Assembly: GCA_963971285.1 (NCBI GenBank)
Contig: OZ020249.1
Span: forward strand, 10,094,256 to 10,158,255
Direction of reading: 5' to 3'
DNA: 64,000 bases
Source: Astropecten irregularis
Taxonomy: Eukaryota; Echinodermata; Asteroidea; Paxillosida; Astropectinidae
A model generated the notes under the pieces. It ran no database searches. It was not told where the DNA came from and worked only from the letters and a program-made list of their open reading frames with translations. Made by a program: the position numbers and the translations under genes. This document shows positions 1-64,000 of the stretch, in pieces. Within the stretch, counting starts at the first letter, position 1. Every line of letters starts with the position of its first letter.

Positions 1-1840
1 AATCATTACAGATTTCGGTATGCATGGGGGCGACTTCAGTTTCAAAAATTCAGATCTATGATCTACTCTGAAAATAAAAAGACACGTGTAATTTTGTTTT
101 TCCTGAATTTTCCCAATAAATGAGCAGGCAGTTTTCAAAGATCGTATTCAATATATAGAATAAGACTGCCTGCTGCCATATATAATACATATACAGTGTA
201 AACCGGTATTGCATGATATGTATATCATTACAGATTTCGCTACGCAGGGCGACTTCAGTTTCAAAAATTCAGATCTATGATCTACACTGAAAATAAAAAG
301 TAACGTGTAATTTTGTTTTTCCTGAGTTTGCCCCAGAAATGAGCAGGGAGAATCCAAAGATCGTGTTCGAAATATAGGATTGGACAGCGCGCTGTCATAT
401 ATGATACACATACAGTGTAGAACGTCATAACATGATATATAAATCATTACAGATTTCGGTATGCAGGGCGACTTCAGTTTCAAAAATTCAGATCTATGAT
501 CTACTCTGAAAATAAAAAGACAAGTGTAATTTTGTTTTTCCTGAGTTTGAACCAGAAATGAGCAGGCAGTTTTCAAAGATCGGCTTCAAAATATAGGATT
601 AGACCGCGCGCTGCTATATTATAATACACATACAGTGTAGCACGTCATAACGTGATTTATAAAACATTGCAGATTTCGCTAAGCAGGGCGACTTCAGGTT
701 CAAAAATTCAGATATATGATCTACACTGAAAATAAAAAGACACGTGTAATTTTGTTTTTCCTAAATTTTCCCCAGAAATGAGCAGGCAGTTTTCAAAAAT
801 CGTATTCAATATATAGAATAAGACTGCCTGCTGCCATATATAATACATACATATACAGTGTAAACCGGTATTGCATGATATGTAAATCATTACAGATTTC
901 GCTACGCAGGGCGACTTCAGTTTCAAAAATTCAGATCTATGATCTACACTGAAAATAAAAAGTAACGTGTAATTTTGTTTTTCCTGAGTTTGCCCCAGGA
1001 ATGAGCAGGCAGATTCCAAAGATCGTGTTCGAAATATAGGATTGGACAGCGCGCTGTCATATATGATACACATACAGTGTAGAACGTCATAACATGATAT
1101 ATAAATCATTGCAGATTTCGCTAAGCAGGGCGACTTCAGGTTCAAAAATTCAGATATATGATCTACACTGAAAATAAAAAGACACGTGTAATTTTGTTTT
1201 TCCGGAATTTTCCCCAAAAATGAGCAGGCAGTTTTCAAAGATCGGCTTCAAAATATAGGATTAAACTGCGTGCTGCCATATTATAATACACATAAAGTGT
1301 AGCACGTCATAACGTGATTGATAAAACATTGCAGATTTCGCAAAGCAGGGCGACTTCAGGTTCAAAAATACAGGTATATGATCTACACTGAAAATAAAAA
1401 GACACGTGTAATTTTGATTTTCCTGAATTTTCCCCAGAAATGAGCAGGCTGTTTTCAAAGATCGGCTTCCAAATATAGGATTAGGCTGCGTGCTGCCACA
1501 TTATAATACACATACAGTGTAGCACGTCATAACGTGATTTATAAAACATTGCAGATTTTGCTAAGCAGGGCGACTTCAGGTTCAAAAATTCAGATATATG
1601 ATCTACACTGAAAATAAAAAGACACGTGTAATTTTGTTTTTCCTGAATTTTCCCCAGAAAAGATCGGCTTCAAAATATAGGATTAGGCTGCGTGCTGCCA
1701 TATTATAATACACATACAGTGTAGAACGTCATAACATATGATATATATAAATCAATACAGATTTCGCTATGCAGGGCGACTTCAGGTTCAAAAATTCAGA
1801 TCTATGATCTAGACTGAAAATAAAAAGACACACCTGTGTA

Positions 1841-4606
1841 ATTTTGTTTTTCCTGAGTTTGCCCCAGAAATGAGCAAACAGATGTCAAAGATCGTGCTCA
1901 AAATATAGGATTTGAAAAATCCTCATGCGCTTTAACAATGCATGGCCCATGCACAAACCCATGCACGAAGGTGTGAACTAGACCGAATCTTACTGACTAT
2001 GAAAAAAAAAATTATCCAAGACCATTTCATGTCAAAACTAATTTTTGTCCACGCAGGCTCTACGGGCTTGCTTATAAGCGTGGCATGAGCCAGTCGTCTG
2101 GCATAGTCAGTGACATATGGTCAGGTTCCCAGCCTTCGTAATATGGTTTGTATATGGGCTCATAGCTAAACCGCGTTAGGATTTTTTTAGGAGGAGGATT
2201 TCGCTAAGCAGGGCGACTTCAGTTTCAAAAATTCAGATCTATGATCTACACTGAAAATAAAAAGACACGTGTAATTTTGTTTTTCCTAAATTTTCCCAAG
2301 AAATGAGCAGGCAGTTTTCAAAGATCGGCTTCAAAATATAGGATTAGACTGCGTGCTGCCATATTATAATACACATACAGTGTAGCACGTCATAACGTGA
2401 TTTATAAAACATTGCAGATTTCGCTAAGCAGGGCGACTTCAGGTTCAAAAATTCAGATATATGATCTACACTGAAAATAAAAAGACACGTGTAATTTTGT
2501 TTTTCCGGAATTTTCCCCAGAAATGAGCAGGCAGTTTTCAAAGATCGGCTTCAAAATATAGGATTAGACTGCGTGCTGCCATATTATAATACACATAAAG
2601 TGTAGCACGTCATAACGTGATTTATAAAACATTGCAGATTTCGCTAAGCAGGGCGACTTCAGGTTCAACAATACAGGTATATGATCTACACTGAAAATAA
2701 AAAGACACGTGTAATTTTGTTTTTCCTGAATTTTCCCCAGAAATGAGCAGGCAGTTTTCAAAGATCATGTTCAAAATATAGGATTTGAACGCGCGCTGCC
2801 ATACACATACAGTGTAGAACGTCATAACATGATATTTACATCATTACAGATTTCGCTAAGCAGGGTAACTTCAGGTTCTAAAATACAGATATATGATCTA
2901 CACTGAAAATAAAAAGACACTTGTAATGTTGTTTTTCCTGAGTTTGCCCCAGAAATGAGCAGGGAGATTCCAAAGATCGTGTTCGAAATATAGGATTGGA
3001 CAGCGCGCTGTCATATATGATACACATACAGTGTAGAACGTCATAACATGATATATAAATCAATACAGATTTCGCTATGCAGGGCGACTTCAGTTTCAAA
3101 AATTCAGATCTATGATCTACACTGAAAATAAAAAGACACGTGTAATTTTATTTTCCCTGAATTTTTCCCAGAAATTAGCAGGAAGTTTTCAAAGATCGGG
3201 TTCAAAATATATAGGATTAGGCTGCGTGCTGCCATATTATAATACACATACAGTGTAGCACGTCATAACGTGATTTATAAAACATTGCAGATTTCGCTAA
3301 GCAGGGCGAGTTCAGGTTCAAAAATTCAGATATATGATCTAGACTGAAAATAAAAAGACACGTGTAATTTTGTTTTTCCTGAGTTTGCCCCAGAAATGAG
3401 CAAACAGATGTCAAAGATCGTGCTCAAAATATAGGATTTGAAAAATCCTCATGCGCTTTAACAATGCATGGCCCATGCACAAACCCATGCACGAAGGTGT
3501 GAACTAGACCGAATCTTACTGACTATGAAAAAAAAAATTATCCAAGACCATTTCATGTCAAAACTAATTTTTGTCCACGCAGGCTCTACGGGCTTGCTTA
3601 TAAGCGTGGCATGAGCCAGTCGTCTGGCATAGTCAGTGACATATGGTCAGGTTCCCAGCCTTCGTAATATGGTTTGTATATGGGCTCATAGCTAAACCGC
3701 GTTAGGATTTTTTTAGGAGGAGGATTTCGCTAAGCAGGGCGACTTCAGTTTCAAAAATTCAGATCTATGATCTACACTGAAAATAAAAAGACACGTGTAA
3801 TTTTGTTTTTCCTAAATTTTCCCAAGAAATGAGCAGGCAGTTTTCAAAGATCGGCTTCAAAATATAGGATTAGACTGCGTGCTGCCATATTATAATACAC
3901 ATACAGTGTAGCACGTCATAACGTGATTTATAAAACATTGCAGATTTCGCTAAGCAGGGCGACTTCAGGTTCAAAAATTCAGATATATGATCTACACTGA
4001 AAATAAAAAGACACGTGTAATTTTGTTTTTCCGGAATTTTCCCCAGAAATGAGCAGGCAGTTTTCAAAGATCGGCTTCAAAATATAGGATTAGACTGCGT
4101 GCTGCCATATTATAATACACATAAAGTGTAGCACGTCATAACGTGATTTATAAAACATTGCAGATTTCGCTAAGCAGGGCGACTTCAGGTTCAACAATAC
4201 AGGTATATGATCTACACTGAAAATAAAAAGACACGTGTAATTTTGTTTTTCCTGAATTTTCCCCAGAAATGAGCAGGCAGTTTTCAAAGATCATGTTCAA
4301 AATATAGGATTTGAACGCGCGCTGCCATACACATACAGTGTAGAACGTCATAACATGATATTTACATCATTACAGATTTCGCTAAGCAGGGTAACTTCAG
4401 GTTCTAAAATACAGATATATGATCTACACTGAAAATAAAAAGACACTTGTAATGTTGTTTTTCCTGAGTTTGCCCCAGAAATGAGCAGGGAGATTCCAAA
4501 GATCGTGTTCGAAATATAGGATTGGACAGCGCGCTGTCATATATGATACACATACAGTGTAGAACGTCATAACATGATATATAAATCAATACAGATTTCG
4601 CTATGC
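1841..4606 (+). repeat. 1,526-bp tandem duplication in the array
   Basis: About 1.24 kb from roughly 1841 to 3080 recurs at 3367 to 4606. Both copies share private features: the spacer variant with CATGGCCCATGCAC and an A-rich run (ACTATGAAAAAAAAAA), the monomer form CTAAATTTTCCCAAG, and TTCAACAATACAGG. The unit is one spacer-bearing monomer plus five ordinary ones. Confidence 0.85.
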
Positions 4607-4963
4607 AGGGCGACTTCAGGTTCAAAAATTCAGATCTATGATCTAGACTAAAAATAATAAGACACGTGTAATTTTGTTTTTCCTGAGTTTGCCCCAGAAA
4701 TGAGCAGGCAGATTTCAAAGATCGTATTCAATATATAGAATTAGACTGCCTGCTTCCATATATAATGCACATACAGTGTAGAACGTCATAACATGATATA
4801 TAAATCATTGCAGATTTCGCTATGCAGGGCGACTTCAGGTTCAAAAATTCAGATCTATGATCTAGACTGAAAATAAAAAGACACGTGTAATTGTGTTTTT
4901 CCTGAGTTTGCCCAAGAAATGAGCAGCCAGATGTCAAAGATCGTGCTCAAAATATAGGATTTG

Positions 4964-5173
4964 AAAAATCCTCATGCGCTTTAACAATGCATGGTCCCAT
5001 GCACAAACCCATGCACGAAGGTGTAAACTAGACCTAATCTTACTGACTATGACAAACATAATCCAAGACCATTTCATGTCAAAACATGTGAGTCAGTGAC
5101 ATATGGTCAGGTTCCCAGCCTTCGTAATATGGTTTGTATATGGGCTCATAGCTAAACCGCGTTAGGATTTTTT
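4964..5173 (+). mobile_element. Internally deleted spacer copy
   Basis: This copy keeps both ends but is only 210 bp. Relative to the copy at 6436-6707 it jumps from CATGTCAAAAC to AGTCAGTGACAT with a few filler bases, losing about 66 bp that contain the central hairpins. It is the only copy of the 30 with a deletion of this size. Confidence 0.85.
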
Positions 5174-6199
5174 AAGGAGGAGGATTTCGCTAAGCAGGGC
5201 GACTTCAGTTTCAAAAATTCAGATCTATGATCTACACTGAAAATAAAAAGACACGTGTAATTTTGTTTTTCCTGAGTTTGCCCCAGAAATGAGCAGGCAG
5301 ATTCCAAAGATCGTGTTCGAAATATAGGATTGGACAGCGCGCTGTTTATATGATACACATACAGTGTAGAACGTCATAACATGATATATAAATCATTACA
5401 GATTTCGGTATACAGGGCGACTTCAGTTTCAAAAATTCAGATCTATATGATCTACACTGAAAATAAAAAGTAACGTGTAATTTTGTTTTTCCTGAGTTTG
5501 CCCCAGAAATGAGCAGGGAGATTCCAAAGATCGTGTTCGAAATATAGGATTGGACAGCGCGCTGTCATATATGATACACATACAGTGTAGAACGTCATAA
5601 CATGATATATATAAATCAATACAGATTTCGCTATGCAGGGCGACTTCAGGTTTAAAAATTCAGATCTATGATCTAGACTGAACATAAAAAGACACACGTG
5701 TGTAATTTTGTTTTTCCTGAGTTTGCCCCAGAAATGAGCAAACAGATTTCAAAGATCGTATTCAATATATAGAATTAGACTGCCTGCTGCCATATATAAT
5801 ACACATACAATGTAAACCGGTATTGCATGATATGTAAATCATTACAGATTTCGCTACGCAGGGCGACTTCAGTTTCAAAAATTCAGATCTATGATCTACA
5901 CTGAAAATAAAAAGTAACGTGTAATTTTGTTTTTCCTGAGTTTGCCCCAGAAATGAGCAGGGAGATTCCAAAGATCGTGTTCGAAATATAGGATTGGACA
6001 GCGCGCTGTCATATATGATACACATACAGTGTAGAACGTCATAACATGATATATAAATCAATACAGATTTCGCTATGCAGGGCGACTTCAGGTTCAAAAA
6101 TTCAGTTCTATGATCTAGACTGAAAATAATAAGACACGTGTAATTTTGTTTTTCCTGAGTTTGCCCCAGAAATGAGCAGGCAGATTTCAAAGATCGTAT

Positions 6200-9100
6200 T
6201 CAATATATAGAATTAGACTGCCTGCTGCTATATATAATGCACATACAGTGTAGAACGTCATAACATGATATATAAATCATTGCAGATTTCGCTATGCAGG
6301 GCGACTTCAGGTTCAAAAATTCAGATCTATGATCTAGACTGAAAATAAAAAGACACGTGTAATTTTGTTTTTCCTGAGTTTGCCCAAGAAATGAGCAGCC
6401 AGATGTCAAAGATCGTGCTCAAAATATAGAATTTGAAAAATCCTCATGCGCTTTAACAATGCATGGTCCCATGCACAAACCCATGCACGAAGGTGTAAAC
6501 TAGACCTAATCTTACTGACTATGACAAACATAATCCAAGACCATTTCATGTCAAAACTAATTTTTGTCCACGCAGGCTCTACGGGCTTGCCTATAAGCGT
6601 GGCATGAGCCAGTCGTCTGGCATAGTCAGTGACATATGGTCAGGTTCCCAGCCTTCGTAATATGGTTTGTATATGGGCTCATAGCTAAACCGCGTTAGGA
6701 TTTTTTTAGGAGGAGGATTTCGCTAAGCAGGGCGACTTCAGTTTCAAAAATTCAGATCTATGATCTACACTGAAAATAAAAAGACACGTGTAATTTTGTT
6801 TTTCCTGAGTTAGCCCCAGAAATGAGCAGGCAGATTTTAAAGATCGTATTCAATATATAGAATTAGACTGCCTGCTGCCATATATAATGCACATACAGTG
6901 TAGAACGTCATAACATGATATATAAATCATAGCAGATTTCGCTATGCAGGGCGACTTCAGGTTCAAAAATTCAGATCTATGATCTAGACTGAAAATAAAA
7001 AGACACGTGTAATTTTGTTTTTCCTGAGTTTGCCCAAGAAATGAGCAGCCAGATGTCAAAGATCGTGCTCAAAATATAGAATTTGAAAAATCCTCATGCG
7101 CTTTAACAATGCATGGTCCCATGCACAAACCCATGCACGAAGGTGTAAACTAGACCTAATCTTACTGACTATGACAAACATAATCCAAGACCATTTCATG
7201 TCAAAACTAATTTTTGTCCACGCAGGCTCTACGGGCTTGCTTATAAGCGTGGCATGAGCCAGTCGTCTGGCATAGTCAGTGACATATGGTCAGGTTCCCA
7301 GCCTTCGTAATATGGTTTGTATATGGGCTCATAGCTAAACCGCGTTAGGATTTTTTTAGGAGGAGGATTTCGCTAAGCAGGGCGACTTCAGTTTCAAAAA
7401 TTCAGATCTATGATCTACACTGAAAATAAAAAGACACGTGTAATTTTGTTTTTCCTGAGTTTGCCCCAGAAATGAGCAGGCAGATTTCAAAGATCGTATT
7501 CAATATATAGAATTAGACTGCCTGCTGCCATATATAATGCACATACAGTGTAGAACGTCATAACATGATATATAAATCATTGCAGATTTCGCTATGCAGG
7601 GCGACTTCAGGTTCAAAAATTCAGATCTATGATCTAGACTGAAAATAAAAAGACACGTGTAATTTTGTTTTTCCTGAGTTTGCCCAAGAAATGAGCAGCC
7701 AGATGTCAAAGATCGTGCTCAAAATATAGAATTTGAAAAATCCTCATGCGCTTTAACAATGCATGGTCCCATGCACAAACCCATGCACGAAGGTGTAAAC
7801 TAGACCTAATCTTACTGACTATGACAAACATAATCCAAGACCATTTCATGTCAAAACTAATTTTTGTCCACGCAGGCTCTACGGGCTTGCCTATAAGCGT
7901 GGCATGAGCCAGTCGTCTGGCATAGTCAGTGACATATGGTCAGGTTCCCAGCCTTCGTAATATGGTTTGTATATGGGCTCATAGCTAAACCGCGTTAGGG
8001 TTTTTTTAGGAGGAGGATTTCGCTAAGCAGGCCAGGGCGACTTCAGTTTCAAAAATTCAGATCTATGATCTACACTGAAAATAAAAAGACACGTGTAATT
8101 TTGTTTTTCCTGAGTTTGCCCCAGAAATGAGCAGGCAGATTTCAAAGATCGTATTCAATATATAGAATTAGACTGCCTGCTGCCATATATAATGCACATA
8201 CAGTGTAGAACGTCATAACATGATATATAAATCATTGCAGATTTCGCTATGCAGGGCGACTTCAGGTTCAAAAATTCAGATCTATGATCTAGACTGAAAA
8301 TAAAAAGACACGTGTAATTTTGTTTTTCCTGAGTTTGCCCAAGAAATGAGCAGCCAGATGTCAAAGATCGTGCTCAAAATATAGAATTTGAAAAATCCTC
8401 ATGCGCTTTAACAATGCATGGACCCATGCACAAACCCATGCACGAAGGTGTAAACTAGACCTAATCTTACTGACTATGACAAACATAATCCAAGACCATT
8501 TCATGTCAAAACTAATTTTTGTCCACGCAGGCTCTACGGGCTTGCTTATAAGCGTGGCATGAGCCAGTCGTCTGGCATAGTCAGTGACATATGGTCAGGT
8601 TCCCAGCCTTCGTAATATGGTTTGTATATTGGCTCATAGCTAAACCGCGTTAGGATTTTTTTAGGAGGAGGATTTCGCTAAGCAGGGCGACTTCAGTTTC
8701 AAAAATTCAGATCTATGATCTACACTGAAAATAAAAAGACACGTGTAATTTTGTTTTTCCTGAGTTTGCCCCAGAAATGAGCAGGCAGATTTCAAAGATC
8801 GTATTCAATATATAGAATTAGACTGCCTGCTGCCATATATAATGCACATACAGTGTAGAACGTCATAACATGATATATAAATCATTGCAGATTTCGCTAT
8901 GCAGGGCGACTTCAGGTTCAAAAATTCAGATCTATGATCTAGACTGAAAATAAAAAGACACGTGTAATTTTGTTTTTCCTGAGTTTGCCCAAGAAATGAG
9001 CAGCCAGATGTCAAAGATCGTGCTCAAAATATAGAATTTGAAAAATCCTCATGCGCTTTAACAATGCATGGTCCCATGCACAAACCCATGCACGAAGGTG

Positions 9101-10110
9101 TAAACTAGACCTAATCTTACTGACTATGACAAACATAATCAAAGACCATTTCATGTCAAAACTAATTTTTGTCCACGCAGGCTCTACGGGCTTGCCTATA
9201 AGCGTGGCATGAGCCAGTCGTCTGGCATAGTCAGTGACATATGGTCAGGTTCCCAGCCTTCGTAATATGGTTTGTATATGGGCTCATAGCTAAACCGCGT
9301 TAGGGTTTTTTTAGGAGGAGGATTTCGCTAAGCAGGCCAGGGCGACTTCAGTTTCAAAAATTCAGATCTATGATCTACACTGAAAATAAAAAGACACGTG
9401 TAATTTTGTTTTTCCTGAGTTTGCCCCAGAAATGAGCAGGCAGATTTCAAAGATCGTATTCAATATATAGAATTAGACTGCCTGCTGCCATATATAATGC
9501 ACATACAGTGTAGAACGTCATAGCATGATATATAAATCATTGCAGATTTCGCTATGCAGGGCGACTTCAGGTTCAAAAATTCAGATCTATGATCTAGACT
9601 GAAAATAAAAAGACACGTGTAATTTTGTTTTTCCTGAGTTTGCCCAAGAAATGAGCAGCCAGATGTCAAAGATCGTGCTCAAAATATAGAATTTGAAAAA
9701 TCCTCATGCGCTTTAACAATGCATGGACCCATGCACAAACCCATGCACGAAGGTGTAAACTAGACCTAATCTTACTGACTATGACAAACATAATCCAAGA
9801 CCATTTCATGTCAAAACTAATTTTTGTCCACGCAGGCTCTACGGGCTTGCTTATAAGCGTGGCATGAGCCAGTCGTCTGGCATAGTCAGTGACATATGGT
9901 CAGGTTCCCAGCCTTCGTAATATGGTTTGTATATTGGCTCATAGCTAAACCGCGTTAGGATTTTTTTAGGAGGAGGATTTCGCTAAGCAGGGCGACTTCA
10001 GTTTCAAAAATTCAGATCTATGATCTACACTGAAAATAAAAAGACACGTGTAATTTTGTTTTTCCTGAGTTTGCCCCAGAAATGAGCAGGCAGTTTTCAA
10101 AGATTGGCTT
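6200..10110 (+). repeat. Regular ~650-bp subarray (one spacer monomer plus one plain monomer)
   Basis: Six consecutive spacers start at 6436, 7086, 7736, 8391, 9041 and 9696, with spacings of 650, 650, 655, 650 and 655 bp. A second layer has a period of 1305 bp: a 5-bp insertion giving GCAGGCCAGGGCGAC occurs near 8030 and 9335, CATGGACCCATGC near 8420 and 9725, and TATATTGGCTC near 8626 and 9931. This is the simplest higher-order form in the array. Confidence 0.88.
6436..6707 (+). mobile_element. Reference spacer copy: MITE-like foldback element
   Basis: The left end AAAAATCCTCATGCGCTTTA matches the reverse complement of the right end (AAAAATCCTAACGCGGTTTA) at 16 of 20 bases. Complementarity continues inward: CCCATGCACAAAC and ACGAAGG on the left pair with counterparts on the right, and ACTGACTATG at 6514-6523 pairs exactly with CATAGTCAGT at 6621-6630. 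The arms are therefore 6436-6523 and 6621-6707. The central 97 bp holds a hairpin, CCACGC-AGGC at 6568-6577 with GCCT at 6589-6592 and GCGTGG at 6597-6602, and GCCAG/CTGGC around TCGT at 6608-6621. No coding capacity and no clear target-site duplication were found. The best description is a nonautonomous inverted-repeat transposon; a structured satellite-specific spacer of other origin is possible. Confidence 0.7.
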
Positions 10111-13100
10111 CAAAACATAGGATTAGGCTGCGTGCTGCCATATTATAATACACATACAGTGTAGCACGTCATAACGTGATTTATAAAACATTGCAGATTT
10201 CGCTAAGCAGGGCGACTTCAGTTTCAAAAATTCAGATCTATGATCTACACTGAAAATAAAAAGACACGTGTAATTTTGTTTTTCCTGAGTTTGCCCCAGA
10301 AATGAGCAGGCAGATTCCAAAGATCGTGTTCGAAATATAGGATTGGACAGCGCGCTGTTTATATGATACACATACAGTGTAGAACATCATAACATGATAT
10401 ATAAATCATTACAGATTTCGGTATACAGGGCGACTTCAGTTTCAAAAATTCAGATCTATGATCTACACTGAAAATAAAAAGTAACGTGTAATTTTGTTTT
10501 TCCTGAGTTTGCCCCAGAAATGAGCAGGGAGATTCCAAAGATCGTGTTCGAAATATAGGATTGGACAGCGCGCTGTCATATATGATACACATACAGTGTA
10601 GAACGTCATAACATGATATATATAAATCAATACAGATTTCGCTATGCAGGGCGACTTCAGGTTTAAAAATTCAGATCTATGATCTAGACTGAACATAAAA
10701 AGACACACGTGTGTAATTTTGTTTTTCCTGAGTTTGCCCCAGAAATGAGCAAACAGATTTCAAAGATCGTATTCAATATATAGAATTAGACTGCCTGCTG
10801 CCATATATAATACACATACAGTGTAAACCGGTATTGCATGATATGTAAATCATTACAGATTTCGCTACGCAGGGCGACTTCAGTTTCAAAAATTCAGATC
10901 TATGATCTACACTGAAAATAAAAAGTAACGTGTAATTTTGTTTTTCCTGAGTTTGCCCCAGAAATGAGCAGGGAGATTCCAAAGATCGTGTTCGAAATAT
11001 AGGATTGGACAGCGCGCTGTCATATATGATACACATACAGTGTAGAACGTCATAACATGATATATAAATCAATACAGATTTCGCTATGCAGGGCGACTTC
11101 AGGTTCAAAAATTCAGATCTATGATCTAGACTGAAAATAATAAGACACGTGTAATTTTGTTTTTCCTGAGTTTGCCCCAGAAATGAGCAGGCAGATTTCA
11201 AAGATCGTATTCAATATATAGAATTAGACTGCCTGCTGCCATATATAATGCACATACAGTGTAGAACGTCAATACATGATATATAAATCATTGCAGATTT
11301 CGCTATGCAGGGCGACTTCAGGTTCAAAAATTCAGATCTATGATCTAGACTGAAAATAAAAAGACACGTGTAATTTTGTTTTTCCTGAGTTTGCCCAAGA
11401 AATGAGCAGCCAGATGTCAAAGATCGTGCTCAAAATATAGAATTTGAAAAATCCTCATGCGCTTTAACAATGCATGGTCCCATGCACAAACCCATGCACG
11501 AAGGTGTAAACTAGACCTAATCTTACTGACTATGACAAACATAATCCAAGACCATTTCATGTCAAAACTAATTTTTGTCCACGCAGGCTCTACGGGCTTG
11601 CCTATAAGCGTGGCATGAGCCAGTCGTCTGGCATAGTCAGTGACATATGGTCAGGTTCCCAGCCTTCGTAATATGGTTTGTATATGGGCTCATAGCTAAA
11701 CCGCGTTAGGGTTTTTTTAGGAGGAGGATTTCGCTAAGCAGGGCGACTTCAGTTTCAAAAATTCAGATCTATGATCTACACTGAAAATAAAAAGACACGT
11801 GTAATTTTGATTTTCCTGAGTTTGCCCCAGAAATGAGCAGGCAGATTCCAAAGATCGTGTTCGAAATATAGGATTGGACAGCGCGCTGTCATATATGATA
11901 CACATACAGTGTAGAACGTCATAACATGATATATATAAATCAATACAGATTTCGCTATGCAGGGCGACTTCAGGTTCAAACATTCAGATCTATGATCTAC
12001 ACTGAAAATAAAAAGACACACGTGTGTAATTTTGTTTTTCCTGAGTTTGCCCCAGAAATGAGCAGGCAGATTTCAAAGATCGTATTCAATATATAGAATT
12101 AGACTGCCTGCTGCCATATATAATGCACATACAGTGTAGAACGTCATAACATGATATATAAATCATTGCAGATTTCGCTATGCAGGGCGACTTCAGGTTC
12201 AAAAATTCAGATCTATGATCTAGACTGAAAATAAAAAGACACGTGTAATTTTGTTTTTCCTGAGTTTGCCCAAGAAATCATCAGCCAGATGTCAAAGATC
12301 GTGCTCAAAATATAGGATTTGAAAAATCCTCATGCGCTTTAACAATGCATGGTCCCATGCACAAACCCATGCACGAAGGTGTAAACTAGACCTAATCTTA
12401 CTGACTATGACAAACATAATCCAAGACCATTTCATGTCAAAACTAATTTTTGTCCACGCAGGCTCTACGGGCTTGCCTATAAGCGTGGCATGAGCCAGTC
12501 GTCTGGCATAGTCAGTGACATATGGTCAGGTTCCCAGCCTTCGTAATATGGTTTGTATATGGGCTCATAGCTAAACCGCGTTAGGATTTTTTTAGGAGGA
12601 GGATTTCGCTAAGCAGGGCGACTTCAGTTTCAAAAATTCAGATCTATGATCTACACTGAAAAAAAAAAGACACGTGTAATTTTGTTTTTCCTGAGTTTGC
12701 CCCAGAAATGAGCAGGCAGATTCCAAAGATCGTGTTCGAAATATAGGATTGGACAGCGCGCTGTTTATATGATACACATACAGTGTAGAACGTCATAACA
12801 TGATATATAAATCATTACAGATTTCGGTATACAGGGCGACTTCAGTTTCAAAAATTCAGATCTATGATCTACACTGAAAATAAAAAGACATGTGTAATTT
12901 TGTTTTTCCTGAATGTTCCCCAGAAATGAGCAGGCAGTTTTCAAAGATTGGCTTCAAAACATAGGATTAGGCTGCGAGCTGCCATATTATAATACACATA
13001 CAGTGTAGCACGTCATAACGTGATTTATAAAACATTGCAGATTTCGCTAAGCAGGGCGACTTCAGGTTCAAAAATTCAGATATATGATCTACACTGAAAA

Positions 13101-16100
13101 TAAAAAGACACGTGTAATTTTGTTTTTCCTGAATTTTCCCCAGTAATGAGCAGGCAGTTTTCAAAGATCATGTTCAAAATATAGGATTTGACCGCGCGCT
13201 GCCATACACATACAGTGTAGAACGTCATAACATGATATTTACATCATTACAGATTTCGCTAAGCAGGGCGACTTCAGTTTCAAAAATTCAGATCTATGAT
13301 CTACACTGAAAATAAAAAGACACGTGTAATTTTGATTTTCCTGAGTTTGCCCCAGAAATGAGCAGGCAGATTCCAAAGATCGTGTTCGAAATATAGGATT
13401 GGACAGCGCGCTGTCATATATGATACACATACAGTGTAGAACGTCATAACATGATATATATAAATCAATACAGATTTCGCTATGCAGGGCGACTTCAGGT
13501 TCAAACATTCAGATCTATGATCTACACTGAAAATAAAAAGACACACGTGTGTAATTTTGTTTTTCCTGAGTTTGCCCCAGAAATGAGCAGGCAGATTTCA
13601 AAGATCGTATTCAATATATAGAATTAGACTGCCTGCTGCCATATATAATACACATACAGTGTAAACCGGTATTGCATGATATGTAAATCATTACAGATTT
13701 CGCTACGCAGGGCGACTTCAGTTTCAAAAATTCAGATCTATGATCTACACTGAAAATAAAAAGACACTTGTAATTTTGATTTTCCTGAGTTTGCCCCAGA
13801 AATGAGCAGGCAGTTTTCAAAGATCGTATTCAATATATAGAATAAGACTGCCTGCTGCCATATATAATACACATACAGTGTAAACCGGTATTGCATGATA
13901 TGTAAATCATTACAGATTTCGCTACGCAGGGCGACTTCAGTTTCAAAAATTCAGATCTATGATCTACACTGAAAATAAAAAGACACGTGTAATTTTGATT
14001 TTCCTGAGTTTGCCCCAGAAATGAGCAGGCAGATTCCAAAGATCGTGTTCGAAATATAGGATTGGACAGCGCGCTGTCATATATGATACACATACAGTGT
14101 AGAACGTCATAACATGATATATATAAATCAATACAGATTTCGCTATGCAGGGCGACTTCAGGTTCAAACATTCAGATCTATGATCTACACTGAAAATAAA
14201 AAGACACACGTGTGTAATTTTGTTTTTCCTGAGTTTGCCCCAGAAATGAGCAGGCAGATTTCAAAGATCGTATTCAATATATAGAATTAGACTGCCTGCT
14301 GCCATATATAATGCACATACAGTGTAGAACGTCATAACATGATATATAAATCATTGCAGATTTCGCTATGCAGGGCGACTTCAGGTTCAAAAATTCAGAT
14401 CTATGATCTAGACTGAAAATAAAAAGACACGTGTAATTTTGTTTTTCCTGAGTTTGCCCAAGAAATGAGCAGCCAGATGTCAAAGATCGTGCTCAAAATA
14501 TAGAATTTGAAAAATCCTCATGCGCTTTAACAATGCATGGTCCCATGCACAAACCCATGCACGAAGGTGTAAACTAGACCTAATCTTACTGACTATGACA
14601 AACATAATCCAAGACCATTTCATGTCAAAACTAATTTTTGTCCACGCAGGCTCTACGGGCTTGCCTATAAGCGTGGCATGAGCCAGTCGTCTGGCATAGT
14701 CAGTGACATATGGTCAGGTTCCCAGCCTTCGTAATATGGTTTGTATATGGGCTCATAGCTAAACCGCGTTAGGGTTTTTTTAGGAGGAGGATTTCGCTAA
14801 GCAGGGCGACTTCAGTTTCAAAAATTCAGATCTATGATCTACACTGAAAATAAAAAGACACGTGTAATTTTGTTTTTCCTGAGTTTGCCCCAGAAATGAG
14901 CAGGCAGATTCCAAAGATCGTGTTCGAAATATAGGATTGGACAGCGCGCTGTTTATATGATACACATACAGTGTAGAACGTCATAACATGATATATAAAT
15001 CATTACAGATTTCGGTATACAGGGCGACTTCAGTTTCAAAAATTCAGATCTATGATCTACACTGAAAATAAAAAGACACGTGTAATTTTATTTTCCCTGA
15101 ATTTTTCCCAGAAATGAGCAGGAAGTTTTCAAAGATCGGGTTCAAAATATATAGGATTAGGCTGCGTGCTGCCATATTATAATACACATACAGTGTAGCA
15201 CGTCATAACGTGATTTATAAAACATTGCAGATTTCGCTAAGCAGGGCGAGTTCAGGTTCAAAAATTCAGATATATGATCTACACTGAAAATAAAAAGGAA
15301 CGTGTAATTTTGTTTTTCCTGAGTTTGCCCCAGAAATGAGCAGGCAGATTCCAAAGATCGTGTTCGAAATATAGGATTTGACCGCGCGCTGCCATACACA
15401 TACAGTGTAGAACGTCATAACATGATATATAAATCATTACAGATTTCGGTATACAGGGCGACTTCAGTTTCAAAAATTCAGATCTATGATCTACACTGAA
15501 AATAAAAAGACACGTGTAATTTTGTTTTTCCTGAATTTTCCCCAGAAATGAGCAGGCAGATTTCAAAGATCGTATTCAATATATAGAATTAGACTGCCTG
15601 CTGCCATATATAATGCACATACAGTGTAGAACGTCATAACATGATATATAAATCATTGCAGATTTCGCTATGCAGGGCGACTTCAGGTTCAAAAATTCAG
15701 ATCTATGATCTAGACTGAAAATAAAAAGACACGTGTAATTTTGTTTTTCCTGAGTTTGCCCAAGAAATCATCAGCCAGATGTCAAAGATCGTGCTCAAAA
15801 TATAGGATTTGAAAAATCCTCATGCGCTTTAACAATGCATGGTCCCATGCACAAACCCATGCACGAAGGTGTAAACTAGACCTAATCTTACTGACTATGA
15901 CAAACATAATCCAAGACCATTTCATGTCAAAACTAATTTTTGTCCACGCAGGCTCTACGGGCTTGCCTATAAGCGTGGCATGAGCCAGTCGTCTGGCATA
16001 GTCAGTGACATATGGTCAGGTTCCCAGCCTTCGTAATATGGTTTGTATATGGGCTCATAGCTAAACCGCGTTAGGATTTTTTTAGGAGGAGGATTTCGCT

Positions 16101-19100
16101 AAGCAGGGCGACTTCAGTTTCAAAAATTCAGATCTATGATCTACACTGAAAAAAAAAAGACACGTGTAATTTTGTTTTTCCTGAGTTTGCCCCAGAAATG
16201 AGCAGGCAGATTCCAAAGATCGTGTTCGAAATATAGGATTGGACAGCGCGCTGTTTATATGATACACATACAGTGTAGAACGTCATAACATGATATATAA
16301 ATCATTACAGATTTCGGTATACAGGGCGACTTCAGTTTCAAAAATTCAGATCTATGATCTACACTGAAAATAAAAAGACATGTGTAATTTTGTTTTTCCT
16401 GAATGTTCCCCAGAAATGAGCAGGCAGTTTTCAAAGATTGGCTTCAAAACATAGGATTAGGCTGCGAGCTGCCATATTATAATACACATACAGTGTAGCA
16501 CGTCATAACGTGATTTATAAAACATTGCAGATTTCGCTAAGCAGGGCGACTTCAGGTTCAAAAATTCAGATATATGATCTACACTGAAAATAAAAAGACA
16601 CGTGTAATTTTGTTTTTCCTGAATTTTCCCCAGTAATGAGCAGGCAGTTTTCAAAGATCATGTTCAAAATATAGGATTTGACCGCGCGCTGCCATACACA
16701 TACAGTGTAGAACGTCATAACATGATATTTACATCATTACAGATTTCGCTAAGCAGGGCGACTTCAGTTTCAAAAATTCAGATCTATGATCTACACTGAA
16801 AATAAAAAGACACGTGTAATTTTGATTTTCCTGAGTTTGCCCCAGAAATGAGCAGGCAGATTCCAAAGATCGTGTTCGAAATATAGGATTGGACAGCGCG
16901 CTGTTTATATGATACACATACAGTGTAGAACGTCATAACATGATATATAAATCATTACAGATTTCGGTATACAGGGCGACTTCAGTTTCAAAAATTCAGA
17001 TCTATGATCTACACTGAAAATAAAAAGACACGTGTAATTTTATTTTCCCTGAATTTTTCCCAGAAATGAGCAGGAAGTTTTCAAAGATCGGGTTCAAAAT
17101 ATATAGGATTAGGCTGCGTGCTGCCATATTATAATACACATACAGTGTAGCACGTCATAACGTGATTTATAAAACATTGCAGATTTCGCTAAGCAGGGCG
17201 AGTTCAGGTTCAAAAATTCAGATATATGATCTACACTGAAAATAAAAAGGAACGTGTAATTTTGTTTTTCCTGAGTTTGCCCCAGAAATGAGCAGGCAGA
17301 TTCCAAAGATCGTGTTCGAAATATAGGATTTGACCGCGCGCTGCCATACACATACAGTGTAGAACGTCATAACATGATATATAAATCATTACAGATTTCG
17401 GTATACAGGGCGACTTCAGTTTCAAAAATTCAGATCTATGATCTACACTGAAAATAAAAAGACACGTGTAATTTTGTTTTTCCTGAATTTTCCCCAGAAA
17501 TGAGCAGGCAGATTTCAAAGATCGTATTCAATATATAGAATTAGACTGCCTGCTGCCATATATAATGCACATACAGTGTAGAACGTCATAACATGATATA
17601 TAAATCATTGCAGATTTCGCTATGCAGGGCGACTTCAGGTTCAAAAATTCAGATCTATGATCTAGACTGAAAATAAAAAGACACGTGTAATTTTGTTTTT
17701 CCTGAGTTTGCCCAAGAAATCATCAGCCAGATGTCAAAGATCGTGCTCAAAATATAGGATTTGAAAAATCCTCATGCGCTTTAACAATGCATGGTCCCAT
17801 GCACAAACCCATGCACGAAGGTGTAAACTAGACCTAATCTTACTGACTATGACAAACATAATCCAAGACCATTTCATGTCAAAACTAATTTTTGTCCACG
17901 CAGGCTCTACGGGCTTGCCTATAAGCGTGGCATGAGCCAGTCGTCTGGCATAGTCAGTGACATATGGTCAGGTTCCCAGCCTTCGTAATATGGTTTGTAT
18001 ATGGGCTCATAGCTAAACCGCGTTAGGATTTTTTTAGGAGGAGGATTTCGCTAAGCAGGGCGACTTCAGTTTCAAAAATTCAGATCTATGATCTACACTG
18101 AAAAAAAAAAGACACGTGTAATTTTGTTTTTCCTGAGTTTGCCCCAGAAATGAGCAGGCAGATTCCAAAGATCGTGTTCGAAATATAGGATTGGACAGCG
18201 CGCTGTTTATATGATACACATACAGTGTAGAACGTCATAACATGATATATAAATCATTACAGATTTCGGTATACAGGGCGACTTCAGTTTCAAAAATTCA
18301 GATCTATGATCTACACTGAAAATAAAAAGACATGTGTAATTTTGTTTTTCCTGAATGTTCCCCAGAAATGAGCAGGCAGTTTTCAAAGATTGGCTTCAAA
18401 ACATAGGATTAGGCTGCGAGCTGCCATATTATAATACACATACAGTGTAGCACGTCATAACGTGATTTATAAAACATTGCAGATTTCGCTAAGCAGGGCG
18501 ACTTCAGGTTCAAAAATTCAGATATATGATCTACACTGAAAATAAAAAGACACGTGTAATTTTGTTTTTCCTGAATTTTCCCCAGTAATGAGCAGGCAGT
18601 TTTCAAAGATCATGTTCAAAATATAGGATTTGACCGCGCGCTGCCATACACATACAGTGTAGAACGTCATAACATGATATTTACATCATTACAGATTTCG
18701 CTAAGCAGGGCGACTTCAGTTTCAAAAATTCAGATCTATGATCTACACTGAAAATAAAAAGACACGTGTAATTTTGATTTTCCTGAGTTTGCCCCAGAAA
18801 TGAGCAGGCAGATTCCAAAGATCGTGTTCGAAATATAGGATTGGACAGCGCGCTGTCATATATGATACACATACAGTGTAGAACGTCATAACATGATATA
18901 TATAAATCAATACAGATTTCGCTATGCAGGGCGACTTCAGGTTCAAACATTCAGATCTATGATCTACACTGAAAATAAAAAGACACACGTGTGTAATTTT
19001 GTTTTTCCTGAGTTTGCCCCAGAAATGAGCAGGCAGATTTCAAAGATCGTATTCAATATATAGAATTAGACTGCCTGCTGCCATATATAATGCACATACA

Positions 19101-22100
19101 GTGTAGAACGTCATAACATGATATATAAATCATTGCAGATTTCGCTATGCAGGGCGACTTCAGGTTCAAAAATTCAGATCTATGATCTAGACTGAAAATA
19201 AAAAGACACGTGTAATTTTGTTTTTCCTGAGTTTGCCCAAGAAATCATCAGCCAGATGTCAAAGATCGTGCTCAAAATATAGGATTTGAAAAATCCTCAT
19301 GCGCTTTAACAATGCATGGTCCCATGCACAAACCCATGCACGAAGGTGTAAACTAGACCTAATCTTACTGACTATGACAAACATAATCCAAGACCATTTC
19401 ATGTCAAAACTAATTTTTGTCCACGCAGGCTCTACGGGCTTGCCTATAAGCGTGGCATGAGCCAGTCGTCTGGCATAGTCAGTGACATATGGTCAGGTTC
19501 CCAGCCTTCGTAATATGGTTTGTATATGGGCTCATAGCTAAACCGCGTTAGGATTTTTTTAGGAGGAGGATTTCGCTAAGCAGGGCGACTTCAGTTTCAA
19601 AAATTCAGATCTATGATCTACACTGAAAAAAAAAAGACACGTGTAATTTTGTTTTTCCTGAGTTTGCCCCAGAAATGAGCAGGCAGATTCCAAAGATCGT
19701 GTTCGAAATATAGGATTGGACAGCGCGCTGTTTATATGATACACATACAGTGTAGAACGTCATAACATGATATATAAATCATTACAGATTTCGGTATACA
19801 GGGCGACTTCAGTTTCAAAAATTCAGATCTATGATCTACACTGAAAATAAAAAGACATGTGTAATTTTGTTTTTCCTGAATGTTCCCCAGAAATGAGCAG
19901 GCAGTTTTCAAAGATTGGCTTCAAAACATAGGATTAGGCTGCGAGCTGCCATATTATAATACACATACAGTGTAGCACGTCATAACGTGATTTATAAAAC
20001 ATTGCAGATTTCGCTAAGCAGGGCGACTTCAGGTTCAAAAATTCAGATATATGATCTACACTGAAAATAAAAAGACACGTGTAATTTTGTTTTTCCTGAA
20101 TTTTCCCCAGTAATGAGCAGGCAGTTTTCAAAGATCATGTTCAAAATATAGGATTTGACCGCGCGCTGCCATACACATACAGTGTAGAACGTCATAACAT
20201 GATATTTACATCATTACAGATTTCGCTAAGCAGGGCGACTTCAGTTTCAAAAATTCAGATCTATGATCTACACTGAAAATAAAAAGACACGTGTAATTTT
20301 GATTTTCCTGAGTTTGCCCCAGAAATGAGCAGGCAGATTCCAAAGATCGTGTTCGAAATATAGGATTGGACAGCGCGCTGTCATATATGATACACATACA
20401 GTGTAGAACGTCATAACATGATATATATAAATCAATACAGATTTCGCTATGCAGGGCGACTTCAGGTTCAAACATTCAGATCTATGATCTACACTGAAAA
20501 TAAAAAGACACACGTGTGTAATTTTGTTTTTCCTGAGTTTGCCCCAGAAATGAGCAGGCAGATTTCAAAGATCGTATTCAATATATAGAATTAGACTGCC
20601 TGCTGCCATATATAATGCACATACAGTGTAGAACGTCATAACATGATATATAAATCATTGCAGATTTCGCTATGCAGGGCGACTTCAGGTTCAAAAATTC
20701 AGATCTATGATCTAGACTGAAAATAAAAAGACACGTGTAATTTTGTTTTTCCTGAGTTTGCCCAAGAAATGAGCAGCCAGATGTCAAAGATCGTGCTCAA
20801 AATATAGAATTTGAAAAATCCTCATGCGCTTTAACAATGCATGGTCCCATGCACAAACCCATGCACGAAGGTGTAAACTAGACCTAATCTTACTGACTAT
20901 GACAAACATAATCCAAGACCATTTCATGTCAAAACTAATTTTTGTCCACGCAGGCTCTACGGGCTTGCCTATAAGCGTGGCATGAGCCAGTCGTCTGGCA
21001 TAGTCAGTGACATATGGTCAGGTTCCCAGCCTTCGTAATATGGTTTGTATATGGGCTCATGGCTAAACCGCGTTAGGGTTTTTTTAGGAGGAGGATTTCG
21101 CTAAGCAGGGCGACTTCAGTTTCAAAAATTCAGATCTATGATCTACACTGAAAATAAAAAGACACGTGTAATTTTGTTTTTCCTGAGTTTGCCCCAGAAA
21201 TGAGCAGGCAGATTCCAAAGATCGTGTTCGAAATATAGGATTGGACAGCGCGCTGTTTATATGATACACATACAGTGTAGAACGTCATAACATGATATAT
21301 AAATCATTACAGATTTCGGTATACAGGGCGACTTCAGTTTCAAAAATTCAGATCTATGATCTACACTGAAAATAAAAAGACACGTGTAATTTTATTTTCC
21401 CTGAATTTTTCCCAGAAATGAGCAGGAAGTTTTCAAAGATCGGGTTCAAAATATATAGGATTAGGCTGCGTGCTGCCATATTATAATACACATACAGTGT
21501 AGCACGTCATAACGTGATTTATAAAACATTGCAGATTTCGCTAAGCAGGGCGAGTTCAGGTTCAAAAATTCAGATATATGATCTACACTGAAAATAAAAA
21601 GGAACGTGTAATTTTGTTTTTCCTGAGTTTGCCCCAGAAATGAGCAGGCAGATTCCAAAGATCGTGTTCGAAATATAGGATTTGACCGCGCGCTGCCATA
21701 CACATACAGTGTAGAACGTCATAACATGATATATAAATCATTACAGATTTCGGTATACAGGGCGACTTCAGTTTCAAAAATTCAGATCTATGATCTACAC
21801 TGAAAATAAAAAGACACGTGTAATTTTGTTTTTCCTGAATTTTCCCCAGAAATGAGCAGGCAGATTTCAAAGATCGTATTCAATATATAGAATTAGACTG
21901 CCTGCTGCCATATATAATGCACATACAGTGTAGAACGTCATAACATGATATATAAATCATTGCAGATTTCGCTATGCAGGGCGACTTCAGGTTCAAAAAT
22001 TCAGATCTATGATCTAGACTGAAAATAAAAAGACACGTGTAATTTTGTTTTTCCTGAGTTTGCCCAAGAAATCATCAGCCAGATGTCAAAGATCGTGCTC

Positions 22101-25100
22101 AAAATATAGGATTTGAAAAATCCTCATGCGCTTTAACAATGCATGGTCCCATGCACAAACCCATGCACGAAGGTGTAAACTAGACCTAATCTTACTGACT
22201 ATGACAAACATAATCCAAGACCATTTCATGTCAAAACTAATTTTTGTCCACGCAGGCTCTACGGGCTTGCCTATAAGCGTGGCATGAGCCAGTCGTCTGG
22301 CATAGTCAGTGACATATGGTCAGGTTCCCAGCCTTCGTAATATGGTTTGTATATGGGCTCATAGCTAAACCGCGTTAGGATTTTTTTAGGAGGAGGATTT
22401 CGCTAAGCAGGGCGACTTCAGTTTCAAAAATTCAGATCTATGATCTACACTGAAAATAAAAAGACATGTGTAATTTTGTTTTTCCTGAATGTTCCCCAGA
22501 AATGAGCAGGCAGTTTTCAAAGATTGGCTTCAAAACATAGGATTAGGCTGCGAGCTGCCATATTATAATACACATACAGTGTAGCACGTCATAACGTGAT
22601 TTATAAAACATTGCAGATTTCGCTAAGCAGGGCGACTTCAGGTTCAAAAATTCAGATATATGATCTACACTGAAAATAAAAAGACACGTGTAATTTTGTT
22701 TTTCCTGAATTTTCCCCAGTAATGAGCAGGCAGTTTTCAAAGATCATGTTCAAAATATAGGATTTGACCGCGCGCTGCCATACACATACAGTGTAGAACG
22801 TCATAACATGATATTTACATCATTACAGATTTCGCTAAGCAGGGCGACTTCAGTTTCAAAAATTCAGATCTATGATCTACACTGAAAATAAAAAGACACG
22901 TGTAATTTTGATTTTCCTGAGTTTGCCCCAGAAATGAGCAGGCAGATTCCAAAGATCGTGTTCGAAATATAGGATTGGACAGCGCGCTGTCATATATGAT
23001 ACACATACAGTGTAGAACGTCATAACATGATATATATAAATCAATACAGATTTCGCTATGCAGGGCGACTTCAGGTTCAAACATTCAGATCTATGATCTA
23101 CACTGAAAATAAAAAGACACACGTGTGTAATTTTGTTTTTCCTGAGTTTGCCCCAGAAATGAGCAGGCAGATTTCAAAGATCGTATTCAATATATAGAAT
23201 TAGACTGCCTGCTGCCATATATAATGCACATACAGTGTAGAACGTCATAACATGATATATAAATCATTGCAGATTTCGCTATGCAGGGCGACTTCAGGTT
23301 CAAAAATTCAGATCTATGATCTAGACTGAAAATAAAAAGACACGTGTAATTTTGTTTTTCCTGAGTTTGCCCAAGAAATCATCAGCCAGATGTCAAAGAT
23401 CGTGCTCAAAATATAGGATTTGAAAAATCCTCATGCGCTTTAACAATGCATGGTCCCATGCACAAACCCATGCACGAAGGTGTAAACTAGACCTAATCTT
23501 ACTGACTATGACAAACATAATCCAAGACCATTTCATGTCAAAACTAATTTTTGTCCACGCAGGCTCTACGGGCTTGCCTATAAGCGTGGCATGAGCCAGT
23601 CGTCTGGCATAGTCAGTGACATATGGTCAGGTTCCCAGCCTTCGTAATATGGTTTGTATATGGGCTCATAGCTAAACCGCGTTAGGATTTTTTTAGGAGG
23701 AGGATTTCGCTAAGCAGGGCGACTTCAGTTTCAAAAATTCAGATCTATGATCTACACTGAAAAAAAAAAGACACGTGTAATTTTGTTTTTCCTGAGTTTG
23801 CCCCAGAAATGAGCAGGCAGATTCCAAAGATCGTGTTCGAAATATAGGATTGGACAGCGCGCTGTTTATATGATACACATACAGTGTAGAACGTCATAAC
23901 ATGATATATAAATCATTACAGATTTCGGTATACAGGGCGACTTCAGTTTCAAAAATTCAGATCTATGATCTACACTGAAAATAAAAAGACATGTGTAATT
24001 TTGTTTTTCCTGAATGTTCCCCAGAAATGAGCAGGCAGTTTTCAAAGATTGGCTTCAAAACATAGGATTAGGCTGCGAGCTGCCATATTATAATACACAT
24101 ACAGTGTAGCACGTCATAACGTGATTTATAAAACATTGCAGATTTCGCTAAGCAGGGCGACTTCAGGTTCAAAAATTCAGATATATGATCTACACTGAAA
24201 ATAAAAAGACACGTGTAATTTTGTTTTTCCTGAATTTTCCCCAGTAATGAGCAGGCAGTTTTCAAAGATCATGTTCAAAATATAGGATTTGACCGCGCGC
24301 TGCCATACACATACAGTGTAGAACGTCATAACATGATATTTACATCATTACAGATTTCGCTAAGCAGGGCGACTTCAGTTTCAAAAATTCAGATCTATGA
24401 TCTACACTGAAAATAAAAAGACACGTGTAATTTTGATTTTCCTGAGTTTGCCCCAGAAATGAGCAGGCAGATTCCAAAGATCGTGTTCGAAATATAGGAT
24501 TGGACAGCGCGCTGTCATATATGATACACATACAGTGTAGAACGTCATAACATGATATATATAAATCAATACAGATTTCGCTATGCAGGGCGACTTCAGG
24601 TTCAAACATTCAGATCTATGATCTACACTGAAAATAAAAAGACACACGTGTGTAATTTTGTTTTTCCTGAGTTTGCCCCAGAAATGAGCAGGCAGATTTC
24701 AAAGATCGTATTCAATATATAGAATTAGACTGCCTGCTGCCATATATAATGCACATACAGTGTAGAACGTCATAACATGATATATAAATCATTGCAGATT
24801 TCGCTATGCAGGGCGACTTCAGGTTCAAAAATTCAGATCTATGATCTAGACTGAAAATAAAAAGACACGTGTAATTTTGTTTTTCCTGAGTTTGCCCAAG
24901 AAATCATCAGCCAGATGTCAAAGATCGTGCTCAAAATATAGGATTTGAAAAATCCTCATGCGCTTTAACAATGCATGGTCCCATGCACAAACCCATGCAC
25001 GAAGGTGTAAACTAGACCTAATCTTACTGACTATGACAAACATAATCCAAGACCATTTCATGTCAAAACTAATTTTTGTCCACGCAGGCTCTACGGGCTT

Positions 25101-25217
25101 GCCTATAAGCGTGGCATGAGCCAGTCGTCTGGCATAGTCAGTGACATATGGTCAGGTTCCCAGCCTTCGTAATATGGTTTGTATATGGGCTCATAGCTAA
25201 ACCGCGTTAGGATTTTT

Positions 25218-28200
25218 TTAGGAGGAGGATTTCGCTAAGCAGGGCGACTTCAGTTTCAAAAATTCAGATCTATGATCTACACTGAAAATAAAAAGACACG
25301 TGTAATTTTGTTTTTCCTGAGTTTGCCCCAGAAATGAGCAGGCAGATTCCAAAGATCGTGTTCGAAATATAGGATTGGACAGCGCGCTGTTTATATGATA
25401 CACATACAGTGTAGAACGTCATAACATGATATATAAATCATTACAGATTTCGGTATACAGGGCGACTTCAGTTTCAAAAATTCAGATCTATGATCTACAC
25501 TGAAAATAAAAAGACACGTGTAATTTTATTTTCCCTGAATTTTTCCCAGAAATGAGCAGGAAGTTTTCAAAGATCGGGTTCAAAATATATAGGATTAGGC
25601 TGCGTGCTGCCATATTATAATACACATACAGTGTAGCACGTCATAACGTGATTTATAAAACATTGCAGATTTCGCTAAGCAGGGCGACTTCAGGTTCAAA
25701 AATTCAGATATATGATCTACACTGAAAATAAAAAGACACGTGTAATTTTGTTTTTCCTGAATTTTCCCCAGTAATGAGCAGGCAGTTTTCAAAGATCATG
25801 TTCAAAATATAGGATTTGACCGCGCGCTGCCATACACATACAGTGTAGAACGTCATAACATGATATATAAATCATTACAGATTTCGGTATACAGGGCGAC
25901 TTCAGTTTCAAAAATTCAGATCTATGATCTACACTGAAAATAAAAAGACACGTGTAATTTTGTTTTTCCTGAATTTTCCCCAGAAATGAGCAGGCAGATT
26001 CCAAAGATCGTGTTCGAAATATAGGATTTGACCGCGCGCTGCCATACACATACAGTGTAGAACGTCATAACATGATATATAAATCATTACAGATTTCGGT
26101 ATACAGGGCGACTTCAGTTTCAAAAATTCAGATCTATGATCTACACTGAAAATAAAAAGACACGTGTAATTTTGTTTTTCCTGAATTTTCCCCAGAAATG
26201 AGCAGGCAGATTTCAAAGATCGTATTCAATATATAGAATTAGACTGCCTGCTGCCATATATAATGCACATACAGTGTAGAACGTCATAACATGATATATA
26301 AATCATTGCAGATTTCGCTATGCAGGGCGACTTCAGGTTCAAAAATTCAGATCTATGATCTAGACTGAAAATAAAAAGACACGTGTAATTTTGTTTTTCC
26401 TGAGTTTGCCCAAGAAATCATCAGCCAGATGTCAAAGATCGTGCTCAAAATATAGGATTTGAAAAATCCTCATGCGCTTTAACAATGCATGGTCCCATGC
26501 ACAAACCCATGCACGAAGGTGTAAACTAGACCTAATCTTACTGACTATGACAAACATAATCCAAGACCATTTCATGTCAAAACTAATTTTTGTCCACGCA
26601 GGCTCTACGGGCTTGCCTATAAGCGTGGCATGAGCCAGTCGTCTGGCATAGTCAGTGACATATGGTCAGGTTCCCAGCCTTCGTAATATGGTTTGTATAT
26701 GGGCTCATAGCTAAACCGCGTTAGGATTTTTTTAGGAGGAGGATTTCGCTAAGCAGGGCGACTTCAGTTTCAAAAATTCAGATCTATGATCTACACTGAA
26801 AAAAAAAAGACACGTGTAATTTTGTTTTTCCTGAGTTTGCCCCAGAAATGAGCAGGCAGATTCCAAAGATCGTGTTCGAAATATAGGATTGGACAGCGCG
26901 CTGTTTATATGATACACATACAGTGTAGAACGTCATAACATGATATATAAATCATTACAGATTTCGGTATACAGGGCGACTTCAGTTTCAAAAATTCAGA
27001 TCTATGATCTACACTGAAAATAAAAAGACATGTGTAATTTTGTTTTTCCTGAATGTTCCCCAGAAATGAGCAGGCAGTTTTCAAAGATTGGCTTCAAAAC
27101 ATAGGATTAGGCTGCGAGCTGCCATATTATAATACACATACAGTGTAGCACGTCATAACGTGATTTATAAAACATTGCAGATTTCGCTAAGCAGGGCGAC
27201 TTCAGGTTCAAAAATTCAGATATATGATCTACACTGAAAATAAAAAGACACGTGTAATTTTGTTTTTCCTGAATTTTCCCCAGTAATGAGCAGGCAGTTT
27301 TCAAAGATCATGTTCAAAATATAGGATTTGACCGCGCGCTGCCATACACATACAGTGTAGAACGTCATAACATGATATTTACATCATTACAGATTTCGCT
27401 AAGCAGGGCGACTTCAGTTTCAAAAATTCAGATCTATGATCTACACTGAAAATAAAAAGACACGTGTAATTTTGATTTTCCTGAGTTTGCCCCAGAAATG
27501 AGCAGGCAGATTCCAAAGATCGTGTTCGAAATATAGGATTGGACAGCGCGCTGTCATATATGATACACATACAGTGTAGAACGTCATAACATGATATATA
27601 TAAATCAATACAGATTTCGCTATGCAGGGCGACTTCAGGTTCAAACATTCAGATCTATGATCTACACTGAAAATAAAAAGACACACGTGTGTAATTTTGT
27701 TTTTCCTGAGTTTGCCCCAGAAATGAGCAGGCAGATTTCAAAGATCGTATTCAATATATAGAATTAGACTGCCTGCTGCCATATATAATACACATACAGT
27801 GTAAACCGGTATTGCATGATATGTAAATCATTACAGATTTCGCTACGCAGGGCGACTTCAGTTTCAAAAATTCAGATCTATGATCTACACTGAAAATAAA
27901 AAGACACTTGTAATTTTGATTTTCCTGAGTTTGCCCCAGAAATGAGCAGGCAGTTTTCAAAGATCGTATTCAATATATAGAATAAGACTGCCTGCTGCCA
28001 TATATAATACACATACAGTGTAAACCGGTATTGCATGATATGTAAATCATTACAGATTTCGCTACGCAGGGCGACTTCAGTTTCAAAAATTCAGATCTAT
28101 GATCTACACTGAAAATAAAAAGACACGAGTAATTTTGATTTTCCTGAGTTTGCCCCAGAAATGAGCAGGCAGATTCCAAAGATCGTGTTCGAAATATAGG

Positions 28201-31200
28201 ATTGGACAGCGCGCTGTCATATATGATACACATACAGTGTAGAACGTCATAACATGATATATATAAATCAATACAGATTTCGCTATGCAGGGCGACTTCA
28301 GGTTCAAACATTCAGATCTATGATCTACACTGAAAATAAAAAGACACACGTGTGTAATTTTGTTTTTCCTGAGTTTGCCCCAGAAATGAGCAGGCAGATT
28401 TCAAAGATCGTATTCAATATATAGAATTAGACTGCCTGCTGCCATATATAATGCACATACAGTGTAGAACGTCATAACATGATATATAAATCATTGCAGA
28501 TTTCGCTATGCAGGGCGACTTCAGGTTCAAAAATTCAGATCTATGATCTAGACTGAAAATAAAAAGACACGTGTAATTTTGTTTTTCCTGAGTTTGCCCA
28601 AGAAATCATCAGCCAGATGTCAAAGATCGTGCTCAAAATATAGGATTTGAAAAATCCTCATGCGCTTTAACAATGCATGGTCCCATGCACAAACCCATGC
28701 ACGAAGGTGTAAACTAGACCTAATCTTACTGACTATGACAAACATAATCCAAGACCATTTCATGTCAAAACTAATTTTTGTCCACGCAGGCTCTACGGGC
28801 TTGCCTATAAGCGTGGCATGAGCCAGTCGTCTGGCATAGTCAGTGACATATGGTCAGGTTCCCAGCCTTCGTAATATGGTTTGTATATGGGCTCATAGCT
28901 AAACCGCGTTAGGATTTTTTTAGGAGGAGGATTTCGCTAAGCAGGGCGACTTCAGTTTCAAAAATTCAGATCTATGATCTACACTGAAAAAAAAAAGACA
29001 CGTGTAATTTTGTTTTTCCTGAGTTTGCCCCAGAAATGAGCAGGCAGATTCCAAAGATCGTGTTCGAAATATAGGATTGGACAGCGCGCTGTTTATATGA
29101 TACACATACAGTGTAGAACGTCATAACATGATATATAAATCATTACAGATTTCGGTATACAGGGCGACTTCAGTTTCAAAAATTCAGATCTATGATCTAC
29201 ACTGAAAATAAAAAGACATGTGTAATTTTGTTTTTCCTGAATGTTCCCCAGAAATGAGCAGGCAGTTTTCAAAGATTGGCTTCAAAACATAGGATTAGGC
29301 TGCGAGCTGCCATATTATAATACACATACAGTGTAGCACGTCATAACGTGATTTATAAAACATTGCAGATTTCGCTAAGCAGGGCGACTTCAGGTTCAAA
29401 AATTCAGATATATGATCTACACTGAAAATAAAAAGACACGTGTAATTTTGTTTTTCCTGAATTTTCCCCAGTAATGAGCAGGCAGTTTTCAAAGATCATG
29501 TTCAAAATATAGGATTTGACCGCGCGCTGCCATACACATACAGTGTAGAACGTCATAACATGATATTTACATCATTACAGATTTCGCTAAGCAGGGCGAC
29601 TTCAGTTTCAAAAATTCAGATCTATGATCTACACTGAAAATAAAAAGACACGTGTAATTTTGATTTTCCTGAGTTTGCCCCAGAAATGAGCAGGCAGATT
29701 CCAAAGATCGTGTTCGAAATATAGGATTGGACAGCGCGCTGTCATATATGATACACATACAGTGTAGAACGTCATAACATGATATATATAAATCAATACA
29801 GATTTCGCTATGCAGGGCGACTTCAGGTTCAAACATTCAGATCTATGATCTACACTGAAAATAAAAAGACACACGTGTGTAATTTTGTTTTTCCTGAGTT
29901 TGCCCCAGAAATGAGCAGGCAGATTTCAAAGATCGTATTCAATATATAGAATTAGACTGCCTGCTGCCATATATAATACACATACAGTGTAAACCGGTAT
30001 TGCATGATATGTAAATCATTACAGATTTCGCTACGCAGGGCGACTTCAGTTTCAAAAATTCAGATCTATGATCTACACTGAAAATAAAAAGACACTTGTA
30101 ATTTTGATTTTCCTGAGTTTGCCCCAGAAATGAGCAGGCAGTTTTCAAAGATCGTATTCAATATATAGAATAAGACTGCCTGCTGCCATATATAATACAC
30201 ATACAGTGTAAACCGGTATTGCATGATATGTAAATCATTACAGATTTCGCTACGCAGGGCGACTTCAGTTTCAAAAATTCAGATCTATGATCTACACTGA
30301 AAATAAAAAGACACGAGTAATTTTGATTTTCCTGAGTTTGCCCCAGAAATGAGCAGGCAGATTCCAAAGATCGTGTTCGAAATATAGGATTGGACAGCGC
30401 GCTGTCATATATGATACACATACAGTGTAGAACGTCATAACATGATATATATAAATCAATACAGATTTCGCTATGCAGGGCGACTTCAGGTTCAAACATT
30501 CAGATCTATGATCTACACTGAAAATAAAAAGACACACGTGTGTAATTTTGTTTTTCCTGAGTTTGCCCCAGAAATGAGCAGGCAGATTTCAAAGATCGTA
30601 TTCAATATATAGAATTAGACTGCCTGCTGCCATATATAATGCACATACAGTGTAGAACGTCATAACATGATATATAAATCATTGCAGATTTCGCTATGCA
30701 GGGCGACTTCAGGTTCAAAAATTCAGATCTATGATCTAGACTGAAAATAAAAAGACACGTGTAATTTTGTTTTTCCTGAGTTTGCCCAAGAAATGAGCAG
30801 CCAGATGTCAAAGATCGTGCTCAAAATATAGAATTTGAAAAATCCTCATGCGCTTTAACAATGCATGGTCCCATGCACAAACCCATGCACGAAGGTGTAA
30901 ACTAGACCTAATCTTACTGACTATGACAAACATAATCCAAGACCATTTCATGTCAAAACTAATTTTTGTCCACGCAGGCTCTACGGGCTTGCCTATAAGC
31001 GTGGCATGAGCCAGTCGTCTGGCATAGTCAGTGACATATGGTCAGGTTCCCAGCCTTCGTAATATGGTTTGTATATGGGCTCATAGCTAAACCGCGTTAG
31101 GGTTTTTTTAGGAGGAGGATTTCGCTAAGCAGGGCGACTTCAGTTTCAAAAATTCAGATCTATGATCTACACTGAAAATAAAAAGACACGTGTAATTTTG

Positions 31201-33850
31201 TTTTTCCTGAGTTTGCCCCAGAAATGAGCAGGCAGATTCCAAAGATCGTGTTCGAAATATAGGATTGGACAGCGCGCTGTTTATATGATACACATACAGT
31301 GTAGAACGTCATAACATGATATATAAATCATTACAGATTTCGGTATACAGGGCGACTTCAGTTTCAAAAATTCAGATCTATGATCTACACTGAAAATAAA
31401 AAGACACGTGTAATTTTATTTTCCCTGAATTTTTCCCAGAAATGAGCAGGAAGTTTTCAAAGATCGGGTTCAAAATATATAGGATTAGGCTGCGTGCTGC
31501 CATATTATAATACACATACAGTGTAGCACGTCATAACGTGATTTATAAAACATTGCAGATTTCGCTAAGCAGGGCGACTTCAGGTTCAAAAATTCAGATA
31601 TATGATCTACACTGAAAATAAAAAGACACGTGTAATTTTGTTTTTCCTGAATTTTCCCCAGTAATGAGCAGGCAGTTTTCAAAGATCATGTTCAAAATAT
31701 AGGATTTGACCGCGCGCTGCCATACACATACAGTGTAGAACGTCATAACATGATATATAAATCATTACAGATTTCGGTATACAGGGCGACTTCAGTTTCA
31801 AAAATTCAGATCTATGATCTACACTGAAAATAAAAAGACACGTGTAATTTTGTTTTTCCTGAATTTTCCCCAGAAATGAGCAGGCAGATTCCAAAGATCG
31901 TGTTCGAAATATAGGATTTGACCGCGCGCTGCCATACACATACAGTGTAGAACGTCATAACATGATATATAAATCATTACAGATTTCGGTATACAGGGCG
32001 ACTTCAGTTTCAAAAATTCAGATCTATGATCTACACTGAAAATAAAAAGACACGTGTAATTTTGTTTTTCCTGAATTTTCCCCAGAAATGAGCAGGCAGA
32101 TTTCAAAGATCGTATTCAATATATAGAATTAGACTGCCTGCTGCCATATATAATGCACATACAGTGTAGAACGTCATAACATGATATATAAATCATTGCA
32201 GATTTCGCTATGCAGGGCGACTTCAGGTTCAAAAATTCAGATCTATGATCTAGACTGAAAATAAAAAGACACGTGTAATTTTGTTTTTCCTGAGTTTGCC
32301 CAAGAAATCATCAGCCAGATGTCAAAGATCGTGCTCAAAATATAGGATTTGAAAAATCCTCATGCGCTTTAACAATGCATGGTCCCATGCACAAACCCAT
32401 GCACGAAGGTGTAAACTAGACCTAATCTTACTGACTATGACAAACATAATCCAAGACCATTTCATGTCAAAACTAATTTTTGTCCACGCAGGCTCTACGG
32501 GCTTGCCTATAAGCGTGGCATGAGCCAGTCGTCTGGCATAGTCAGTGACATATGGTCAGGTTCCCAGCCTTCGTAATATGGTTTGTATATGGGCTCATAG
32601 CTAAACCGCGTTAGGATTTTTTTAGGAGGAGGATTTCGCTAAGCAGGGCGACTTCAGTTTCAAAAATTCAGATCTATGATCTACACTGAAAAAAAAAAGA
32701 CACGTGTAATTTTGTTTTTCCTGAGTTTGCCCCAGAAATGAGCAGGCAGATTCCAAAGATCGTGTTCGAAATATAGGATTGGACAGCGCGCTGTTTATAT
32801 GATACACATACAGTGTAGAACGTCATAACATGATATATAAATCATTACAGATTTCGGTATACAGGGCGACTTCAGTTTCAAAAATTCAGATCTATGATCT
32901 ACACTGAAAATAAAAAGACATGTGTAATTTTGTTTTTCCTGAATGTTCCCCAGAAATGAGCAGGCAGTTTTCAAAGATTGGCTTCAAAACATAGGATTAG
33001 GCTGCGAGCTGCCATATTATAATACACATACAGTGTAGCACGTCATAACGTGATTTATAAAACATTGCAGATTTCGCTAAGCAGGGCGACTTCAGGTTCA
33101 AAAATTCAGATATATGATCTACACTGAAAATAAAAAGACACGTGTAATTTTGTTTTTCCTGAATTTTCCCCAGTAATGAGCAGGCAGTTTTCAAAGATCA
33201 TGTTCAAAATATAGGATTTGACCGCGCGCTGCCATACACATACAGTGTAGAACGTCATAACATGATATTTACATCATTACAGATTTCGCTAAGCAGGGCG
33301 ACTTCAGTTTCAAAAATTCAGATCTATGATCTACACTGAAAATAAAAAGACACGTGTAATTTTGATTTTCCTGAGTTTGCCCCAGAAATGAGCAGGCAGA
33401 TTCCAAAGATCGTGTTCGAAATATAGGATTGGACAGCGCGCTGTCATATATGATACACATACAGTGTAGAACGTCATAACATGATATATATAAATCAATA
33501 CAGATTTCGCTATGCAGGGCGACTTCAGGTTCAAACATTCAGATCTATGATCTACACTGAAAATAAAAAGACACACGTGTGTAATTTTGTTTTTCCTGAG
33601 TTTGCCCCAGAAATGAGCAGGCAGATTTCAAAGATCGTATTCAATATATAGAATTAGACTGCCTGCTGCCATATATAATACACATACAGTGTAAACCGGT
33701 ATTGCATGATATGTAAATCATTACAGATTTCGCTACGCAGGGCGACTTCAGTTTCAAAAATTCAGATCTATGATCTACACTGAAAATAAAAAGACACTTG
33801 TAATTTTGATTTTCCTGAGTTTGCCCCAGAAATGAGCAGGCAGTTTTCAA
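25218..33850 (+). repeat. 2.7-kb block repeated 5,890 bp apart
   Basis: Monomers from about 25,218 to 27,960 match those from 31,108 to 33,850 at a constant 5890-bp offset. They include a run found only in these two places, where the GAATTTTCCCCAGTAATGAG monomer is followed by a GAATTTTCCCCAGAAATGAG monomer carrying GCAGATTCCAAAG. Confidence 0.8.
26732..31107 (+). repeat. 2,188-bp tandem duplication
   Basis: The unit 26,732-28,919 is followed directly by 28,920-31,107 with the same order of monomers. Both carry GACACGAGTAATT (near 28,123 and 30,311), a loss of the usual CACGTG not seen elsewhere. The unit is one spacer monomer plus eight plain ones. The second copy ends in a spacer of a different flank subtype, so the right junction was altered. 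Confidence 0.85.
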
Positions 33851-34459
33851 AGATCGTATTCAATATATAGAATAAGACTGCCTGCTGCCATATATAATAC
33901 ACATACAGTGTAAACCGGTATTGCATGATATGTAAATCATTACAGATTTCGCTACGCAGGGCGACTTCAGTTTCAAAAATTCAGATCTATGATCTACACT
34001 GAAAATAAAAAGACACTTGTAATTTTGATTTTCCTGAGTTTGCCCCAGAAATGAGCAGGCAGTTTTCAAAGATCGTATTCAATATATAGAATAAGACTGC
34101 CTGCTGCCATATATAATACACATACAGTGTAAACCGGTATTGCATGATATGTAAATCATTACAGATTTCGCTACGCAGGGCGACTTCAGTTTCAAAAATT
34201 CAGATCTATGATCTACACTGAAAATAAAAAGACACGTGTAATTTTGATTTTCCTGAGTTTGCCCCAGAAATGAGCAGGCAGATTCCAAAGATCGTGTTCG
34301 AAATATAGGATTGGACAGCGCGCTGTCATATATGATACACATACAGTGTAGAACGTCATAACATGATATATATAAATCAATACAGATTTCGCTATGCAGG
34401 GCGACTTCAGGTTCAAACATTCAGATCTATGATCTACACTGAAAATAAAAAGACACACG

Positions 34460-37400
34460 TGTGTAATTTTGTTTTTCCTGAGTTTGCCCCAGAAATGAGC
34501 AGGCAGATTTCAAAGATCGTATTCAATATATAGAATTAGACTGCCTGCTGCCATATATAATGCACATACAGTGTAGAACGTCATAACATGATATATAAAT
34601 CATTGCAGATTTCGCTATGCAGGGCGACTTCAGGTTCAAAAATTCAGATCTATGATCTAGACTGAAAATAAAAAGACACGTGTAATTTTGTTTTTCCTGA
34701 GTTTGCCCAAGAAATGAGCAGCCAGATGTCAAAGATCGTGCTCAAAATATAGAATTTGAAAAATCCTCATGCGCTTTAACAATGCATGGTCCCATGCACA
34801 AACCCATGCACGAAGGTGTAAACTAGACCTAATCTTACTGACTATGACAAACATAATCCAAGACCATTTCATGTCAAAACTAATTTTTGTCCACGCAGGC
34901 TCTACGGGCTTGCCTATAAGCGTGGCATGAGCCAGTCGTCTGGCATAGTCAGTGACATATGGTCAGGTTCCCAGCCTTCGTAATATGGTTTGTATATGGG
35001 CTCATAGCTAAACCGCGTTAGGGTTTTTTTAGGAGGAGGATTTCGCTAAGCAGGGCGACTTCAGTTTCAAAAATTCAGATCTATGATCTACACTGAAAAT
35101 AAAAAGACACGTGTAATTTTGTTTTTCCTGAGTTTGCCCCAGAAATGAGCAGGCAGATTCCAAAGATCGTGTTCGAAATATTGGATTGGACAGCGCGCTG
35201 TTTATATGATACACATACAGTGTAGAACGTCATAACATGATATATAAATCATTACAGATTTCGGTATACAGGGCGACTTCAGTTTCAAAAATTCAGATCT
35301 ATGATCTACACTGAAAATAAAAAGACACGTGTAATTTTATTTTCCCTGAATTTTTCCCAGAAATTAGCAGGAAGTTTTCAAAGATCGGGTTCAAAATATA
35401 TAGGATTAGGCTGCGTGCTGCCATATTATAATACACATACAGTGTAGCACGTCATAACGTGATTTATAAAACATTGCAGATTTCGCTAAGCAGGGCGAGT
35501 TCAGGTTCAAAAATTCAGATATATGATCTACACTGAAAATAAAAAGGAACGTGTAATTTTGTTTTTCCTGAGTTTGCCCCAGAAATGAGCAGGCAGATTC
35601 CAAAGATCGTGTTCGAAATATAGGATTTGACCGCGCGCTGCCATACATATACAGTGTAGAACGTCATAACATGATATATAAATCATTACAGATTTCGGTA
35701 TACAGGGCGACTTCAGTTTCAAAAATTCAGATCTATGATCTACACTGAAAATAAAAAGACACGTGTAATTTTGTTTTTCCTGAATTTTCCCCAGAAATGA
35801 GCAGGCAGATTTCAAAGATCGTATTCAATATATAGAATTAGACTGCCTGCTGCCATATATAATGCACATACAGTGTAGAACGTCATAACATGATATATAA
35901 ATCATTGCAGATTTCGCTATGCAGGGCGACTTCAGGTTCAAAAATTCAGATCTATGATCTAGACTGAAAATAAAAAGACACGTGTAATTTTGTTTTTCCT
36001 GAGTTTGCCCAAGAAATCATCAGCCAGATGTCAAAGATCGTGCTCAAAATATAGGATTTGAAAAATCCTCATGCGCTTTAACAATGCATGGTCCCATGCA
36101 CAAACCCATGCACGAAGGTGTAAACTAGACCTAATCTTACTGACTATGACAAACATAATCCAAGACCATTTCATGTCAAAACTAATTTTTGTCCACGCAG
36201 GCTCTACGGGCTTGCCTATAAGCGTGGCATGAGCCAGTCGTCTGGCATAGTCAGTGACATATGGTCAGGTTCCCAGCCTTCGTAATATGGTTTGTATATG
36301 GGCTCATAGCTAAACCGCGTTAGGGTTTTTTTAGGAGGAGGATTTCGCTAAGCAGGGCGACTTCAGTTTCAAAAATTCAGATCTATGATCTACACTGAAA
36401 ATAAAAAGACACGTGTAATTTTGTTTTTCCTGAGTTTGCCCCAGAAATGAGCAGGCAGATTCCAAAGATCGTGTTCGAAATATAGGATTGGACAGCGCGC
36501 TGTTTATATGATACACATACAGTGTAGAACGTCATAACATGATATATAAATCATTACAGATTTCGGTATACAGGGCGACTTCAGTTTCAAAAATTCAGAT
36601 CTATGATCTACACTGAAAATAAAAAGACACGTGTAATTTTATTTTCCCTGAATTTTTCCCAGAAATTAGCAGGAAGTTTTCAAAGATCGGGTTCAAAATA
36701 TATAGGATTAGGCTGCGTGCTGCCATATTATAATACACATACAGTGTAGCACGTCATAACGTGATTTATAAAACATTGCAGATTTCGCTAAGCAGGGCGA
36801 GTTCAGGTTCAAAAATTCAGATATATGATCTACACTGAAAATAAAAAGGAACGTGTAATTTTGTTTTTCCTGAGTTTGCCCCAGAAATGAGCAGGCAGAT
36901 TCCAAAGATCGTGTTCGAAATATAGGATTTGACCGCGCGCTGCCATACACATACAGTGTAGAACGTCATAACATGATATATAAATCATTACAGATTTCGG
37001 TATACAGGGCGACTTCAGTTTCAAAAATTCAGATCTATGATCTACACTGAAAATAAAAAGACACGTGTAATTTTGTTTTTCCTGAATTTTCCCCAGAAAT
37101 GAGCAGGCAGATTTCAAAGATCGTATTCAATATATAGAATTAGACTGCCTGCTGCCATATATAATGCACATACAGTGTAGAACGTCATAACATGATATAT
37201 AAATCATTGCAGATTTCGCTATGCAGGGCGACTTCAGGTTCAAAAATTCAGATCTATGATCTAGACTGAAAATAAAAAGACACGTGTAATTTTGTTTTTC
37301 CTGAGTTTGCCCAAGAAATCATCAGCCAGATGTCAAAGATCGTGCTCAAAATATAGGATTTGAAAAATCCTCATGCGCTTTAACAATGCATGGTCCCATG

Positions 37401-40400
37401 CACAAACCCATGCACGAAGGTGTAAACTAGACCTAATCTTACTGACTATGACAAACATAATCCGAGACCATTTCATGTCAAAACTAATTTTTGTCCACGC
37501 AGGCTCTACGGGCTTGCCTATAAGCGTGGCATGAGCCAGTCGTCTGGCATAGTCAGTGACATATGGTCAGGTTCCCAGCCTTCGTAATATGGTTTGTATA
37601 TGGGCTCATAGCTAAACCGCGTTAGGATTTTTTTAGGAGGAGGATTTCGCTAAGCAGGGCGACTTCAGTTTCAAAAATTCAGATCTATGATCTACACTGA
37701 AAAAAAAAAGACACGTGTAATTTTGTTTTTCCTGAGTTTGCCCCAGAAATGAGCAGGCAGATTCCAAAGATCGTGTTCGAAATATAGGATTGGACAGCGC
37801 GCTGTTTATATGATACACATACAGTGTAGAACGTCATAACATGATATATAAATCATTACAGATTTCGGTATACAGGGCGACTTCAGTTTCAAAAATTCAG
37901 ATCTATGATCTACACTGAAAATAAAAAGACATGTGTAATTTTGTTTTTCCTGAATGTTCCCCAGAAATGAGCAGGCAGTTTTCAAAGATTGGCTTCAAAA
38001 CATAGGATTAGGCTGCGAGCTGCCATATTATAATACACATACAGTGTAGCACGTCATAACGTGATTTATAAAACATTGCAGATTTCGCTAAGCAGGGCGA
38101 CTTCAGGTTCAAAAATTCAGATATATGATCTACACTGAAAATAAAAAGACACGTGTAATTTTGTTTTTCCTGAATTTTCCCCAGTAATGAGCAGGCAGTT
38201 TTCAAAGATCATGTTCAAAATATAGGATTTGACCGCGCGCTGCCATACACATACAGTGTAGAACGTCATAACATGATATTTACATCATTACAGATTTCGC
38301 TAAGCAGGGCGACTTCAGTTTCAAAAATTCAGATCTATGATCTACACTGAAAATAAAAAGACACGTGTAATTTTGATTTTCCTGAGTTTGCCCCAGAAAT
38401 GAGCAGGCAGATTCCAAAGATCGTGTTCGAAATATAGGATTGGACAGCGCGCTGTCATACACATACAGTGTAGAACGTCATAACATGATATATAAATCAT
38501 TACAGATTTCGGTATACAGGGCGACTTCAGTTTCAAAAATTCAGATCTATGATCTACACTGAAAATAAAAAGACACGTGTAATTTTGTTTTTCCTGAGTT
38601 TGCCCCAGAAATGAGCAGGCAGATTCCAAAGATCGTGTTCGAAATATAGGATTGGACAGCGCGCTGTCATATATGATACACATACAGTGTAGAACGTCAT
38701 AACATGATATATATAAATCAATACAGATTTCGCTATGCAGGGCGACTTCAGGTTCAAACATTCAGATCTATGATCTACACTGAAAATGAAAAAAACACGT
38801 GTGTAATTTTGTTTTTCCTGAGTTTGCCCCAGAAATGAGCAGGCAGATTTCAAAGATCGTATTCAATATATAGAATTAGACTGCCTGCTGCCATATATAA
38901 TGCACATACAGTGTAGAACGTCATAACATGATATATAAATCATTGCAGATTTCGCTATGCAGGGCGACTTCAGGTTCAAAAATTCAGATCTATGATCTAG
39001 ACTGAAAATAAAAAGACACGTGTAATTTTGTTTTTCCTGAGTTTGCCCAAGAAATGAGCAGCCAGATGTCAAAGATCGTGCTCAAAATATAGAATTTGAA
39101 AAATCCTCATGCGCTTTAACAATGCATGGTCCCATGCACAAACCCATGCACGAAGGTGTAAACTAGACCTAATCTTACTGACTATGACAAACATAATCCA
39201 AGACCATTTCATGTCAAAACTAATTTTTGTCCACGCAGGCTCTACGGGCTTGCCTATAAGCGTGGCATGAGCCAGTCGTCTGGCATAGTCAGTGACATAT
39301 GGTCAGGTTCCCAGCCTTCGTAATATGGTTTGTATATGGGCTCATAGCTAAACCGCGTTAGGGTTTTTTTAGGAGGAGGATTTCGCTAAGCAGGGCGACT
39401 TCAGTTTCAAAAATTCAGATCTATGATCTACACTGAAAATAAAAAGACACGTGTAATTTTGTTTTTCCTGAGTTTGCCCCAGAAATGAGCAGGCAGATTC
39501 CAAAGATCGTGTTCGAAATATTGGATTGGACAGCGCGCTGTTTATATGATACACATACAGTGTAGAACGTCATAACATGATATATAAATCATTACAGATT
39601 TCGGTATACAGGGCGACTTCAGTTTCAAAAATTCAGATCTATGATCTACACTGAAAATAAAAAGACACGTGTAATTTTATTTTCCCTGAATTTTTCCCAG
39701 AAATTAGCAGGAAGTTTTCAAAGATCGGGTTCAAAATATATAGGATTAGGCTGCGTGCTGCCATATTATAATACACATACAGTGTAGCACGTCATAACGT
39801 GATTTATAAAACATTGCAGATTTCGCTAAGCAGGGCGAGTTCAGGTTCAAAAATTCAGATATATGATCTACACTGAAAATAAAAAGGAACGTGTAATTTT
39901 GTTTTTCCTGAGTTTGCCCCAGAAATGAGCAGGCAGATTCCAAAGATCGTGTTCGAAATATAGGATTTGACCGCGCGCTGCCATACATATACAGTGTAGA
40001 ACGTCATAACATGATATATAAATCATTACAGATTTCGGTATACAGGGCGACTTCAGTTTCAAAAATTCAGATCTATGATCTACACTGAAAATAAAAAGAC
40101 ACGTGTAATTTTGTTTTTCCTGAATTTTCCCCAGAAATGAGCAGGCAGATTTCAAAGATCGTATTCAATATATAGAATTAGACTGCCTGCTGCCATATAT
40201 AATGCACATACAGTGTAGAACGTCATAACATGATATATAAATCATTGCAGATTTCGCTATGCAGGGCGACTTCAGGTTCAAAAATTCAGATCTATGATCT
40301 AGACTGAAAATAAAAAGACACGTGTAATTTTGTTTTTCCTGAGTTTGCCCAAGAAATCATCAGCCAGATGTCAAAGATCGTGCTCAAAATATAGGATTTG

Positions 40401-42997
40401 AAAAATCCTCATGCGCTTTAACAATGCATGGTCCCATGCACAAACCCATGCACGAAGGTGTAAACTAGACCTAATCTTACTGACTATGACAAACATAATC
40501 CAAGACCATTTCATGTCAAAACTAATTTTTGTCCACGCAGGCTCTACGGGCTTGCCTATAAGCGTGGCATGAGCCAGTCGTCTGGCATAGTCAGTGACAT
40601 ATGGTCAGGTTCCCAGCCTTCGTAATATGGTTTGTATATGGGCTCATAGCTAAACCGCGTTAGGGTTTTTTTAGGAGGAGGATTTCGCTAAGCAGGGCGA
40701 CTTCAGTTTCAAAAATTCAGATCTATGATCTACACTGAAAATAAAAAGACACGTGTAATTTTGTTTTTCCTGAGTTTGCCCCAGAAATGAGCAGGCAGAT
40801 TCCAAAGATCGTGTTCGAAATATAGGATTGGACAGCGCGCTGTTTATATGATACACATACAGTGTAGAACGTCATAACATGATATATAAATCATTACAGA
40901 TTTCGGTATACAGGGCGACTTCAGTTTCAAAAATTCAGATCTATGATCTACACTGAAAATAAAAAGACACGTGTAATTTTATTTTCCCTGAATTTTTCCC
41001 AGAAATTAGCAGGAAGTTTTCAAAGATCGGGTTCAAAATATATAGGATTAGGCTGCGTGCTGCCATATTATAATACACATACAGTGTAGCACGTCATAAC
41101 GTGATTTATAAAACATTGCAGATTTCGCTAAGCAGGGCGAGTTCAGGTTCAAAAATTCAGATATATGATCTACACTGAAAATAAAAAGGAACGTGTAATT
41201 TTGTTTTTCCTGAGTTTGCCCCAGAAATGAGCAGGCAGATTCCAAAGATCGTGTTCGAAATATAGGATTTGACCGCGCGCTGCCATACACATACAGTGTA
41301 GAACGTCATAACATGATATATAAATCATTACAGATTTCGGTATACAGGGCGACTTCAGTTTCAAAAATTCAGATCTATGATCTACACTGAAAATAAAAAG
41401 ACACGTGTAATTTTGTTTTTCCTGAATTTTCCCCAGAAATGAGCAGGCAGATTTCAAAGATCGTATTCAATATATAGAATTAGACTGCCTGCTGCCATAT
41501 ATAATGCACATACAGTGTAGAACGTCATAACATGATATATAAATCATTGCAGATTTCGCTATGCAGGGCGACTTCAGGTTCAAAAATTCAGATCTATGAT
41601 CTAGACTGAAAATAAAAAGACACGTGTAATTTTGTTTTTCCTGAGTTTGCCCAAGAAATCATCAGCCAGATGTCAAAGATCGTGCTCAAAATATAGGATT
41701 TGAAAAATCCTCATGCGCTTTAACAATGCATGGTCCCATGCACAAACCCATGCACGAAGGTGTAAACTAGACCTAATCTTACTGACTATGACAAACATAA
41801 TCCGAGACCATTTCATGTCAAAACTAATTTTTGTCCACGCAGGCTCTACGGGCTTGCCTATAAGCGTGGCATGAGCCAGTCGTCTGGCATAGTCAGTGAC
41901 ATATGGTCAGGTTCCCAGCCTTCGTAATATGGTTTGTATATGGGCTCATAGCTAAACCGCGTTAGGATTTTTTTAGGAGGAGGATTTCGCTAAGCAGGGC
42001 GACTTCAGTTTCAAAAATTCAGATCTATGATCTACACTGAAAAAAAAAAGACACGTGTAATTTTGTTTTTCCTGAGTTTGCCCCAGAAATGAGCAGGCAG
42101 ATTCCAAAGATCGTGTTCGAAATATAGGATTGGACAGCGCGCTGTTTATATGATACACATACAGTGTAGAACGTCATAACATGATATATAAATCATTACA
42201 GATTTCGGTATACAGGGCGACTTCAGTTTCAAAAATTCAGATCTATGATCTACACTGAAAATAAAAAGACATGTGTAATTTTGTTTTTCCTGAATGTTCC
42301 CCAGAAATGAGCAGGCAGTTTTCAAAGATTGGCTTCAAAACATAGGATTAGGCTGCGAGCTGCCATATTATAATACACATACAGTGTAGCACGTCATAAC
42401 GTGATTTATAAAACATTGCAGATTTCGCTAAGCAGGGCGACTTCAGGTTCAAAAATTCAGATATATGATCTACACTGAAAATAAAAAGACACGTGTAATT
42501 TTGTTTTTCCTGAATTTTCCCCAGTAATGAGCAGGCAGTTTTCAAAGATCATGTTCAAAATATAGGATTTGACCGCGCGCTGCCATACACATACAGTGTA
42601 GAACGTCATAACATGATATTTACATCATTACAGATTTCGCTAAGCAGGGCGACTTCAGTTTCAAAAATTCAGATCTATGATCTACACTGAAAATAAAAAG
42701 ACACGTGTAATTTTGATTTTCCTGAGTTTGCCCCAGAAATGAGCAGGCAGATTCCAAAGATCGTGTTCGAAATATAGGATTGGACAGCGCGCTGTCATAC
42801 ACATACAGTGTAGAACGTCATAACATGATATATAAATCATTACAGATTTCGGTATACAGGGCGACTTCAGTTTCAAAAATTCAGATCTATGATCTACACT
42901 GAAAATAAAAAGACACGTGTAATTTTGTTTTTCCTGAGTTTGCCCCAGAAATGAGCAGGCAGATTCCAAAGATCGTGTTCGAAATATAGGATTTGAC
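34460..42997 (+). repeat. 4,340-bp tandem duplication
   Basis: About 4.2 kb from 34,460 to 38,657 recurs from about 38,800 to 42,997, offset 4340 bp. Shared rare variants support this: AATATTGGATTGG near 35,177 and 39,517, CATACATATACAGTG near 35,642 and 39,982, and ATAATCCGAGACC near 37,460 and 41,800. Each copy spans three spacers (34,759, 36,061, 37,363 and 39,099, 40,401, 41,703). The blocks stop matching just after the last shared GGATT, where the first copy continues GGACAGC and the second TGACCGC. Confidence 0.88.
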
Positions 42998-43698
42998 CGC
43001 GCGCTGCCATACACATACAGTGTAGAACGTCATAACATGATATATAAATCATTACAGATTTCGGTATACAGGGCGACTTCAGTTTCAAAAATTCAGATCT
43101 ATGATCTACACTGAAAATAAAAAGACACGTGTAATTTTGTTTTTCCTGAATTTTCCCCAGAAATGAGCAGGCAGATTTCAAAGATCGTATTCAATATATA
43201 GAATTAGACTGCCTGCTGCCATATATAATGCACATACAGTGTAGAACGTCATAACATGATATATAAATCATTGCAGATTTCGCTATGCAGGGCGACTTCA
43301 GGTTCAAAAATTCAGATCTATGATCTAGACTGAAAATAAAAAGACACGTGTAATTTTGTTTTTCCTGAGTTTGCCCAAGAAATCATCAGCCAGATGTCAA
43401 AGATCGTGCTCAAAATATAGGATTTGAAAAATCCTCATGCGCTTTAACAATGCATGGTCCCATGCACAAACCCATGCACGAAGGTGTAAACTAGACCTAA
43501 TCTTACTGACTATGACAAACATAATCCAAGACCATTTCATGTCAAAACTAATTTTTGTCCACGCAGGCTCTACGGGCTTGCCTATAAGCGTGGCATGAGC
43601 CAGTCGTCTGGCATAGTCAGTGACATATGGTCAGGTTCCCAGCCTTCGTAATATGGTTTGTATATGGGCTCATAGCTAAACCGCGTTAGGATTTTTTT

Positions 43699-46600
43699 AG
43701 GAGGAGGATTTCGCTAAGCAGGGCGACTTCAGTTTCAAAAATTCAGATCTATAATCTACACTGAAAAAAAAAAGACACGTGTAATTTTGTTTTTCCTGAG
43801 TTTGCCCCAGAAATGAGCAGGCAGATTCCAAAGATCGTGTTCGAAATATAGGATTGGACAGCGCGCTGTTTATATGATACACATACAGTGTAGAACGTCA
43901 TAACATGATATATAAATCATTACAGATTTCGGTATACAGGGCGACTTCAGTTTCAAAAATTCAGATCTATGATCTACACTGAAAATAAAAAGACATGTGT
44001 AATTTTGTTTTTCCTGAATGTTCCCCAGAAATGAGCAGGCAGTTTTCAAAGATTGGCTTCAAAACATAGGATTAGGCTGCGAGCTGCCATATTATAATAC
44101 ACATACAGTGTAGCACGTCATAACGTGATTTATAAAACATTGCAGATTTCGCTAAGCAGGGCGACTTCAGGTTCAAAAATTCAGATATATGATCTACACT
44201 GAAAATAAAAAGACACGTGTAATTTTGTTTTTCCTGAATTTTCCCCAGTAATGAGCAGGCAGTTTTCAAAGATCATGTTCAAAATATAGGATTTGACCGC
44301 GCGCTGCCATACACATACAGTGTAGAACGTCATAACATGATATTTACATCATTACAGATTTCGCTAAGCAGGGCGACTTCAGTTTCAAAAATTCAGATCT
44401 ATGATCTACACTGAAAATAAAAAGACACGTGTAATTTTGATTTTCCTGAGTTTGCCCCAGAAATGAGCAGGCAGATTCCAAAGATCGTGTTCGAAATATA
44501 GGATTGGACAGCGCGCTGTCATATATGATACACATACAGTGTAGAACGTCATAACATGATATATATAAATCAATACAGATTTCGCTATGCAGGGCGACTT
44601 CAGGTTCAAACATTCAGATCTATGATCTACACTGAAAATAAAAAGACACACGTGTGTAATTTTGTTTTTCCTGAGTTTGCCCCAGAAATGAGCAGGCAGA
44701 TTTCAAAGATCGTATTCAATATATAGAATTAGACTGCCTGCTGCCATATATAATACACATACAGTGTAAACCGGTATTGCATGATATGTAAATCATTACA
44801 GATTTCGCTACGCAGGGCGACTTCAGTTTCAAAAATTCAGATCTATGATCTACACTGAAAATAAAAAGACACGTGTAATTTTGATTTTCCTGAGTTTGCC
44901 CCAGAAATGAGCAGGCAGTTTTCAAAGATCGTATTCAATATATAGAATAAGACTGCCTGCTGCCATATATAATACACATACAGTGTAAACCGGTATTGCA
45001 TGATATGTAAATCATTACAGATTTCGCTACGCAGGGCGACTTCAGTTTCAAAAATTCAGATCTATGATCTACACTGAAAATAAAAAGACACGTGTAATTT
45101 TGATTTTCCTGAGTTTGCCCCAGAAATGAGCAGGCAGATTCCAAAGATCGTGTTCGAAATATAGGATTGGACAGCGCGCTGTCATATATGATACACATAC
45201 AGTGTAGAACGTCATAACATGATATATATAAATCAATACAGATTTCGCTATGCAGGGCGACTTCAGGTTCAAACATTCAGATCTATGATCTACACTGAAA
45301 ATAAAAAGACACACGTGTGTAATTTTGTTTTTCCTGAGTTTGCCCCAGAAATGAGCAGGCAGATTTCAAAGATCGTATTCAATATATAGAATTAGACTGC
45401 CTGCTGCCATATATAATACACATACAGTGTAAACCGGTATTGCATGATATGTAAATCATTACAGATTTCGCTACGCAGGGCGACTTCAGTTTCAAAAATT
45501 CAGATCTATGATCTACACTGAAAATAAAAAGACACGTGTAATTTTGATTTTCCTGAGTTTGCCCCAGAAATGAGCAGGCAGATTCCAAAGATCGTGTTCG
45601 AAATATAGGATTGGACAGCGCGCTGTCATATATGATACACATACAGTGTAGAACGTCATAACATGATATATATAAATCAATACAGATTTCGCTATGCAGG
45701 GCGACTTCAGGTTCAAACATTCAGATCTATGATCTACACTGAAAATAAAAAGACACACGTGTGTAATTTTGTTTTTCCTGAGTTTGCCCCAGAAATGAGC
45801 AAACAGATTTCAAAGATCGTATTCAATATATAGAATTAGACTGCCTGCTGCCATATATAATACACATACAGTGTAAACCGGTATTGCATGATATGTAAAT
45901 CATTACAGATTTCGCTACGCAGGGCGACTTCAGTTTCAAAAATTCAGATCTATGATCTACACTGAAAATAAAAAGTAACATGTAATTTTGTTTTTCCTGA
46001 GTTTGCCCCAGAAATGAGCAGGGAGATTCCAAAGATCGTATTCGAAATATAGGATTGGACAGCGCGCTGTCATATATGATACACATACAGTGTAGAACGT
46101 CAACATGATATATAAATCAATACAGATTTCGCTATGCAGGGCGACTTCAGGTTCAAAAATTCAGATCTATGATCTACACTGAAAATAAAAAGACACACGT
46201 GTGTAATTTTGTTTTTCCTGAGTTTGCCCCAGAAATGAGCAGGCAGATTTCAAAGATCGTATTCAATATATAGAATTAGACTGCCTGCTGCCATATATAA
46301 TACACATACAGTGTAAACCGGTATTGCATGATATGTAAATCATTACAGATTTCGCTACGCAGGGCGACTTCAGTTTCAAAAATTCAGATCTATGATCTAC
46401 ACTGAAAATAAAAAGACACGTGTAATTTTGTTTTTCCTGAGTTTGCCCCAGAAATGAGCAGGCAGATTCCAAAGATCGTGTTCGAAATATAGGATTGGAC
46501 AGCGCGCTGTTCAGTATTATGATACACATACAGTGTAGAACGTCATAACATGATACATGTATATAAATCATTACAGATTTCGGTATGCAGGGCGACTTCA

Positions 46601-49185
46601 GTTTCAAAAATTCAGATCTATGATCTACACTGAAAATAAAAAGACACGTGTAATTTTGTTCTTCCTGAGTTTGCCCCAGAAATGAGCAGGCAGTTTTCAA
46701 AGATCGGCTTCAAAATATAGGATTAGACTGCGCGCTGCTATATTATAATACACATACAGTGTAGCACGTCATAACGTGATTTATAAAACATTGCAGATTT
46801 CGCTAAGCAGGGCGACTTCAGGTTCAAAAATTCAGATATATGATCTACACTGAAAATAAAAAGACACGTGTAATTTTGTTTTTCCTGAATATTCCCCATA
46901 AATGAGCAGGCAGTTTTTAAAGATCGTGTTCAAAATATAGGATTTGACCGCGCGCTGCCATACACATACAGTGTAGAACGTCATAACATTATATTTACAT
47001 TACTACAGATTTCACTAAGCAGGGCAACTTCAGGTTCAAAAATTCAGATCTATGATCTAGACTGAAAATAAAAAGACACGTGTAATTTTGTTTTTCCGGA
47101 ATTTTCCCCAGAAATGAGCAGGCAGTTTTCAAAGATCGTGTTCAAAATATAGGATTTGACCGCGCGCTGCCATACACATACAATGTAGAACGTCATAACA
47201 GTATATTTACATTACTACAGATTTCGCTAAGCAGGGCAACTTCAGGTTCAGAAATTCAGATCTATGATCTAGACTGAAAATAAAAAGACACTTTTAATTT
47301 TGTTTTTCCTGAGTTTGCCCCAGAAATGAGCAGGCAGATTTCAAACATCGTTTTCAATATATAGAATTAGACTGCCTGCTGCCATATATAATACACATAC
47401 AGTGTAAACCGTTATTGCATAATATGTAAATCAATACAGATTTCGCTATGCAGGGCGACTTCAGGTTCAAACATTCAGATCTATGATCTACACTGAAAAT
47501 AAAAAGACACACGTGTGTAATTTTGTTTTTCCTGAGTTTGCCCCAGAAATGAGCAAACAGATTTCAAAGATCGTATTCAATATATAGAATTAGACTGCCT
47601 GCTGCCATATATAATACACATACAGTGTAAACCGGTATTGCATGATATGTAAATCATTACAGATTTCGCTACGCAGGGCGACTTCAGTTTCAAAAATTCA
47701 GATCTATGATCTACACTGAAAATAAAAAGTAACATGTAATTTTGTTTTTCCTGAGTTTGCCCCAGAAATGAGCAGGGAGATTCCAAAGATCGTGTTCGAA
47801 ATATAGGATTGGACAGCGCGCTGTCATATATGATACACATACAGTGTAGAACGTCAACATGATATATAAATCAATACAGATTTCGCTATGCAGGGCGACT
47901 TCAGGTTCAAAAATTCAGATCTATGATCTACACTGAAAATAAAAAGACACACGTGTGTAATTTTGTTTTTCCTGAGTTTGCCCCAGAAATGAGCAGGCAG
48001 ATTTCAAAGATCGTATTCAATATATAGAATTAGACTGCCTGCTGCCATATATAATACACATACAGTGTAAACCGGTATTGCATGATATGTAAATCATTAC
48101 AGATTTCGCTACGCAGGGCGACTTCAGTTTCAAAAATTCAGATCTATGATCTACACTGAAAATAAAAAGACACGTGTAATTTTGTTTTTCCTGAGTTTGC
48201 CCCAGAAATGAGCAGGCAGATTCCAAAGATCGTGTTCGAAATATAGGATTGGACAGCGCGCTGTTCAGTATTATGATACACATACAGTGTAGAACGTCAT
48301 AACATGATACATGTATATAAATCATTACAGATTTCGGTATGCAGGGCGACTTCAGTTTCAAAAATTCAGATCTATGATCTACACTGAAAATAAAAAGACA
48401 CGTGTAATTTTGTTCTTCCTGAGTTTGCCCCAGAAATGAGCAGGCAGTTTTCAAAGATCGGCTTCAAAATATAGGATTAGACTGCGCGCTGCTATATTAT
48501 AATACACATACAGTGTAGCACGTCATAACGTGATTTATAAAACATTGCAGATTTCGCTAAGCAGGGCGACTTCAGGTTCAAAAATTCAGATATATGATCT
48601 ACACTGAAAATAAAAAGACACGTGTAATTTTGTTTTTCCTGAATATTCCCCATAAATGAGCAGGCAGTTTTTAAAGATCGTGTTCAAAATATAGGATTTG
48701 ACCGCGCGCTGCCATACACATACAGTGTAGAACGTCATAACATTATATTTACATTACTACAGATTTCACTAAGCAGGGCAACTTCAGGTTCAAAAATTCA
48801 GATCTATGATCTAGACTGAAAATAAAAAGACACGTGTAATTTTGTTTTTCCGGAATTTTCCCCAGAAATGAGCAGGCAGTTTTCAAAGATCGTGTTCAAA
48901 ATATAGGATTTGACCGCGCGCTGCCATACACATACAATGTAGAACGTCATAACAGTATATTTACATTACTACAGATTTCGCTAAGCAGGGCAACTTCAGG
49001 TTCAGAAATTCAGATCTATGATCTAGACTGAAAATAAAAAGACACTTTTAATTTTGTTTTTCCTGAGTTTGCCCCAGAAATGAGCAGGCAGATTTCAAAC
49101 ATCGTTTTCAATATATAGAATTAGACTGCCTGCTGCCATATATAATACACATACAGTGTAAACCGTTATTGCATAATATGTAAAT
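43699..49185 (+). repeat. Spacer-free part of the array
   Basis: No spacer occurs after the copy ending at 43,698. Monomers continue at about 219 bp with the same variant classes as in the interior, such as those with GTAAACCGGTATTGC and ACACACGTGTGTAATT. Confidence 0.9.
45678..49185 (+). repeat. 1,754-bp tandem duplication (8 monomers)
   Basis: Units 45,678-47,431 and 47,432-49,185 abut directly and carry the same eight monomers, including the unusual GCGCTGTTCAGTATTATG, TACATGTATATAAATC and CCCCATAAATGAGC variants. The only difference I noticed is CGTATTCG near 46,038 against CGTGTTCG near 47,792. Both junctions fall at the same monomer phase, as expected from unequal crossing-over. Confidence 0.88.
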
Positions 49186-50700
49186 CATTACAGATTGCGC
49201 TACGTAGCGCGACTTCAGTTTCAAAAATTCAGATCTATGATCTAAACTAAAAAAATTAAAAACACACGTGTAATTTTGTTTTTCCTGAGTTTGCCCCAGA
49301 AATGAGCAGGCAGATTCCAAAGATCGTGTTCGAAATATAGGATTGGACAGCGCGCTGTCATATATGATACACATACAGTGTACAACGTCATAACATGATA
49401 TATAAATCATTACAGATTTCGCTAAGCAGGGCGACTTCAGATTCAAAAATCTATGATATAGACTTAAAATAAAAAGAAACGTGTAATTTTGTTTTTAATG
49501 AGTTTTCCCAATAAATGAGCAGGCAGATTTCAAAGATCGTGTTCAAAATATATGATACATATACCGTGAAGAATGCTTTTGCATGATATGGAAACCATTA
49601 CAGATTTTGCTATGCAGGGCGACTTCAGGTTCAAAAATTCAGATCTATGATCTAGACTGAAAATAAAAAGACACGTGTAATTTGTTTTTTCCTCAGTTTG
49701 TCCCAAAAATTAGCAGGCAGATTTCAGCGATCGTGTTAAAAATATAGAATTTGACCGCGCGCTGCCAATACACATACAGTGTAGAACGGTTTTGCATGAT
49801 ATAATTAATCATTACAGATTTCGCTATGCAGGGCGACTTCAGGTTCAGAAATTCAGATCTATGATCTACACTGAAAAGAAAAAGACACGGGTAATTTTGT
49901 TTTTCCTGAGTTTGCCCCGGAAATTAGCAGGCAGATTCCAAAGATCGTGTTCAAAAATATAGGATTTGACCACGCGCTGCCATTATACACAAACAGTGTA
50001 AAACGTAATAACACGATATATAAATCAATACAGATTTCGCTACGCAGGGCGACTTCAGGTTCAAAAATTCAGATCTCCGATCTAGACTGAAAATAAAAAG
50101 ACACGTGTAATTTGTTTTTTCCTCAGTTTGTCCCAGAAATGAGCAGGCAGATTTCAAAGATCGTGTTAAAAATGTAGAATTTGACCGCGCGCTGCCAATT
50201 AATACATGTACAGTGTAGAACGGTTTTGCATGATATATAAATCTTTACGGATTTCGCTATGCAGGGCGACTTCAGGTTCAGAAATTCAGATTTATGACCT
50301 ACACTGAAAATAAAAGACTCGTGTATTTTGAATTTTCCTCAGGTTGCCCCCTAGAAACTAGCAGGCAGATTACAAACATCGTGTTCAAAATATAGGATTT
50401 GACAACGCGTGTAAGAGAACGATGCATCACGATATATAAATTATCTCATATTTCACTACGTGTTGGAATTTTAGGTTTAAATACACATGATGTCTGATCT
50501 AGACTGAAAATAAAAAGACTCGTGTAATTGGAATTTTGCTCATTTTGCCCTAGAAATCTGAAGGTAGAATGAAAAGATCGTGATGAGATTGTACGACTTG
50601 ACAGCGCGCTACAATGATGCCGCATGATCTATAAATCATCACATACTACACTAAGTGGGCCCATTTCAGGTTTACAAACACATTTTTCAACGTCACATTT
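49186..50700 (+). repeat. Divergent right edge of the satellite
   Basis: Monomer starts, marked by the decaying CAGATTTCGCTA motif, fall near 49,190, 49,409, 49,588, 49,812, 50,031, 50,246, 50,443 and 50,637. Spacings run 219, 179, 224, 219, 215, 197 and 194 bp. The motif drifts to CATATTTCACTACG and then CATACTACACTAAG, and homology ends near 50,700. Divergent monomers at a boundary are usual for satellites homogenised mainly in their interior. Confidence 0.88.
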
Positions 50701-51603
50701 TGAGCAGAAACTAGGCTATTAGTAGGCTGTTATTCTCGTCTTCGGCCATCTATCCGTGCATCCGAAAAAAAAAATGGCAGCTTCGTTACTGTCTTTATTC
50801 CATAATTTCCCTCAAAAATCAAAGCCCTGCCCTCTTTCCACAAATGTAACCTTACTCATAATGTAGGTGACACCGTACCATGTAAAGGTATGTTTAGGTA
50901 GGCCTACGTCTCTTTACAAAAAGTTGTTTTTATTGTCTTTATCCTTTAAAGTAACCCTTACCTTAAATGGGGAATACTGCCGCTCGATTGGACTCGGGTC
51001 TCGACAGTTGGGAGTCCAATGTCACAACCTCAACCAGGATTCATCGCTGCCAAAGACTCGCTGATGTATCCAGCTTCCGTATAGTAATGTTACTCCCCTT
51101 ACACACAGCCAACCAGACATTGCAGTTAAGTTCAGAGCGGTTCGCCATCCGATACGATACGGCGGCCACAGCCAAAGTAGTCAAATGCAACGAAGGCGAG
51201 TAGGTGTGTTCTTAGCCTGCGGTGGAGGTAGGGCCTATTGCCGGTCAGCGTCCCATATCTTGTTACCAAAGTCAGAAAAAAGGGCGAGACCTATACATCA
51301 TTCAACAACAACTATGCAACCTTATACTACATGACTGTGTACTACTTACCGCATATCGAGTTAGTCAATTGCAACCATTTTAAGCACGTCGTGAATTTCC
51401 ACCCGACTGACCACCGTGAATAGCGCATATACGACCAAGGGAATGCTTCTCTCTCGGCAGTGCTTGTGGAAGGAATTGTAAAATAAGCAAATTTATACAG
51501 ACAGTGACTATAATAATGTTCATTGTTATAACACGTATCTCTAATGTTTTCAACAATGCAAATTCCTTTTATTGTACGTGCCGCAAATCGTCTGCGAAAC
51601 GGA
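50701..51603. other. Unique intergenic DNA, no gene recognised
   Basis: No coding region can be supported. A CpG-richer stretch at about 50,970-51,240 contains two overlapping short plus-strand frames without start context, splice sites or recognisable domains; it could be a decayed repeat or a regulatory patch. Confidence 0.5.
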
Positions 51604-51778
51604 TAATAGCGCTCCGCACTAATGACGTCACAAAATCCCCGGATGTCAGACAAACATTGTCTCACACACCATGGAGGAAGGAAGTGTACATGCACGTGCA
51701 CCCACACGCACGTTTGCATGGTTGCAATGTTCGTCTGAGATCCAGTGCTATTTTTAGCGCAAGTGCGGAGCGCTATTA
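51604..51778. mobile_element. MITE, 17-bp perfect terminal inverted repeats
   Basis: The element starts TAATAGCGCTCCGCACT and ends with the exact reverse complement, AGTGCGGAGCGCTATTA. It is 175 bp and has no coding capacity. Next to the left end is AATGACGTCAC, and the right half contains, in reverse complement, GGATCTCAGACGAACATTGC. The same landmarks occur in the relative in the kinesin intron at 62,195-62,385. The transposase family cannot be named from this copy. Confidence 0.82.
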
Positions 51779-52375
51779 GGGGGATTTGTCCGACTGTAAA
51801 GAAATAAGTTCATGTCTGATTCTTTCAAGATTGTCCCCCAGAAGGATATGTGTTATGTAGACAATTACTGTTGAAAGAACAACAACATCACCAGACTAAA
51901 CATAATTATTGATATCTCCAAAATGCAACTACAGATCGGCGTTTGACAGTTCTGCAAAGCGGATTTTGAAATTTAATTTATTTCATCAGCAGATAGATTA
52001 TTATCCAGGCTTGAAGTAGATGGATATTGACGCATTCAAACCAACGAGTGCATAAAGCACGCCAATTTCCCTTCACGGAAAGACGTGTTTCCGAGGTGCG
52101 ATATCTCAGACAGACGTCTTTTCGAGATAATTATCTCGGAGTCTCAGAAACTTGGATGGTCACTTTGAGCTTTCTCCCCCTTCCTTTTTTTGTACATACA
52201 TAACTGATTTTTAAACATGATACAAAGGCAACGACAAAATCATTTAAAGGTAATAATTATCACTTTGGTTTTTGTCAAAGAAATAGAAATAAATTCATAG
52301 GCATTTTTAAAAATATATCTCGAAGACCCACATTTTAAATAAAAAAATATTTCAGCTTTTTGTATTACTAGGCCG
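51779..52375. other. Intergenic DNA with a short perfect palindrome
   Basis: No gene is visible. A 16-bp perfect palindrome, CGAGATAATTATCTCG, lies at 52,123-52,138 and is preceded by GATATCTCAGACAG; it may be the remnant of a small foldback element. The rest is AT-rich and featureless. Confidence 0.5.
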
Positions 52376-52976
52376 GTGTCACCTGAGCTCGTGACACGGG
52401 TGTCCCACAAGCCACCGTCCTGGCCCCTTAATTACTGTTCATACTTGATATAAGTGATCTCCCTCAGGGAATTGAATCCCGTGAAGTACGTCTTTTCGCT
52501 GACGACTGCATTATATATCGTAAAGGTTAAAGACCTAACCGACAGAACAACACTGCAAAATGATATCGATACACTTCAAGTGTAGCTGGGATTCTAAATG
52601 TCAGATGAAGTTCAACATGTAGCTGGGATTCTAAATGGCAGATGAAGTTCAACATCGACAAATGCCACGTGATGCACACCACTCACAAACGGATCAGCCC
52701 CTCCATACTCAATACGATATGAATGGAAATAAGTTAAACTCTGTTTATACAAACCACACTTATCTTGGCGTCGAATTCAACAATAAATTCAACTGGGCAG
52801 ATCACGTAGATAAAACCGCAACCCAAAACCAACAAAAGTTTTCGGTCTTCTACTTAGAAACCTTATTACAGCTATCGCCAAAATTGGTCATGGCAACTAC
52901 ATACAAAGCCCAGATTGGAATACTGCGCCTCCGTGTGGGACACCGAAAAAAAAACTGCGTAAAACGATTTACATGA
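52376..52976 (+). pseudogene. CR1/L2-like LINE reverse transcriptase fragment, 5'-truncated and decayed
   Basis: Translated pieces match the C-terminal half of a non-LTR reverse transcriptase in order: GVPQATVLAP near 52,400, LFADDCIIYRK around 52,492-52,524, WQMKFNIDKCHVMH near 52,636-52,680, YLGVEFNNKFNWADHV near 52,760-52,810, and LEYCASVWDT near 52,916-52,946. FADD at 52,495-52,506 is the catalytic [FY]xDD motif. The pieces lie in different frames with internal stops, so no enzyme is made. The upstream endonuclease and N-terminal RT portions are absent, as is usual for a 5'-truncated LINE. The YLGV and LEYCASVW motifs point to the CR1/L2/jockey assemblage; clade assignment is tentative. 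Confidence 0.8.
52581..52654 (+). repeat. 37-bp tandem duplication inside the LINE fragment
   Basis: A unit beginning TGTAGCTGGGATTCTAAATG at 52,581 is repeated at 52,618 with one mismatch (TCAGATG against GCAGATG). It duplicates the sequence around the WQMKFN motif and occurred after the element stopped coding. Confidence 0.85.
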
Positions 52977-54157
52977 ATTTAAATAATGCCGGAGACACAC
53001 GGAACCTAAGAAAAAAAATGAGTCAGATATCAGACTGAGCAGCTGGTTTTACCTTTAATCATTCCGTATCATCCCTTGACACATACAATAAATGTATTCA
53101 ACAATTAATCATATATTAAACATATCGTGACTATCCATGTGATGATCACCTCAATCTTAATTAAATTGACCAGAATGCAAATCAGAGCGGCCTTACCAGT
53201 AGCAAGTGTTTTCTCTGCATTTTGTATAATTGCTTTTTTTTTTATTAATTTAACTTTTATAACCAAAATCTTTAGAGAGATAATTTTAGGCTATAAGGCT
53301 ATGCATTATATACTTTTAATTAATTCCATTGTTCGCATTATTTATTTCCTGAAAATTGTCAAATGTGAAATTTTGATAATACACAGAGTGACCGACTAAC
53401 CCAAATGGCCCATCCACAGACAAGGAAGCACCTGCCGGCTGACCATTTTGACCCATCTAATGACAGACCAACCGAATGACTATAACTCATTGACCAACCA
53501 ACACATAAACCAAAAGCCCAACCACCTACCAAAAGTATTTTCTGTATTACCTAAGCACATAAAACTAATAGTGAATCAAGGTTCTATAGCTCTGCCATTA
53601 ATATCTAAGTGCACATTATAGACTCGTTTCGTTCACGTTTCAAGCGTAATGATTAATAATGATCATAATATTAATTATTCCTTTAGATTCCACAAGAGGA
53701 CGACAATCCTATAGATTTGTTTACAAAGACAGAATAAAGAAGCTACAAAACATATCGTATTTGCACACAGTATACAATTAATATCTTAAATTTAAGTGAA
53801 AGAACAAGTTAGTGTTAGCCTTAAATTTGTTTCATTATGAGCTTTTCCTTAATAATTGTAGTGTACCAAACATCGATGTAAAATAACACACTTACACACA
53901 ATTTAATTAAAAGACTTTAATGTAAAGCATTTTAAGTGTTATTGCCCAAAGTAAAGCCGTTCAGTAGGCATCAGTATTCATAAACACGTCTGTTGTCGTG
54001 TTCAGCACAATGTACAGGCGCACCATACCGGCTGAGCTAAGTGACGTAGTACCCACTACATGTATAAGTCAAGTGATGACATGTAAACATTGGTCGCGCA
54101 ATCGGTCTATTATTGTTTCGTCGCGCACGTCCAGCTTTCGCTCAAAGTGACATAGAA
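52977..54157. other. AT-rich intergenic DNA, no gene recognised
   Basis: No supported coding or RNA gene. About 53,388-53,540 is low-complexity, with degenerate GACCAACC/GACCGACT motifs. The remainder is AT-rich with no obvious repeat ends. Confidence 0.55.
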
Positions 54158-54276
54158 TGGAGTCGACTTGTCTCGGAGTCGAGTTGTCTTTGGAGTCGGC
54201 GAGTTGTCATCGGAGTCGAGTTGTCTTTGGAGTCGAGTTGTCTCGAGTCGAGTTGTCCCGCGGTCGACTTGTCTGA
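54158..54276 (+). repeat. Imperfect GAGTCGAGTTGTCT tandem repeat
   Basis: Six or so copies of a 13- to 20-bp unit built on GAGTCGAGTTGTCT occur in a row, some with GGAGTCGG or ATCGGAGTC joints. Two overlapping open frames through it (54,113-54,358 and 54,168-54,434) are products of the repeat. It lies about 1.6 kb upstream of the kinesin start codon. Confidence 0.8.
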
Positions 54277-54466
54277 CATTCTGTACATCGCATACTTCCG
54301 CTCTTTATTTCAAAGGCGAAGATTTTCACCACTTGAGGGCGCTGCTAAATGTAAATAGAAATTACGCGGTATCTGCATTTTCTGTTCAAGTTGGAGTTCA
54401 AATCTTGATGATTTTTGGATCATCGGCCAAATGATCTCAAGTAGATCGGTCATTTTACATCCATTG
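54277..54466 (+). promoter_or_regulatory. Possible noncoding first exon of the kinesin gene
   Basis: A strong donor-like site, CCATTG|GTAAGT, lies at 54,466/54,467, downstream of sequence with normal base composition and no simple repeat. An acceptor follows at 55,791 or 55,797, just before the first coding exon. This would make a 5' UTR exon here with an intron of about 1.3 kb. There is no TATA box or other core promoter signal I would trust, and the exon is a guess from the donor alone. Confidence 0.25.
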
Positions 54467-54559
54467 GTAAGTCAAAGTGTAATTGTGGCCGGCTATTATA
54501 ATATGATGTGTCAGTGACAGTGATCTAACGTTAGTGAACTTATGGAGCATGGAGTAGTC

Positions 54560-54720
54560 TGTCATGTCTGTAGGCCAACGTTAGGCCTAACGTTAGTACT
54601 ACTAGCAGTAGTACTGTAGTAGTACTAGTAGGCCCTAGTCAGTACTAGTAGCCTATTACTAGCCTAGTAATATGGCCTAATACTAGTAGGCCTATACTAA
54701 TACTAACGTGTTAGTGCTGT
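54560..54720. repeat. Cryptically simple AGGCCT/TAGTACTAG region
   Basis: The stretch is built from short palindromic words (TAACGTTA, AGGCCT, TAGTACTA, ACTAGT) in irregular order, with no fixed period. Such mixtures are common in echinoderm and other deuterostome noncoding DNA. Confidence 0.6.
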
Positions 54721-55791
54721 TGCAACGAATCTTTTACCATAACCAACTGCCCGAATCTTGGAATCGTCGGATTTGCAAATCCGGTGCGACAAAACTAGGA
54801 ATCCCAGTTTCATTGACGTAACCGCGGTCAGGTTAAAGAAAAGGCAGTACATGTACATGTCCAGTGTATTGGTTTATTTAGCTGTCGTTTATTAGATTTG
54901 TGTAGACCAAGTAACTTGTTTTGGGCGCTGAACTCCCTTTTTTTAATTTTGGGGTTGACGGTTGGTCTAGCGCCCAAGAGAATTGTATTGACCTAAATGC
55001 GTTGTGCACGGAAAAATTATATTTATAAAAGGAATTGTAAAAGCAGAACCAATTTGAATTGTCATAAAGAAGTTCAAAGGTTAATTCCTACCCTATCATG
55101 GACTCTACCCTGTTAGTAAGTGCATTCTTTTGTTGTTTTATTGGAAAAATAGTATACCATTGACGTGTTTATTTGCTTACTGGTGGGTGGTTATATTGTA
55201 CGAACTGTGCAATGAGGTCATGTTTACATTGGGACTTGATTGTCATAGCAACGCGTGGGGAGTATTGGTATTGTGTTAAAGCAATGCATTGCATACAGCA
55301 CTGCACTGTTGTACGACGTACGAACTGTTTAATTCGTTCAGCACTTCTTCAAATTACGTTTAGTTTTCGTACCAGGTATACACTTTTTTGGGAAAAAATA
55401 TGCTCTGTTGGTTTGTTTGTTATCAAAGCCTTCTCTTTTCTACATGTTTCTTTAAGTTTCTTGGCCACAGAGTTGTTTATTACCACTCATCGCAAGTCAA
55501 CGCAAGTCACCTCATAAGGCTGCTTCTACATGTAAGCTGTGTAACTTGAGAAGATTCATACTCACAATATACCAAATGATTGTTTTCTATTGAGTATTTA
55601 AACATGTTAAATGGCTTCATACTTAATAGCTTAAGACCAGCCTTGTGATTTGACTTGTGATGTGACTTGTGATGGCAAGTACTTAATTGATTCTGTCTCT
55701 TGGGGTAAATTTCGAAATTCGAACACAAGATTATTAAATCAAGACATTTTATACCTAACATGCCTAATGACTGGCTTGATATTTTCTTCAG
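54721..55791. other. Unique DNA upstream of the first coding exon
   Basis: No gene is supported. Short direct repeats of TGACTTGTGATG lie near 55,640-55,675. An open frame from 55,650 runs in frame into the first coding exon, so a longer N-terminus without the proposed upstream intron cannot be excluded. Confidence 0.4.
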
Positions 55792-55823
55792 TTGCAGATT
55801 TTAGACGGCTACATTTAGCAATC

Positions 55824-58800
55824 ATGCCTCACAAGCCGCCTGTGATGGATCTTTCTCACTTTATACCGGAGAAAATTAAGGAATGCGATCGCAAATTACG
55901 GGTAAGCAACAATACAGGCTCTGGGAAATCTTCCACCTACAATGTGAAAAAATTATGACGCTTACTGATTTTGTAGCTGATGATGTTTTTGTATTCATTG
56001 AGTTTCTGAAGACTGTTATGTTAGCTTTTGCATTTTCATTGATGTCAGTTTAGTGAAGCCTGCCTTTTCAAAAATCATTTTGACTTATAGCAAAAAGATG
56101 AGAGGATCGTTGCCTTGGAAACGGAAAATGCCATGCTGTATCTGAGACTTGCGCAGGTGAGAATTGGAGAGAATAGAAACTTTCGGGGCTAATGAGAGAA
56201 AACTTATGTGAGAAATCTTCAAGATGGAATTGTGATTCTGCAACCTCATTGAGAAGCCAGGCCAGGACTGGGCGAATTTGTTAAGGCTCTTGGGCTTCTA
56301 CAGTCCCCGGCCTTGAACTGCCAACTTGAAGCCCCAGCTTAGTCCTGGCTCATTGTTGACACCAGCCTGACTGAAAGATTGGGCCAGTCATTTAAAAGCC
56401 TGGCCAGGCCTGGGCTTTGCCTGGAGTCTTGGGCTTCTACAATCCCCGGCCTTAAACTACCAACTTGAAGCCCTTGCTTTGTTGTTTGTCCTGGCTCATT
56501 GTTGACACCAGCCTGACTGAAAGATTGGGCCAGTCAGCAGTCACTAACAAGTCTGGCCAGGCCCGGGCTTTGCCTTGGTCTTGGGCTTCTACAATCACCA
56601 GCCTTGAGCTATCAATTTGAAGCCCCTGTTTTGTCTTGGCTCATTGTAATGATTGTTGACACTAGCCTGACTGAAAGATTGGGCCAGTCACTAACAAGTC
56701 TGGCCAGGCCCGGGCTTTGCCTGGGTCTTGGGCTTTTACAATCCCCAGCCTTGAGCTATCAACTTGAAGCCCCTGCTTTGTCACGGTTCATTGTTGACAC
56801 CAGCCTGACTGACAGATTGGGCTTGTCACTAACAAGTCTGGCCAAGCCCGGGCTTTGCCTGGGGTTTTGGGCTTCTACAATCCCCAACCTTCAACTATCA
56901 ACTTCAAGCCCCTGCTTGAACAAACCTGGGTCATTGTTGGGACTATACATGTATAACCTGATTGACAGATTGAGTCCATATTGATCATGGACATCTAGCA
57001 TGTCTAGAAGCCAGGCTTTATTGACTATCAGCTGCTCGCTTGTAGTGAAGTTCAGGGCCGACAAGAGAAATTAGTATTTTAAACCTTAATCACCTTGTCA
57101 TGAAATTGCATTACATTATACTGTATTCATTCCTCAACAAATAAGTTGGCACTTAGAATGCTAGGCTGACAGGAAAGCATTCAATTGGATGGCTTTGGGG
57201 CATATATTTTGGTTTTTCTTCCCATGTACGTATCCTCGCAGCTCCAAGGTGAGGTAGCTAGCAGCCATAAAGCCGTGGACCACATGAAGAGGCTGATGGA
57301 TACGGAAGACGAGTCACAACTACGCGTCTGGCAGACGTGCAATCAGATGTACAACAAAGTGCAGGTATGTAAAGCCCAAAACACCTGGGGCCAATTTCAT
57401 AAAGCTGCTTAGCACAAAAATTTGCTAAGCATATGACATTTCTGTCTCAATAAAAACAGGATTAACAACCAAATTTCCATGTGCTGTGTATCACTTGTGA
57501 TTGTTCTTTGGCTGTTGTTCGCTGACCATTAATATCAAATCAAATTTTCAATGGTGGTTTGTTTAATATTGGGCAAGCCATTTTTGTGCTAAGCAGCTTT
57601 TTGAAACTGGCGCCTGTTTCTCTCTCTCTCTGTTATCCTTGCTAATGCCACCAGCCATCAGTTTGACATCTTATCGGTGTTAGTAGGGATGAAAACCTGT
57701 TCCTTGTGTCAACCAGAGTGGGTTTCGAACCCAGAATACCACTGTGGAAGGTAAGGAAAGACTCATTGAAAACCACAGTAAAAATTACAAGCTGTGTTTA
57801 CTTCATAGTTCGGTATTGACCATGCTTGAATGCTCACGATCTGATATGATGCCATCTCTCGTTTTCCTAGGAGACCAAACGCGACCTCCAGCAGCTCCGC
57901 GACCTCGTGAGGTCAGTGCCCAGGCAGATGACCTTCGACCTGGAGCTCCTGCAGAACAAAGCGGCCAGTCTTAGCCAGTCGCTCATCACTGATAACCTGG
58001 ACATGCAAGGTACCGTGCACTAGACCGTCAATTTTCAAAGTTCTGGACAATTTCTGGACAATTTTGAGTTTAAGATGATCGCAGGTTGCCACCTCTAGGT
58101 TGGAGACTTTGGGGGAGACTTTGGGGATGACTTGTATCGTATCCACTTTAATATAACATCGGTGGACTGGTGTCACACAAGCTTGCCAGAAATATTTGAT
58201 GGCAAGCAAAACTGACTGAATATTTGCAATGAATGTTTGCAAGAAGTCGAGCATATAATTATTTCAACTTGTGTGAAATGTCTGCTTTGTATGTTACGAT
58301 GTCCAATTCACTACGCTTCACAATTTGCATGAAATATGAACCGGGCTTAACACTGTTTGGTAAAGTATTTTGAATCCATTTCCTCCCCCCCCCCCCTAGA
58401 GCTGAGAGAGCGCCTGAATGAGCTACAGGAAGAGGTCAAAGCAGCCAACGAGCGCTATGCCAAGGAGAAAAAACGGAGAAAAGACCTACACAATACCCTA
58501 GTTGTGAGTGTGGGTCTTGATTTTTCCAGCCAAGTTTGGGTGTCATCAGTTTTAATACTTTACTGATGTCTAGAGAATGAACTTTTATGTATCAATCTAT
58601 AACATTTTGATCAGATTTTCATCAAATATTAATTTGCCCAGTACAACCAATTTAGAACTTATTCCATCTAATCTAAAATCTTTTAAATGTGAACATAAGA
58701 AAAATTAAGTGGAACGGGATTCGAACCTGCAACCCCTGGGAATACCATAATGGTGCTCTACCTGTTTTTATCCATTCCTATGCTGTTGGTGTCATAAATT

Positions 58801-61800
58801 GTACATTATCTTTGTTCGTACGCTTTGCTTCTTGTTCAGTTTACAGTGGCTCAAAATGAATCCAGTCAATTTCCCTTGTGGTTATTTCATGATTATAATT
58901 TTAAACTGCATTCCTCATTATCAAGACATTTTTCCTGATCCTCTCATCCATTTATGTGCATCTTTACTTGCATGTTCTTGTCCTCTTGTCAATTAGCCTT
59001 TGAGAAAGATCCTGCTAGGATCGAGACGCGTCAGGCTCTCCTAACTCTAAGAAGTTTTTAAATGAAAAAATCAATACTGAATACCTATGGAACTGACCTA
59101 TGGTACTGATGGTACTGATCAAATAATGTAACTTTTGAATTGATTCTTTTCACCCTAAATCTTATGAAAATGGCTGTTGTAATGTACATGTAGCTCATGG
59201 GTGTTAAAATTTGTTTTGCGTCTTCTTTTATGCAAAGGAACTCCGTGGCAACATCCGTGTGCAGTGCAGAATGCGACCGGTTATGTCGAGGGACTTGAGG
59301 CTAGGAGCGACGGCCGAACAGGTGGTCCATGTTATCGACGACGTAAGCTAACGAACCATGTTCCTGTTAAAACAATAGATAAAAAGAAAATTGACTGATT
59401 AATTAACAAACAAGTTCAATCGTATTTAGGGAGAGGAACTTTGATATTGGTAGCATTTGGGCCTTGCTGAAAATCAAGACCGGGCCAGGGCTTTGCTTGG
59501 GGTCTTGGGCTTCTAGAATCCCAATAATGATGGTCTATCAGCTTCACTCCCTCGCTTTGTCCTAGATCATTGTTGGCAATTTTTGATTGAAAAGAGTAGT
59601 CTACAAATAATCATGGACAGTATCCAGAAGCCAGTCTTTATTACTTTCAAGCAGCTCTGTTGTAGTGAAGGTCAGGGCTGATGGGAGAATTTCAGGCCTG
59701 CAGGCCCGGACCTGGCCATGGCCTGGCTTTTCAGTATCTGGGCCCAACTAATATTAGAGTTTTTCTCCCTTAGGAACAGCTTAGGAAATGAATCTGAACT
59801 GTGACTTGAGACAGAGACTATCAGTCCATTTAGCCTCACATCAGCTTATAAATTAGGGGGTTTACGAAACAGAGACTCGGGCTCCAGCTCTGTCATCCAT
59901 ATGCAAACCAGAGAATCTACTTCAAAACCGCAGCCATTTTAGAATGGATTCACGAAATGGAGCCGGAGCCTGAGCCTGAGCCTCCGTATCGTAAACCCCC
60001 TTACTTGGGAAGAAACTGTTATTATCTAATTTTTGTTCCTTATTGTTACTTGATTAATGTCAAATTAATATTTTGAAATTGTTCACCAACTTTTACTCAT
60101 ACAAAAGTGCTGTAAATGTTCATTTTCGCTGTGAAGGGCTTCGGGTATCTGTACTCCTTATTCAATGAATAAAAGCAATCCTTGATTAACACAATTTTTA
60201 AGTAATTATGAAATTCAAATATTTATTATAATCTCAGCTCATTACATTTTTATTATTGAATTAATTTTTCACATTCAGGAGAATATCTCTGTCAAGCATA
60301 ACAAGCCAGGAACTGGACCGGGCACTAAAGTCTTTGAGTTTGAACAGTGAGTTTAACATGTTCATTGGCTGATTTTGTTATTAGATCTGCCATAATTTCA
60401 TAGGTTTTTGTCAAAGAAATGCAGATTCATGGGCAAAAATATCAAGAAAGATACAGTCATCAGTCAAAAGTCATCTGTGAAATTCCCAGTCCCATACGGT
60501 GCCTACTTTTTGTGAGAAAACAGTGTTATGAAATTACCTTTAATCTTAGGGCCTGTTTGTTTTTAATGCACTGGATCCCAGATCTTCAGATCTACATCCC
60601 ATGCAGAGTACGCTAAAATGGGATCCGGATCAGTAGGATCTGTGATCTTAGGCGTTAAACAAACAGACCCTTGTAAATTCGGCCCCAGGGATATAAAACT
60701 GACTGCACATTCTGTTCAGACTTCAGAAATGTGAAAGAGGAAATATCAAACGGGCCCTCCCTCTCAAAAGATTAAATGAATTAGAAGAACTCTCTTAAAC
60801 AGCTGCCAAAGTGGCCTGCCAACTTCCAATAAGCTCTTGATCTACATCTACTCACAATGATGATGACTTTTTGTTTGTTTCATTAGCGTGTATTCCATGC
60901 AGGAGTGCCAGTCGGATGTCTTTGAGGAAGTCCAACCTTTGCTGACCTCACTTCTCGACGGGTAAGACGGGAATCCTAAGACACAAAAAAGAAAATTCCA
61001 TGTCAGTTCATTTTTAGAAATAATGGCTCTCCTGCAAGGATTGAAATGCCAAGCACTCTTAACTTGCCAGCATTGTATAGTTTATTAATTTCTGTTTGCT
61101 TAACGGTATTTAAGAAAGATTTGAGGCTTTGCATGGTGACAATTGGTATGTGGATCAGTTTGCGGAAACACCATGTAAGAATCGTACTTCTCACACTTAC
61201 GAGAAATGCGAACAGATAGAAGTGCGAAAGTACGAACGATTCTTAAATGGTGTTTCCGCAAACCGAACCACTTAATAACGGTATTTGTTTTCTCCAACTT
61301 TTCTGGCAAGGAATACATGTGAATCCTAATAGTGTACCACCATGAGTTTGCAACGGGTTGGCTAATCACAATGCGCGGAATCTGTCAACCCTTTCTAGAC
61401 GCTCATTGGGTTTACAAATTGTGATTGACCAACTTTGCAAAGTCTTGGTGGCGCACTGTGTGGAATCACTTGAAGCCCTAATTATAAGAGGTAGGGCCTA
61501 ATCTTGGCTTTGGCTCCGGCTTCGGCTCTGGCTTCATCGCTGTCATTTGCTGAAAATATAGGTTGTGGTTTTTCATTGAAGCTGAAGCTCTGTTTTCTTG
61601 TTCAAAGCAGAGAACCAACTTCTGCAGCCGATTTCACCAAACTTCAAATGTTGCATACGCTACATTTTGCTGCGTAACTAATATGCAACATTTTCCTGCC
61701 TTGGTTGCACAAGTAATGGCCGTTTCACGAAAGTTACGCAACATTTGTATGTTGTGAAAGTTACGCAAAACTTCGTGAAATCGGCTGCAGAACCGCAGCC

Positions 61801-64000
61801 AAAAGTCTCTAATTTGATGTATACCGTTTTTTTTTTAAATGGATGCATGAAATGGAGCCAAAGCCGGAGCCGGAGCCAGAGCCGAGGTTTGCAAAACTAC
61901 TAGCTACTACTGGCTTTTTTTTTGCTTTAGGTATAATGTGTGCATCATGGCTTATGGACAGACTGGCAGTGGGAAAACCTTCACGATGCTGGGGGACAAT
62001 TACACAAATCTCCACCGAGAAATGGAGGAGGAATTGGAGATTCACCCCTCGGATGGCGTGGTGCCCAGAGCCGCAGTGGAAATGTTCAGGTATAGATGTA
62101 TAGTTTGTGCGCTGCCGTCACTAGAGGGCACCAGAGTGGCACCACTGCGAAAAAACTGACAACATTTACAAGCAGCTTAATTGCAGCGTGGCACAATAGC
62201 ACTCTGCACTTGTGCTATAAATAGCAGACTGAATGCTGTGACGTCACACCGGATCTCAGACAAACATTGCAACGTGCGATGGGTGTGCTTGTGTGCGCTT
62301 GCATCCATGTCTGACATCGGGGTATTTTGTACATGCGCGCGCTGGCCAAATCACTCGTGTGACGTCATTAGTGCGGAGCGCTATTTTGAAAAAGTTACAG
62401 ATTTTTGTGTATAGGTATTCTCCCAGTTATTCTTCCCAAAAACCTTGTTGCTATTATTACACTAGGGACAAAATGCGTAATACTGTGAGTGGTGTACAAA
62501 CTCAAATCCTGATTTGTGATGCGAGGGTATACACCGATCCGACAGCGTGACATACCATCTGCCATTACTGCAGTGTCCCTGCCCGCCTTTTGTCCGGCAA
62601 CAAAAGAATTTACGTCCGCCGAACTCTATACTGCAGGATGTATGTCCCATGATTAGGGCCAAACATTGCTATCTACCGGGAATGCATCAAATAAAGAGAT
62701 ATAAGACATCTCAAGACAAGCAATGAACATTAGAAATTTCTATTTATAGAATACTTGCTGAATAGCGCCCTCTATCAGGAATGCATCAAACAGATGACAA
62801 ATCAACACTGCTCAGTATTTAAAATGCAACATAACACAAACTGAATGGAAAATTTGCAGGTTGATTGAGGAGAAACCGGCCAACAGTCACAGCATCGAGG
62901 TGTCGGTCGTTGAGATCTACAACAATGACATCCGCGACCTCTTGGACCCAGAGGCAGGGGTCGTCAAGCTTAACCTTCGGACCGCCGATGACGGCTCAAT
63001 GGAAATACCATCACTCACGCAGAGGTAAGTGTACAGACGGAACCACATCCAGTTTGTTAAAAATGTCATCAAATGTTCATATGGGGCACGCTTGCAAAAC
63101 TTTTGGTTCGACCTGTTTCACTGCAGACAAGTTGACAGTGCGGCAGAGATTGTGAAGCTGGTCCAGTACGGTATGATTCATCGACATGAGGATGCTACGC
63201 TTGTCCACGCCCACTCTAGCCGGTCCCACCTCATCGTCACCCTCACTGTGTCAACCTACCCTCGCGGGGCACCGACCACAACGCCCGATGTGTCAAGGAG
63301 TGCTTCACCGGTGTCTGAACTTCACTCACCAGGTTAAGCCTTCAGACTTACATTTTACCAGGGCACCGGTTAGAATATGCACAGTATGTCTAGATATTAA
63401 AAGAAAAAGAAATTCCAAGTGTTACAGTGATAAACTAGTTCTTGAGGCCGTGAAAATGATATCACCATGGAGATTATATAACGCGTTTTAATAGCAACTC
63501 ATAGTGTTAATATTACCTGTTTGGTTATAGATTGAGCCAGACCAACTTCAAATGCAAAACATTATTTTGCTGCAATACTACTAAATAATGGTGCTGGCAA
63601 AATCTTTGTGTTAGTTCCATAGAGCTACTTCATACTTATAATTGTGACTATATTGGAATATAGGGAAAAACACAATGGAAGACATTTTTAGTTTGGTACG
63701 TAGCGTTAGCAATAGTTTAGTGAGTGCGGCCTGTTCTGTCCAACCAAAGTCTGTATAAGCACATTAGCAAGAGGGTCCATTGCGTTAGCAATAGTTTAGT
63801 GAGTGCGGCCTGTTCTGTCCAACCAAAGTCTGTATAAGCACATTAGCAAGAGGGTCCATTTTCTTGTTGCCCCTGTAGTTAAATTTGACTTTTCTCTTTG
63901 TTATCCCAGGGAGTTTCTTGAACAAAGGCCTGAGGCGTAACCAGTCCATACCCACCATCGCTCTGCAAGCCCTGTCCGAAGCAGGCGGCTCCCAGTCGCC
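55824..64000 (+). CDS. KIF25-like: KIF25-like kinesin-14 motor protein, 3' end beyond window
   Basis: Twelve coding exons splice in frame with GT/AG introns: 55824-55901, 56091-56156, 57242-57364, 57871-58009, 58400-58503, 59238-59342, 60279-60346, 60887-60961, 61931-62089, 62860-63024, 63127-63332 and 63910 to the window end, giving about 459 residues. Residues 27-170 form a coiled-coil stalk. The neck LHNTLVELRGNIRV (165-178) directly before the motor is the kinesin-14 signature. The P-loop GQTGSGKT is at 262-269, EIYNNDIRDLL at 324-334 and switch I HSSRSH at 390-395. LLTSLLDGYNVCIMAYGQTG and TLVHAHSSRSHLI closely resemble human KIF25 as I recall it, more than KIFC1, KIFC2 or KIFC3. Kinesin-14s are mostly minus-end-directed microtubule motors; KIF25 has been linked to centrosome positioning. 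The start at 55,824 has A at -3, but no in-frame stop precedes it within the exon. Switch II lies beyond the window. Confidence 0.9.
56255..57075. repeat. Intronic repeat element with five-unit internal minisatellite
   Basis: Inside intron 2, five copies of a roughly 143-155-bp unit follow one another, each with TTGGGCTTCTA or TTGGGCTTTTA, CAACTTGAAGCCC and TTGTTGACACCAGCCTGACT; their starts fall near 56,290, 56,427, 56,579, 56,727 and 56,865. The run begins with GAGAAGCCAGGCCAGG and is followed by a tail with AGAAGCCAGGCTTTATTGACT and TTGTAGTGAAGTTCAGGGC. The element at 59,468-59,751 has the same head and tail with one unit. An open frame at 56,604-56,984 only reads through these units. Confidence 0.82.
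57384..57615. mobile_element. MITE with ~39-bp imperfect terminal inverted repeats
   Basis: The left end CCTGGGGCCAATTTCATAAA pairs with the right end, whose reverse complement reads CAGGCGCCAGTTTCAAAAA; both then share AGCTGCTTAGCACAAAAAT. The element is about 232 bp and noncoding. It begins only 20 bp after the donor of exon 3 (57,364). Confidence 0.82.
57640..57750 (-). mobile_element. tRNA-derived SINE fragment
   Basis: GGTTTCGAACC at 57,721-57,731 is, on the minus strand, GGTTCGAAACC, a good Pol III B box (GGTTCRANNCC). GTGGTATTCTG precedes it as the anticodon-arm-like part and GTTGACACAAGGAACAGG follows. A convincing A box and full cloverleaf were not found, so this is a partial SINE rather than a tRNA gene. 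Confidence 0.6.
58385..58399 (+). other. 12-C run forming the acceptor tract of exon 5
   Basis: Twelve consecutive C at 58,385-58,396 are followed by TAG and the exon starting at 58,400. A pure C run serving as the polypyrimidine tract is unusual and prone to length change. Confidence 0.85.
58685..58770 (-). mobile_element. tRNA-derived SINE fragment
   Basis: On the minus strand the order is GGTAGAGCACC (58,752-58,762, resembling the end of a Pol III A-box region), then GGGGTTGCAGGTTCGAATCC, in which GGTTCGAATCC (58,717-58,727) matches the B box exactly. The arrangement is that of a tRNA 5' half with a degenerate anticodon arm. The acceptor stem does not close, so a SINE head is more likely than a functional tRNA. 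Confidence 0.65.
59468..59751. mobile_element. Relative of the intron-2 minisatellite element, single internal unit
   Basis: It begins TGAAAATCAAGACCGGGCC and ends with the reverse complement of TGAAAAGCCAGGCCATGG, so it has imperfect terminal inverted repeats. Between them lies one GGTCTTGGGCTTCTA unit followed by the tail seen at 57,000-57,060 (AGAAGCCAGTCTTTATTACT, TTGTAGTGAAGGTCAGGGC). It is noncoding. Confidence 0.7.
59855..60001. mobile_element. MITE, AGGGGGTTTACGA ends
   Basis: The left end AGGGGGTTTACGAAACAGAG pairs with the right end, whose reverse complement is AGGGGGTTTACGATACGGAG, and the match continues through GGCTC-rich repeats. Length is 147 bp. Its central part (AACCGCAGCCA, GAAATGGAGCCGGAGCC) is shared with the element at 61,502-61,888, so both belong to one family. 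Confidence 0.82.
60548..60671. mobile_element. MITE, AGGGCCTGTTTGTTT ends
   Basis: AGGGCCTGTTTGTTT at the left matches the reverse complement of the right end (AGGGTCTGTTTGTTT) at 14 of 15 bases. The 124-bp interior is rich in GATC words (CAGATCTTCAGATC, GGGATCCGGATC) that give a secondary foldback. It lies in intron 7. Confidence 0.8.
61150..61271. mobile_element. Small foldback MITE in intron 8
   Basis: GTTTGCGGAAACACCAT at 61,158 onward pairs with ATGGTGTTTCCGCAAAC ending at 61,263, a perfect 17-bp repeat. Pairing continues inward through AAGAATCGTACT and AGTACGAACGATTCTT and outward through GTGGATCA/GAACCAC. The whole is about 122 bp and nearly all stem. Confidence 0.85.
61502..61888. 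mobile_element. MITE of the GGAGCC family, carrying a nested MITE
   Basis: The left end TCTTGGCTTTGGCTCCGGC pairs with the GGAGCCAAAGCCGGAGCCGG block at the right (about 61,855-61,888). The interior shares AACCGCAGCCA and ATGAAATGGAGCC with the element at 59,855-60,001. It is interrupted at 61,622-61,790 by another element; without that insert it would be about 218 bp. Its right end lies about 42 bp before the exon that carries the P-loop. Confidence 0.75.
61622..61790. mobile_element. Nested MITE, CTGCAGCCGATTTCA ends
   Basis: The 169-bp element starts CTGCAGCCGATTTCA and ends with the exact reverse complement, TGAAATCGGCTGCAG. Internal direct and inverted copies of TTGCATAC and AAAGTTACGCAA add more foldback. 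It splits the host MITE between ACTT and AACCGCAGCC, so it is the younger of the two. Confidence 0.8.
62195..62385. mobile_element. Second copy of the AATAGCGCTCCGCACT MITE family
   Basis: The left end AATAGCACTCTGCACT pairs with AGTGCGGAGCGCTATT at the right with two mismatches. It shares GTGACGTCAC, GGATCTCAGACAAACATTGC and the GCACGTGCAC-like middle with the element at 51,604-51,778. The 191-bp copy lies in intron 9 and is noncoding. Confidence 0.8.
63703..63860 (+). repeat. Perfect 79-bp tandem duplication in the last visible intron
   Basis: The unit starting GCGTTAGCAATAGTTTAG at 63,703 and ending GAGGGTCCATT at 63,781 is repeated at 63,782-63,860 with no difference I could find. The second copy ends 49 bp before the exon at 63,910. 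Confidence 0.92.
63910..64000 (+). other. Start of the next kinesin exon, an insertion before switch II
   Basis: After the acceptor TTATCCCAG the frame continues as GSFLNKGLRRNQSIPTIALQ and onward to the window edge. Together with the end of the preceding exon (YPRGAPTTTPDVSRSASPV and following) it makes a Ser/Pro/Thr-rich insertion of at least 50 residues between switch I and the expected DLAGSE motif. Human KIF25 has an insertion at the same place. Confidence 0.75.

Follow-up and report, generated by a model that had tools for sequence, protein, structure and literature searches.

A Worn Foldback Repeat within Monomers of a 219-bp Satellite of Astropecten irregularis and Its Probable Joining to a Dispersed Monomer

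Introduction

Some monomers of a 219-bp satellite in the sea star Astropecten irregularis (assembly GCA_963971285.1) contain a 272-bp spacer that folds back on itself, which raises the question of what this spacer is and how it came to lie inside a satellite monomer. The stretch of DNA analyzed here, called the window, comprises 64,000 nucleotides of contig OZ020249.1 (C12:10094256–10158255), and the genome searched amounts to 475.7 Mb in 168 contigs. A preliminary description of the locus had proposed that the spacer is a MITE captured by a satellite monomer. Transposon-derived DNA inside satellites is a phenomenon already known, and the birth of a satellite is usually guessed from the sequence of its monomer alone; here the hairpin, the monomer, and similar joins of the two are found both scattered and in arrays within one genome, which makes the order of events testable. 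The reading that we favor, and consider probable, is that a decayed MITE-like foldback (H) became joined to a dispersed monomer (M) and that the resulting chimera has since been copied passively with the arrays.

Results

The satellite array occupies positions 1–50403 of the window (forward strand, as are all features located below) and is built of ~219-bp monomers, 30 of them spacer-bearing. Ordinary monomers are mostly 212–223 bp long, and the one at 6078–6296 was taken as the reference M. The 30 spacer copies, with probe starts from 1954 to 43467, lie 650–2407 bp apart, and 25 of the monomers that bear them measure 431 bp; among the matches listed, copies on this contig run from 9.874 Mb on. 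In the copy analyzed, the left part of the spacer-bearing monomer (6297–6433) ends in ...TATAGAATT at the left junction, against the TGAAAAATCC at ~6434 with which similarity to dispersed copies begins. The spacer itself, an imperfect full-length hairpin of 272 bp and a worn copy of the dispersed family H, spans 6436–6707, and 8 bases (AGGAGGAG, 6708–6715) separate it from the resumed monomer (GATTTCGCTAAGCA, 6716–6729). Worked out from coordinates, ~282 new bases (6434–6715), of which 272–274 are the hairpin, stand in the place of ~70 monomer bases that are missing between the junctions; the spacer is thus a replacement and not a simple added insert.

The foldback noticed in the preliminary description was confirmed by alignment of the arms and by folding against shuffled sequences. 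The 88-bp arms as named there (left, 6436–6523; right, 6620–6707, complementing the left) align with 66 identities in 93 columns, and the best local arm score was 51, compared with a mean of 14.7 (S.D. 2.3, maximum 29) for 1000 dinucleotide shuffles. The exact 10-bp match reported near the inner edge of the arms is present (ACTGACTATG/CATAGTCAGT), shifted by one base. Complementarity of the tips, given as 16 of 20, reaches 17 of 20 when they are aligned at AAAAATCC with an offset of 2 and falls to 10 of 20 if no offset is applied. Folding of the spacer as RNA yielded −97.5 kcal/mol (z −7.4), as DNA −51.4 kcal/mol (z −6.8), and as reverse-strand RNA a z of −8.0, with none of 200 shuffles as good in any of the three cases. 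The longest stop-free frame touching the spacer, in the window copy, has 77 codons and extends beyond its left end.

Of 1874 candidates, a plain similarity search scored 40, every one of them on C12 at 9.88–10.14 Mb. Copies outside the satellite were sought with patterns expected not to match the satellite flanks or satellite variants. A left-tip pattern in which the C12 satellite flank was barred gave 1026 matches, other arrays included (control, 0), and most of the 100 matches listed were in other tandem arrays. An internal 53-base core, used as a pattern, was matched 66 times across 21 contigs (control, 0), with 13 of the matches in one array (C9:28.41–28.42 Mb); patterns of this kind, which allow three mismatches, overlook old copies. 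The first four dispersed copies examined (L017–L020) are 79–84% identical to the window spacer. Relatives outside the satellite, the check that the preliminary description had proposed, were therefore found, and neither an absence of such relatives nor arms pairing no better than shuffled sequence, which it had named as counting against its proposal, was observed. With 66 core matches, H has the many short dispersed copies of a MITE; its non-coding character was judged from the frames of the window spacer.

To characterize the family, 30 dispersed copies from 28 loci, chosen as best matches and hence a non-random sample, were aligned with the window copy, leaving out second looks at the same place and matches shorter than 150 bp. 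The majority-rule row of the 30 folds into 105 pairs spanning 268 nt, with an energy of −159 kcal/mol as compared with a mean of −65 kcal/mol for 100 mononucleotide shuffles of the row, and both this row and the window copy consist for the most part of inverted arms. The dispersed copies fold at a mean of −122 kcal/mol (range −147 to −85) and diverge from the row by 7–21%, the window spacer by 12.7%. Pairing in the ancestral structure was retained in 85.9% of cells, as against 86.2% after shuffling and 32–40% in slid structures. Both sides had changed in 9 of the 105 pairs (shuffled mean, 15.3), and the covariation score of 0.084 was below the shuffled mean (0.090) and above the scores of slid structures (0.035–0.045). 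The near-perfect fold of the majority-rule row, together with the lack of excess double changes, points to an ancestor that decayed without excess compensation, and we conclude that H, a family scattered through the genome, was once a near-perfect hairpin of ~270–285 bp with ends near TACACT(CT)GAAAAA.

The window spacer folds more weakly than 27 of the 30 dispersed copies, which speaks against preservation of the hairpin structure by the array. Given the lack of excess compensatory change and the weak folds of the satellite copies, selection on the hairpin was rejected. A structured RNA, tRNA, or snRNA-like gene was rejected likewise: a AATTTTTG motif followed by a stem had suggested an Sm-site RNA, yet Rfam returned seven matches in 5900–8100, none at gathering score, ARAGORN predicted no tRNA in the window, and double changes are not in excess.

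The dispersed copies carry terminal inverted repeats at their ends, TACACTG(A)n...(T)nCAGAGTG(T/C)A, which are damaged in many copies, and at both tips of the satellite copy the outermost bases are gone. Four solo copies (L017–L020), which have neither M nor the larger repeat X described below directly at their tips, run from TACACTG to ~CAGAGTGTA and measure 278–299 bp from tip to tip. Three of them (L018, L019, and L020) end in TACACTG...GAGTGTA with TA on both sides, in L020 on the right only after a changed stretch near the right end; the fourth has TA/TG, and X-embedded copies with kept tips often have TA/CA. A TA target duplication of H is likely; the TA beside the solo tips could also belong to the tip itself. 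When empty sites of the four solo copies were sought among the examined loci and the window, no match crossed any junction. Other repeats match the solo left flank to 18 bp (L018), 33 bp (L019), and 102 bp (L017) short of the junction, and the left flank of L020 matched only its own locus in the same set.

Sequence termed XL (…GTGGTCTGCACCCTTG) on the left or XR (CACAAACGTATTGAGTC…) on the right was present within 300 bp in 24 of the 30 dispersed copies, a count in which many loci contributed only ~115 bp of flank, and H accordingly lies mostly within a larger repeat, X, or forms a piece of it. When the pattern was designed to exclude X flanks, 40 matches were obtained, and 34 of these fall in a single array; solo copies that retain good tips are thus few. 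The clean TA empty site expected of X lacking H was sought with two patterns, neither of which gave a match, a search that is weak at three mismatches for repeats of ~80% identity.

Ten arrays bear H, five with the 219-bp satellite (on C12, C9, C10, C15, and C19) and five of other sequence. Among the matches listed, the satellite copies lie at 14.43–14.55 Mb on C9, 7.95 Mb on C10, and 10.50–10.52 Mb on C19; on C15 the satellite forms a small array at 5.00 Mb. Matches to a pattern for H of the satellite lineage numbered 466, in a listing that leaves out 27 copies inside the window. The other arrays, again among the matches listed, are C1:33.39–33.52 Mb (period ~1148), C1:19.35–19.45 Mb (1211), C8:5.87–5.89 Mb (~1171), C8:17.92–17.97 Mb (~922), and C9:28.41–28.42 Mb (~1380). 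All of these but C1 19.4 Mb are built of X-like units, and that fifth array contains ~53 bp of XR; since they share X-like sequence or XR, the ten arrays do not represent ten independent origins. Within the last of them (G000:C9:28407315–28423920), two H variants alternate in ~1.38-kb units, a two-unit higher-order pattern.

We considered whether H might be no more than the internal hairpin of X, moved and tandemized with it, the satellite having taken a piece of X. The frequency of X flanks, the four arrays of X-like units (C1 33.4 Mb, C8 5.9 and 17.9 Mb, and C9 28.4 Mb), the ~104 bp beside H on C19, which match XL in two of the five units examined, and the failure of the two three-mismatch patterns to find the predicted X site without H all agree with this idea. 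It is harder to reconcile with L017–L020, which lack X at their tips and differ from one another there, and with the TA on both sides of three of them. On balance we regard it as possible but doubtful; it overlaps with the joining of H to M that we favor, which makes no commitment as to what moved H.

The monomer proved to be a dispersed repeat as well. M-like DNA of 75–87% identity was found beside or near H in 7 of the 36 sequences, some of them overlapping, that were sampled for H (L065, L068, L073, L078, L083, L085, and L090). A dispersed-type M pattern, lying by count five mismatches from the array monomers shown, gave 34 matches (control, 0), two of which lie at the edge of the window array and in the small C15 array. 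One of the 66 H core matches is no more than 2.5 kb away from ten of the 34, and no more than 500 bp away from 7; with jitter of up to 0.5 Mb, 2000 runs placed on average 0.07, and never more than 2, within 2.5 kb. On the same patterns, a partner within 2.5 kb is lacking for 24 of the 34 M and 58 of the 66 H, so the composite of M and H is frequent and not fixed. In a tree of 57 monomer rows, whose bootstrap had not settled, 39 of the 40 array monomers group together (97/86), and none of the 17 dispersed rows falls inside that clade. The one array monomer left over, the last (window 50.47–50.59 kb), is a dispersed-type monomer at the array edge (50470–50590) and groups with dispersed loci L094/L095.

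Single dispersed loci also resemble the satellite in their order. At L068/L096, M is followed by H(+) at about the position of the C12 left junction, and this is the dispersed H row nearest to C12 by path (0.18), without a supported fork. The C19-like order of M, inverted H, and XL is present in L093 and L101. At another locus, L097, a 300-bp inverted repeat pair (72%; 311–591 and 2418–2699) surrounds M, XL, H, and further M; the repeat T that makes up these ends is common near other copies and also matches window positions 60392–60461. A single large element with such ends, enclosing M and H, was rejected, because T is frequent at varying distances and probably unrelated.

In a tree of 46 H rows, with 13 of 43 inner branches starred and C10 left out, the seven satellite rows (C12, C9, C19, and C15) form one clade with support of 100/99, separate from every dispersed row and from the other arrays. 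The C10 copy shares 91% identity with that of the window and, by coordinates, has both C12 junction positions in common with it. Judged by these sequence relationships, the sampled satellite copies are one lineage multiplied by arrays, which supports the earlier proposal that the spacer is now amplified by the array and not by transposition.

The junctions differ from contig to contig. They read M1–140, H1–272, and M from ~206 on C12 and C10; M1–138, H1–228, and M129–217 on C9, where one arm of the H copies is cut short at its end; M1–115, inverted H with ~104 bp, and M90–217 on C19; and M1–100, H36–271, and a piece of XR on C15, with C10 and C15 judged from coordinates only. Read base by base on C12, C9, and C19, the junctions showed neither a target duplication nor intact tips with a TA at either side. 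Since the C19 H falls among the other satellite copies, its likeness to L093 and L101 is not simple descent; to reconcile its order with this grouping takes an inversion, exchange between arrays, or a second capture.

These junctions bear on the capture that the preliminary description had inferred, of which the foldback, MITE-like form with outside relatives stands. The plain version, in which a MITE transposed into a monomer of an existing satellite with a TA duplication and its tips and 70 bp of monomer were later deleted, we consider unlikely. The TACACTG...GAGTGTA ends of L018, L019, and L020 are what it would lead one to expect; C9 retains nearly the whole monomer around a truncated H, as an early insertion state might, and the left junction position is common to C9, C10, and C12. 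Set against this are the lack of intact tips flanked by TA at the C12, C9, and C19 junctions, the missing monomer bases, the X flanks of most dispersed H, and the dispersed single loci in which M-like DNA and H already adjoin.

Discussion

The joining of a decayed foldback to a dispersed monomer, which we favor, could have proceeded as follows. H would once have been moved by a transposase. H and M, both dispersed and often neighbors, became joined, probably by breakage and repair in transposon- and repeat-rich DNA, and this composite of transposon-derived DNA was then probably tandemized. The chimeric monomer would have been copied with the array by unequal exchange, conversion, or circle re-insertion, and by the tree appears to have reached arrays on at least four contigs (C12, C9, C19, and C15); its presence on C10 is suggested by identity and junctions. 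Along the way the junctions would have been reshuffled between contigs. What the satellite contains is in any case a monomer joined to a dispersed repeat and amplified in tandem, that is, a composite satellite derived from transposable elements.

The recurrence of H in different tandem units (the 219-bp satellite and units of ~922, 1148, 1171–1380, and 1211 bp, several of which lie close to the middle of a contig) raises the idea that a long hairpin seeds tandem arrays by provoking breaks or re-replication, with perhaps five separate tandemizations of different units. We hold this to be quite unlikely as matters stand; the H arrays offer natural material for testing whether tandem amplification is promoted by long hairpins. 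From the coordinates we noticed after the fact that five of the ten arrays (on C12, C9, C19, C1, and C8) lie within ~6% of the contig midpoint, at relative positions of 0.44, 0.50, 0.52, 0.50, and 0.47, the remaining five being at ~0.15, 0.23, 0.28, 0.86, and 0.99. Such placement would be in keeping with (peri)centromeric satellites, provided that the contigs represent whole metacentric chromosomes.

Dyad symmetries have been linked to centromeres, and the strong fold as RNA and DNA, the recurrence every 650–2407 bp, and the mid-contig placement of half of the arrays, noted after the fact, would fit a hairpin kept for a function in the array (e.g. as a dyad-symmetric unit of centromeric chromatin or an RNA precursor), but satellite copies do not surpass dispersed ones in folding (the window spacer is stronger than only 3 of 30), both-side pair changes are fewer than in shuffles, and the C9 copies lack the end of one arm, so that we find this very improbable.

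Several known systems resemble the combination of H and M in part. Tetris of Drosophila virilis (PMC4079207) is a foldback with no known transposase that supplies satellite arrays through TIR-220, a repeat of ~220 bp. It is like H in feeding satellite arrays, in the repeat length of ~220 bp, and in its many rearranged copies. It differs in that TIR-220 lies inside the arms and forms the satellite itself, whereas H is a spacer in some monomers of other sequence, and in that Tetris shows target duplications of 8–10 bp, whereas solo copies of H have TA at their ends. In Xenopus, miDNA4 is a Tc1/mariner MITE carrying a satellite monomer, and it and Xstir, as described in two reports (PMC12628747 and PMC9659126), combine a MITE with satellite sequence as H and M do. 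In those systems the MITE gives rise to the tandem repeat from its interior or carries it along, whereas H sits inside the satellite monomer and its family occurs in several different tandem units.

In the "TE graveyards" model, composite monomers are proposed to derive from tandemized, degraded composite DNA (PMC12628747), and like the chimera of M and H they join pieces of different transposon-like repeats. That model, as presented there, is a hypothesis drawn from monomers resembling several transposable elements, whereas here similar joins are dispersed in the genome that bears the arrays. For mollusc satellites, PMC5139131 describes monomers in which a part has given way to unrelated sequence of about the same length, which recalls the excision and replacement of part of M. 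The mollusc replacements, as presented there, concern regions that flank arrays belonging to Helitrons, whereas the hairpin replacement has been amplified within the array.

Some further observations concern the window and the assembly at large. Outside the array, the window contains frames that match parts of the kinesin motor domain (PF00225) at 61851–62159 and 63029–63337, a perfect two-copy tandem duplication of 79 bp at 63703–63860, and a 139-bp tandem repeat of 4.4 copies at 56288–56918. Elsewhere in the assembly, a COX1 frame without internal stops under the bacterial code (G000:C131:32162–33484) may be from a symbiont or contaminant. C168 (16,335 bp) carries a COX1 with 10 TGA codons and is presumably mitochondrial; on the mitochondrial contig, ATA, AAA, and AGA read as they do under an invertebrate code, and a partial COX1 copy with TGA codons lies on C25.
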